A stretch of DNA of 49,246 nucleotides from Alphaproteobacteria bacterium (GTDB taxonomy: Bacteria; Pseudomonadota; Alphaproteobacteria; Sphingomonadales; Sphingomonadaceae), in contig JAUIFP010000012.1 of the NCBI GenBank assembly GCA_030430365.1, positions 1 through 49,246 of the forward strand, read 5' to 3'. The notes beneath the pieces are model-generated. The model worked only from the letters and a program-made list of their open reading frames with translations. It ran no database searches and was not told where the DNA came from. Below, one piece after another: positions 1 to 49,246 of this stretch (its first letter is position 1; each line of letters starts with the position of its first letter). The translations under genes and the position numbers were made by a program.

Positions 1-2
1 GG

Positions 3-569
3 CTGATCTTGTGGAACATGTTCATGCAGGGCGTCACGGCGGCCGCAAACAGCCTGCACAATCATCAGGACCTGATCAAAAAGATATATTTCCCACGGCT
101 TATTCTGCCGTTCTCGGCAATCTTTACAAGCTTCATCGATTTCCTGATCGCGCTGACCCTGCTCTTTTGCCTGATATTGCTATTCGGCCCCGCGCTGGAA
201 CTCCGGCTGCTTTGGATCATCCCCATTGTTGTAAGCACGGCCATGGCCGGTGCCGGATTTGGGGCAGCGCTGGCGGCTCTCACAGTGCTGTTCCGCGATG
301 TGCGCCAGATCATTCCACTTATTGCACAGATAGGCTTGCTGGCGACGCCTATAGCCTATCCTGCATCAATGGTGCCCGATGCGCTAAAGCCGGCCTATTA
401 CCTCAATCCCATGGCGGGGCTGGTTGCGGCGTTTCGGGCTGCGTTGCTCGGGACGGAAATGCCGCCCGCCTCGGCGATGATACAGGGCCTGACGGTAGCC
501 GTAGTGCTCTTCGTGGGCGGCCTTCTCCTGTTCCGCTATCTGGAACGCAAGTTTGCGGACATTCTATAA
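3..569 (+). CDS. ABC polysaccharide exporter permease, Wzm-like (5' partial)
   Basis: This is the C-terminal part (188 codons) of an ABC-2 type membrane permease; the reading frame is open to the window edge, so the true start lies upstream. The segment has alternating hydrophobic stretches that can form about five transmembrane helices, and it ends in a short basic tail (RYLERKFADIL). The hydrophobic pattern, including the LIAQIGLLATPIAYP stretch, fits the family that moves undecaprenyl-linked O-antigen or capsule chains across the inner membrane. Its stop codon overlaps the start of the ATPase gene by one base (TAATG at 567-571), so the two are translationally coupled, as expected for a Wzm/Wzt pair. 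The transported glycan is probably assembled by the operon that converges on it from the right. The exact glycan class is not deducible. Confidence 0.88.
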   Translation: MILWNMFMQGVTAAANSLHNHQDLIKKIYFPRLILPFSAIFTSFIDFLIALTLLFCLILLFGPALELRLLWIIPIVVSTAMAGAGFGAALAALTVLFRDVRQIIPLIAQIGLLATPIAYPASMVPDALKPAYYLNPMAGLVAAFRAALLGTEMPPASAMIQGLTVAVVLFVGGLLLFRYLERKFADIL

Positions 570-1813
570 TGCCGCAGAACGCCATCGAGATAGAGCACCT
601 GACCAAACGCTATCGCCGGGGCATTTGGGCGCATTCCACGATGCGCAGTGCAATCGCGAGCAGCGTGCGGCGCCTGTTGCAATCAGGCGAAGTGGACAGC
701 GGCTGGTTCGAGGCTCTGTCAGATGTCACGCTTTCCATCGGTGAGGGAGAAAGCGTGGCGCTGGTCGGCGACAACGGTGCCGGCAAGAGCACGCTGCTCA
801 AGGTCCTCTCTGGAATTACACCGCCCACTGCCGGCCGCGCGGTTATCAACGGGCGAGTTGGGTCGCTGCTGGAGGTCGGATCTGGTTTTCATCCGGACCT
901 CACCGGACGGGACAATATCTTCCTCAATGGCTTGCTGCTTGGAATGTCGCGCAGGGACGTGCGCGCGCGCTTCGACGAGATCGTTGATTTCTCGGGTGTC
1001 GAGGCGTTCATCGATACGCCGGTCAAGCGCTATTCCAGCGGCATGTATATGCGGCTGGCCTTTGCCATTGCCGCCCATCTCGACACGGAGATATTGTTCG
1101 TGGACGAAGTGCTGGCCGTTGGCGATGTGAGTTTCCAGCAGAAATGCCTCGACAGGATGAACCAGTTTTCGGGTTCCGGCCGCACTATTGTTTTCGTCAG
1201 CCACAATCTGACCGCTGTGGAAGCCTTGTGCGGGCGATCCATTCTCATCGAGAAGGGTAGGGTGGCTGCAGACGGGCCCACCCGTGAAGTGCTCAATCAA
1301 TATCTGCGCAGGCAAGGCGGGGAAGCGACGTTCGACCGCGTCACTTTCGAACCGGGCCAAGGGCCTTCGCGGGGCAGACTGGAAATCCTCGCAGCCAGTG
1401 TCAGGCCGGCAAACGGAGGCATAGGGGAGCCGATCGACGTCAAGACGGATATTGTCTTCGAGTTTACGATCCGGCGCACGGGCGGCGAACCCTCTCCAGT
1501 GGTTGCGCCCTCCATCATTGTTACAACCAGTGGCGGTGAATTGCTCTTCACTGTTGGACCGTTAGAGCCCAACGTCGCCTGGCCTGCCGGCACCTATCTG
1601 CTACGTTGCCACTTGCCGGGCAATCTTTTGAACAATGGCAGATACAGTGTTGGCCTCTACCTTGGCGAAGACGATCTGGAACCATTCACCATTCCCCATC
1701 TTATCGATATCGACGTTCTCGACAATGCAGAATACCGCTTTGGCTGGTACGATGAATGGCCCGGCCTCATCCGTCCGCGGCTGGAATGGGAACGGCAAAG
1801 AATAGACCCCTAG
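569..1813 (+). CDS. ABC polysaccharide exporter ATPase with C-terminal glycan-binding domain, Wzt-like
   Basis: This 414-residue protein is the nucleotide-binding subunit of an O-antigen or capsule-type exporter. Residues 1-250 form the ABC domain: Walker A GDNGAGKST at 67-75, a shortened signature YSSGM at 155-159, Walker B EILFVDE at 174-180 and the switch His at 212. The YSSGM form is characteristic of the polysaccharide-export subfamily. Residues from about 265 to 414 form an extra domain in the position of the Wzt C-terminal beta-sandwich, which in known systems recognises the non-reducing end of the finished chain. That suggests this glycan carries a specific terminal structure. The start ATG overlaps the permease stop. 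The gene ends 23 bp from the convergent glycosyltransferase operon. Confidence 0.92.
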   Translation: MPQNAIEIEHLTKRYRRGIWAHSTMRSAIASSVRRLLQSGEVDSGWFEALSDVTLSIGEGESVALVGDNGAGKSTLLKVLSGITPPTAGRAVINGRVGSLLEVGSGFHPDLTGRDNIFLNGLLLGMSRRDVRARFDEIVDFSGVEAFIDTPVKRYSSGMYMRLAFAIAAHLDTEILFVDEVLAVGDVSFQQKCLDRMNQFSGSGRTIVFVSHNLTAVEALCGRSILIEKGRVAADGPTREVLNQYLRRQGGEATFDRVTFEPGQGPSRGRLEILAASVRPANGGIGEPIDVKTDIVFEFTIRRTGGEPSPVVAPSIIVTTSGGELLFTVGPLEPNVAWPAGTYLLRCHLPGNLLNNGRYSVGLYLGEDDLEPFTIPHLIDIDVLDNAEYRFGWYDEWPGLIRPRLEWERQRIDP

Positions 1814-1836
1814 TAGGCAAAGCGCTTATCGCCGCT

Positions 1837-2742
1837 CTAGCCCTGCAATCGGGCCAGCCCTCGCCCAAGACGTTTGATATTGCGCAGAAAAAATCGCCCC
1901 GGTTGCTGCCAAAATGGAATACCCGCGACAATCCGATGCCGTTCCTTTCGGCAAGCCTGCGTAATCCTCTGCTCGAGCGGATGCCCCGACACATATGATT
2001 CCAGCCAGTCGAGAAACGCCATGCGAGCGGGATGAGGGCCGAACTGCGCGTAGTGTCCTGCCACTGTCCCTTTTGCAGAAACGGATGCCGGATGCTGCCG
2101 GTATTTCGAAGTGGTGCAGCTGTCCACATACACTGCGTGGTCAAGCATGATCTTCGCCCACAAGGTTTGATCTTCGTAGAAATGAAAGCGCTCCTCGAAA
2201 CCGCCGACACTCTGGGCAATCTCGCGCCTTATCATTACACCGCAAGTGCAGGGCACGATGCCGCGCGAACGGATGATAACCTTTTCAAGCAGATGCGCTG
2301 GTTGATGAAGACTGTTGGCCTCCTTGCCCATGCGCTCGGTTGAATTGCGTTTGGGATTTTCCGGATGCCACCATTGGGTGGGGCCGTAGACCATGGCGGC
2401 GGTTTTGTGGCGCTCGAGCAGGCCGAGCTGGCGCTCCAACGTTTCGGGCAAGTAGCAGTCATCGGCGTCCAGAAATGCGACGTATCGTCCATTGGCGTGT
2501 TTCAGCGCCCGGTTTCGCGCCGCCGCTGCCCCTTGGGATCCGCCTGCATTACGGATCAGGCGGATCCGCTCGTCGCTCCGTTCGGCCGCTTGCGCCACGG
2601 CAATACTGCCATCGTCCGATCCATCGTCTGCCAGCAGCAGTTCCCAATCGTCCAGCGTCTGCTCCAGGACACTGTCGATAGCCGGCTGGAAATACGGCCC
2701 TGGATTGTAGAACGGGACAATGACCGAAACTGCGGGTGACAT
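1837..2742 (-). CDS. family 2 glycosyltransferase (last gene of glycan operon)
   Basis: This 301-residue soluble GT-A glycosyltransferase transfers a sugar from a nucleotide-sugar donor in the cytoplasm; donor and acceptor are unknown. The N-terminus has the typical strand SVIVPFYN at 6-13, an acidic ADDGSDDGS segment near 38-46, and the metal-binding DADD at 92-95 within FLDADDCYLP. A later FHFYEDQTLW segment sits where the catalytic-base region of GT2 enzymes lies. The start was placed at the internal ATG directly before the GT2 fold; a longer reading frame upstream overlaps the preceding gene. There are no membrane helices. It is the promoter-distal gene of the operon, 7 bp after the previous stop codon. 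Confidence 0.88.
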   Translation of the reverse strand: MSPAVSVIVPFYNPGPYFQPAIDSVLEQTLDDWELLLADDGSDDGSIAVAQAAERSDERIRLIRNAGGSQGAAAARNRALKHANGRYVAFLDADDCYLPETLERQLGLLERHKTAAMVYGPTQWWHPENPKRNSTERMGKEANSLHQPAHLLEKVIIRSRGIVPCTCGVMIRREIAQSVGGFEERFHFYEDQTLWAKIMLDHAVYVDSCTTSKYRQHPASVSAKGTVAGHYAQFGPHPARMAFLDWLESYVSGHPLEQRITQACRKERHRIVAGIPFWQQPGRFFLRNIKRLGRGLARLQG

Positions 2743-2749
2743 ATCCGGG

Positions 2750-3622
2750 CTACCTCCCCACGGCAGAGCGCAGATATGCCGCAGCCAGTTTCGCGCGCAT
2801 ATACCACTGGGCGCGTTTGAGTGCGCGGTGCATGGACCGGTCACCGATGCCCCGGGATTTCAGATAGGCCTCAGTCGCGCGTAGGTAGCGAAGATGCGTG
2901 CGGCGCAACGGGATACGCGCCTTTTCCTGCGACGAGTGCGAGTTCTCGTGCTGGCGGTATCGCGCCCAGCATCGATCGTCGACATGCACCCTGTACTGGG
3001 CCAGCAGGCGGGCATAGAAGAGCTGATCTTCGAACATGCCCCGAAATTCGGGATCGAACCCGCCGGCTGCCTGTGCAACGTCGCGCCGGATCAAGGTCCC
3101 GCATGACGATGGGCTCTGGTACCTGTTCATCATCAGCAGGTTGAACAGTACCGGTGGGCCGTATGCCTGCCCGGGGGCAACGCCCAGATCGTAGAAGAAA
3201 TCGTCGGATTTCCGCCCGGTGCGCCAGCTATGCCACATCTCCGTCCGGCCATAGACCATCGCCAGTTCCTGATCGGCCGACAGGATGGCCAATTGGTCGG
3301 CGGTCTTGTTCGGCAGCCAGACATCGTCCGCATCCAGAAAGGCGATATACCGGCCCGCCGCTTGCGCCATGCCCAGATTGCGCGAGGCGCTCATTCCGCA
3401 ATTGGCGTTGCCCGGATGCGCGACCAGTCTGATCCGCGCATCGGAACCCATGGCGTTCTCGACTATGGCTGCAGTTCCATCGGTTGATCCATCGTCGACG
3501 ACAATCAACTCCCAGTCCGCGAATGTCTGATTGCGGACACTCTCGATGGCCTCTTCGATAAACGCCTCACCATTCAGGCAGATGATAATCGCGGAAACGG
3601 CGGGGGGACTGCCGGCGGTCAT
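2750..3622 (-). CDS. family 2 glycosyltransferase
   Basis: This 290-residue GT2 enzyme has the N-terminal strand AIIICLN at 11-17, VVDDGSTDGT at 41-50 and DADD at 97-100 (FLDADDVWLP). A SCGTLIRRDVAQAAGGFD segment follows, typical of the acceptor-side part of bacterial surface-glycan transferases, then FEDQLFYARLL in the catalytic region. It resembles its downstream neighbour in length and motif order, so the two may descend from a duplication. The start ATG at 3622 overlaps the stop of the preceding transferase as ATGA. No signal peptide or membrane segment is visible. Substrate specificity cannot be read from the sequence. Confidence 0.88.
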   Translation of the reverse strand: MTAGSPPAVSAIIICLNGEAFIEEAIESVRNQTFADWELIVVDDGSTDGTAAIVENAMGSDARIRLVAHPGNANCGMSASRNLGMAQAAGRYIAFLDADDVWLPNKTADQLAILSADQELAMVYGRTEMWHSWRTGRKSDDFFYDLGVAPGQAYGPPVLFNLLMMNRYQSPSSCGTLIRRDVAQAAGGFDPEFRGMFEDQLFYARLLAQYRVHVDDRCWARYRQHENSHSSQEKARIPLRRTHLRYLRATEAYLKSRGIGDRSMHRALKRAQWYMRAKLAAAYLRSAVGR

Positions 3623-4524
3623 CTCAGCATCCAGCGAATGTGATTGGAGATACGGCGAAGTACGATCCCGATCATCGTGCCGGGCGCCATCAGCAACAAC
3701 GACAGCCCCTGACGATAGAGCCGGAAATTGCGCGGCCCCACCTTGGCGTTGCCGAACCATATTCCGGCATAATGTTGCCGCCACCAGCGTTTCCCTGCCA
3801 GCAATTCCTGCGTCAGTCCTGCAGCGTCAGCGTCCCCTTTGCGCGCATTCAGCACATGCAGGCACCAGCGCAGCATGAATGCCGGATCGCGCGACATGTT
3901 CGCATCATGATGCCAGTATTCGGCCAGAACCTCACCGCGGCACAGTATCGGGTGATCTCTTGCGAGGCGCAGATAGAGATCGTAATCTTCGCAAGCAGGC
4001 AGTCCTACGCGAAATCCGCCGGCTGCTTCCAGGGGAGCCCGGCGATAGAGTACGGTGCCATGCATTCCGATCGGGTTGGTATGCAGGAATTTCGCAAAGG
4101 CCGTGAGCGGCACGGCAAGGAACTGCGCCGCTCTCCTTTCGCCCTTCGCATAAACGAGCTCATACGCGCCGTAGCTGAAGGCAGCGTCTGGATCGCGCCT
4201 TAGCGATTCCAGGCCAAGTTCGATGCAGTTGGGCTTCAGTTGGTCATCGGCATCCAGAAACAGCAGGAAGGGAGCACTCGATGCATTGGCGCCGGCATTG
4301 CGTGCGGCCGCCAGGCCGGCGTTGCCCTGGCGTATGATGAGAACTCCAGGAAACTCTGCGACGATCTTTTCCGGATGGTCGTGCGAGCCGTCATCGACGA
4401 CGATGATTTCCGCTGCCGGATGTGTCTGACGCATCACGCTTTCCAACGCGGCGGACAGAAAATGCGCATGGTTGTAGGTTGGGATGATAACCGCAACGCC
4501 TTCGTCTTGCGCCTGATCTGTCAT
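3619..4524 (-). CDS. family 2 glycosyltransferase
   Basis: This 301-residue GT2 protein shows AVIIPTYN at 11-18, VVDDGSHDH at 42-50, the NAGLAAARNAG segment and the metal-binding DADD at 91-94. A CEDYDLYLRLA motif later in the sequence supplies the acidic catalytic-base region. The C-terminal third (GKRWWRQHYAGIWFG onward) is helical and includes a weakly hydrophobic stretch near LSLLLMAPGTMIGIVL, which may lie on the membrane surface next to the lipid-linked acceptor. The start ATG at 4524 overlaps the epimerase stop by four bases. It belongs to the nine-gene glycan operon, and its donor sugar is unknown. Confidence 0.88.
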   Translation of the reverse strand: MTDQAQDEGVAVIIPTYNHAHFLSAALESVMRQTHPAAEIIVVDDGSHDHPEKIVAEFPGVLIIRQGNAGLAAARNAGANASSAPFLLFLDADDQLKPNCIELGLESLRRDPDAAFSYGAYELVYAKGERRAAQFLAVPLTAFAKFLHTNPIGMHGTVLYRRAPLEAAGGFRVGLPACEDYDLYLRLARDHPILCRGEVLAEYWHHDANMSRDPAFMLRWCLHVLNARKGDADAAGLTQELLAGKRWWRQHYAGIWFGNAKVGPRNFRLYRQGLSLLLMAPGTMIGIVLRRISNHIRWMLR

Positions 4525-5474
4525 CTGCGCGCCTTTGCAGTGCTGCGCGATGAACCGAAATGCGCTTCTATTTGCGCCGTGGCGACGCCGAAGGAGACTG
4601 GTGGAACATAGCCGAGAATGCGCTGTGCCTTGGCGATTGGAAGCCGTACCGAACAGGATTGCAGAAGAAACAACTCACGAGAGATTTGCGGGCTGCGCCT
4701 CCGGATCAAGCGTGACCACCAACTGGCGCGTGGGCTGTCCGATCCGTCAATCGGGACCGGCGCAGGCGGGAGATCGTCAAGCGTGCGATTCAATCCGGCT
4801 GCGACCGGTGCGTAGAGATCGCGCCAGCGAATGGTCTCCACGTCGCCCACGATAAAGGTCTCTCCCGCTGCTTCCGGCGTGATCAGGGAAAGCCGGATGG
4901 CTTCTACCAGATTGTCGACATGGCAGGCATTGCAGATGCCTTCACCGCGGTTGACGAGACATGCGGAGCCGTCTTCCAGCGCTTGTGCGAAGTCGTTCGT
5001 CCATCGGCAGTCCGGGCCGTAGACAATGCCCGGGCGAAGGATCACGATTTCAGGGCTTGCCTTTGCACGAAGCCGCCGCTCGGCCTCAACCTTTGCGTTG
5101 TTATAGGCAATCTCCTGGTCGCCTCGCAGCGGGCTGCTCTCGTCCGTACCGGGTTCAGGCGATTGGCCATGGACCGAGGCACTGCTGAGATAGACGATCC
5201 GCTTCAGACCGGCCGCATTGCCGGCCGAGATCAGAGGCTGGATCGCCCCGACAATGGTCGCCGGATCGCCTGAAATGCTGTGTATCGCCGCGTCGCAGCC
5301 GCTCAGCGCGGCCGTCAGCTCTTCCTGGTCGAGGGCGTCTCCAATTCTTGCCCCGGTCATGTTCGAATGGCCGGCGCGAACGATAGGTACTGCTTCGAAG
5401 TCGGCGCTAGCGCCAAGCAGCGTCACGATGCGCGAGCCGATGAAGCCGGCGCCGCCGATGACGGCAACTTTCAC
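4521..5474 (-). CDS. NAD-dependent epimerase/dehydratase (extended SDR)
   Basis: This 317-residue extended short-chain dehydrogenase/reductase has the nucleotide-binding Gly motif G7-x-x-G10-x-x-G13 at the N-terminus, a YLSSASVHG segment near 95-103 and the catalytic pair Y124 and K128 (YNNAK). ILRPGIVYGPD follows, typical of nucleotide-sugar epimerases and reductases. The likely role is modifying a nucleotide-sugar or lipid-linked sugar used by the neighbouring transferases, for example epimerisation or keto reduction; the exact reaction cannot be fixed. Four-base overlaps link it to the oxidoreductase upstream and the transferase downstream. A polar C-terminal tail (SSRSTAKARR) adds nothing recognisable. 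Confidence 0.85.
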   Translation of the reverse strand: MKVAVIGGAGFIGSRIVTLLGASADFEAVPIVRAGHSNMTGARIGDALDQEELTAALSGCDAAIHSISGDPATIVGAIQPLISAGNAAGLKRIVYLSSASVHGQSPEPGTDESSPLRGDQEIAYNNAKVEAERRLRAKASPEIVILRPGIVYGPDCRWTNDFAQALEDGSACLVNRGEGICNACHVDNLVEAIRLSLITPEAAGETFIVGDVETIRWRDLYAPVAAGLNRTLDDLPPAPVPIDGSDSPRASWWSRLIRRRSPQISRELFLLQSCSVRLPIAKAQRILGYVPPVSFGVATAQIEAHFGSSRSTAKARR

Positions 5475-6739
5475 GATGCCGGTCCTTGAACCGTTGGTGA
5501 CGGGATCACCTCAGCACCCGAACCTGCTCGATCGATTGCCAGCAAGGCCGCCGTTACATGCAGCGCGTTTTCTCCCGACAATGCGGGTTGCCTGCCGGTC
5601 TGCATGGCGCGGGCCAGGTCGGCAATGCCAAGCGCATAATCGATATGGTGCCGCCTGAAGCGCCCGCGCCATGGCGGGCGGGGGCGCATGTCGGAGAGCC
5701 GTCCATCGAGCCCGAAGAGCCGCCTCAGCAAGCCGATCCTTTGCACGACCGGATAAGTTTCTGCGCGAAGGCCCAGCGTGGAAAATCGGCGCAGCCAGAC
5801 CGGCGCATCCATATTCCAGCAAGCGTCGGTGAAAATCTCTCCCTCATCTCCAATCACGCGGAAGCGATGATCGTGAGGGGCCACCGTGCTGCAGGTCAGC
5901 CGCGCCGTGACACCGCTCGAAAATGTCAGGCATCCAACGGAGAAGTCACTGCCGAGGTTCAACTTGTCGCCTTCCGGAAGGGTTTTGTCCGGGGCGACCA
6001 GCCGCGAAAAGCCGCTTACGGTTACGATCGGCCCGAACATCATCACCATCCAGCTGAGGTGATATCCGGCATGCTCCAGCGTACAGCCCGTCTTGAGCTC
6101 ATCCTGCCACGGCCAGGGAGTGCCCTGCGGACTGGCCCATTCCCATGGCTGCATCTTGTGTATCGGCCCGTCGTCGAGCTCGGCATAGACTAGCCGGGGC
6201 GTGCCGATATCGCCGCGCTTGATGGCCTTGTGCACGGCCTGTGCCGTGTCGCCGAGCGCAGTGCAGGGCGCGCAGCCAAGCAGCACCCCTCGCGCCTTGG
6301 CGAGATCGACCAGTGCGCTGGCCTCGCCCAGATCCAGGGCGAGCGGCTTTTCCGAGTAGACGTGCTTGCCTGCCTCCAATGCGGCACGGGTCACTTGCGC
6401 ATGGCTTGTCGGATTGGTGAGATTGACGATGATCGATACCGCTGGATCGCCGAGCAGTTGATCAAGATCGGCACACACGGTGCCGCCGGTTCGCGCAATC
6501 AGCCGTTCGGCTCTCGACCGGTCGAGATCGAAGGCTGCCTTGATCGCGAGTTCGGGATGACTGGCCAGGCTCGCAGCATAGAAGTCGGCCACGAAGCCGC
6601 AGCCGACGATGCCTATGCCCACAGGCTCACCTACATGCGCGTTGGGCTTGATGAATGCGTCCCCGCTCAACCAATCGAGATAATCGAGTCCGGAGCTCAA
6701 TATGCGTGCGCCCAGCCGCACGATCGGGGCCCCGGTCAT
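5471..6739 (-). CDS. Gfo/Idh/MocA-family oxidoreductase
   Basis: This 422-residue NAD(P)-dependent sugar oxidoreductase has a Rossmann motif GIVGCGFVA at 43-51 and the family hallmark EKP at 130-132 (YSEKPLALD). A C-terminal alpha/beta substrate domain follows, with an EHAGYHLSWM segment carrying the expected His. About 40 residues precede the Rossmann fold, more than usual for the family, and have no recognised role. In glycan clusters such enzymes oxidise or reduce UDP- or dTDP-sugars, often in amino-sugar formation. The start ATG at 6739 overlaps the upstream transferase stop as ATGA and was preferred to an ATG 36 bases further upstream. Confidence 0.85.
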   Translation of the reverse strand: MTGAPIVRLGARILSSGLDYLDWLSGDAFIKPNAHVGEPVGIGIVGCGFVADFYAASLASHPELAIKAAFDLDRSRAERLIARTGGTVCADLDQLLGDPAVSIIVNLTNPTSHAQVTRAALEAGKHVYSEKPLALDLGEASALVDLAKARGVLLGCAPCTALGDTAQAVHKAIKRGDIGTPRLVYAELDDGPIHKMQPWEWASPQGTPWPWQDELKTGCTLEHAGYHLSWMVMMFGPIVTVSGFSRLVAPDKTLPEGDKLNLGSDFSVGCLTFSSGVTARLTCSTVAPHDHRFRVIGDEGEIFTDACWNMDAPVWLRRFSTLGLRAETYPVVQRIGLLRRLFGLDGRLSDMRPRPPWRGRFRRHHIDYALGIADLARAMQTGRQPALSGENALHVTAALLAIDRAGSGAEVIPSPTVQGPAS

Positions 6740-7704
6740 TGTCCGCCCAAATAGATGTGCATGGCATGGCGCCAAGTGCGCGGGCCATGCGCGAAGCGCA
6801 GCGCCATTCGGGCATGGGCCTTGGCAGCGGAGCGGTCCCCCGCTGCATTCAGTGCGCGTCCGCGCTCGATCGATCGGGCTGCAAATTTCTTGCGCGCGGA
6901 TCGTAAGACAGACGCTCTCACTTCGCGTGGAAGCAGGGGCGCGAAAATTTGCATCGCGCGCGAGGTAAAATACATCTCCTGCGCGCCCTGCATCGCGCGC
7001 GCCGTGGTCGAAGTGTTGTGAACGCGATATTCGGCCATTGGCCTGGGATCATAGTAGATTGCGTATCGGGATGCGATCCTGACCCACATTTCCCAGTCTT
7101 CCGCACATTTCAGCCGATCGTCGAAACCGCCCAACTGTTCCCAAACTGTCCGGCGCACGGCGATAGATGGCGTGACGATCCGCTGATCGCCAGCCAAACG
7201 GGCCAAGGCGTCGGGGAGAATGCCGGGCGCCGGGATTTCTTCCTCCTGGCACTCCAGCTCCGCGCCTTCCCCATCGATCAGGGACCATCGGCAGAAGGCC
7301 GCACCGATTGCCGGATCATCCGAGAATCCAGCTTCCATCGCCTCGTAGTAACCCGGGCGAACCCGGTCGTCGCCGTGAAGCAGATGCACGTAATGCCCGC
7401 GCGACCGCTGCAGGCAGCTGGCGAAATTCGCGATCTGGCCGAGATTGCGGGGCTGCCGATGGAATTGCACTCTGCCTTTGCCCAGCCGTTCGACGATCTG
7501 CGCAGGATCGTCATCGGAGCCGTCATCGACGACTTCGATCTGCATTCTCGCCGGGCCGGGATCCTGCGCCAGCACCGAGGCTATCGTTTCGCCAAGGTAG
7601 CGGGCGGAATTGTAGGTCGGGATCATGACCGACCAGGTCGGACGTTCCGAAAGGGCTTCGGCAACCGGGGGGATGATCGCCCTGTGGTTCGCAGCGCCGG
7701 TCAT
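6736..7704 (-). CDS. family 2 glycosyltransferase with HGDD instead of DADD
   Basis: This 322-residue GT2 enzyme has SVMIPTYN at 25-32 and EVVDDGSDDD near 57-66. Its metal-binding motif reads HGDD (110-113, HLLHGDDRVRPG) rather than the DADD seen in the other five transferases here. HGDD occurs in known GT2 enzymes and probably still coordinates the metal. CAEDWEMWVRIA provides the acidic catalytic region. The C-terminal part after residue 230 is helical and rich in Ala and Arg, possibly TPR-like. The start at 7704 was chosen because it overlaps the upstream stop as ATGA. The donor sugar is unknown. Confidence 0.87.
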   Translation of the reverse strand: MTGAANHRAIIPPVAEALSERPTWSVMIPTYNSARYLGETIASVLAQDPGPARMQIEVVDDGSDDDPAQIVERLGKGRVQFHRQPRNLGQIANFASCLQRSRGHYVHLLHGDDRVRPGYYEAMEAGFSDDPAIGAAFCRWSLIDGEGAELECQEEEIPAPGILPDALARLAGDQRIVTPSIAVRRTVWEQLGGFDDRLKCAEDWEMWVRIASRYAIYYDPRPMAEYRVHNTSTTARAMQGAQEMYFTSRAMQIFAPLLPREVRASVLRSARKKFAARSIERGRALNAAGDRSAAKAHARMALRFAHGPRTWRHAMHIYLGGQ

Positions 7705-8618
7705 TTTACGGCTTTCGCCAGGATTGCCGCCCATTTGCGCCAGCCAAGAGTTCCGCCCACATCACCGATCCTGGCCGCGTAATACATGCACCGAATAGCC
7801 GCTGCCCGCTTTCCCTGTTCTGTGAAGTCCATTGCCCAGTCACCGAACAGGCGTGCCGCTCCTGCGGCTGCCAGCGGCCTGGCGCCCCGGTCTTCGAGTG
7901 CCTGCGACGTAAAGCGATAGAACTCTGCGATGCGCTTGAGTTTTGCCGTTTCATCGACCGAGGAATAGGTGCCGCGCTGATGTAAGCGGTAAGCGCCGAC
8001 CGGGGCGTCCACGAACAGCAACTCGCCTTCGCCTGCGGCGACCGCATAGGTTGGCCAATCGGTGAGGAAGAACCTGTCGAACCAGTCTGCGGAAATCCTT
8101 GCGAGCGCATCGCGGCGGAGCATTCCGGCGCAGGTGGCAAATGGATTGCCGTCCCAGATCGTCACCCGATCGACACGCTCGGGCTGCGTCGGCGGAGTCC
8201 AGCGGCGGGAGCTCGGCTGGAAACCGTCGCCCTCAACGATCTGCGCATTGTGGAAGCAGCCGGACAGCGCCCGGTCGGCATCGAGGATATCGGCCTGCCG
8301 TTCCAGCTTGTCGTCGACAGTCCAGAAATCGTCGGCGTCGAGAATGGAAATGTAGCGGCCTCGTGCCGCTTCCAGAGGGATACGCAGCGCCGCGTTGGAA
8401 CAACGATTGACCGATGAGAAGATGGGCTTGACGTGCGGATCGGCGCCTGCAGCCGTTTCGATGATCTCCTGCGTGCCGTCCGTCGATGCGTCGTCATAGA
8501 CGATGATCTCGAAGCTTCGGCTTGTGCGCTGCGATTGAGCCGATTGCAGGGCCTTCTCGATAAACGGCCGCTGGTTATAGGCAATGAGCAGGATCGAGAT
8601 GTCGACTTGATCGGACAT
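7701..8618 (-). CDS. family 2 glycosyltransferase
   Basis: This 305-residue GT2 enzyme shows SILLIAYNQ at 8-16, IIVYDDASTDGT near 38-49 and DADD at 94-97 (SILDADDFWTVDD). It lacks the usual SVIIPTYN spelling, and the catalytic region (FFLTDWPTYAVAAGEG) has a single Asp where siblings have ED. This variant is typical of the subgroup annotated as glycosyltransferases of surface glycans. The C-terminal 90 residues are helical. The start ATG lies 3 bp after the stop of the deacetylase gene and the stop overlaps the next gene by four bases. The substrate is unknown. Confidence 0.86.
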   Translation of the reverse strand: MSDQVDISILLIAYNQRPFIEKALQSAQSQRTSRSFEIIVYDDASTDGTQEIIETAAGADPHVKPIFSSVNRCSNAALRIPLEAARGRYISILDADDFWTVDDKLERQADILDADRALSGCFHNAQIVEGDGFQPSSRRWTPPTQPERVDRVTIWDGNPFATCAGMLRRDALARISADWFDRFFLTDWPTYAVAAGEGELLFVDAPVGAYRLHQRGTYSSVDETAKLKRIAEFYRFTSQALEDRGARPLAAAGAARLFGDWAMDFTEQGKRAAAIRCMYYAARIGDVGGTLGWRKWAAILAKAVK

Positions 8619-8621
8619 GGA

Positions 8622-9650
8622 TCAAATATGGGCCAGCTCTCGAGCCAGCTCTTCGCGGGTCCAGTTAAGCACTTGAACCCGAGGCAGGAAGAGCGGATCG
8701 GTTCCAGCATTTATCGCGCGCTGCTCCGTCGTGCAGGCGCAAACCAGTCCAGCCGCCGCAGCAATCTCGCCTGTCTCACTGTCGTGATGTCCATAGGGAT
8801 AGGCAAAGCAGGTTACAGGCTGCTCGGACAACTTCTCGCATTCCCGCAGGCCCCGAGTGATTTCCTCTTCACGCTCGCTCCTCGGCCGGTCTGGCAGCGA
8901 AAGGTGGTGAAGCGTGTGCCCGCCGATCGAAATGGTACCGGCCGGAAGCGCGGAGGCTTGCTCTCGCGACATTGGGCGGTGTGAAGGCCGCGCACCTTTG
9001 GCTACGCCAGCCTGGAGGCGCAGGGCATCGATCCTCTCGGCGATCTCAACTGATGCAAGCGGCAGCAGCCTGGCCCAGATCGCATCGATTGCCTGCTGAC
9101 GCGGTGTATTCGGCGCTTCCCCGAAATTGCGGACCTGATCTGCGGCTTGGGGGTAGCCCAGCAAGAATGTCTCTCTCCGGCCTGCCACTTCGAGACTAAG
9201 CTCATTGGCCCTGGAGCCGAGCACGATCCGTTCCAGATCGTCCCACCAGAACTCCCGCTCCGGATCGAGCAATCGGCTGGCGAGAAAGAAGGTGGCCGAG
9301 AGCCCCTTTCCCTCCAGCAAGGGGGCCGCGATATCGGCGTTGCAGGCATAGCCGTCATCGAATGTAATGGCGCATGCATTGCCGGGGAGTGTGCCCTGTC
9401 TGTGCAGTTGCGCCAGCTCGGCGAGTGGCATGACGTTGCGGTTCTGTTTCAGCCAGTCGAGCTGCTCCGCAAACCGTTCGGCCGGGACTGCGAGCCCCCA
9501 AGGGTCATAGGCCTCAGCCGCGATCCGATGGTACATGAGGATCAGGGGGCGGGCTTTGCGCGGACCGGCAAGGGTTCGGCCAAGTCTCTTCAGCGCCCTG
9601 CGTATTCCGAACCTAGGCACCGATGGCACCGCGTGTTGTGGTCCGGCCAA
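8622..9650 (-). CDS. NodB-type polysaccharide deacetylase
   Basis: This 342-residue protein belongs to carbohydrate esterase family 4. It has the metal-binding TFDDGY motif at 96-101 and an HTLHH motif at 245-249 that supplies the His ligands. About 145 residues separate these motifs, more than in compact NodB domains, which indicates an insertion. There is no signal peptide, so it should act in the cytoplasm, probably removing an acetyl group from an N-acetylhexosamine of the growing glycan or its precursor. The start is TTG at 9650, supported by GGAGG seven bases upstream. It overlaps the upstream transferase by 38 bp; GTG codons at 9629 and 9620 lack a ribosome site. Confidence 0.87.
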   Translation of the reverse strand: MAGPQHAVPSVPRFGIRRALKRLGRTLAGPRKARPLILMYHRIAAEAYDPWGLAVPAERFAEQLDWLKQNRNVMPLAELAQLHRQGTLPGNACAITFDDGYACNADIAAPLLEGKGLSATFFLASRLLDPEREFWWDDLERIVLGSRANELSLEVAGRRETFLLGYPQAADQVRNFGEAPNTPRQQAIDAIWARLLPLASVEIAERIDALRLQAGVAKGARPSHRPMSREQASALPAGTISIGGHTLHHLSLPDRPRSEREEEITRGLRECEKLSEQPVTCFAYPYGHHDSETGEIAAAAGLVCACTTEQRAINAGTDPLFLPRVQVLNWTREELARELAHI

Positions 9651-10623
9651 TCGGGAACCTCCGCTTTTTCCCGGTTTGGCGTGCTACGCGAAAAATGAGG
9701 CCGCGCGCGAGCTGGGCAATGCTTGCTGCCAGCCGCATCGGGTCCAGCCGCGCCATTTGGGCAATCAGGAAATACGCGTCGTCCAGACGGCGATAACGGA
9801 TCGCACGCCCCAGCATGAACCGCATGAGGCGCATCCTTCCACTATGGAAATGCCGCGCGAGTTCCGGGTGGCGAGTAATAAAGTCGGGCACGCACAGGTC
9901 TCTGGATCGCAATGCCTTGCGCGGGTCGCTGGACATATTTGCCTGCGTCTCGCGGTAGCCGACCAGGCATTCGCGGACGAGCGCGAAGTGATAGTTTTCC
10001 GCGATCTGGAAATAGAGCTTGTAGTCTTCGCAGCCTTCTCCGTTCTGTGCCCGCAGCCCCTTGTCATAGCATCCGGCACGTAGCACCGCCTCGCGCAGCA
10101 TCAGCGCACCGCTCCCGTGCCCCACGACATTGCGCATTGCCATTGCTTCCAAGGCGTCTCCATCCGCTTCGCTTCGGCAATCGTCCAGCAATACGCGATC
10201 GTCAGCGTCGATAATCGAGTACCAGCAATAGACGAGCCCGATGGGGCCGTCTCCGCCCAGGGCGGCAAGCTGCTTTTCGATTTTGAGCGGATGCCAGAGG
10301 TCATCGGCGTCGACCGGCGCGATATAGGCACCTGTCGAGGCTTCTATTGCGGCATTTCTGGCTGCAGCCACGCCTGCGTTGCGCTGGCGCAGCAGGCGGA
10401 TGCGTTCATCCTCTCTGGCATGGCGTTCGACGATTTTGGGGCCATCGTCGGTGGAGCCGTCATCCACCACGATGATCTCCAGCTTCTCATGTGTCTGACA
10501 ACGAACGCTTGCCAGGGTCCGATCGATCGTCTCTGCGGAATTGTACATGGGGATGATCACCGACACGGTTTCCCCGGCGGCAGAACCTTCCTCTTCCCGA
10601 TTGCACGTCGGCTGATCGCTCAC
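9613..10623 (-). CDS. family 2 glycosyltransferase (first gene of glycan operon)
   Basis: This 336-residue GT2 enzyme has SVIIPMYN at 21-28, VVDDGSTDDG near 52-61, the NAGVAAARN segment and DADD at 105-108. A GCEDYKLYFQIA motif provides the catalytic acidic region. The start is GTG at 10623, preceded by AAGG eight bases upstream; an ATG at 10665 would add 14 basic residues but has no ribosome site. The resulting N-terminus (MSDQPT) resembles those of sibling transferases. The C-terminal 80 residues are helical and basic. As the first gene it should lie just downstream of the operon promoter. Confidence 0.86.
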   Translation of the reverse strand: MSDQPTCNREEEGSAAGETVSVIIPMYNSAETIDRTLASVRCQTHEKLEIIVVDDGSTDDGPKIVERHAREDERIRLLRQRNAGVAAARNAAIEASTGAYIAPVDADDLWHPLKIEKQLAALGGDGPIGLVYCWYSIIDADDRVLLDDCRSEADGDALEAMAMRNVVGHGSGALMLREAVLRAGCYDKGLRAQNGEGCEDYKLYFQIAENYHFALVRECLVGYRETQANMSSDPRKALRSRDLCVPDFITRHPELARHFHSGRMRLMRFMLGRAIRYRRLDDAYFLIAQMARLDPMRLAASIAQLARGLIFRVARQTGKKRRFPIGRTTTRGAIGA

Positions 10624-10689
10624 TTTGACCGCCTTTATTCGCTTCCATCGCCGTAAAACGGCCATGATTGTGGCCGCTCAAACCAGCGG

Positions 10690-10718
10690 ATTTAATCTTC
10701 GGCCCGGGAATAGTCCAA
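10690..10718 (-). promoter_or_regulatory. candidate promoter of the glycan operon
   Basis: On the minus strand, TTGGAC (10718-10713) is followed after 17 bases by TTAAAT (10695-10690). The spacing is right for a sigma-70 type promoter and it lies about 65 bases before the GTG start of the first glycosyltransferase. The -35 element matches the consensus poorly and the -10 element only moderately, so this is a weak call made mainly from spacing and position. Confidence 0.25.
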
Positions 10719-10796
10719 TCGGCCGGCCTTTCTAACCGAAATGAACGGCGCAGCCCGGAATGGAACGATGAAGCGCGAAACGTTAACGGCGACAGC

Positions 10797-10809
10797 TAAT
10801 CTCAGATTA
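10797..10809. repeat. 13-bp palindrome upstream of the glycan operon
   Basis: TAATCT and AGATTA face each other around a single C, giving a perfect 13-bp inverted repeat about 175 bases upstream of the first glycosyltransferase. Its size suits a dimeric repressor or activator site, but no regulator gene is present in the window to pair with it. Confidence 0.3.
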
Positions 10810-10934
10810 AACAAGCGAATTTGGGCATGAGTGGAAAAACGTGCAGCAATATCTAGTGTGAGGTTCTGGTTTTGGCTGAATAGTTAGGCGCCAATTTTTC
10901 ATTCCGATTGTTTGCTCACTCATTCCCCCGGATA

Positions 10935-10958
10935 TAGCGCTTTTTCGCTAAGTTTTTT
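10935..10958 (+). terminator. terminator-like hairpin with T6 tail (no assigned gene)
   Basis: TAGCG (10935-10939) and CGCTA (10946-10950) can form a five-pair stem around CTTTTT, followed two bases later by six T residues (10953-10958). This is intrinsic-terminator architecture on the + strand. A weaker sibling lies just upstream: TTGGC (10872-10876) and GCCAA (10890-10894) followed by five T. No + strand gene ends nearby. Confidence 0.4.
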
Positions 10959-11186
10959 GAGCTTTGCGTATTGGTGAGAATAAGGCAATTCGAGTTGGCT
11001 CCTCGTATCACTACGGATCAACCGAGGGCCCAATCATTTTGGCCAATGGGACCTGTCAAAGCAAATTGGCTAAATAGGCTGCCTCGAAGCAAGCTACGTT
11101 GCTCAAGCATGTGTTGCCCTAGATGTTGCCCTGAATCTCGATTCAAAGGTTAATCGTAAGGAGAAGCCCCGTAAGCAATTGAAAAA

Positions 11187-11262
<76 letters not shown>

Positions 11263-11315
11263 ACACCGGCTTGCGAAAACGTTCCGGGAAACCCCGCGAA
11301 TCGCGAGGAGGGCTC

Positions 11316-11343
11316 CATATAGAGACTGTGCCGCGAGAGTGAA
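11316..11343 (-). promoter_or_regulatory. candidate promoter for tRNA-Lys
   Basis: On the minus strand TTCACT (11343-11338) is followed after 16 bases by TATATG (11321-11316). This would start transcription roughly 45 bases before the mature tRNA 5' end, a sensible leader for processing by RNase P. Both hexamers are imperfect, so confidence is low. Confidence 0.33.
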
Positions 11344-11424
11344 GAGGGTTCCTGCAATCTGGTGCGTGTTTAAGTGCGAAAAGTGACCGACGATTGATTG
11401 GTGCGGGAAGAAAGGGCTCAATTC

Positions 11425-12543
11425 TCAAGCCAAACCGTTCTGTCCAACCTGTTTGTTCCACCTGTCAACCATCATCAGCGTGCCGATACAGATCATGTTG
11501 GTCATCATGGACGATCCCCCATGACTCATGAAGGGCAGCGGAATGCCCACCACGGGTGCAAGACCCATCACCATCATCAGATTGACCGCTACATAGAAGA
11601 ATATGGTCGCGGTCATTCCAGCGGCGAGCAGGGCCGAAAACCGGTCCGGCGCGCGCCTGGCGACAAGTTGGCCCCAACGCAGCACGATGCCGAATACCAG
11701 CAAAACCAGCAATCCGCCGATCAGCCCCCATTCTTCGGCCATGGTTGCAAAGACGAAGTCGGTATGCGGTTCGGGCAGGTAGTTGAGGTGGCTTTGCGAA
11801 CCTTCGCCAAAGCCCTTGCCCATGATACCACCGGATCCAATCGCGATTTTTGATTGAGTGATGTGATAACCTGCGCCCAGCGGATCACTCTCCGGATCCA
11901 GAAATGTCAGGACACGCTGCTGCTGATATCCATGCAGCACGAAGAAATAGGCGAGTGGTGCCGCGATCATGCCGGCCAGCGCGCTCAAGGCAAACCATCG
12001 GCCCGGCAAACCCGCCAAATACATCATCACGCCTCCGCCAAATGCGATGGCCAAGGCGGTTCCCAGATCCGGCTGCATGAGGACCAGCGCCATTGGCACG
12101 GCAATCAGGACTCCAGCCGGCAGAAGAGAACGCCATCCTCCGATCTCTCCAACGGGAAGCGACTGATAGAAACTTGCCAGTACAAGCACGATGGCCGGCT
12201 TCATCAGTTCCGAAGGTTGCAGGACGATCGGCCCCAGATTGAGCCAACGCTGGCTGCCGCCCCCCATGGCGCCCAGTGTTTCGACCAATACCAGCAAGAG
12301 CACCACGGCTGCATAGACCGGATAGGCGGCCCATTTCACAAAGTCGCGTGAGAATTGGGTCATTACCAACGCCATCGCCATGAAGACGGCAAAGCGAACC
12401 AGGTGCGATCCCGAAAACGGGCTCATGCTGCCACCTGCTGCGGAATAGAGCACCGCTGCCCCGAAGAGGACCAGCATGGCCAGGGGCACCATGACTTGCC
12501 AGGGCAGACGGGCGAGGGGCGCGGGAACAACGAAACGGTTCAT
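11425..12543 (-). CDS. rodA: rod-shape peptidoglycan glycosyltransferase RodA
   Basis: This 372-residue SEDS-family integral membrane protein polymerises lipid II glycan strands during cell elongation, working with the transpeptidase encoded just upstream. The sequence is hydrophobic throughout, compatible with about ten helices. It contains family landmarks: GGGSQRWLNLGP with QPSELMKP near residues 95-116, and near the C-terminus the PEPHTDFVFATMAEEWG and GIPLPFMSHGGSSMM segments. Length is normal for RodA. The start ATG at 12543 overlaps the mrdA stop as ATGA. It is the last gene of the mreBCD-mrdA-rodA operon, and no clear terminator is visible downstream before the tRNA. Confidence 0.96.
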   Translation of the reverse strand: MNRFVVPAPLARLPWQVMVPLAMLVLFGAAVLYSAAGGSMSPFSGSHLVRFAVFMAMALVMTQFSRDFVKWAAYPVYAAVVLLLVLVETLGAMGGGSQRWLNLGPIVLQPSELMKPAIVLVLASFYQSLPVGEIGGWRSLLPAGVLIAVPMALVLMQPDLGTALAIAFGGGVMMYLAGLPGRWFALSALAGMIAAPLAYFFVLHGYQQQRVLTFLDPESDPLGAGYHITQSKIAIGSGGIMGKGFGEGSQSHLNYLPEPHTDFVFATMAEEWGLIGGLLVLLVFGIVLRWGQLVARRAPDRFSALLAAGMTATIFFYVAVNLMMVMGLAPVVGIPLPFMSHGGSSMMTNMICIGTLMMVDRWNKQVGQNGLA

Positions 12544-14639
12544 TGCGAGCCCCGCCTTGTAGTCGAGCCCGCCGCGGTATTCGAGCGCTCCCGCGCAGCA
12601 GTGCCCGCAGGCGGTATCTCTGCATCATTTTCAACCGGACGTACGCCGTCATTCGCTCCCACAGATGGACTTTCGAGAGCCGCGGCACGTGCTTCTGCAT
12701 CGACCTCGCGCGTTATTACGGCAGGATTGCGAGGGGGACGAGGTATGTCGATGCCATATTCCTCGGCATATGCGGCGTATTTCTTTGCCATCCTCTCGGC
12801 CGGCGTGCCGCCCCACTGCTCTTCCAGCTCATACAGCTTCTCAAGCCCCAAGACGGGATCGAACAGGAAGGTCAGGACATCCCGCGCAATTGGATAGGCC
12901 GCACCGGAACCGCCGCCATGTTCAATCACGACTGCACCTGCATAGCGCGGATTGTCATAGGGTGCGAAGAAGTTGAACAGGCCGTGATCGCGAAATTTCC
13001 AGGGTCCTGAACTTCCGCCCGATACGCTGAGTGAGACGACCTGGGCGGTACCCGTTTTGCCCGCAAGTTCGACCCCATCGATCGGAAGCCGCGCGCGGCC
13101 AGCCGTTCCCGGGCCGTTAACGACGTCATACATGGCATTGCGGATGACTTCGGTGTGATTGCCGTGAAAGTTCATCGATTGGAACTGCGGCTTGCTGCTG
13201 TCCAGTATCATCCGGGGCATGATCTGGTTGCCGGTTGCCAGGCGCGCAGCCATCACGGCAAGCTGCAACGGATTGGCCAGCATATAACCCTGGCCAATCG
13301 TGGCGTTGACGGTGTCGTAAGCCTGCCATTCCCGCCCGTGTTTGCGCTTCAGCCATTGCGGGTCGGGCACGGTACCGAAGAACTGGCTGGCCACGGGAAG
13401 AGGGAACTCCTCCTGCATACCCAGACGCCGCGCCATCGGAGCAATGACGTCCATCCCGAGCCGCTGTGCGAAGTGATAGAAATAGACGTCACAGCTTTGA
13501 TAGATGCCTTTCGCCATATTCACGGTGCCGTGGCCGCGCCGGTTCCAGCAGTGGAAGACCCGGTTGCCCACGCGCAGTCCGCCCGAACAATGGACTGTCT
13601 CTTCCGGATCCAGACCTGCTTCGAGGAAGGCCATTGATACCATCGGTTTCACAGTCGATCCCGGTGGATATAGGCCTTTCAGCACCTTGTTACGCAGTGG
13701 TACGTGATCGTCATCCGCCAGCATTTTCCATTCGATGCGGCCGATGCCGTCGGAAAAACTGTTTGGATCGAAGCTGGGCATGGATGCCATGCACAGAATG
13801 TCGCCGGTCAGACAGTCGAGGACCACGACGGAGCCGGATTCCAAGCCGATACGCCTGGCGGCATAGTCCTGCAGCGGACCGTCAATCGTAAGCTGAACGG
13901 CATTGCCCTGAACGTCCTCGCGCGTCTCCAGATCGCGGACGATTTCGCCGCGGGCCGTCACTTCAACCCGGCGCGCGCCTGGCTCTCCGCGCAGTGTCTG
14001 CTCGAATTGCTTCTCGAGCCCATCTTTGCCGATCTTGAAGCCTGGAGTGACGAGCAGGGGAATATGCTCGCGCTCGTAATCTTCGGCGGAAGCGGCGCCG
14101 ACATAGCCGATCAGATGGCCGACTGACGGGCCGGTGGGATAGAAGCGCGAGAAGCCGCGTTGCGGAACGACACCGGGCAAATCGGGCAAGCGGACACTGA
14201 TCGCGGCGAACTGGTCATAATCCAGGCCGCTGGCGACTTCGACCGGCTGAAATCCACGTGAATCGGTGAGCTTGTCTTTAAGATCCTGGATGTCCACTGG
14301 CGAAAGCGAGAGCAATGTCCCAAGCTTTTCGACGGTCGCCTTCGGGTCATCCATGCGCTCTGGTATGATATCCACGCGAAAGTCGGCGCGGTTGGAGGCA
14401 AGGGGGGCACCGCCTCGATCGAGAATCCAGCCTCTGCGGGGCGGAATAAGCGTGAGGTTAACGCGGTTGCTTTCGGCGAGCATCCGATAGCGTTCGTTTT
14501 CCGCCACAGCCAGATAGCCCATCCGTGCAGCAAGAAGCAGGCCGACACCTCCCTGAACGGCGCCGAGCAGGAAGCTACGGCGCTGAAAGCTGTAACGCAG
14601 CCCAGCGGCGTTGATCTGCTGCTTTTTCTCTCGCGGCAT
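12540..14639 (-). CDS. mrdA: penicillin-binding protein 2 (elongasome transpeptidase)
   Basis: This 699-residue class B penicillin-binding protein cross-links peptidoglycan during lateral wall growth. A short basic N-terminus is followed by one membrane helix at about 23-43 and then the pedestal domain. In the mature numbering the active-site motifs are STVK near 288-291 (nucleophile Ser), SCD near 342-344 and KTG near 488-490 (AGKTGTAQ). About 40 disordered residues rich in Ala, Glu and Thr end the protein. The start ATG at 14639 shares one base with the mreD stop (TGATG) and was chosen over an in-frame start 120 bases upstream inside mreD. RodA is translated from an overlapping start. Confidence 0.96.
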   Translation of the reverse strand: MPREKKQQINAAGLRYSFQRRSFLLGAVQGGVGLLLAARMGYLAVAENERYRMLAESNRVNLTLIPPRRGWILDRGGAPLASNRADFRVDIIPERMDDPKATVEKLGTLLSLSPVDIQDLKDKLTDSRGFQPVEVASGLDYDQFAAISVRLPDLPGVVPQRGFSRFYPTGPSVGHLIGYVGAASAEDYEREHIPLLVTPGFKIGKDGLEKQFEQTLRGEPGARRVEVTARGEIVRDLETREDVQGNAVQLTIDGPLQDYAARRIGLESGSVVVLDCLTGDILCMASMPSFDPNSFSDGIGRIEWKMLADDDHVPLRNKVLKGLYPPGSTVKPMVSMAFLEAGLDPEETVHCSGGLRVGNRVFHCWNRRGHGTVNMAKGIYQSCDVYFYHFAQRLGMDVIAPMARRLGMQEEFPLPVASQFFGTVPDPQWLKRKHGREWQAYDTVNATIGQGYMLANPLQLAVMAARLATGNQIMPRMILDSSKPQFQSMNFHGNHTEVIRNAMYDVVNGPGTAGRARLPIDGVELAGKTGTAQVVSLSVSGGSSGPWKFRDHGLFNFFAPYDNPRYAGAVVIEHGGGSGAAYPIARDVLTFLFDPVLGLEKLYELEEQWGGTPAERMAKKYAAYAEEYGIDIPRPPRNPAVITREVDAEARAAALESPSVGANDGVRPVENDAEIPPAGTAARERSNTAAGSTTRRGSQ

Positions 14640-15196
14640 CAGTCGATAACTCGAACCCGTAACAAGCGTATGCGGTCGAACGCTGCGACCATACGGGCGA
14701 TAATGGGGAACAGCATGATAGACAGCAACAGTTGCGGCAATATCAATTGCACGTGCCACAAATTCGTGCCTGCGCTTGCAATCAGCGCAGAGAGGCCAAG
14801 ATAGGCTGTAAGCAGCGCTGCCGCGCTCACCCAGTCCTGCCAGAAGCCCCGCCAGGGGAAACGCGCCTCGAACGCTTCAAGCGCCAGCATCGCCAGTGAC
14901 CAGAGCAGAATAGCGGTTCCGAATGGCTGGCCGCTGAACAGATCGTCGAATGCGCCCAGAGGGAACCCGATCCACAGCGGGAATATGCCCGGCCGGACGA
15001 GCCTCCAGGCAATGAAGATCATGAAACCGAATGGCGGCATGACCGGCCCGGCAGCGATAACCGGGAGGAACGGGGTTAGCGAGCCGATCAGGATCGTAAG
15101 CAGGGGCAGGCCTTGTGAAAGGATCTGCGAATGGTCGCGGTTGATTGTCCTCCCTATCCTGGAGGAGCGTGACTTGCCGCTCTGTTCACCGATCAT
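14639..15196 (-). CDS. mreD: rod-shape-determining protein MreD
   Basis: This 185-residue integral membrane protein of the elongasome has about five predicted hydrophobic helices, with a Pro-rich FGFMIFIAWRLVRPG region after the first ones. MreD proteins are poorly conserved, so the assignment rests on hydrophobicity, length and position between mreC and mrdA. The cytoplasmic N-terminus is basic and serine-rich (about 30 residues). It overlaps the mreC stop by four bases (ATGA at 15193-15196). The protein probably links MreC and the MreB filament to the peptidoglycan synthases. Confidence 0.92.
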   Translation of the reverse strand: MIGEQSGKSRSSRIGRTINRDHSQILSQGLPLLTILIGSLTPFLPVIAAGPVMPPFGFMIFIAWRLVRPGIFPLWIGFPLGAFDDLFSGQPFGTAILLWSLAMLALEAFEARFPWRGFWQDWVSAAALLTAYLGLSALIASAGTNLWHVQLILPQLLLSIMLFPIIARMVAAFDRIRLLRVRVID

Positions 15197-16080
15197 TCGG
15201 CGGGCTCGTTCGGAGCTGGCGTAAAGACATCCTCGGTCTCGGGCGCCCAGATCGGTTCGATCGCCACATAGATTGTTGCCGCTGGATTGCTCAGCGGTTT
15301 GGCAATGGCCCCGTCACGCGTAATTCGATCGACTACCCCCACCGGGATTCCCGGCCGATAGACGCCGCCTGCGCCAGACGTCACGAAGACATCGCCTTTT
15401 GCCAGAGGGTTGATGCCAAGATTGATGAGGCGCATGCGTAGCGAACCGTCCGCACGGCCTTCCGAAAAGGCCACCACCTCGTCTTCTGCGCGCCGCACAG
15501 GAACCATGCTGGCACCGTCCGTCAGCAGCAAGACGCGTGCGGACGACCTCCCGGTTTCCAGTACCCGCCCGACAAGGCCGGTTGGAGCCAGCACCGGCAT
15601 GCCAGGCTCTACTCCCTGATTGGCTCCTGCCGACAGATATGCAAAGCGGCGAGTGCTCGCCGATGTCGATCCGACAAGGCGACCATAGGCAACCGGCTTT
15701 ATTTCGGCCTCTTGCATATCGAGCAATTGTTTGAGGTGGCGGTTTTCCGCTTCGATGGCCTTGGCTTCCACCATCTCGATGCGGGCCGCTTCCGCCTCGC
15801 GACGCAAGCGGATGTTTTGGTTTCCGGCATTGATATAGCCGGTGACTGTATCGTAGATGCCCAGTATCCCACCGCGGGCCATCCCGCCGGCCTGCCCGGC
15901 GGGCGCGGCAACATCCGTTGCGACGCCGCGCACTTCGGCGGCGCTCTGCGGTTTCCAGAGAGACAGCACCAGCAGGATTGCGCCGATTGCGGCGCCGGCA
16001 GCCGCAACAAGATAGCCGGTAAAGGCACTGACCTGTGCCTTGCGTGAATGTCCCGAACGGCGAATTGTCGGCGGCGCCAT
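15193..16080 (-). CDS. mreC: rod-shape-determining protein MreC
   Basis: This 295-residue bitopic protein has a basic N-terminus, a membrane helix near residues 20-42, then a coiled-coil stretch around 85-115 (EAEAARIEMVEAKAIEAEN). The periplasmic beta domains include the GRLVGSTSAS and GVEPGMPVLAPTGLVGRV segments typical of MreC. It organises the elongasome by binding PBP2 and MreD. GGGAG-like purines (GAGGGAG) lie upstream of the ATG at 16080. A 76-bp gap separates it from mreB, the largest spacing in this operon. It contains a short GGCC-TTTAC-GGCC hairpin of uncertain importance. Confidence 0.95.
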   Translation of the reverse strand: MAPPTIRRSGHSRKAQVSAFTGYLVAAAGAAIGAILLVLSLWKPQSAAEVRGVATDVAAPAGQAGGMARGGILGIYDTVTGYINAGNQNIRLRREAEAARIEMVEAKAIEAENRHLKQLLDMQEAEIKPVAYGRLVGSTSASTRRFAYLSAGANQGVEPGMPVLAPTGLVGRVLETGRSSARVLLLTDGASMVPVRRAEDEVVAFSEGRADGSLRMRLINLGINPLAKGDVFVTSGAGGVYRPGIPVGVVDRITRDGAIAKPLSNPAATIYVAIEPIWAPETEDVFTPAPNEPAE

Positions 16081-16156
16081 GCGCGCCCACTCCCTCTAAA
16101 TTCTGGCCTTTACGGCCGGCGGAGCCTGTTTGGGTAGGATCACCGGCAAATACGTC

Positions 16157-17203
<1,047 letters not shown>

Positions 17204-17403
17204 TTAGGCAATCCGTATTCTAATGCCGATTTCATTCGGCGGTTGAGCGCTGAGAGTTGCCGACGAGGGCACGCCGAAGAACGACAATGGTCCGCGGCTG
17301 CTTAACGCAAGGTTTGGTCAAAGGCCAAAATTTTGTGAGGAAAGCGATGGAAAGTTTGACACTTCACCTCGAAATCGCGGCTTTTCGCCGCTAACCTGCG
17401 CCC

Positions 17404-19224
17404 ATGCCGCAAATTCGCCGTCTTCCCGAAACGCTGGTGAACCGCATCGCCGCGGGCGAAGTGGTTGAACGGCCCGCTGCCGCTCTGAAGGAACTCGTCG
17501 AAAATGCCATTGATGCGGGTGCTGCACGGATTGCCGTGAACATCTCCGAAGGGGGATTGGCGCGGATCGAAGTGAGCGACGATGGCTGCGGCATGTCGCA
17601 AGAGGAAATGGATCTAGCGCTGGAGCGTCACGCGACATCGAAACTTCCCGAAGACCTCGTTGGCGAAGAAGGCGCTATCGAAAAGGTCGCGACGCTGGGG
17701 TTTCGCGGTGAAGCGCTGCCATCGATCGCCAGCGTCGCAAGGCTGACGCTCGAAAGCCGCGCACGCGGAGCGGACCAGGGCTGGAAGAAGGTGGTGGACC
17801 ACGGCGGATTGACGGAAGACGGGCCTGCAGCTCTTCCGCCCGGCACGCGCGTGAAAGTGGAACAGCTCTTCGGCAAGGTTCCTGCCAGGCGCAAGTTCTT
17901 GCGCAGCGCCAGAAGCGAATATGCCGCATGTCTGGATGTGATGCGCCGCCTGGCTATGGCACGCCCCGACATTGCCTTCAGTTTCGAACATGGCGGCCGC
18001 AGAATATTTTCGGTGCAAGGCGGTGAAGAAACCGCCGCGCGTGTCGCACAAATCGTTGCGCGGGAACTGGCGGATAATGGCGTCGGCGTGGAATTCGAAC
18101 GCGGGAAAATGCACCTTGGCGGTGTCGCCGGGCTGCCCACTTACAACCGCGGCGTAGCAGATCATCAATATCTTTTTGTCAATGGACGGCCGGTGAAGGA
18201 CAGGCTGCTGATCGGTGCCGTTCGGGGCGCCTATGCCGACATGCTCGCACGAGACCGGCATGCTGTGCTCGCCCTGTTCCTGGACCTTCCGCCAGAAGAT
18301 GTGGACGTCAACGTCCACCCGGCGAAGACCGAGGTCCGCTTTCGCGATGCAGCTGCGGTTCGCGGCTTCATCGTTTCCGGCTTGCGCCAGGCGCTCGCGA
18401 CGGGAGACAAGCGCAGCGCTCAATCACCCGATGCTGCGGCAATGGGCAGGTGGCAGCAGGAGCCGGTTCGGGACGAGCCTTCACCGGCATTGCGGTCGAT
18501 CTTCTCTGGCCGGGACTGGTCCGCGCCCCAATCGCGTGTGAGCGAAGCCGGAAAGGCCTGGCGGAGCTATGAGCAGGACGTAATGGCGACGCCCCAGGGG
18601 AGGGCGGAAGAGGCAAGCGAGCTACCGGACGATGTGGAAGACTATCCGCTGGGCATCGCGCGGGGGCAGGTGGCGCAAACTTATATCGTGGCCGAAGCGT
18701 CGGACGGGCTTGTCATTGTCGATCAGCATGCCGCGCATGAGCGGCTTGTGCTGGAACGCCTTCGTGCTGCGGGGGCGGGCGGTAAAGTCGCCGCCAGCCA
18801 GGCCTTGCTGATGCCGGAAGTGGTCGAGATGGACGAGCCGGCTTGCGACCGGCTCGAAGAGAATATCGAGAAGTTTGCCGAACTCGGCCTTTCCGTGGAG
18901 CGTTTCGGACCCAGCGCCATGCTGGTGCGGGCGCTACCGGGCGCGCTCGCCAAAGCCAGCCCGCAGGCCTTGCTGCAGGACATAGCCGACGACCTTGCGC
19001 AGAATGGCGAAGCTCTGCTGCTCGATGCCCGCATCGAACATGTCCTGGCGACAATGGCCTGCCACGGTTCCGTCAGGGCAGGGCGCACTTTGAACGTAAA
19101 CGAAATGAACGCATTGCTGCGCGAAATGGAAAACACGCCCCGTTCAGGTCAATGCAATCATGGCCGTCCGACATGGGTCAAGCTGTCTATGGAAGACGTC
19201 GAGAAGCTTTTCGGGAGGCATTGA
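17404..19224 (+). CDS. mutL: DNA mismatch repair protein MutL (endonuclease type)
   Basis: This 606-residue mismatch-repair ATPase couples MutS recognition to strand incision. The GHKL ATPase region carries ENAIDAGA, DDGCGM and GFRGEAL in the first 110 residues. Near 440 the sequence DQHAAHERLVLE matches the metal-binding endonuclease motif DQHA-x2-E-x4-E, and the C-terminus adds ACHGSVRAG and QCNHGRPT. This MutL should therefore nick DNA itself, as in bacteria lacking MutH. A TTGACA at 17356-17361 sits at promoter distance, with only a weak -10 partner. The stop shares one base with the next ATG (TGATG). Confidence 0.96.
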   Translation: MPQIRRLPETLVNRIAAGEVVERPAAALKELVENAIDAGAARIAVNISEGGLARIEVSDDGCGMSQEEMDLALERHATSKLPEDLVGEEGAIEKVATLGFRGEALPSIASVARLTLESRARGADQGWKKVVDHGGLTEDGPAALPPGTRVKVEQLFGKVPARRKFLRSARSEYAACLDVMRRLAMARPDIAFSFEHGGRRIFSVQGGEETAARVAQIVARELADNGVGVEFERGKMHLGGVAGLPTYNRGVADHQYLFVNGRPVKDRLLIGAVRGAYADMLARDRHAVLALFLDLPPEDVDVNVHPAKTEVRFRDAAAVRGFIVSGLRQALATGDKRSAQSPDAAAMGRWQQEPVRDEPSPALRSIFSGRDWSAPQSRVSEAGKAWRSYEQDVMATPQGRAEEASELPDDVEDYPLGIARGQVAQTYIVAEASDGLVIVDQHAAHERLVLERLRAAGAGGKVAASQALLMPEVVEMDEPACDRLEENIEKFAELGLSVERFGPSAMLVRALPGALAKASPQALLQDIADDLAQNGEALLLDARIEHVLATMACHGSVRAGRTLNVNEMNALLREMENTPRSGQCNHGRPTWVKLSMEDVEKLFGRH

Positions 19225-19730
19225 TGCGCTGGTATTCACCGGCATGTTTTGCAGTCGCTACAGTGGCGCTTTCAGCCTGCGGTGAGGAGCTCTCTCCGGC
19301 GGAAAGGGAAAGGCAAGAGGAACGCGCGATTGCGATGGTGGAGCAGGCCAATCGCGGCGCCGTGATTGCCGTCGTCCCGCAGCCGATCTTGTTTCCCGAC
19401 ATCGAACGCCATGAAATCTATGGCATGAGCTGTGCTTTCGTTCCGGAAAATGGCGGGTTGGGTGCCGTCGCCATTGCCATGAACAATGAAGGCTACATGA
19501 AGCTGAATGATTCCGTCATTCGTTTCGCCGCCGACAGCGGCAGTGCGGAACTGCCTTATGGTGCCCGAAGCCAATACACGGGCAAAAGCCATTCCTTCAA
19601 AATCTCAATCAGCGGAGAAGGGACGCCGAGCGGCGCTGAATCCATGAACTATGACGGCCAATTGAACGTCAACGATGAAAACGGCGCAGTGGTTTATGAT
19701 AGTGGCGGCGAAGTACAGTGCGGGAGCTGA
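19224..19730 (+). CDS. small predicted lipoprotein of unknown function
   Basis: This 168-residue protein begins with a signal peptide and the lipobox LSAC (Cys at residue 19), so it should be a lipoprotein. The mature part opens with a charged Glu/Arg-rich helix, then a beta-rich domain containing one internal Cys (GMSCAFVPENGG) and a C-terminal VQCGS Cys that may pair with it. I recognise no family. The ATG shares a base with the mutL stop, so translation is probably coupled, though a functional link to mismatch repair is unlikely. It ends seven bases from a convergent gene. Confidence 0.8.
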   Translation: MRWYSPACFAVATVALSACGEELSPAERERQEERAIAMVEQANRGAVIAVVPQPILFPDIERHEIYGMSCAFVPENGGLGAVAIAMNNEGYMKLNDSVIRFAADSGSAELPYGARSQYTGKSHSFKISISGEGTPSGAESMNYDGQLNVNDENGAVVYDSGGEVQCGS

Positions 19731-19737
19731 AGCGGCT

Positions 19738-20490
19738 CTAAGTAAGCGCTCTGAAGAGCATCCACAGGGCCATCGCCACCATCATCACATTCTCGGTCAA
19801 TGAGACGAAGCCCAGCGGTACCTTGCCCGATCCACCGACGCAGGCGCATTCCAGCTCGCGCTTCTGAATATACACGGCATAGAAAACGGATGCCGCGCCA
19901 ACCGATCCAATGAACAGGGCGAGCGGGATCGATAACCATGGCAGTAGATGCCCGGCCATCAGGACGCCTGCGGCCCCCTCGGCAAAGGGATAGATCGAAG
20001 CATAGGGGACCCAGCGCCGGGCCAGCAGATCGTACCCCAGAAACATCGTCGCAAATTTGTCGACGTCCTGCAGCTTCAACATTGCCAGCAATGTCATCGA
20101 GAATGCGATGAACCATTCGGCGGCGCGGACGGTAAGAGGGCTGCCGAACAGAGATGTGCTGAGGGCGAGGGCCAAGGCGGCGGCAATACCGAATACGGCA
20201 ATGACGGGGCGGTAGCTCTTTTCGCCCGGGTCGTGAACTTCTAGGCCGAAATATCGTCTGACGTCTTCGTGTCCGCCAATACGCTTGCCGTCGATGAATG
20301 TCTGGGGCGTCGTCTCGACATCGTGCTTGCGTTTGAACGCTTCGGTCTGCTCGTGCGTCGTTAGGTGGTGGTCCTCGACCTGGAAGCCTTCCTTTTCGAG
20401 AAGGTATTTCGATTTGAGACCCCATGGGCAGACGTGTTTGTCCATCACCATTCGGTACAGCTGCGCCTTGTGCACTTTTCCTTCGCTCAT
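19738..20490 (-). CDS. glutaredoxin-MauE fusion membrane protein
   Basis: This 250-residue protein has two domains. Residues 1-85 form a glutaredoxin fold with the active-site Cys in CPWG (21-24), the cis-Pro loop TPQ at 61-63 and a GG pair at 72-73. The second active-site Cys is replaced by Gly, making this a monothiol form. Residues 90-250 contain about four hydrophobic helices of the MauE/DoxX-like redox membrane family, with an ECACVGG segment near the C-terminus that may be redox active. The likely role is thiol-disulphide handling at the inner membrane. The start at 20490 overlaps the DUF1206 gene stop by four bases. Confidence 0.82.
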   Translation of the reverse strand: MSEGKVHKAQLYRMVMDKHVCPWGLKSKYLLEKEGFQVEDHHLTTHEQTEAFKRKHDVETTPQTFIDGKRIGGHEDVRRYFGLEVHDPGEKSYRPVIAVFGIAAALALALSTSLFGSPLTVRAAEWFIAFSMTLLAMLKLQDVDKFATMFLGYDLLARRWVPYASIYPFAEGAAGVLMAGHLLPWLSIPLALFIGSVGAASVFYAVYIQKRELECACVGGSGKVPLGFVSLTENVMMVAMALWMLFRALT

Positions 20491-21281
20491 GCGCGGTAGC
20501 TGGGTATACCCGTTCCAGCCTGCAATTCCGGCACGATCCGCCAGCGGGTCAGCAAGGCACTGAATAGGCCGAACACGATCAATCCGATTGCGACGATGGT
20601 AAAGAGCGGGCCATTTCCGCTGAGCGCGATAATGGCGTCGCCGATCGTCTTCACTTCGGAACTGTCGGAAAACCAGGCCGACTGAATCAGCGACCAACCG
20701 ATCAGCGCAAAGATCACGGCGCGCGTGCAGAAACCCACACCGCCCAGGATGCGGGTATATGATGGCGCGTCGGAGGAAATTCGGTTCATGAAACTTCCGG
20801 TGATGCCCTTCTTGGCCTGCATGATCCCGGCCACACCGAAGGCTATACCGAGCGCCCCGAGCAGCACGGAGCCCAAATCGACGGACAGAACCCCGGCCGC
20901 GACTTCCTGCGCGCGATCACCGCTGGAACGCTGGCCGGTTGCCAGCTTGTACGCCGAATAGGCCAGAACGACGTGGCCGATGCCGCTGCCGGCGTGACCG
21001 ATCCGCTTGAGAATACCTTCCTTGTCGCTGCCATTATGTTCGATATCGAACAGGGGCGATGCGAAGCGGAACATAGCATAGCCCAACAGTCCGATTGCCA
21101 CAATCCACAATATTGCGGTTCCGGCAGGGAAGCCGCGGATTGCATCGAAGGCTGCGTGCGGCCCTTCGGCGATCTTCTGGCGGTTGGTAAGTGCGAGCAG
21201 CCCGAGCAGAAAATAAAGCACAGCCCGGGAAAAATAACCGAGCTTTACCAGCAGACGAAACTTGCTTGTGTTGTTAACCAT
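20487..21281 (-). CDS. DUF1206 integral membrane protein
   Basis: This 264-residue membrane protein has about six helices in three repeated pairs, each with the pattern of DUF1206 units (for example LVKLGYFSRAVLYFLLGLLA, then a similar AGSGIGHVVLAYSAYKL, then GVGFCTRAVIFALIGWSL). The molecular function of the family is unknown. The ATG at 21281 is preceded by AAAGG at five bases; a GTG one codon upstream is less well placed. It is translationally coupled to the glutaredoxin-MauE gene, which suggests a shared envelope or redox role, but this is inference. Confidence 0.82.
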   Translation of the reverse strand: MVNNTSKFRLLVKLGYFSRAVLYFLLGLLALTNRQKIAEGPHAAFDAIRGFPAGTAILWIVAIGLLGYAMFRFASPLFDIEHNGSDKEGILKRIGHAGSGIGHVVLAYSAYKLATGQRSSGDRAQEVAAGVLSVDLGSVLLGALGIAFGVAGIMQAKKGITGSFMNRISSDAPSYTRILGGVGFCTRAVIFALIGWSLIQSAWFSDSSEVKTIGDAIIALSGNGPLFTIVAIGLIVFGLFSALLTRWRIVPELQAGTGIPSYRA

Positions 21282-21338
21282 CACGACCTTTCACAGGTTC
21301 GTAACGGACAAGCCGGCGTTTTGTGCCCCCGTGCTTTC

Positions 21339-22439
21339 TCAGACGTTGAACTTGAAGAGCATCACGTCGCCATCCTGCACGAGATATTCCTTGCCTTCCT
21401 GGCGCAGCTTCCCGGCTTCGCGTGCATGGGCCTCGCCGCCAAGCGTGACGTAGTCATTGTAGGAAATCGTCTCGGCGCGGATGAAACCTTTTTCAAAATC
21501 CGAATGGATTTCGCCTGCCGCCTGCGGGGCCTTCGCGCCCTTATGGACTGTCCAGGCACGCGCTTCCTTCGGACCGACAGTGAAGAATGTCTGTAGCCCG
21601 AGCAGTTCGTATCCTGCGCGGATTACGCGGGTGAGGCCGGTTTCTTCCAGCCCCAGCGTTTCGAGATATTCCCCGCGCTCTTCAGGTTCCATGCCAACCA
21701 GCTCTGCTTCGATGGCAGCCGAGACGATCACTGCCTGGGCACCGTCTTCCTTGGCTTTTGCAAAGACCTGCTCCGTCAGCGCATTGCCGGTGGCGGCTTC
21801 ATCTTCCGCGACATTGCAGACATAGAGGACGGGCTTGGCCGTCAGCAGCTGTGCCTGCTCGAAGATCCGGGCTTCTTCATCGTCCTTCGGTTCCGTCAGC
21901 CGGGCAGGCTTGCCTTCGCGCAGCAGGTCCAGCGCCTGGCCAAGCACACTGGCCATGACCTTCGCTTCCTTGTCGCCCCCGGTGGCCTTCTTCGCGGCAG
22001 CGGGGACACGTTTTTCCAGGCTCTCCAGATCGGCCAGGAGCAGTTCGGTCTCCACCACTTCGGCATCGGCGAGCGGATCGACCTTGTTGGAGACATGCTG
22101 AATATCGTCGTCTTCGAAACAACGCAGAACGTGCACGATGGCATCGACTTCGCGGATATTGCCAAGGAACTGATTGCCCAGACCTTCACCCTTGCTGGCG
22201 CCTTTGACCAGGCCTGCGATGTCGACGAAGGCCAACTGCGTTTCGATGATCTTGGCGGAGCCGCCGATCTTGGCGATTTCATAAAGGCGCGGATCCGGGA
22301 CTGCGACCTGACCGACATTCGGTTCGATCGTGCAGAACGGATAATTGGCAGCCTGTGCCGCCTGCGTTTCGGTCAATGCATTGAACAGGGTGGACTTGCC
22401 GACATTGGGCAGGCCGACGATCCCGCAACGGAAACCCAT
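21339..22439 (-). CDS. ychF: redox-regulated ATPase YchF
   Basis: This 366-residue Obg-like P-loop protein has the G1 loop GLPNVGKST near residues 9-17, DIAGLVKGAS near 72-81, and NVAE in place of the NKxD guanine-binding motif, which explains the family's ATP preference. The C-terminal TGS domain holds HKGAKAPQAAGEIHSDFEKG. YchF binds ribosomes and modulates translation under stress. It lies third in the rplY-pth-ychF block, 70 bp after pth, an arrangement common in Alphaproteobacteria. No convincing terminator was found downstream. Confidence 0.96.
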   Translation of the reverse strand: MGFRCGIVGLPNVGKSTLFNALTETQAAQAANYPFCTIEPNVGQVAVPDPRLYEIAKIGGSAKIIETQLAFVDIAGLVKGASKGEGLGNQFLGNIREVDAIVHVLRCFEDDDIQHVSNKVDPLADAEVVETELLLADLESLEKRVPAAAKKATGGDKEAKVMASVLGQALDLLREGKPARLTEPKDDEEARIFEQAQLLTAKPVLYVCNVAEDEAATGNALTEQVFAKAKEDGAQAVIVSAAIEAELVGMEPEERGEYLETLGLEETGLTRVIRAGYELLGLQTFFTVGPKEARAWTVHKGAKAPQAAGEIHSDFEKGFIRAETISYNDYVTLGGEAHAREAGKLRQEGKEYLVQDGDVMLFKFNV

Positions 22440-22509
22440 CTTCGTTACCTCTATGAAAAAGTGCCGCGGCCCTTAACCGGGCTGGACGCGAAAGGCCAGT
22501 TCTTCGGAC

Positions 22510-23079
22510 CTATCCTTGCTGTCTTATCGCCACATCGCTCATGAAACGGTCGTCGCGGCCTTCCGCGAGCCATTCGGCCTCTGCGCCGATGGCGCCCAGC
22601 ATTTGGATCAGATCGTCCTGCTCCGCCTTCGCGTAATTGCCGAGAACATGGCCTGTAACCCTGTCCTTGTGCCCGGGATGGCCGATGCCGATGCGAACCC
22701 GCCGGAAGTCGGGCCCGAGATGGCGGTCGATGGAGCGCAGGCCGTTATGTCCCGCTGTGCCGCCGCCGTTCTTCACCTTCACCTTGAATGGCGCAAGGTC
22801 CAGTTCGTCGTGAAATACGGTGAGCGCTGCCATGTCGAGCTTGTAGAAACGCATGGCCTCGCCCACGGAGCGGCCGCTTTCATTCATGAATGTCGCTGGC
22901 TTGAGCAGGATGATCTTTTCGCTGCCGAGGCGGCCTTCCTGGATCCAGCCCTGGAACTTCTTCTGGACCGAGCCGAAGCCATGCATTTCTGCAATGACGT
23001 CAAGCGCCATGAAGCCGACATTGTGCCGGTGCATCGCATATTGCGGTCCGGGATTTCCGAGGCCTACCCAAAGTTGCAT
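22510..23079 (-). CDS. pth: peptidyl-tRNA hydrolase
   Basis: This 189-residue enzyme cleaves peptidyl-tRNA dropped from stalled ribosomes and recycles the tRNA. Characteristic segments are VGLGNPGPQYAMHRHNVGF at 5-23, including the catalytic His at 19 (or 17) and Asn, KPATFMNESG near 60-69, and VFHDELDL near 88-95 with the catalytic Asp. GGTAGHNGLRS follows. An AGGAAG ribosome site lies five bases before the ATG. A strong hairpin in the rplY-pth gap suggests its expression may be set below that of rplY. Confidence 0.96.
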   Translation of the reverse strand: MQLWVGLGNPGPQYAMHRHNVGFMALDVIAEMHGFGSVQKKFQGWIQEGRLGSEKIILLKPATFMNESGRSVGEAMRFYKLDMAALTVFHDELDLAPFKVKVKNGGGTAGHNGLRSIDRHLGPDFRRVRIGIGHPGHKDRVTGHVLGNYAKAEQDDLIQMLGAIGAEAEWLAEGRDDRFMSDVAIRQQG

Positions 23080-23102
23080 GGCGGCTTCCTATTCGCGGCA
23101 GG

Positions 23103-23144
23103 CGCAAAAGCAAAGCGCCGACCGCGCAATATGCGGGCCGGCGC
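23103..23144 (-). terminator. hairpin with T-rich tail between rplY and pth
   Basis: On the minus strand GCGCCGGCC (23144-23136) pairs with GGTCGGCGC (23123-23115) as nine base pairs including one G-U. The loop can add CGCA/TGCG pairing. The tail reads TTTGCTTTTGCG, an interrupted T tract. The shape suggests an intrinsic terminator or attenuator acting on rplY read-through into pth. Confidence 0.55.
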
Positions 23145-23171
23145 CTTGTTTCGCTAGCAAGCGGGAGGGGC

Positions 23172-23840
23172 TCAGTCTTCCGAGCTTTCCTCTTCTTCTT
23201 CCGCTTCCTCTGCAGTTGCTTCGGCTTCTTCGCCTTCTTCGCCTTCCTCGGCTTCGCTCTCGGAGCGCTTGAGGGCAGACGGCGCAACGATCGTGGCAAT
23301 CGTGAAGTCGCGATCGGTGATGGCGCTTTGCGAACCTTCCGGCAGCGTCACGCTGCTGATGTGGATCGAATCGCCAACTTCCAGACCGGTCACATCCAGC
23401 TCGATTTCCGCCGGGATTTTGTCCGCATCGCAGATAAGGTCCAGCTCGTGACGGACAACGTTGAGCACACCGCCCTTCTTGAGGCCGGGCGATTCTTCTT
23501 CGTTGACGAAAATGACCGGGATGGCGACTTCGATCTTCGCGTCCTTGGCCAGGCGCAGGAAGTCGACATGCAACGGACGGTCATTCACCGGGTGAAAGGC
23601 AACGTCCTTCGGGATCGTGCGAACGCTCTTGCCACCGACTTCGACCATGACGATCGAGTTCATGAAGTGGCCTGTGCCGAGCTGGCGAACGAGTTCTTTC
23701 GCCTCGACATGAATAGTATGTGGTTCTTCCTTGCCGCCATAGATGACGGCGGGAACACGGCCTTCGCGACGCAATGCGCGGGAGGCTCCCTTGCCTGCCC
23801 GTTCGCGCGCTTCGGCCGGCAGAGTCAGAGCGTCGCTCAT
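23172..23840 (-). CDS. rplY: 50S ribosomal protein L25 (general stress, Ctc-type)
   Basis: This 222-residue long-form L25 binds 5S rRNA through its N-terminal beta domain ([19 protein letters not shown], then [10 protein letters not shown]). A second TL5-type domain follows with [17 protein letters not shown] and [15 protein letters not shown]. The last 30 residues are almost entirely Glu, Ala and Ser, an acidic tail common in alphaproteobacterial L25. A ribosome site AAAGG sits eight bases before the ATG. It is the first gene of the rplY-pth-ychF group. Confidence 0.96.
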
Positions 23841-23957
23841 AATACGTGCCTTTCCGATAAGCTTGGTTGATCAATTCTTCTCCGCCACACCTCCAGGGAT
23901 GACCATGGCGGGAAGCGCGCGCCGATATGGCAAAAATTGCGGAATTGCAAGCATTGC

Positions 23958-24839
23958 TTACTGGATGCGGCGGACCTCGAGACCGCGCTGCGCAAGCAAA
24001 TCGACCAAGCCTTGTGCTCCGATCATATGGGCTGCGCCGACTGCGACGAACGGTTCCGCCCCCTGCGCCAGCAATTCCTCGATCCGATCGGCCCATTCCA
24101 GATTGCGCCTGACCAGCAGGACTTCATGCAATTCGGGATCCGACAGCATGCCCAGGCGGGCGCTTTCTTCCAGTGCAGCCATGTCGCCGGTCAGCCATGC
24201 GGCAAGCCGGTGATCCAGGCCGTCTACCTCCTCGTCGTCGTCCAACTCGAGGAGCACATGCTCGAGCAGGTCGGACTGCTCCGCTTCCGGGAGGCTATCA
24301 AACAGGCCGAGTTGCTTCTCGATCCCCTCTAGTTCGACGACTTTCTTGTCTTCCGCATCCGATAGCAGGGCGCGATCGACCCCGTTCCTGCTGTCGCCCA
24401 ACTCGGAAAGCTGGGCCAGCGCGAGCGCGACTGCCCAGGTCTCCATTTCGGAATAGTCACTGTCATCCAGCCCGCGTTCGTCGATAACCCGCATGGCCAA
24501 TGCGTGATTGGAAGGGGATACACGCTCCGCGAGCGTAGGCTGGCCGGGCGTGGTCGCAAGTCGCCAGAAAACAGTTCTCATTCCCTGCGCCGAATTTAGG
24601 GAAGCGACTTCGACCGCCAAAGTGTCGGACGCGGCAAAGGCCTCCTCCAGCGTTGGCGTTGTCCAGCGAATCCGGTCGGGCAAGGCGTGAACCGTTCCGA
24701 ACAGATAGCCGCGATTGCCCGCCTCGTCGCTGACTTCCCACAGAGCGGGGGAGGGATCGGGCTGCTCCGGATCGGGCGCGCAGGAGCCGAGAAGGGCGAT
24801 TACCGCCCAGAGAAACCCCGGGATCGCGGCGAAGCGCAT
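23958..24839 (-). CDS. TraB/GumN-family lipoprotein (second of a tandem pair)
   Basis: This 293-residue protein has a signal peptide ending in the lipobox LGSC (Cys 20), so it is probably a lipoprotein. The mature part carries two family hallmarks: LFGTVHALP near 46-54 and AVGAAHMIG near the C-terminus, with an acidic EVASL segment in between. In the related TIKI proteins the GxxH motifs and a Glu bind metal for proteolysis, so a periplasmic metalloprotease role is possible but untested. The start ATG shares one base with the stop of its upstream paralogue. Substrates are unknown. Confidence 0.83.
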
Positions 24840-25768
24840 CAGCGCTGCCGAGAGCTCTTGATTCCGCGCTTTTTCAGCTGTTCCTGCACGCTGCCTTCTC
24901 CCGCAAGGTGGCCGGCCCCAACCGCCACGAATACCGTGCCCGGTTCATCCAGGCGTTCTTCTATCCATTCCGCCCAATCGGCGTTCCTGTCCGTAATGAT
25001 GCGCTTGTAGATGACGGGATCGGTTTCCTGCGCATTCATGAGCTTGGCCAGCGCCTTGGCATCGCCATCGAGCCACGCGGCCACCATGGCATCGAGTTCT
25101 TCGCTCAATCGAGGGACCGTTTCGACAACTTCGTCCAGATAACTGATTTGCGTTTCCAGAGGAAGGCTGTCGAACAGGTCGATCTGGAATTCCACGGTTT
25201 CCAGGTGATGCCGCGGCTTGGTTTCTCCAAAATGCCGCGCAAGGATCGTTTCCACGCCATTGTCGGTCTCGTAGCCCGCATTGAGCAAGGGGATCAGCGA
25301 GAAGGTCATCGCGGCATACCAGGGTTCGAAACGGTCGAAGGCCTGTATCGGCAGGCCGAGCGAGATCATTGTCTCTTCGTATTGCTCGCGGTCTTCGGCA
25401 CTCAGCATTTCGCGCAGATTGGCTTCCTCGGGAAGCGCGGCCTTTTCCATCACGAGGGCCGGCATGGCGTCCGTTTCCTGCAGATCGACTTCGGTGACCA
25501 GTTCCCCGGCGCTTTCCAGCGCCCGGGCAATGCGCGGACGGTACCAGTCGACACTTTGGGGCAGGGCATGGATCGTGCCGAACAGGTATATCGTCGTATC
25601 CTTGTCCGCGACGCGCCAAAGCGCCGGGCCGCGCCTGTCATGCTCTTCCGGCCCCGCGGAAGGCGAGATGCCAAGCTGCGCGTCGGTGCCTTGCGCGCAG
25701 CCGGAAACGAGCTGGAGCGACAGCACGCCCAGCAAAAAAGCAACGATTCGCGCGACCCCTGTAAACAT
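24839..25768 (-). CDS. TraB/GumN-family lipoprotein (first of a tandem pair)
   Basis: This 309-residue protein has a signal peptide with lipobox VSGC (Cys 24). The domain order matches its downstream neighbour: [21 protein letters not shown] near 50-70, [11 protein letters not shown], then [15 protein letters not shown] near the C-terminus. Both the GTxH and GxxH histidines are present. The two genes are clearly paralogues arising by tandem duplication and diverged substantially. They share one base (TGATG) and should be co-transcribed. Function is unknown, with metal-dependent proteolysis inferred from the TIKI relatives. Confidence 0.84.
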
Positions 25769-25930
25769 CGCCGCCTTATTTGCCGGTTGCCGGTTAAGAG
25801 CAAGTTCTTTGGATCACAGGTGAAAGTGCCGCCGGCGGTGCTGCATTTGGGCATCGGCCCATGTGCCAAACGGCGCGGCATATGCGGCATCCCATTGACC
25901 GCCTTTCACCCATCCGCCATTGGCCCCGCC

Positions 25931-26830
25931 ATGACCAGCGCCGCGCCTTTGTGTTTCCAGGACATGATCCTGGCACTCCACAATTACTGGAGCGAGCAGG
26001 GCTGCCTGATTTTGCAGCCATACGACATGCGCATGGGGGCGGGGACGTTCCACACCGCGACCACCTTGCGTGCGCTTGGGCCGGAGCCCTGGAACGCGGC
26101 CTTCGTGCAGCCTTCGCGCCGCCCGACCGACGGACGGTATGGCGAAAACCCCAACCGGTTGCAGCACTATTACCAGTATCAGGTGATCCTGAAGCCGAGC
26201 CCGCCCGATCTGCAGGAGCTCTATCTCAAGAGCCTGGAAGTGATCGGCATCGATCCGCTGAAGCACGATATCCGCTTCGTGGAAGACGATTGGGAAAGCC
26301 CCACGCTGGGTGCCTGGGGCCTGGGCTGGGAAGTGTGGTGTGACGGGATGGAAGTCACCCAGTTTACCTATTTCCAGCAGATGGGCGGCTTCGACTGCAA
26401 GCCGGTAGCGGGCGAACTGACTTACGGGCTGGAGCGTCTGGCGATGTATATCCAGAGCGTCGACGATGTGTACGATCTCGATTTCAACGGTCGCGGCGTC
26501 AGCTATGGCGACGTGTTTCTCGAAAACGAGAAGCAGATGTCCAAGTGGAACTTCGAAGTCGCCGATACGGATGCGCTGTTCGACCTGTTCGCCAAGGCTG
26601 AGGCGGAGTGCCGCAATTGCCTGGCCAACGATGTACCGATCGCGGGATACGAGCAGGCGGTGGAAGCCAGCCATATCTTCAACTTGCTGCAGGCCCGCGG
26701 CGTGATCTCCGTGCAGGAACGCGCCAGCTACATGGGCCGGGTGCGCGATCTCGCCCGTGGCAGCTGCGAAGCCTATATGGCTAAGTATGAAGCCGACTGG
26801 GCGCAGAAATTCCCGGGATGGACCAAATGA
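25931..26830 (+). CDS. glyQ: glycyl-tRNA synthetase alpha subunit
   Basis: This 299-residue catalytic subunit of the heterotetrameric glycyl-tRNA synthetase activates glycine. It shows the class II features of the family: [51 protein letters not shown] and the strongly conserved [19 protein letters not shown]. Length matches the family. The reading frame stays open for 341 codons upstream, but that part is antisense to the lipoprotein gene; the ATG at 25931 starts the conserved region. glyS overlaps by four bases. Confidence 0.97.
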
Positions 26831-28935
26831 GCGACTTCCTGCTGGAATTGCGCTGCGAGGAAATTCCCGCCCGGATGCAGAAGGGCGCCCGCGCCGATCT
26901 GGAAAAGCTGTTTCGCGGCGAGCTGGAAGCCGCGGGCGTGAAGCCCGACCGAATCGCCGTCTGGTCCACGCCGCGCCGGCTCGCGCTGATCGCCTATGGC
27001 CTGCCTGACGCGACCGAGGCCGTCAGCGAAGAAGCCAAGGGCCCGCCCGAAGGTGCGCCGGATCAGGCGATTGACGGATTCTGCCGCAAGAACGGCGTGA
27101 CGCGCGATCAGCTGGAGCTGCGCGACGTGAAGGGCCGGATGACATGGTTCGCCGTGCGCGACATTCCCGGACGCGCCGTGAAGGACGTGCTGGCCGAAGC
27201 GATTCCCGCCATTATCCGCGCATTCCCCTGGCCCAAATCGATGCGCTGGGGCGATGCGTCGCTCTCGAATGAGAGCCTGCGCTGGGTCCGCCCGCTGTCC
27301 GGCATCGTCGCCATTTTCGGCGAAGAGCTGGTCGAATGCGAAGTGGGCGGCATCGCCAGCGCTTACGCCACACGCGGGCACCGCTTCCATCATCCCGATC
27401 CGATCACCATCGGCAGCGCGGAGGATTATGCGGAGAAGCTGCGCGCCTGCCATGTGATCGTGGACCATGAAGAACGGCAGAACATCATCCGCCTGGGTGC
27501 GGCTAAGGCGGCGGCCGATGCCGGGCTGAAACTGGTCGAGGATGAAGGCCTGGTGGTCGAGAATGCCGGGCTGACCGAAGGGCCCGTGCCGCTGCTCGGC
27601 CGCTTCGACGAGCATTTTCTTGAGGTCCCGCCCGAAGTCATCCAGCTGACGGCGCGGGTGAACCAAAAATATTTCGTCTGCGAGAAGGACGGCAAACTCG
27701 CCAACGCCTTCGTTTGCACGGCCAATATTGCGGCCAAAGATGACGGTACGGCGATTGTCGACGGCAACCGCAAGGTGCTCGCCGCCCGGCTTTCCGACGC
27801 GCGCTTCTTCTGGGAAGTCGACCAGAAGACGACGCTGGAAGCTCAGGCGAAAAAGCTGGAGCGGATCACCTTCCATGAGAAGCTGGGCACGCTGGCCGAC
27901 AAGGTCGAGCGTGTGGCCAAGTTGGCCCGCTGGCTGGTGGAAGAAGGGATCGTCAAAGGCGCGGACGCGGATCAGGCCGAACAGGCAGCACTTCTGTGCA
28001 AAGCGGACCTGGTCACTGAGATGGTCGGCGAGTTTCCCGAGCTTCAGGGCCTGATGGGCGGCTACTACGCCCAGAAGGAAGGGCTTCCCACGGAAGTCTC
28101 CGACGCGATCCGCGATCACTACAAGCCGGTGGGGCAGGGCGACGAGGTGCCGACCGCACCGGTGACCGTGGCCGTAAGCCTGGCAGACAAACTGGATACG
28201 CTGAGAAGCTTCTTTTCGATCGATGAAAAGCCCACCGGTTCCAAGGATCCATTTGCACTTCGTCGTGCAGCCCTGGGAATTATCCGTCTCGTTACCGAAA
28301 ACGCACTTCGTTTGAGCGTGGCGGATGGCGATCTGCTCGAATTCTTCGCAGACCGGCTTAAGGTTCAGCAGCGCGAAGCAGGCGTTCGCCACGATCTGAT
28401 CGATGCGGTCTTCGCTCTGGGCGGGGAGGACGATCTCGTTCGTCTGCTCGCTCGCGTCCATGCGCTGCAAGCCTTTGTCGAAACCGAAGACGGGGCAAAC
28501 CTGCTCGCAGGGTACAAGCGCGCCGCCAACATCCTCAAGAAGGAGGAATGGACAGGCATCGAAGGCGAGATTGCACAGACCGGCGAGGAAGATCCGCTAG
28601 CGGAAGTCGACGATCCCGATCTGAAGGCCGTCGTGGCGGCGAAGATGGAAGACCGCCACCGCAAGGAACTGTCCTACACGCAAGAGCCGGCCGAAAAGGC
28701 GCTGACCGAAGCGCTCGATGCGGCCGAGCCCAAGGCTGCCGCGGCGATCGAGGCGGAAGATTTCGAAGCGGCGATGTCGGCGCTGGCCAGTCTGCGTGCA
28801 CCGATCGACGCATTCTTTGACGAAGTGACCGTAAATGACGAGAACAGGGACAAGCGCGCTGCACGGCTCGACCTACTTGATCGCTTCCGTGTTGCGGTGC
28901 ACAAAGTGGCAGATTTTTCGCGTATTGAGGGGTAA
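26827..28935 (+). CDS. glyS: glycyl-tRNA synthetase beta subunit
   Basis: This 702-residue beta subunit recognises tRNA-Gly and completes the alpha2-beta2 enzyme. It opens with [14 protein letters not shown] and contains WPKSMRWGD, an HD-like HHPDPITI region, [19 protein letters not shown], and [16 protein letters not shown], all family landmarks. The start was placed at the ATG overlapping the glyQ stop (ATGA at 26827-26830), rather than nine bases upstream within glyQ. Length is typical. An inverted repeat 21 bases after the stop may end transcription or belong to the ppdK leader. Confidence 0.97.
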
Positions 28936-28955
28936 TCCGGATAAGCGTCTTCATT

Positions 28956-28987
28956 CATCGGCATTTAAACTATAGAAATTTCCGATG
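28956..28987 (+). repeat. inverted repeat in the glyS-ppdK gap
   Basis: CATCGG (28956-28961) and CCGATG (28982-28987) are exact inverted arms flanking an AT-rich centre of 20 bases in which TTT and AAA tracts partly pair. It could be the glyS terminator, although no T tract follows, or an operator for ppdK. Confidence 0.35.
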
Positions 28988-29012
28988 GTTATGAGGGCGA
29001 ACCCAGCCAAAT

Positions 29013-29033
29013 AGAGTGCCATTCGTGCACTCT
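29013..29033 (+). repeat. 7-bp stem hairpin in the ppdK leader
   Basis: AGAGTGC (29013-29019) and GCACTCT (29027-29033) form a perfect seven-pair stem with the loop CATTCGT. It ends 26 bases before the ppdK start codon and would lie in the mRNA leader. A role in translation or stability is inferred only. Confidence 0.35.
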
Positions 29034-29059
29034 CGAAATTCAGCAAAAAGTGGGACTAG

Positions 29060-31723
29060 ATGAGCAAGTCGGTCTATATTTTCGGTGGCGGTGCGAAGGA
29101 CGAGGATCCGCGCGCCCGGGACAAGAACATCGTTGGCGGCAAGGGCGCGAACCTGGCCGAAATGGCGGGTATCGGCCTTCCGGTTCCCCCCGGCTTTACG
29201 ATCACGACCGAAGAATGTGTTACCTATCTGGCCGGCGGTTCGGACTTTTCGGACGAGCTCCGCTCCGAAGTGGCGGCTGCGCAGGCCCATATCGAAAAGA
29301 GCGTCGGCAAGAAGCTGGGCGACGCGGCGGACCCGCTGCTGGTTTCGGTCCGTTCCGGCGCGCGCGTTTCCATGCCCGGCATGATGGATACCGTGCTCAA
29401 TCTCGGCCTCAATGACGAGACTGTGGAAGGCCTTGCCGCGACGTCTGAAGACGAACGCTTCGCCTGGGATTCCTATCGCCGCTTCATCCAGATGTATTCC
29501 GACGTCGTGCTCGGGCTCGATCACGGATTGTTCGAGGAAGCGCTGGAAGTCGCCAAGGAAGACAATGGCTATTTCGCCGACATCGAAATGGGTGCCGGCG
29601 AATGGAAGAAGCTGGTCTCCGAATACAAGAAGATCGTCGAGAAGGAATTGGGCCGTCCGTTCCCGCAGGACGTGAACGAACAGCTTTGGGGCGCGATCGC
29701 CGCCGTGTTTGACAGCTGGGATGCGGACCGCGCGAAGGTCTATCGCCGGCTGAACGACATTCCGGGCGATTGGGGCACGGCCGTCAATGTGCAGGCGATG
29801 GTGTTCGGCAATATGGGCGACACGTCCGCAACCGGCGTGGCCTTCACGCGCGATCCCGCAACCGGCGAGAAAGCCTATTACGGCGAGTGGCTGGTCAATG
29901 CGCAGGGTGAGGATGTCGTCGCCGGCATCCGCACGCCGCAATATCTGACCAAGAAGGCGCGCGAGGCGGCAAATGCCAAGCCGCTGAGTATGGAAGAGGC
30001 CATGCCCGATGCCTTCGGCGAACTGGCCCATGTCTTCGAACTGCTCGAACAGCATTACAAGGACATGCAGGATATCGAGTTCACCGTGGAACGCGGCAAG
30101 CTGTGGATGCTGCAGACCCGCAGCGGCAAGCGCACAGCCAAGGCCGCGCTCAAGCTGGCGGTCGATATGGTGGGCGAAGGCCTGATTGACGAGCGGACCG
30201 CGATCCTGCGCGTCGATCCGATGGCGCTGGACCAGCTGCTGCACCCGACCCTCGACCCCGAGGCTCCGCGCGATGTCATGACAAGCGGCCTGCCCGCGTC
30301 CCCCGGCGCAGCATCCGGCGCGGTCGTGCTCGATGCCGAAACGGCCGAAACCCGCGCGGCACGCGGGGAAGACGTAGTTCTGGTCCGCATCGAAACCAGC
30401 CCGGAAGACATTCACGGCATGCATGCGGCCAAGGGTATCCTGACCGCGCGCGGCGGGATGACGAGCCACGCCGCCGTGGTCGCGCGCGGCATGGGCCGCC
30501 CCTGCGTCTCCGGTGCGTCGGGCGTTTCGATCAATATGAGCGCGCGGACGCTGACGATCGGCGGCCGGGCACTGAAGGAAGGCGACACGATTACGCTGGA
30601 CGGCTCGACCGGCGAGGTCATGGCCGGTGAAGTCCCGACGATCGAGCCTGAACTGGTAGGCGATTTCGCCACGCTGATGGAATGGGCGGACAAGCATCGG
30701 CGGATGAAGGTCCGCACCAATGCCGAAACGCCCACCGATTGCAGCATGGCGCGTCAGTTCGGCGCGGAAGGCATCGGGCTGTGCCGCACCGAACACATGT
30801 TCTTCGATGAAAACCGCATCACTGCGGTCCGCCAGATGATCCTGGCGGATGACGAGAAAGGGCGGCGTGCAGCGCTGGCCAAGCTCCTGCCGGAACAGCG
30901 CGGGGACTTCCTGGAAATCTTCAGGGTGATGACCGGACTGCCGGTGACGATCCGCCTGCTCGATCCGCCGCTGCATGAATTCCTGCCCCATGCGGAACAG
31001 GAATTCAGCGAAGTTGCCGAAGCGACCGGGCTCGGCGTCGACCATCTCAAGCGGCGCGCGGAAGAGCTGGAAGAGTTCAACCCAATGCTGGGCCATCGCG
31101 GCTGCCGCCTGGGGATTACCTATCCGGAAATCTACGAGATGCAGGCCCGCGCGATCTTCGAGGCTGCTTGCCAGATCGCAGAGGAAAGCGGCGAAGCGCC
31201 GGTTCCCGAAGTGATGATCCCGCTCGTGGCGACGAAGCGTGAATTGCAGCTGCTGCGCGAACTGGTCGAAAAGACGGCCAAGCAGGTGTTCGAGGAAAAG
31301 GGCCGCACGCTGGAATATATGGTCGGCACAATGATCGAGCTGCCCAGAGCCGCGCTGATGGCGAATGAGATCGCCAAGGAAGGTGAATTCTTCTCCTTCG
31401 GCACGAACGACCTCACGCAGACGACACTGGGCCTGAGCCGCGACGATTCCTCGCGCTTCCTCCCGGCCTATGTCGACAAGGGCATCTTCCCGCGCGATCC
31501 CTTCGTCAGCCTCGATCTCGACGGCGTCGGCGAACTGGTGAAGATCGCGGCGGAGCGGGGCCGTGATACGCGCCCCGAAATCAAGCTCGGCATTTGCGGA
31601 GAGCATGGCGGCGATCCCGCATCGATCATGTTCTGCGAGGAAGTCGGGCTCGATTACGTCAGTGCGTCACCTTACCGTGTGCCGATTGCACGCCTTGCCG
31701 CAGCGCAGGCGGCATTGAAGTAA
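29060..31723 (+). CDS. ppdK: pyruvate, phosphate dikinase
   Basis: This 887-residue enzyme interconverts pyruvate, ATP and phosphate with PEP, AMP and pyrophosphate, supporting gluconeogenesis or pyrophosphate-dependent glycolysis. The N-terminal ATP-grasp domain starts with the GGKGANLAEM segment and includes SVRSGARVSMPGMMDT. The swivelling His domain carries GGMTSHAAVVARG with the phosphorylated His at 470. The C-terminal PEP/pyruvate barrel includes GIGLCRTEHMF and FGTNDLTQTTLGLSRDD. Length is normal. Two inverted repeats lie in its 124-bp leader. Confidence 0.97.
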   Translation: MSKSVYIFGGGAKDEDPRARDKNIVGGKGANLAEMAGIGLPVPPGFTITTEECVTYLAGGSDFSDELRSEVAAAQAHIEKSVGKKLGDAADPLLVSVRSGARVSMPGMMDTVLNLGLNDETVEGLAATSEDERFAWDSYRRFIQMYSDVVLGLDHGLFEEALEVAKEDNGYFADIEMGAGEWKKLVSEYKKIVEKELGRPFPQDVNEQLWGAIAAVFDSWDADRAKVYRRLNDIPGDWGTAVNVQAMVFGNMGDTSATGVAFTRDPATGEKAYYGEWLVNAQGEDVVAGIRTPQYLTKKAREAANAKPLSMEEAMPDAFGELAHVFELLEQHYKDMQDIEFTVERGKLWMLQTRSGKRTAKAALKLAVDMVGEGLIDERTAILRVDPMALDQLLHPTLDPEAPRDVMTSGLPASPGAASGAVVLDAETAETRAARGEDVVLVRIETSPEDIHGMHAAKGILTARGGMTSHAAVVARGMGRPCVSGASGVSINMSARTLTIGGRALKEGDTITLDGSTGEVMAGEVPTIEPELVGDFATLMEWADKHRRMKVRTNAETPTDCSMARQFGAEGIGLCRTEHMFFDENRITAVRQMILADDEKGRRAALAKLLPEQRGDFLEIFRVMTGLPVTIRLLDPPLHEFLPHAEQEFSEVAEATGLGVDHLKRRAEELEEFNPMLGHRGCRLGITYPEIYEMQARAIFEAACQIAEESGEAPVPEVMIPLVATKRELQLLRELVEKTAKQVFEEKGRTLEYMVGTMIELPRAALMANEIAKEGEFFSFGTNDLTQTTLGLSRDDSSRFLPAYVDKGIFPRDPFVSLDLDGVGELVKIAAERGRDTRPEIKLGICGEHGGDPASIMFCEEVGLDYVSASPYRVPIARLAAAQAALK

Positions 31724-31754
31724 AGTTGGAACGCTTTGGAGCAGGCTCGGGGCG

Positions 31755-32525
31755 CTAAAGGTTGCCCTGAGCCTTCCATCCGCTCAGCGTGAGAATCTCG
31801 AAATGCTCGGTGGTGCGCCCATCGGCGTCACCGGCGGCTTTGAACGCCGTCTGTGCGCGTTCGAGCATGGCCCGGCCGATCGGCGGCGCGTGCGAGGCGA
31901 GAGCGTTGCCCAGGCCCTGCGCGCGCAGATCGGCAGCGAGCGAAGCCAGGGAACCAAAGCGCACATCCAGCGGCCGGCTGTCGATCACCGCGTTGATGAA
32001 GCCGCAGCGCTGCAGCAACTGCCCGCCGGCGCGCACATCGACCATGGGATGCGCCCGTGCCGCCGGGCGGTCCCCATCGGCGGCCATCATGGCCTCGCGC
32101 AGGACCGGCAGCGATCCCGCACCTATGAAGCTGGCAATCATCAGCCCCTTGGGCGCGAGCGCCTGGCGAATATGGATCAAAGCACCGGGCAGGTCGTTCA
32201 CCGTGTCCAGCGTGCCGAGGCTGGCAATCAGATCGAAGCCTCCTGAAGGGTAAGGCTGCTCTTCATCGAACCCATCGACCGGATCGGCAGATGTGACCTC
32301 GCAGCCTTCGGCCGAAAGCCTGTTTGCGACCTCGCCTGTCCAGTCACCGATGATCAGAGCCCGCTGCGGTTCATGGCGCAGGAAACCTAGGCGTTCGATA
32401 ACGTCCTCGGTCATGTCCTCGATCACATAGCGCGGGGCATCCGCGCCGGCCTGAAGCGCGCGCATTCGCCGGCGGATCGCGATGCGGCGCGCATGGGAAA
32501 AGATTACGGGCGGGGCGCTGGCCAT
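31755..32525 (-). CDS. SAM-dependent methyltransferase, BioC/NDUFAF5-like
   Basis: This 256-residue class I methyltransferase has a degenerate Gly-rich motif ALIIGDWTGEVANRL near residues 56-70, an acidic SADPVDG segment near 79-85 and a post-motif region FDLIASLGTLDTVNDLP. The N-terminal extension (FSHARRIAIRRRMRAL) is typical of alphaproteobacterial relatives of BioC and mitochondrial NDUFAF5. The NDUFAF5 homologue hydroxylates a complex I subunit arginine, but whether this protein methylates or hydroxylates is unknown. It diverges from comF with 55 bp between starts and converges on ppdK. Confidence 0.8.
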   Translation of the reverse strand: MASAPPVIFSHARRIAIRRRMRALQAGADAPRYVIEDMTEDVIERLGFLRHEPQRALIIGDWTGEVANRLSAEGCEVTSADPVDGFDEEQPYPSGGFDLIASLGTLDTVNDLPGALIHIRQALAPKGLMIASFIGAGSLPVLREAMMAADGDRPAARAHPMVDVRAGGQLLQRCGFINAVIDSRPLDVRFGSLASLAADLRAQGLGNALASHAPPIGRAMLERAQTAFKAAGDADGRTTEHFEILTLSGWKAQGNL

Positions 32526-32580
32526 CGCCGCAACCCGTGCACTGCTTGCCAGCCCGGCGCAAGCGAGGCAGCATGGCGCA

Positions 32581-33423
32581 ATGACGCTCGCCCGACAGAT
32601 CGGTTCTGCCTTCGCGCCGCTGGTGGACCTGGTCTATCCGCCGCGATGTCCGCTATGCGGCACCGGTATCGCGGCACAGACGGGCCTCTGCACCGATTGC
32701 TGGAGCGAGCTGGTCATTCCCGCCGAGCCATGCTGTGCGCGGTGCCAGAGACCGTTTGGCGAAGGAGAGGGCACCGATGGCACGATTTGCGCCCCCTGCC
32801 TGGCTTCCCCGCCTCAGCATGATGGGATTGCGGCGGGGACGCTCTACAACGACGCCTCGCGCAGGCTGGTGCTCGCCTATAAGCATGGCAAGCGGATTGC
32901 CCTGGCGCCTTTGCTGGCACGCCTGATCACGGCGCGGTTGCCCGCTTGCGGCGATCGCTGGTTGGTCGTTCCCGTTCCGCTTCACAGGGTGCGGCTGTGG
33001 CGCCGCGGCTTCAATCAGGCCGCGATCCTCGCTCAGGCCATTGCCCGGCAGACCGGGTCCGATTTACTGGTGGACGCACTGGTTAGGCGCAAACCGACGC
33101 CAATCCTGGGCGGGCTCGGCCGCAAGGCGCGGGCGAGGGCGCTGGCGGGCGCGATCGCGGTCTCTCCTGCCCGGGCGAAGCAAATTCGCGGCGCATCGGT
33201 GCTACTGGTTGACGATGTCCTGACCAGCGGGGCGACGAGCGAGGTTTGCGTCCACGCGCTCAAACGGGCTGGCGCCCAGAAAGTTGTCATAGCGTGTTTC
33301 GCCAGGGTGCTGGACGAGGCGCTGGATGCCGCAGGCGATATTGCCGGGCACGAAGCAGCGCCTCAGAACGCACCGCCCCAAAACGCGAAGCGCCCGGAGA
33401 TTGCTCCCCGGGCGCCCACGTGA
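32581..33423 (+). CDS. ComF-family phosphoribosyltransferase-like protein
   Basis: This 280-residue protein has an N-terminal double zinc-finger-like region with Cys pairs CPLCG, CTDC, CCARC and CAPC between about residues 23 and 73. The phosphoribosyltransferase domain follows, with VPVPLHRVRLWRRGFNQA and the PRPP-binding VLLVDDVLTSGAT. In competent bacteria ComF is linked to DNA uptake, while in many others the role is unknown. The ATG at 32581 was chosen because it begins the conserved region; the frame is open 33 codons further upstream into the promoter zone. The last codons overlap a GC-rich hairpin. Confidence 0.88.
   Translation: MTLARQIGSAFAPLVDLVYPPRCPLCGTGIAAQTGLCTDCWSELVIPAEPCCARCQRPFGEGEGTDGTICAPCLASPPQHDGIAAGTLYNDASRRLVLAYKHGKRIALAPLLARLITARLPACGDRWLVVPVPLHRVRLWRRGFNQAAILAQAIARQTGSDLLVDALVRRKPTPILGGLGRKARARALAGAIAVSPARAKQIRGASVLLVDDVLTSGATSEVCVHALKRAGAQKVVIACFARVLDEALDAAGDIAGHEAAPQNAPPQNAKRPEIAPRAPT
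33390..33415. terminator. GC-rich hairpin overlapping the 3' end of comF
   Basis: GCGCCCGGAG (33390-33399) faces CTCCCCGGGCGC (33404-33415), giving a ten-pair stem with a two-base bulge and loop ATTG. It encodes the last residues of ComF (RPEIAPRAP). Only a short ATTTT lies about ten bases downstream, so termination efficiency is uncertain. Confidence 0.45.
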
Positions 33424-33737
33424 CGATTTTGCTTAGGCCGGCGCTATGGCGCTCTTTGGCATTACCCCTGCAAATGCCGGGCCTAATCCCTCATTTTTTT
33501 GCCGATGACCTCCCGTCCAGAGTGTCACCGATACCCCCTATTCCTTGGCGTCCAGATGGCGCACCCGGTTGTGGCGGGCGGCCTCTTTGTGTGCCGCAAT
33601 CGTCTAATCCCATTGAAACCTCCGGACCGGAAGTGAGTTTGCCCGATCTCATGGATTTTGGCTCCAATCTGTGGTTATCCTGCAACAAAACGGGCCGATT
33701 CCGGCACTTTGAACACATAATTTGAAGGAAGCTTACC
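33424..33737. other. intergenic region between comF and hisI
   Basis: No gene is called. The first 60 bases can fold into a multi-branched structure: AGGCC (33435-33439) with GGCCT (33480-33484) outside, GCGC (33441-33444) with GCGC (33449-33452), and GGCATT (33458-33463) with AATGCC (33473-33478). Seven T residues follow at 33494-33500. A minus-strand frame at 33491-33739 (82 codons) has no recognisable product. The rest, up to the hisI leader, shows no promoter I would trust. Confidence 0.4.
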
Positions 33738-33788
33738 ATTTCTGCGAAGGATCAAGATGCTTCTGCCCGGGAACAGGGCGGAGAGTTC

Positions 33789-34121
33789 ATGCCGAAGTTC
33801 GACTCTTCCGGATTGCTGACGGCTGTCGTGACCGACGCCGATTCCGGGACCGTCCTGATGGTTGCCCATATGAATGCGGAAGCTGTGGAGCTGACGCGCG
33901 AAACCGGGATGGCTCATTTCTTTTCACGCAGCAGGGGGCGCCTTTGGAAGAAGGGCGAAACCTCCGGGAATGTGCTGACGGTGACGGAGATTTTGGTCGA
34001 TTGCGACCAGGATGCCCTGGTGGTGAAGGCGAAACCTGCGGGGCCGGCATGCCATACCGGCGCGGTGAGCTGCTTCTACCGCAAGCTGGGTGATAACGGG
34101 CTGACCCCGGCATCAAGTTGA
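33789..34121 (+). CDS. hisI: phosphoribosyl-AMP cyclohydrolase
   Basis: This enzyme opens the purine ring of phosphoribosyl-AMP in histidine synthesis. From the ATG it is 110 residues with [18 protein letters not shown], the metal-binding DCDQD near residue 72-76 and [15 protein letters not shown]. However, the frame continues upstream as AREQGGEF before MPKFDSSG, and alphaproteobacterial HisI proteins normally have this conserved EQG-x(2-3)-P-(R/K)-FD stretch. No ATG, GTG or TTG occurs there; the only plausible codon is ATT at 33738, with AAGGA eight bases before it, giving 127 residues. GGAG also precedes the ATG. hisE is not adjacent. A MerR gene follows after 31 bp. Confidence 0.88.
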
Positions 34122-34135
34122 CGCTTACGTAAAGG
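34118..34135. promoter_or_regulatory. candidate MerR-family operator with -35 element
   Basis: The 18 bases TTGACGCTTACGTAAAGG include the hisI stop codon and contain a near-palindromic core, CTTACGTAAAG, reminiscent of sites for LiuR-type MerR regulators. TTGACG could serve as a -35 hexamer. It lies 17 bases before the merR start, a position suited to autoregulation. Identity as the regulator's own operator is inference. Confidence 0.4.
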
Positions 34136-34152
34136 GAAGTTACCAGAGTGGT

Positions 34153-34626
34153 ATGTCTTCTGCTCAGCCAGGCAGGGTAGTTTCCAGTGACCGGACGGGT
34201 GCGCATCTTGACCGTCCGGACACGCAAGGGCGCGAACTCTATTCCATTACCGATCTGACCGCGGAGTTTGGCGTAACGGCCCGGGCCTTGCGTCACTATG
34301 AAAGCGAAGGGCTGATCGCGCCGCACCGCGAAGGCCTGTCACGGATCTATTCCAAGCGCGACCGGGCCCGCCTGGCGTGGATCATGCGGGCCAAGAATGT
34401 CGGCTTCAGCCTTTCGGAAATTCGCGAGCTGATCGATCTCTACGATCTCGATGACGGCCGCGTGGAGCAATGCCGCGTCACCATCCTGCGCTGCCGGGAA
34501 AAAATCGCGAAGCTGAAGCAACAAAAGTCAGACATTGAGAGTTCCATAAGCGAGTTGACCGATTTCGTAGCCCATCTCGAAACGCTTGATTTAGGCTCTG
34601 ACAACCGGAAAACCGGCAGCGGCTGA
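34153..34626 (+). CDS. MerR-family transcriptional regulator, LiuR-like
   Basis: This 157-residue regulator has a winged-helix MerR domain at about 28-100, opening with YSITDLTAEFGVTARALRHYE and its RxYxxEGLI element. A coiled-coil dimerisation helix at about 108-145 (VTILRCREKIAKLKQQKSDI) follows. There is no Cys-rich metal-binding C-terminus, so it is not a metal sensor. Position 16 bp before an acyl-CoA dehydrogenase gene fits the LiuR-type group that controls acyl-CoA and branched-chain amino acid catabolism. The first 27 residues are a disordered extension. A matching palindrome lies just upstream. Confidence 0.86.
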   Translation: MSSAQPGRVVSSDRTGAHLDRPDTQGRELYSITDLTAEFGVTARALRHYESEGLIAPHREGLSRIYSKRDRARLAWIMRAKNVGFSLSEIRELIDLYDLDDGRVEQCRVTILRCREKIAKLKQQKSDIESSISELTDFVAHLETLDLGSDNRKTGSG

Positions 34627-34642
34627 TACCCAGGAGAGAACG

Positions 34643-36448
34643 ATGCCATCCTACAAGGCACCCACGCGCGACACACGCTTCGTCATCAACGAATTGCTCG
34701 ATATCGAAAGCTTCGGGAACCTGCCGGGCTTCGAAGCGGCGACGCCCGATATGGTCGATGCGATCGTGGAAGAAGCCGGCAAGTTCGCGGCAGAAGTCCT
34801 GGCTCCGCTCAACCAGATCGGCGACAGTGAGGGCTGCACCCGCCACGAAGACGGCAGCGTCACGACGCCCACGGGGTTCAAGGAAGCCTACAAGCAATAT
34901 CAGGAAGCGGGCTGGGGAACTCTCTCCCTGCCGGAGGAATATGGCGGCCAGGGGTTGCCGCATGTGCTGGGTTTCGTGCTGGAAGAATATCTGGCGACGG
35001 CCAACCACGCATGGGCAATGTATCCCGGGCTGACCAACGGAGCAGTGACCGCTCTGCTCGCGACGGGCTCAGACGAGCTCAAGCAGACCTATCTGCCCAA
35101 GATGGTCTCGGGCGAATGGCTGGGAACCATGAACCTGACGGAGCCGCATTGCGGCACCGATCTGGGGCTGATCCGCACCAAGGCGGAGCCTCAGGACGAT
35201 GGCACCTATACGATCACCGGCACCAAGATATTCATCTCCGCCGGCGAACACGATCTGACCGACAATATCGTGCACCTGGTGCTGGCCAAGACGCCCGACG
35301 CGCCCAGGGGCTCGAAGGGCATTTCCCTGTTCATCGTCCCCAAATTCCTGCCTGACGATAGCGGTGCCCCGGGCGAGAGGAACGCCGTGGCCTGCGGATC
35401 GCTGGAGGAGAAGATGGGCATCCACGGCAACTCCACCTGCGTCATGAATTATGATGGCGCCAAGGGCTGGATCGTGGGCGAGGAGAACAAGGGCCTGGCC
35501 GCGATGTTCGTGATGATGAACGCGGCGCGCCTGGGCGTCGGCGTGCAGGGGCTTGGGCAATCCGAAGTCGCCTATCAGAACGCCGTGCAATATGCGCAGG
35601 ACCGCAAGCAGGGCAGGGCGCTGAAGGACCGCCCCGATCCCGATGCACCCGCGGACCCGATCATCGTCCATCCCGACGTTCGCCGGATGCTGATGGATGC
35701 CAAGGCATTCAATGAAGGGATGCGCGCGCTGATCCTGTGGGGCGCGCTGCAGGTTGACCTTTCACACAAGTCGCAGACGGAGGAAGAGCGCGCTGCGGCA
35801 GACGATTTGATCAGCCTGCTGACACCGGTGATCAAGGGATACGGCACCGATCGGGGATACGACATGGCCAATGCCATGCAGCAGGTTTTCGGTGGCCACG
35901 GCTATATCCGCGAATGGGGCATGGAACAGTTCGTGCGGGATTCGCGCATTGCCATGATCTATGAAGGCACCAACGGCATTCAGGCGATGGATCTGTGCGG
36001 GCGCAAGCTGCCGGCCAATGGCGGCCGGGCGGTCCAGGCCTTCTTCAAGATGGTGGACGATGACGTAGCCGCGTCCAAGGATGACGAGCAGCTGGGTGAC
36101 ATTGCCGCGCGCCTGGAAAAGGCCGTCGGTGAGCAGAAGGCGGCGACCATGTGGTTCATGCAGAACGCCATGCAGAACCCCAACCATCTGGGCGGCGGCG
36201 CCCATCACTACATGCACATCATGGGGATCGTTGCGCTTGGCCTGATGTGGCTGCGCATGGCGAAAGTCGCGGCTGCCAAACTGGCGGAAGGCGCTGAGGA
36301 TAAGGCTTTTTACGAGGCCAAGCTCACGACCGCGCGCTATTTCGCGGAACGCTTCATGCCCGATGCCGGCGCCCTGCGCCGCAAGATCGAGGCAGGCAGC
36401 GATGCGATGATGGAGCTGACACCCGAACAGTTCGAAACGGCGGCCTGA
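34643..36448 (+). CDS. acyl-CoA dehydrogenase with C-terminal extension
   Basis: This 601-residue FAD enzyme catalyses alpha-beta dehydrogenation of an acyl-CoA. It has the N-terminal, middle beta and C-terminal helical domains, with MNLTEPHCGTDLGLIRTKA, the FAD-contact GTKIFISAGEHDL, and IYEGTNGIQ carrying the catalytic Glu at 441. The extra C-terminal 140 residues mark the large FadE-like/DmdC subfamily. The chain-length preference is unknown. An AGGAGA ribosome site precedes the ATG by six bases. It follows the MerR regulator by 16 bp, so the two are probably co-transcribed and regulated together. Confidence 0.93.
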   Translation: MPSYKAPTRDTRFVINELLDIESFGNLPGFEAATPDMVDAIVEEAGKFAAEVLAPLNQIGDSEGCTRHEDGSVTTPTGFKEAYKQYQEAGWGTLSLPEEYGGQGLPHVLGFVLEEYLATANHAWAMYPGLTNGAVTALLATGSDELKQTYLPKMVSGEWLGTMNLTEPHCGTDLGLIRTKAEPQDDGTYTITGTKIFISAGEHDLTDNIVHLVLAKTPDAPRGSKGISLFIVPKFLPDDSGAPGERNAVACGSLEEKMGIHGNSTCVMNYDGAKGWIVGEENKGLAAMFVMMNAARLGVGVQGLGQSEVAYQNAVQYAQDRKQGRALKDRPDPDAPADPIIVHPDVRRMLMDAKAFNEGMRALILWGALQVDLSHKSQTEEERAAADDLISLLTPVIKGYGTDRGYDMANAMQQVFGGHGYIREWGMEQFVRDSRIAMIYEGTNGIQAMDLCGRKLPANGGRAVQAFFKMVDDDVAASKDDEQLGDIAARLEKAVGEQKAATMWFMQNAMQNPNHLGGGAHHYMHIMGIVALGLMWLRMAKVAAAKLAEGAEDKAFYEAKLTTARYFAERFMPDAGALRRKIEAGSDAMMELTPEQFETAA

Positions 36449-36505
36449 GGCCTTGTAGGGCAATTGTTACAAAAAACCGCTTTCCTACATCGAGACGATT
36501 TGATC

Positions 36506-36520
36506 TAACCGATACGGTTA
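36506..36520. repeat. 15-bp palindrome between convergent genes
   Basis: TAACCG and CGGTTA flank ATA, a perfect 15-bp inverted repeat followed by TTTCTC on the + strand. It sits between convergent genes and may act as a weak terminator of the acyl-CoA dehydrogenase transcript, or as a protein site. Confidence 0.35.
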
Positions 36521-36573
36521 TTTCTCATCGTTGATACAGGATTCGCTCCGCCCGCTGTCGGAGGTCCGGCGGT

Positions 36574-37311
36574 TCAGCCGTGGCCGTGGCCCTCATTCTG
36601 ATTCGTTCGCCTCGCCGCGTCGGAGTGGGCCAGCACTTCGTCCAGCAGGGAATGCATCGCCGCCCAGCTTTGCCTGTCCGCGCTGGAATCGTAGGCCGGG
36701 CTTTCCGTATTGGTGAAGCTGTGCGGTACGCCGGAATAGGAATGGAAGTGCCAATTGGCTCCGGCAGCGTCCATTTCCTCCCAGAAGGCGATTACCTGCT
36801 TGCGTGGCACCAGCTCATCCGCGTCGCCGTGGCAGATCAGGATCCGCGCCGAGATCTTGCCCGGTTCGGCCGGCAGGTCGGTGTTCAATATCCCGTGGAA
36901 GCTTGTGACCAGCACGAATGGCGCGCCTTCCCGGGCCAGCTCCAGCGCGGCCTGGCCGCCCATGCAGAAACCGATCGCAGCCAGCGGCAATCCCGCCGCT
37001 TCCGCCATGCCAGACAGCGCGCGAATCCCGGCGCGCAAGCGCTGCCGGTAAATATCCGGATCCGGGCGGATTTTGGCGGCGAACTGGCGCGCTTCTTCCA
37101 TCCCGCCGGGCTGCTTGCCGTAAAAGTCGCAGATCAGCGCCAGATAGCCGTCTTCGGCAAGGGACAGCGCCTTGTCCTTGACGGCCTTCGTCGCGTTGAA
37201 GATCGTCGGAAAGACCAGCACGGCCGCACGGGGGGAGCCGACCGGGCGCGCAAGCAACCCGGTTAGCTTCACATCCCCGTCTTCATAGGGAAGCTCTTCG
37301 AGTACCGTCAT
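36574..37311 (-). CDS. dienelactone hydrolase-family protein
   Basis: This 245-residue alpha/beta hydrolase carries the catalytic triad expected for the family: nucleophile Cys116 in GFCMGGQ, Asp near 163-165 in HGDADELV and His197 in GVPHSF. Natural substrates in ring-cleavage pathways are dienelactones, but many such proteins have other ester substrates. There is no signal peptide. The C-terminal tail is His- and Gly-rich (NEGHGHG). The ATG at 37311 overlaps the cysK stop by four bases, so they are co-translated; a metabolic link between them is not obvious. A longer frame into cysK was not used. Confidence 0.86.
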
Positions 37312-38225
37312 TCCGGGAGGAACTCCGGCACGGAGAGATAGCGCTCGCCCGTATCGTAATTGAAGCCGATGATGCGGCTTCCGGCATCGAGCTCCGGCAG
37401 TTTCTTGGCGATCGCGGCCAGGGTTCCGCCGGAAGAGATACCCACCAGCAGGCCTTCCATTACCGCGCATTTGCGGGCCATGTCCTTGGCTTCGTCCGCG
37501 CTGACCTGGATTGCCCCGTCGATCGACTGGGTGTGCAGATTGCCCGGGATGAAACCGGCCCCGATGCCCTGGATCGGATGGGGGCCGGGTTGTCCGCCCG
37601 AGATGACCGGCGAAAGCTCAGGCTCGACGGCGAAAGCCTTCATTTCCGGCCAGACTTTCTTCAATTCTTCGGCGCAAGCCGTCAGGTGGCCGCCCGTGCC
37701 CACGCCGGTGATCAGCGCATCGGCCGGTGTATCGGCGAAATCGTCCAGTATCTCCTTGGCCGTGGTGCGGGCGTGAATGTCGATATTGGCGGGATTTTCG
37801 AACTGCTGGGGCATCCAGGCGCCGGGTGTCTCTTCGATCAGTTCCGCGGCCCGTTCCAGGGCGCCCTTCATGCCTTTCTCACGCGGGGTGAGGTCGAATG
37901 TCGCGCCGTAGGCCAGCATCAGCCGCCTGCGTTCAAGCGACATGCTTTCGGGCATCACGAGGACGAGCTTGTAGCCCTTCACCGCAGCCACCATGGCCAG
38001 CCCGATTCCCGTATTGCCCGAGGTCGGCTCCACGATCGTGCCGCCGGGTTTGAGCTCGCCGGATTTCTCCGCGGCTTCCACCATGGCAAGGGCGATACGG
38101 TCCTTGATCGATCCGCCCGGATTGCTTCTTTCGGATTTCACCCAGACCTCGTGATCGGGAAACAATCGCGACAGCCGGATATGCGGTGTGTTGCCGATCG
38201 TGGCGAGAACGTTGTCAGCCTTCAT
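37308..38225 (-). CDS. cysK: cysteine synthase A
   Basis: This 305-residue PLP enzyme makes cysteine from O-acetylserine and sulphide. Lys41 in the [10 protein letters not shown] segment is the Schiff-base lysine, TSGNTGIG near 68-75 binds the substrate carboxylate, and [16 protein letters not shown] near 173-188 binds phosphate. Length is normal. A GGGAG ribosome site lies eight bases before the ATG. It follows an MFS transporter gene by 12 bp and overlaps a hydrolase gene downstream. Confidence 0.95.
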
Positions 38226-38237
38226 TGCATTGTCTCC

Positions 38238-39500
38238 CTAGGATGCGTGGGACCCATCTGGCGGGTCGAAGGTCTTCACCCGGCGAAGCTCGGGGAAGAT
38301 CCAGGCCCAAACTGCAGTCACGATTATCGCACCGACACCGCCGAATACAACCGCTCCTGTCGCGCCCAGCACCGCGGCGGCCAGTCCGGACTGCATTTCG
38401 CCCAATTCGTTGGAGGCGGAGATCGCAACGCCGTTGATCGAAGATACGCGGCCGCGCATTTCATCCGGCGTCCTGAGCTGGACCAGCGAATTGCGAATGA
38501 AGACGGAGACCATGTCCGCGCCGCCAAGCAGCGCCAGGAATGTCAGCGAGAGCAGGAAATCTCTCGAAAGGGCAAATCCGATCGTGGCTAGGCCAAATCC
38601 TACGACGCCCAAAAGCATCTTCACGCCCACATTTGTGTCCAGCGGCCGGAAAGAAAACCACAGCGCGACCAGGCCCGCGCCGGCTGCCGGCATGCCGCGC
38701 ATCAGCCCCAGGCCTTCCGATCCGACCATCAGGATATCGCGTGCGAAGACAGGCAGCATGGCAGTGGCGCCGCCAAGGATGACAGCGAACAGGTCCAGCG
38801 TGACGCAACCCAGCAGGAATCGCTCCCGCCAGATGAACTGGAAACCGTCGATCATCTGGCGCACGGGATGGACGGGCGTATCCGATTGCTTCGCCCTGAT
38901 CCTGTGTATCGTCAGCATCACGCCTGCCGTGACGAGGAAGAAGACGCCGGAAAGCGCATGCGGAAGGGCAGGATTCGCCGCATAGAGAAACCCGCCAAGC
39001 GCCGGACCGCTGACGGCGCCGACAGTGAATACGGCGGAGCTTGTTGCGATGGCCTTGGGCAGAAGCCGGATTGGGACGATGTTGGGCGCGATCGTGGCCA
39101 AGGCGGGACCGGTAAAGGCACGCACCGCGCCGTGACCGGCGGCAATGCCGAACAGGATTGGGAGGGTCAGCACGTCTTCCCAGGTCAGGAAGGCCAGCAG
39201 CGCCGCCAGCAAGGCGTCACCCGTGCAAGAGAGGGCGACCACCATTCGCCTGTCGAACCGGTCGGCGGCAATGCCCGCAGCAGGCGTGCACAGGAAGAAA
39301 GGCACGAACTGGACCAGGCCCATGATGCCCAGCTGGAAAGCCGCTTCGTTGCGGCTCATCCCATAGTCCGCGCGCGCTACGTCATACAGCTGATAGCCCA
39401 GCAGCACGACCATGGACGTGGCAGCAACCACGGCCAGCAGGCGCCCCGCTACGAAACGCCGGAATTCGCCAATTTGCAGGGGACTGGTAGGTTCGGACAC
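38238..39500 (-). CDS. MFS transporter (EntS/MFS_3-like)
   Basis: This 420-residue protein has about twelve hydrophobic helices and the loop 2-3 motif GIAADRFDRR near residues 76-85, standard for major facilitator transporters. The overall layout, with GRLLAVVAATSMVVLLGYQLYD in helix 1, fits the EntS-type exporter group. Substrate is unknown. The start codon is GTG at 39500; no good ribosome site is visible, so a later start is possible. It lies 12 bp upstream of cysK, which hints at export of a sulphur compound but does not show it. Confidence 0.86.
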   Translation of the reverse strand: MSEPTSPLQIGEFRRFVAGRLLAVVAATSMVVLLGYQLYDVARADYGMSRNEAAFQLGIMGLVQFVPFFLCTPAAGIAADRFDRRMVVALSCTGDALLAALLAFLTWEDVLTLPILFGIAAGHGAVRAFTGPALATIAPNIVPIRLLPKAIATSSAVFTVGAVSGPALGGFLYAANPALPHALSGVFFLVTAGVMLTIHRIRAKQSDTPVHPVRQMIDGFQFIWRERFLLGCVTLDLFAVILGGATAMLPVFARDILMVGSEGLGLMRGMPAAGAGLVALWFSFRPLDTNVGVKMLLGVVGFGLATIGFALSRDFLLSLTFLALLGGADMVSVFIRNSLVQLRTPDEMRGRVSSINGVAISASNELGEMQSGLAAAVLGATGAVVFGGVGAIIVTAVWAWIFPELRRVKTFDPPDGSHAS

Positions 39501-39567
39501 GCAGGCCCAATGGCAGGCGCGCAGACGCTTGCCAAGCGTTCAGAACTTGATGTCAGTGTAGCTTATC

Positions 39568-39924
39568 TTAGCGGCTCCGATCGCGCAGGCGCGGATTGGG
39601 CTGCAGGATGTCGATGATCCGCATGAAATCGTCCAAACGGATGATCCGTTCGAACTGAAATCCCGCGCGTTCGTCGCGCTTCCAGATCACATAGGCTTCG
39701 ATCCGCCCAACTTCCGGAAGGCGGACAATCACGCGTTCGCCCCTGGAGAGCTCGCCGGCATTGTCTACCATGAAACCATGCGCGGAAATATTCGCGATAT
39801 GCAGTTCCATATCGCCGCGCTCGCGGTGTTCCGCGATGACCTTGTGATCCACCGGATGCCGCGCTGCGCGCCGCAATTCCGGGACTGAGAGCTGTGCGCC
39901 CGACACGATTATGCAACCCTCCAA
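39568..39924 (-). CDS. single-domain PilZ protein
   Basis: This 118-residue protein is essentially a PilZ domain. It has the c-di-GMP-binding RRAAR (18-22) and NISAHGF (44-50) motifs that correspond to the conserved RxxxR and (D/N)xSxxG signature. It should act as a cytoplasmic receptor relaying c-di-GMP to motility, adhesion or polysaccharide output. No partner gene is adjacent. It lies 75 bp downstream of tyrS on the same strand and 67 bp before the MFS gene. Confidence 0.88.
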   Translation of the reverse strand: MEGCIIVSGAQLSVPELRRAARHPVDHKVIAEHRERGDMELHIANISAHGFMVDNAGELSRGERVIVRLPEVGRIEAYVIWKRDERAGFQFERIIRLDDFMRIIDILQPNPRLRDRSR

Positions 39925-39999
39925 TTCATACTTGAATGAGGGTCTTCGCAGAAATTCTCTGCCAAATGGTAAAGGCCGTTTTAGGTGAGGCGATTCACC

Positions 40000-41232
40000 T
40001 CAAATGCCGCGCAGGATGCCGTGTTTCTTCTTGCCCAGGCTCAGCTTTTTCTCCTCGCCGGGAGCGATCTCCAGCAAGAGCCCCGGATCGCTCATCGCCT
40101 CATCGTCGATCCGCACCGCACCTTCGCCAATCTTGCGCTTGGCCTCGCCATTGGAGGCCGTGAACCCGATTGCGGTGCAAGCCTGGCCCAGGCGAATACC
40201 TTCTGCCGGCACTTCCAGTACCGGCAAGTCGTCGCCCAGTGTGCCCGCACCGAAGGTGGCGGCTGCGGTCGCCTCGGCGGCTTTCGCCGCATCTTCGCCG
40301 CGCACGAGTTTGGTGATCTCGTTGGCCAGCACGATCTTGGCGGCATTGATTTCACTGCCTTCGAGCGATTCCAGCCGCGCCACTTCATCGAGCGGTAGAT
40401 CGGTGAAAAGGCGCAGAAACCGGCCGACATCGCGGTCATCCGTGTTGCGCCAATATTGCCAGAAATCGTAGTTCGGCAGCTGCGCTTCATTGAGCCAAAC
40501 GGCACCGGCGGCGGTCTTGCCCATCTTGCCGCCATCGGCCGTGGTCAGCAGGGGAGTGGTCACCCCGTATACTTCGACGCTGTCCATCCTGCGGGTCAGT
40601 TCCACGCCGTTGACGATATTGCCCCACTGGTCGGATCCGCCCATTTGCAGGCGCGCGCCCATTTCCTTCGCCAGATGCCGGAAATCGTATCCCTGCAGGA
40701 TCATGTAATTGAATTCGAGAAAGGTCATCGGCTGCTCGCGTTCGAGCCGAAGCTTCACGGAATCGAAGGTGAGCATCCGGTTGACCGTGAAATGCGTGCC
40801 GACTTCCTGCAGCAGCTCGATATAGCCGAGTTGGCCAAGCCAGTCCTGGTTGTTGACCAGCACGGCATCGGTCGGCCCATCGCCGAAAGTGAGCATCTTT
40901 TCGAAAACCGTCTGGATCGAGGCGATGTTCGATTCGATGACTTCGTCGCTCAACATCTTGCGGCTTTCGTCGCGTCCCGTCGGATCGCCGATCCGGGTGG
41001 TTCCACCACCCATCAGCACGATCGGCTTGTGTCCGGCCTGCTGCAGGCGGCGCAAAAGCATGATCTGCACCATACTTCCGACATGCAGCGATGGCGCCGT
41101 GGCATCGAAGCCGATATAGCCGGGTACGACCTGCTTGCTCGCCAGTGCGTCGAGGCCCTGGGCGTCGGTCATCTGGTGAATATAGCCGCGTTCGTCGAGC
41201 AGACGCAGCAGGTCGGATGTGTAATTGCTCAT
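40000..41232 (-). CDS. tyrS: tyrosyl-tRNA synthetase
   Basis: This 410-residue class I synthetase charges tRNA-Tyr. It has the HIGH-equivalent HVGS at 50-53, the KMSKS-equivalent KMGKT at 236-240, a GGSDQWGNI segment near 185-193, and a C-terminal S4 RNA-binding domain (KIGEGAVRIDDEAM). The ATG at 41232 with GAGGG four bases upstream was used, not the ATG 81 bases earlier. It diverges from the DOMON-like gene with a 45-bp gap. Confidence 0.97.
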   Translation of the reverse strand: MSNYTSDLLRLLDERGYIHQMTDAQGLDALASKQVVPGYIGFDATAPSLHVGSMVQIMLLRRLQQAGHKPIVLMGGGTTRIGDPTGRDESRKMLSDEVIESNIASIQTVFEKMLTFGDGPTDAVLVNNQDWLGQLGYIELLQEVGTHFTVNRMLTFDSVKLRLEREQPMTFLEFNYMILQGYDFRHLAKEMGARLQMGGSDQWGNIVNGVELTRRMDSVEVYGVTTPLLTTADGGKMGKTAAGAVWLNEAQLPNYDFWQYWRNTDDRDVGRFLRLFTDLPLDEVARLESLEGSEINAAKIVLANEITKLVRGEDAAKAAEATAAATFGAGTLGDDLPVLEVPAEGIRLGQACTAIGFTASNGEAKRKIGEGAVRIDDEAMSDPGLLLEIAPGEEKKLSLGKKKHGILRGI

Positions 41233-41277
41233 TGTGCCCTCATAGTCGGAGCGCGCGGTTAGCATGGGGGGAGCAGC

Positions 41278-41820
41278 TTGCAAAACTATCCTTTGACCGC
41301 GCATCCCGCCCATCCGCCGTTGGAAGTCAAATCCGTCGAGGCGCGCATCATCGGCATGGACGAGAACTGGCTGAGGCTGCGCTGGCGGATCGAGCAGAGC
41401 GGCAAGGTCGTGTTCCCGCCTTTTGCCGGCAAGGGCAGAGCGGACGATCTTTGGAAAACCACCTGTTTCGAAGCCTTTTTCCGCCCAGGCTCGGGTAGCG
41501 CTTATGTGGAGCTTAACCTGTCTCCTTCGGAGCGCTGGGCCGCGTTCGACTTCGCTTCCTACCGCCAGGGAATGGAAGAGCGGCCCTTTCCGCGCGAACC
41601 GGTCTGCACGATCCGCGCCGGGCAGAATATGGCGATATTCGATGCAGTTATCCCCCTTGCGGGACTGCCGGATGGTGAATGCGATCTCGGATTATCTGCC
41701 GTTATCGAAGAGGAGGGCGGGCGACTTTCCTATTGGGCACTTTCGCACCCGGATAAAAAGCCCGATTTTCATGATCTTGCTTGCTTTACCGCACGCATAG
41801 GCGCAGGTTCTAAAGCATGA
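41278..41820 (+). CDS. DOMON-like domain protein
   Basis: This 180-residue protein resembles the DOMON-like family found mainly in Sphingomonadales and relatives. It shows the VVFPPFAGKGRADDLWKTTCFEAFF segment in two runs (VVFPPFAGK, then LWKTTCFEAFF) and a beta-rich AYVELNLSPSERWAAFDF region. There is no signal peptide. The molecular function is unknown; DOMON folds elsewhere bind haem or sugars. The start is TTG at 41278, with GGAG four bases upstream; no in-frame ATG precedes the conserved part. The stop overlaps the NamZ gene start by four bases. Confidence 0.83.
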   Translation: MQNYPLTAHPAHPPLEVKSVEARIIGMDENWLRLRWRIEQSGKVVFPPFAGKGRADDLWKTTCFEAFFRPGSGSAYVELNLSPSERWAAFDFASYRQGMEERPFPREPVCTIRAGQNMAIFDAVIPLAGLPDGECDLGLSAVIEEEGGRLSYWALSHPDKKPDFHDLACFTARIGAGSKA

Positions 41821-43034
41821 AATTCGGCATCGATCGCCTGCTGGCAGACTCGGGATTGCGCGCACCTCTGGCAGGAAGGCGCGTGGCGCTTGTGGCGCAT
41901 CCTGCATCGCTGACCGAAGACCTCACACACTCGCTTGATGCGCTGATGGAGTGCGGCGATTTGAACATTACTGCGGCCTTCGGTCCCCAGCACGGGCTCA
42001 AGGGCGACAAGCAGGACAATATGGTGGAGACCGAGGACGAGGTCGATTCGCAATACCGCATTCCGATCTTCAGCCTTTACGGGAAGGTTCGCCGTCCCAG
42101 CCTGCAGATGATGGATGCCGCCGATGTTTTCCTGTTCGACCTGCAGGATCTCGGCTGCCGGATCTACACCTTCGTGACGACGCTGCTTTACATGCTGGAG
42201 GCCGCTTCCGGCACGGGAAAGGCCGTATGGGTGCTGGACCGTCCCAATCCTGCCGGGCGACCAGTGGAAGGGACTTTGCTGGTTCCCGGGCAGGAAAGCT
42301 TCGTCGGAGCCGGCCCGATGCCCATGCGTCACGGCCTGACTTTGGGCGAAATGGGACGGTGGTTCATCGATCACTACAATCTGGATCTCGAATACCGTGT
42401 GATCGAAATGCATGACTGGCTTCCCGAGGCCGGGCCGAAAGCCCGCATGGGCGGCTTTGGCTGGCCCGAAGATCGTGTCTGGATCAACCCAAGCCCCAAT
42501 GCGGCCAGCCTGAATATGGCCCGGGCCTATGCCGGTACCGTCATGTTGGAGGGCACAAATCTGAGCGAGGGTAGGGGGACGACCCGGCCCCTGGAGGTTT
42601 TGTTCGGCGCGCCGGATGTCGATGCCAAGGCGGTCGCCTCCTATATGCGGATGGCCGCTCCGCAATGGCTCGAAGGCTGCAAGCTTCGGGAATGCTGGTT
42701 CACTCCGACATTTCACAAATATGAAGGGGCGCTCTGCAACGGGCTGATGGTGCACGCCGAAGGGCCGTTCTACGATCACGAGCGTTTCAAGCCGTGGCGG
42801 CTGCAGGCCTTGGCATTCAAGGCGATCCGGATGCTCAATCCCTCTTACGACATCTGGCGCGATTTCCCCTATGAGTACGAGTATGATCGCCTTGCGATCG
42901 ATGTGATCAATGGCGGACCTGCGCTGCGCGAATGGGTAGACGATCCCTCGTCAGAGCCAATGGACCTGTGCGTGATGGCCCGGGCGGACGAAGACGCGTG
43001 GCGAGAGCGATCCGCTCCCTATCTGCTTTATTGA
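41817..43034 (+). CDS. NamZ-family (DUF1343) exo-beta-N-acetylmuramidase-like protein
   Basis: This 405-residue protein matches the DUF1343/NamZ family, whose characterised member in Bacillus releases MurNAc from non-reducing ends of peptidoglycan fragments. Landmark segments are RVALVAHPAS, AFGPQHGLKGDKQD, PIFSLYGKVRRP, DLQDLGCRIYTFV, VLDRPNPAG and NLSEGRGTTRP. The N-terminus (MKFGIDRLLADSG) has no signal peptide, so action in the cytoplasm on recycled muropeptides is inferred. It is translationally coupled to the DOMON-like gene. Confidence 0.88.
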   Translation: MKFGIDRLLADSGLRAPLAGRRVALVAHPASLTEDLTHSLDALMECGDLNITAAFGPQHGLKGDKQDNMVETEDEVDSQYRIPIFSLYGKVRRPSLQMMDAADVFLFDLQDLGCRIYTFVTTLLYMLEAASGTGKAVWVLDRPNPAGRPVEGTLLVPGQESFVGAGPMPMRHGLTLGEMGRWFIDHYNLDLEYRVIEMHDWLPEAGPKARMGGFGWPEDRVWINPSPNAASLNMARAYAGTVMLEGTNLSEGRGTTRPLEVLFGAPDVDAKAVASYMRMAAPQWLEGCKLRECWFTPTFHKYEGALCNGLMVHAEGPFYDHERFKPWRLQALAFKAIRMLNPSYDIWRDFPYEYEYDRLAIDVINGGPALREWVDDPSSEPMDLCVMARADEDAWRERSAPYLLY

Positions 43035-43059
43035 GGGTGGCTTTGCAGGAGGAGATTGC

Positions 43060-43113
43060 GTGCCGATTGGCGGTCTGCCCAGGAAACCGCTAAAAGCTGC
43101 AATCAAACGATAA
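43060..43113 (+). CDS. possible 17-residue leader ORF
   Basis: A GTG at 43060 is preceded by AGGAGG seven bases upstream, one of the strongest ribosome sites in the window. It opens a 17-codon frame ending at TAA (43111-43113), with product MPIGGLPRKPLKAAIKR. It sits in the gap between the NamZ-family gene and the glutathione transferase, which has its own GGAGG. It may be a leader peptide or a chance match; no homologue is known to me. Confidence 0.3.
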   Translation: MPIGGLPRKPLKAAIKR

Positions 43114-43130
43114 TCCGGAGGATGCCTGCA

Positions 43131-43874
43131 ATGCTCACCCTGTACAGCTTCGGCCCTGGGGCCAATTCGCTCAAGCCCACACTGGCGCTGTATGAGAAGG
43201 GCCTGGAATTCGAGCACCGTCTGCTCAACCCCGCAAAGTTTGAACATCACTCTGACTGGTTCAAGCAGATCAATCCGCGCGGACAGGTTCCTGCCCTGGC
43301 GGACGAAGGGAAGGTCATCACGGAAAGTACGGTGATCTGCGAATATTTGGAGGATGAGCATCCCACGGAAGTGAAGCTCCGCCCGGACAATTCCTACGAC
43401 ACGGCCATGATGCGCATCTGGACGAAATGGGTCGACGAATATTTCTGCTGGTGCGTCTCCACAATCGGTTGGCATCGTCTCGTCGGTAACATGGTGAAGC
43501 ATTTGAGCGACGAGGAATTCGAGGAAAAGCTGAAGGCTATTCCGATCCCCGAGCAACGCGTGAAATGGCGCCGAGCCCGTGAAGGATTCCCGCAGGAGAT
43601 GCTGGACGAGGAAATGCGCAAGATCGGCGTTTCCGTTCGCCGGCTCGACGATCATCTCGCCGAAAATGAATGGCTGGCGGGCGGGGGCTATTCCCTTGCC
43701 GACATCTGCAATTTCGCAATCGCGAACGGCATGGAGAAGGCTTACAGCGAACTCGTCAATGCCGAGGACACGCCGCATCTGCTGCGCTGGATCGAGCAGA
43801 TCAACGAGCGCCCGGCCGCAAAGGCCATGTTCGCCGGTGTCCCGCGCGAGAAGATGGAACCAGCCAAAGACTAG
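43131..43874 (+). CDS. glutathione S-transferase family protein, LigF-like
   Basis: This 247-residue protein has an N-terminal thioredoxin-fold domain (residues 1-80) and a helical C-terminal domain. It opens MLTLYSFGPGANSLKP and contains NPRGQVPALADEG, TESTVICEYLED, WTKWVDEYFCWCVSTIGW and GFPQEMLDEE. Those segments resemble, from memory, Sphingobium LigF, which cleaves the beta-aryl ether bond of lignin dimers using glutathione. That function is plausible but not proven; other Lig genes are absent here. The start ATG has GGAGG nine bases upstream. The stop shares CTAG with the convergent parE stop. Confidence 0.86.
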   Translation: MLTLYSFGPGANSLKPTLALYEKGLEFEHRLLNPAKFEHHSDWFKQINPRGQVPALADEGKVITESTVICEYLEDEHPTEVKLRPDNSYDTAMMRIWTKWVDEYFCWCVSTIGWHRLVGNMVKHLSDEEFEEKLKAIPIPEQRVKWRRAREGFPQEMLDEEMRKIGVSVRRLDDHLAENEWLAGGGYSLADICNFAIANGMEKAYSELVNAEDTPHLLRWIEQINERPAAKAMFAGVPREKMEPAKD

Positions 43875-45877
43875 GCGTCGATCAGGTCGGGATCCAGTTC
43901 GCCTGCACGGTTTTGAATGAAGTTGAAGCGGTGTTCCGGATTCCGCCCCATCAGATGATCGACCAGTTCCTTGACCGCGGCGCGTTGTTCGAATTCCGGT
44001 GGTAGCGTGATCCTGACCAGGCTGCGGGAGGCCGGGCTCATCGTGGTTTCGCGCAATTGCTGAGGGTTCATTTCCCCCAGGCCCTTGAAGCGCGCTACTT
44101 CGACCTTGCGCCCTTTGAAGACAGTCTCCTCAAGTTCCGCACGGTGCGCGTCGTCGCGGGCATACACGCTCTCCTTGCCGGCCGTGAGCTTGTAGAGCGG
44201 CGGTTGGGCGAGAAAGAGGTGCCCGCGCCTGACGACTTCAGGCATTTCCTGGAAGAAGAATGTCATCAGAAGCGTGGCAATATGCGCGCCGTCTACATCG
44301 GCATCGGTCATGATGATGATCCGGTCGTATCGCATGGTTTCAGGATCGCAATCCTTCCGTACGCCGCAGCCGAGCGCGAGAACCAGATCGGCAATTTCCT
44401 GGTTGGCGCGAATCTTGTCTGCCGATGCCGAGGCTACGTTCAGAATTTTGCCCCTGATTGGGAGTATGGCCTGTGTCTTCCGGTCGCGCGCCTGCTTGGC
44501 GCTGCCGCCTGCTGAATCGCCTTCGACGATGAACAGCTCGGTCTCGCCATCGCCTTCGCCCGAACAATCGGTAAGCTTGCCGGGAAGGCGCACCTTCTTG
44601 GCGTTGGTGGCCGTCTTGCGCTTGATTTCGCGCTCAGCCTTGCGGCGCAGGCGTTCGTCCATGCGTTCCATGACCTGGCCCAGCAGCGCTTTTCCGCGCT
44701 CCATATTGTCGGTCAGGAAATGGTCGAAATGGTCGCGTACGGCATTTTCCACCAGGCGCGCTGCCTCGGGGCTGGTCAGGCGATCCTTGGTCTGGCTCTG
44801 GAACTGGGGATCGCGAATGAAGAGCGAAAGCATCACTTCGCTGCCGGTGACTATGTCATCCGCGGAGATGTCTTTCGCTTTCTTCTGCCCCACAAGGTCA
44901 CCGAAAGCGCGGATGCCCTTCGTCAAGGCCGCGCGAAGGCCTTGTTCATGCGTGCCGCCGTCCGGTGTCGGGACAGTATTGCAGTACCAGGAATAGGACC
45001 CGTCGGACCAGAGCGGCCATGCCACCGCCCATTCGATGCGGCCCATTTCCTGCCCGGCGTCATTGGGCGGAAAATCCTGACTGCCGGAAAAAAATTGGCT
45101 GGTGATGCATTCACGGGTGCCGATTTGCTCTGCAAGATGATCGGCCAGTCCGCCCGGGAACTGAAAGGTCGCTTCTTCGGGAACATCCTCGCTGGCCAAA
45201 GCAGCGGCACATTTCCAACGGATTTCTACGCCTGCAAAGAGATAGGCCTTGGAGCGCGTAAGCTTGAAAAGGCGCGAAGGCTTGAACTTCTGCGTCCCGA
45301 AAATCTCTTCATCCGGCACGAAGGTCACGCTCGTGCCGCGCCGGTTGGGCGTAGCCCCCAGTTTCTGCAGCGGGCCGAGAGACAAACCGCGAGCGAATTC
45401 CTGCGCGTAGAGCTGCCGGTCGCGCGCAACCTCCACGCGTGTATGACTGGAAAGCGCATTCACTACGCTGACGCCGACACCATGCAGGCCGCCACTCGTC
45501 GCATAGGCCTTGCCCGAAAACTTGCCGCCCGAATGGAGCGTTGAAAGGATCACTTCCAACGAAGACTTGCCCGGGAATTTCGGATGCTCGTCGACAGGAA
45601 TTCCGCGGCCATTATCCGTAATGGTCAGCTTGCCCGCGCTGCCCTCCGGCCCTTCTTCCAATGTAACTTCGATCCGGTTGGCATAACCTGCGACAGCTTC
45701 GTCCATCGCATTGTCCAGCACTTCGGCCGCGAGGTGGTGCAGGGCGCGTTCGTCCGTCCCGCCAATATACATGCCGGGCCTGCGCCTGACAGGCTCCAGG
45801 CCTTCCAGGACTTCGATTGAGGATGCGTCGTAATTGCCGCCATCGGGCGACGGATTCTCGAACAGATCACTTGCCAT
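43871..45877 (-). CDS. parE: DNA topoisomerase IV subunit B
   Basis: This 668-residue type II topoisomerase ATPase subunit decatenates chromosomes together with ParC. It has the GHKL ATPase (VLDNAMDEAVAGYAN, DNGRGIPVD, GLHGVGVSVVNALS) and the TOPRIM domain with EGDSAGGSAKQARDRKTQ and DADVDGAHI. The length is below that of proteobacterial GyrB, supporting ParE. It ends convergently with the glutathione transferase: the two TAG stops overlap in a single CTAG. The PBP activator gene lies 56 bp upstream. Confidence 0.96.
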   Translation of the reverse strand: MASDLFENPSPDGGNYDASSIEVLEGLEPVRRRPGMYIGGTDERALHHLAAEVLDNAMDEAVAGYANRIEVTLEEGPEGSAGKLTITDNGRGIPVDEHPKFPGKSSLEVILSTLHSGGKFSGKAYATSGGLHGVGVSVVNALSSHTRVEVARDRQLYAQEFARGLSLGPLQKLGATPNRRGTSVTFVPDEEIFGTQKFKPSRLFKLTRSKAYLFAGVEIRWKCAAALASEDVPEEATFQFPGGLADHLAEQIGTRECITSQFFSGSQDFPPNDAGQEMGRIEWAVAWPLWSDGSYSWYCNTVPTPDGGTHEQGLRAALTKGIRAFGDLVGQKKAKDISADDIVTGSEVMLSLFIRDPQFQSQTKDRLTSPEAARLVENAVRDHFDHFLTDNMERGKALLGQVMERMDERLRRKAEREIKRKTATNAKKVRLPGKLTDCSGEGDGETELFIVEGDSAGGSAKQARDRKTQAILPIRGKILNVASASADKIRANQEIADLVLALGCGVRKDCDPETMRYDRIIIMTDADVDGAHIATLLMTFFFQEMPEVVRRGHLFLAQPPLYKLTAGKESVYARDDAHRAELEETVFKGRKVEVARFKGLGEMNPQQLRETTMSPASRSLVRITLPPEFEQRAAVKELVDHLMGRNPEHRFNFIQNRAGELDPDLIDA

Positions 45878-45933
45878 ATAGCCGCTATAAGGCGCGGAAA
45901 TACGTGGTTACAAGCGTCGTCCGTAGTTTATCG

Positions 45934-47097
45934 TCAGTCGTCGAAGGCCGTGGGTGCCGGCGATATGATGTCGATCCGGCCGTCACCGACCTGGCGCACC
46001 TCCATCGCGCGATCGGCCACCCCTTCGCGACCGAAACGGAACGGCCCGTCGATCCCCACAAATCCGGTCGAAGAACGCATCATCGCAACCGGGAAGTCCC
46101 TGCCGGGGGTCCACTCGCGAGCTATCCGCAAAGTGAGCAACACGGCATCGTAGCCGAGCGTTGCAATCCGGTGGGGCGACCCGCCGAAGCGGTCGCGATA
46201 GCTGGAAGAAAACCGCCCGAAGCGGCTGTCTGAAACCGTTGCGAACATCGCTCCTTCCATGGCGGAACTGTTCGCGATACTGGATTCCCCGCTCCACAAT
46301 TCGGTCCCGAGCAGACGCGGCGTTGTGTTCCCGCTGGGGCGCATCGCACCTGCAGCCGCGATGGAAAGCCGGGCACCGTCGGCGATCAGAACGGTATCGA
46401 ATCCACCTGTTGCCCTGAGCCTCTGGGCAGCGCTGAGGATCGAAGTGTTGCCGCGGTCATATGTTTCGCGCGCAACGATCGACCCGCCATTTTCCTGGAC
46501 TGCGAAGTTGAACGCATATTCCGCGCGTGCGCCATAGGTTCCATTGGGAATCAAGGCTGCGAAGCGGCTCGATCCTGTTTCCTGCGCATAGGATACTGCA
46601 CGGGCGATCGACTGGTCCGGCGCGATACCCATCACGAATACGTCCCGCGCGGCAACCGACGTATCGTTGGAAAAACTTATTAGGGGCACGTTTGCAGGCC
46701 GCGCCACAGTAAGCACGTCCGAAACATTTCCGCTCAGCAGCGGGCCAAGGATCAGCTTGTTGCCGTCGGCGATGGCGCTTGCTGCGGCGCTCTCCGCCCC
46801 ACTCGCCGTGTCATATGTCGTAATTCGAAGATTGTCGGCATTGGTATCGAGCAGTGCCATCGTGGCCGCATTGGCAATCGATTGGCCGGCAGAACCGTTC
46901 GATCCCGACAGCGGAACAAGCAAGGCCACACGGTGCCGGTTCGTATCGCCGGGCAAAGCCGTATCGCTGGGTGTGGGCGTGGGGGTGGTCTCAGGGCCGG
47001 TCTTCGGAATGACCTGACAGCCAGCGAGCAGCACCGTTGCCCCGATGGCAAGCGCTTTGCGCCGATTGAACTTTCGGCCCACAGTTTTTGCCAACAT
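45934..47097 (-). CDS. penicillin-binding protein activator, LpoA-like lipoprotein
   Basis: This 387-residue lipoprotein has a basic N-terminus and the lipobox LAGC (Cys 27), then a Thr/Pro-rich linker (TTPTPTPSDT). A periplasmic-binding-protein-like domain follows, opening RVALLVPLSGSNGSAGQSI. It matches the C-terminal part of LpoA, an outer-membrane activator of PBP1A, though it lacks the TPR-type N-terminal domain. The ATG at 47097 with GGGAG upstream was preferred to a frame open 74 codons earlier. It diverges from rsmI with 37 bp between starts, as lpoA does in E. coli. Confidence 0.87.
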   Translation of the reverse strand: MLAKTVGRKFNRRKALAIGATVLLAGCQVIPKTGPETTPTPTPSDTALPGDTNRHRVALLVPLSGSNGSAGQSIANAATMALLDTNADNLRITTYDTASGAESAAASAIADGNKLILGPLLSGNVSDVLTVARPANVPLISFSNDTSVAARDVFVMGIAPDQSIARAVSYAQETGSSRFAALIPNGTYGARAEYAFNFAVQENGGSIVARETYDRGNTSILSAAQRLRATGGFDTVLIADGARLSIAAAGAMRPSGNTTPRLLGTELWSGESSIANSSAMEGAMFATVSDSRFGRFSSSYRDRFGGSPHRIATLGYDAVLLTLRIAREWTPGRDFPVAMMRSSTGFVGIDGPFRFGREGVADRAMEVRQVGDGRIDIISPAPTAFDD

Positions 47098-47134
47098 CTT
47101 GCTGCTCCCAATAATCCTGTTCACAAGACCGTCT

Positions 47135-47983
47135 ATGTCCGAAGAAACGTCTGAAGGCCCGCTTGCTCCGGGGCTGTATATAGTCGCGACGCCGATTGGC
47201 AATCTCGGTGATATAACCATGCGGGCAGCCGACATTCTGGCACGTTGTGACGTGATTGCCTGCGAAGACACCCGCGTCACGGCAAAACTGCTCAAGCATT
47301 TGGGGCTGCACAAGCCCATGCGCCGCTATGACGATCATAGCGGAGGGCGGGATAGGGAGCAGCTGCTTCAGGCGATGGAACATCAGGCAGTGGCCTTGGT
47401 CAGCGATGCGGGGACGCCTCTCATCTCCGATCCCGGATACCGCCTGGTTCACCATGCGCGGGAACGCGGTCTCGCTATCACCAGCCTGCCTGGCGCATGT
47501 TCGGCGATTGTCGGTCTAACCCTGTCCGGTTTGCCGAACGATCGTTTCCTGTTCGGCGGGTTCCTGCCCAACAAGGAAAAGGCCCGGGCCGATACGCTGA
47601 GCGGCCTCGGCAGCGTGCCTGCGACACTGATATTTTACGAGACGGCGCCGCGTCTGATCAAAGTGCTGGAAGCAATTGGAGACGTCTTGCCGGGGCGCGA
47701 GGTTTCCGTCGCCCGCGAACTGACCAAGCGTTTCGAAGAATGCCGGACCGGAGCGGCAGCAGAGCTGATCGATTACTACACCGCGCATCCAGCCAAAGGC
47801 GAGATAGTCCTGCTGATCGCTCCGCCTGCAGATGGTCCGCGGGAGGAAGTGGATGCCGATGCGCTGTTGATGGAAGCGATGGAGCATGAGAAGCCTTCTC
47901 AGGCTGCAGCCCAGGTCGCCAAGGCGACTGGGCTTGAACGAAAGGCGCTTTATGCCCGGGCCATGGAGCTCAAGGCACGATGA
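47135..47983 (+). CDS. rsmI: 16S rRNA (cytidine1402-2'-O)-methyltransferase RsmI
   Basis: This 282-residue SAM-dependent methyltransferase modifies C1402 of 16S rRNA at the decoding centre. It begins with LYIVATPIGNLGDITMRA and contains CEDTRVTAKLLKHLG, ALVSDAGTPLISDPG and LPGACSAIVGLTLSGL, all RsmI signatures. The start was placed at ATG 47135, since the frame upstream overlaps the divergent lipoprotein gene. The ribosome site is weak. yraN follows after 13 bp. Confidence 0.95.
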   Translation: MSEETSEGPLAPGLYIVATPIGNLGDITMRAADILARCDVIACEDTRVTAKLLKHLGLHKPMRRYDDHSGGRDREQLLQAMEHQAVALVSDAGTPLISDPGYRLVHHARERGLAITSLPGACSAIVGLTLSGLPNDRFLFGGFLPNKEKARADTLSGLGSVPATLIFYETAPRLIKVLEAIGDVLPGREVSVARELTKRFEECRTGAAAELIDYYTAHPAKGEIVLLIAPPADGPREEVDADALLMEAMEHEKPSQAAAQVAKATGLERKALYARAMELKAR

Positions 47984-47996
47984 AGCGCGCGCAGCG

Positions 47997-48347
47997 ATGA
48001 ATCGGGCCGAGGCCGAACAATCGGGACGCAAGGGGGAGCTTCGCGCTGCCATGTGGCTACGCCTGCATGGGTGGAGGATCCTCGCCCGCAGAGTGAAGAC
48101 ACCGCGCGGCGAGATAGACATTGTTGCAAGGCGCGGCAGGACCGTTGCCTTTGTCGAGGTGAAATGGCGCGCAAAACGGCAGGATCTCGCATTTGCAGTT
48201 GACGAATACCGATTGAAGCGGGTGGCCGCGGCAAGCGAGGCAGTGATGCATCGCTTCCTTCGCGAGAGCGATAACCCCAGGATTGACGTCCTCCTGCTTG
48301 CGCCCGGCGGCTTTCCGCACCACATCACCAATGCATTGCAGCCATAG
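47997..48347 (+). CDS. yraN: YraN/UPF0102 family nuclease-like protein
   Basis: This 116-residue protein belongs to UPF0102. It carries the restriction-endonuclease-like core: GRKGELRAAMWL at 10-21, then GEIDIVARRG and FVEVKWRAKR, where the Asp, Glu and Lys of the fold lie. The cellular role is unknown, though it has been linked to DNA repair or processing. Length is normal for the family. Adjacent to rsmI and gshB, an order found in many Proteobacteria. The ATG at 47997 was chosen because the conserved region begins there. Confidence 0.92.
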   Translation: MNRAEAEQSGRKGELRAAMWLRLHGWRILARRVKTPRGEIDIVARRGRTVAFVEVKWRAKRQDLAFAVDEYRLKRVAAASEAVMHRFLRESDNPRIDVLLLAPGGFPHHITNALQP

Positions 48348-48368
48348 CGGCAGCCCAGGGGAGGAATT

Positions 48369-49246
48369 ATGGCGTTGCGCGTCGCGGTCCAGATGGACCC
48401 CATGGAAAGCATCAATATTGTCGGCGATTCCAGTTTCGCCCTGATGCTTGCCGCACAGGAACGCGGCCATGAGCTCTTCCACTATGACGTCGGCGCTTTG
48501 ACGCTGGACGAGAATGATCGCCTCACGGCCATGGCGCATCCGGTCCGGGTACAGCCGGTCATGGGCGACCATTTCGCATTGGGTGAAGCGCGCAGACTGG
48601 ATCTAGGCCGGGATGTAGACGTGGTGCTGATGCGCCAGGATCCGCCTTTCCACATGGGCTACATCACCGCCACGCATCTGCTGGAACGGATCGAAGGTGA
48701 AACCCTTGTGGTCAACAATCCGGTCAGCGTGCGCAATGCCCCCGAAAAGGTCTTCGTGCTCGATTTCCGGCACTTCATGCCGCCTACGCTGGTGACGCGC
48801 AGCGTGGCCGAAGTCCGCGAATTCATGAAGAAGCACGGCGCAGTGGTGGTCAAACCTATCCATGGCAATGGCGGGAAGGCGATATTTCGCGTGCCGGAAA
48901 GCGGAGACAACCTTTCAGCGCTGATCGAGGTGTTCAATCAGACCTGGCCCGAACCCCACATGATTCAGCCCTTCCTTCCCGAAGTCGCCCAAGGGGACAA
49001 GCGGATCGTGCTGGTCGATGGGGAAGTGACCGGGGCGATCAACCGTAAGCCGGGAGAAGGTGAGTTTCGCTCCAATCTGGCCCAGGGCGGATCTGCCGAA
49101 CGGACTGTGCTGACCCCGCGTGAGCAGGAAATCTGTGCCGCTCTCGGCCCTCGTCTGAAAGAGCTCGGCCTGATCTTCGTAGGCATCGATGTGATCGGCG
49201 GGGAGTGGCTGACAGAAATCAATGTCACGTCCCCCACCGGGATCGT
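48369..49246 (+). CDS. gshB: glutathione synthetase (3' partial)
   Basis: The first 292 codons of the ATP-grasp enzyme that joins glycine to gamma-glutamylcysteine. The N-terminal domain MALRVAVQMDPMESINIVGDS leads into RQDPPFHMGYITATHLLE, VVKPIHGNGGKAIF in the ATP-grasp fold and EVAQGDKRIVLVDGE. The final codons, TEINVTSPTGI, hold the conserved metal-binding Glu and Asn. The full enzyme is about 315 residues, so about 20 residues lie beyond the edge. A GAGGAA ribosome site precedes the ATG. Confidence 0.96.
   Translation, partial: MALRVAVQMDPMESINIVGDSSFALMLAAQERGHELFHYDVGALTLDENDRLTAMAHPVRVQPVMGDHFALGEARRLDLGRDVDVVLMRQDPPFHMGYITATHLLERIEGETLVVNNPVSVRNAPEKVFVLDFRHFMPPTLVTRSVAEVREFMKKHGAVVVKPIHGNGGKAIFRVPESGDNLSALIEVFNQTWPEPHMIQPFLPEVAQGDKRIVLVDGEVTGAINRKPGEGEFRSNLAQGGSAERTVLTPREQEICAALGPRLKELGLIFVGIDVIGGEWLTEINVTSPTGI

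Follow-up and report, generated by a model that had tools for sequence, protein, structure and literature searches.

Genes that prefer non-AUG start codons have reportedly been surveyed by Gvozdjak and Samanta, in an arXiv paper of 2020, and the AUU start of the Escherichia coli gene pcnB is said, from work by Binns and Masters in 2002, to limit translation. As far as the available part of that account goes, pcnB resembles the hisI gene described here in being a single gene with an AUU start, and differs from it in that gene and lineage are unrelated and that for hisI we only infer a limit on translation.

According to the part of the source available, control of non-canonical starts by initiation factor IF3 is established for infC, the gene of IF3, and for sigR of Streptomyces, whose start had been misannotated in the genus (PMC5472188). 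Like hisI, sigR keeps a non-canonical start within a genus, with IF3 as the policing factor, a role presumed for hisI; unlike hisI, it has a GTC start and encodes a stress sigma factor, and its repression by IF3 was shown by experiment (PMC5472188). In Staphylococcus aureus, the starts of cvfC1 (AUU) and ccpN (AUA) gave, in the portion of the report at hand, a reporter output of about a tenth of that of AUG in poor medium (PMC13009471). These genes share with hisI conserved non-canonical starts with strong Shine-Dalgarno sequences; they are different genes from a different phylum, and their starts were mapped by ribosome profiling (PMC13009471). According to the accessible text of PMC5472188, the characterised genes with non-canonical starts are very few, and gene finders take ATG, GTG or TTG for granted. 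A change from AUG to AUU was found, in the accessible part of another study, at 1 of 61,358 reconstructed AUG starts (PMC5622118).

Here, hisI in the window (the whole stretch of 49,246 nucleotides that was analysed) is compared with its counterparts in the family and the order. The open-licence PubMed Central literature yielded no paper describing an ATT start for hisI.

Materials and methods

A total of 235 hisI loci were gathered, of which 55 came from searches of genomes, 100 were further stretches and 80 were named loci. After L187, which lies at a contig end, and 13 duplicates had been dropped, 221 distinct loci were kept, a set biased to the nearest relatives of the window and including one or more loci from other families of the order (L030). 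Duplicates gave names to two loci, L042 (Croceicoccus estronivorus) and L043 (Altericroceibacterium spongiae). Coded and named genera were not matchable, and some named loci may sit in coded genera. Two hisI matches on viral contigs were left out of the set, and plasmid records held distant hisI only (8 records, 60-80% identity).

Loci were termed forced when the stretch from codon -32 to codon -3, counted from the conserved PKF, held no ATG, GTG or TTG. Loci were called probable where a canonical codon was present but had no Shine-Dalgarno sequence, lay far upstream, or fell inside the conserved N-terminus. A rule-based start call with energy thresholds flagged 39 loci. By eye, L019, L021, L144, L151, L221 and L231 were rejected as ATT/ATC starts, each having an ATG close to the ATT/ATC, and L052, L053, L122 and L185 were added beyond the rule-based call; the weakest of the probable loci are L052, where an ATG lies two codons further 5', along with L053 and L185. 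For L125 and L154, each with an ATG close to PKF, the rule gave no start call.

Results

The window was shown to carry a complete hisI gene, flanked by a comF/gntX-like gene and a MerR-type regulator, one on each side. Its product is HisI by NCBIfam NF000768 (148.7 bits against a cut-off of 126, residues 7-117 of 126). The features of the locus are as follows; duplex energies were computed with an assumed 3' end of 16S rRNA.

33723..33725, + strand: in-frame TGA stop, which bounds any upstream hisI start (translation)
33725..33731, + strand: Shine-Dalgarno-like AAGGAAG, the end of AAGGA lying eight bases 5' of ATT; duplex -6.1 kcal/mol
33738..33740, + strand: putative ATT start codon, next codon TCT (Ser); ATT/ATC called as start in 37 of 221 loci
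33738..34121, + strand: hisI (phosphoribosyl-AMP cyclohydrolase) coding sequence as read from ATT, 127 codons and a TGA stop (translation, NCBIfam NF000768, comparison)
33789..33791, + strand: first in-frame ATG of hisI, within conserved F-M-P-K-F-D; possible secondary start; duplex -6.6 kcal/mol
34119-34121, + strand: hisI stop TGA (direct reading)

The MerR-type regulator lies directly 3' of hisI (window 34153-34626) and resembles ZntR, at 60.2 bits, far under the cut-off of 143.

The preliminary description of this DNA had proposed that hisI may start at the ATT at 33738, and the details on which it built were borne out by direct reading. After the TGA at 33723-33725, the frame continues AGG AAG CTT ACC ATT (33738) TCT GCG AAG GAT CAA GAT GCT TCT GCC CGG GAA CAG GGC GGA GAG TTC ATG (33789) CCG AAG TTC GAC. 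The segment is thus in frame and opens after the stop, no ATG, GTG or TTG occurs in it between 33723 and 33789, and AAGGA (33725-33729) precedes the ATT by eight bases. The RNA fold of the hisI leader scored z -0.39, and Rfam returned no match at E up to 1 over window 33400-34200.

With a completeness of 78.5% and 163 contigs, the window genome is a fragmented draft, so a sequence error at the ATT had to be excluded. A hisI match was found in five of six genomes of the genus, the window's own included, and not in the sixth, G003. In all five loci, the aligned position holds ATT followed by TCN; it lies 16-18 codons ahead of PKF and is preceded at 9-10 bases by AAGG. Around its start, one of these loci is identical to the record 'Sphingomonadales bacterium 63-6' (L003, L160). 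Four of the five have Leu in place of the Met of the window's MPKFD, and the inner ATG is absent there. A recent mutation to ATT, or a misassembled normal ATG, as the draft state might suggest, is hence extremely improbable, given the ATT in four other genomes of the genus and ATT/ATC in nine further coded genera, some in genomes listed with one contig, e.g., G131 and G216 (ATT) and G191 (ATC). The sequencing error that had been named as a possible refutation was accordingly not borne out, and the proposed ATT start was upheld by the five hisI-bearing genomes of the genus and by its recurrence, as ATT or ATC, in other genera.

Among the 221 loci, a canonical ATG, GTG or TTG was present at codons -32 to -3 before PKF in 201 and missing in 20, namely the window and 19 others. 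Every one of these 20 forced loci carried an in-frame ATT (16) or ATC (4), preceded at 7-9 bases by AAGG. Where a locus has a canonical codon, ATT and ATC together make up 50 of 2311 N-terminal in-frame codons (2.2%), and only 6 of 184 loci outside the ATT/ATC set have AAGG 6-10 bases upstream of an in-frame ATT/ATC, so that the agreement of the forced loci is far beyond chance, even when only genera are counted. This spacing of AAGG was also found in 14 of the 17 probable loci, which were assigned by judgement and which, with the 20 forced ones, make up the ATT/ATC set of 37 (31 ATT, 6 ATC). The codon after ATT/ATC was TCN in 34 of the 37, a tally helped by the author's choice, since candidates followed by TC, GC or CC were favoured where a locus held several ATT/ATC; 12 forced loci showed just one ATT/ATC in the region inspected, and there the next codon was TCN in 10 and GCN in 2. 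Furthermore, the mean Shine-Dalgarno energy was -5.7 kcal/mol in the 37 ATT/ATC loci against -3.9 kcal/mol in 177 of the 184 canonical ones, seven having no candidate (p 3.5e-5, a value that ignores relatedness).

The six loci outside the set with AAGG before an in-frame ATT/ATC were L062, L069, L148, L167, L170 and L198; in L062, L069, L148 and L198, the in-frame codon pair is ATT-TCN with AAGG 6-10 bases ahead, and these four could be additional ATT starts. CTG was considered as a common start and rejected, as only L060, L075, L081, L129, L196 and L207 of the 20 forced loci have a CTG in frame immediately ahead of the R-E segment.

Thirty-two of the 37 ATT/ATC loci fall in ten of 62 coded genera, and the other five in Novosphingobium (L196 and L207, the latter from Novosphingobium lentum), Erythrobacter (L185), Croceibacterium (L197) and an unclassified member of the Sphingomonadales (L202). 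With probable calls included, five coded genera are wholly ATT/ATC (g1 5/5, g83 4/4, g54 2/2, g88 5/5, g67 4/4), and five are mixed (g15 6/11, g9 2/3, g109 1/2, g100 2/4, g117 1/6). The putative AUU/AUC start of hisI, conserved in part of one bacterial family, is thus wider than a single locus. In two sister families of the order, a canonical codon was present in the same range in 32 of 33 loci, and in the remaining locus, L284, an ATG stands upstream of that range. On a hisI tree of about 110 residues, with the N-terminus left out, the start state changes at least 17 times, a rough count that cannot tell gain from loss, against a mean of 34.7 and a minimum of 32 in 100 shuffles. The start state is therefore inherited, but has been swapped repeatedly.

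This exchange, with ATT/ATC and canonical starts side by side in g15, g9, g109, g100 and g117 and at least 17 changes on the tree, is what would be expected of a weak start without regulatory meaning, where little HisI is needed, the Shine-Dalgarno sequence is good enough, and the codon drifts among ATT, ATC and ATG. Such drift is a serious possibility, though we hold it to be rather less than an even one. It sits poorly with the finding that all 20 sampled loci of the five uniform genera have ATT/ATC, probable calls included, though one base change gives ATG, and with the rarity of AUG to AUU changes elsewhere, at the 1 in 61,358 given in the available part of PMC5622118. Some use of the weak start is suggested by the retention of ATT/ATC in five coded genera, and tolerance by its exchange with canonical codons in others.

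The segment upstream of the first ATG was next compared as protein. Among the 37 ATT/ATC loci, E is present in 37, G in 36 and F in 37, each encoded by differing synonymous codons; of the 123 loci outside this set that have F at -2, E was found in 98 and G in 95. The conservation that the preliminary description had claimed for this segment therefore stands, and its counter-case, relatives with no conservation before the Met, fails, as E, G and F are kept.

These observations bear on whether the window hisI instead starts at ATG 33789, giving a protein of 110 residues, with the upstream segment a relic or weakly read from ATT. The two sites are about equally good by duplex energy (-6.6 for the ATG, -6.1 kcal/mol for the ATT), and Met at the inner place is enriched, occurring in 21 of 37 ATT/ATC loci against 31 of 123 other F-x-PKF loci (p 0.0006, not corrected for relatedness), as is expected if the ATG is sometimes a start. 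In seven of the 20 forced loci (L054, L067, L073, L107, L132, L196, L207), it is not the ATT/ATC but codons -3 to -6, immediately ahead of the inner place, that have the strongest Shine-Dalgarno-like stretch; two of these loci, L054 and L067, have no inner Met. In addition, the PDB homologue 1zps aligns from query residue 19 onward only, so that the short form could fold. Set against these points are the conservation of the preceding segment as protein and the absence of the Met in four of five loci of the genus and in 16 of the 37 ATT/ATC loci, six of which are forced. In 14 of the 16 Met-less loci, the six forced ones among them, the next ATG, GTG or TTG comes only 7-22 codons into the core, and in the other two, L002 and L003, a TTG occupies the inner place itself. 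Over all loci with the inner Met, moreover, those of the ATT/ATC set show no better Shine-Dalgarno sequence before it than do those that start ordinarily further upstream (medians -4.1 and -3.6; p 0.94). A start at 33789 alone is accordingly improbable.

The use of both starts, with a long form from ATT and a short one from ATG 33789, at least where the Met is kept, would agree with the two equal Shine-Dalgarno-like sites in the window, the enrichment of Met, and the strong inner sites of some relatives, e.g., L073. The 16 ATT/ATC loci without the Met indicate that a short form is not needed family-wide, and we regard dual initiation as unlikely, though less so than initiation at 33789 alone. 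The comparison thus supports both the position assigned to the start codon and the conservation of this codon, and AUU 33738 is very probably the main start of the window hisI.

Two further genes were examined in parallel. The hisF gene starts with ATG (25) or GTG (2) in 27 of 27 genomes, which cover 27 of the 37 ATT/ATC loci, and never with ATT/ATC. For infC, a conserved ATA behind AGGAG was found at the expected start in 14 of 14 genomes searched (L239-L252), and ATA would be the infC start in these genomes; IF3 itself is present in all 14 (Pfam PF05198 over cut-off). In the infC locus of the window genome (L246, contig C144), a TGA stands four codons before the ATA. An ATG or TTG several codons downstream is also present in most of the infC loci; L244 has none.

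Upstream of hisI, a further conserved element was noticed:

33654..33688, + strand: promoter-like element GATTTTG-N9-TGTGGTTATC-N-TGCAACAA, with the 18-mer TGTGGTTATCNTGCAACA conserved across loci

This block ends about 50 bases 5' of the ATT. Within 330 bases upstream of PKF, its 18-mer was exact in 87 of 221 loci and present with at most two mismatches in 118. The window genome holds one copy at up to two mismatches, and 63 of 199 family genomes have it at up to one mismatch, twice in G149 and G202. A reversed control pattern gave no match among the matches listed, and in the 33 loci of the two sister families the 18-mer was absent at up to three mismatches. The element occurs in 37 of 37 ATT/ATC loci as against 81 of 184 others, an excess that may be due to shared ancestry. 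Around the element, written as GATTTTG-N9-TGTGGTTATCNTGCAACAA, further blocks stand at fixed spacing, CCAT near 33610 and AAG near 33631.

The spacing could fit a promoter, with GATTTT as -35, 16 bases, TATCNT as -10, and a transcript start near 33688. A standard promoter scan found no promoter at the element, and the consensus RNA fold of the upstream element over 110 sequences was empty. For a plain promoter, so high a degree of identity at just one gene is unusual. In L064, L085 and L100 (G370, G390 and G076), the nearest canonical in-frame codon before PKF lies inside the element, as ATG or GTG followed by CAA CAA, which conflicts with the promoter reading there.

Discussion

Initiation at AUU 33738 could proceed by ordinary means. 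The usual initiator tRNA would decode the codon as formyl-methionine, with the Shine-Dalgarno sequence AAGGA setting the place, and the third-base mismatch would be tolerated thanks to that sequence. Several genera of the family would then have a weak start, AUU and sometimes AUC, as the settled condition of their hisI. By comparison with AUG, AUU most likely lowers hisI initiation several-fold, and if IF3 destabilises AUU complexes, the yield of HisI would be low and would follow IF3. This part of the mechanism, a lower yield with dependence on IF3, is drawn from known cases, and we consider it fairly probable, with appreciably less confidence than the position of the start. The earlier suggestion that ATT is a sign of tight regulation, as in infC, is likewise plausible by analogy.

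In the 14 genomes searched, AUA appears to be the start of infC itself. Like hisI, this gene would have a near-cognate start behind a Shine-Dalgarno sequence; unlike hisI, it forms a feedback loop on IF3 itself, whereas hisI encodes a biosynthetic enzyme, and we know of no role of hisI in translation. One might go further and suppose that hisI and infC form an IF3-policed set in this family. Selection would then have kept AUU/AUC because it ties the cyclohydrolase step of histidine synthesis to the supply of free IF3 and ribosomes, alongside an unusually conserved promoter dedicated to hisI. This proposal is speculative and is more likely wrong than right by a wide measure; if true, it would be a direct translational link from the initiation machinery to one amino-acid pathway.

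As gene finders assume ATG, GTG or TTG, the HisI proteins of the family are probably annotated with a wrong N-terminus. Beyond annotation, hisI would represent a metabolic enzyme with a weak start that is kept in whole genera and absent in neighbours. With ATT, ATC, ATG, GTG and TTG all occurring at this one gene, it would form a natural series for testing what weak starts cost, what they are used for and what part IF3 plays in them, and hisI may thus serve as a new natural example of start-codon policing by ribosomes.
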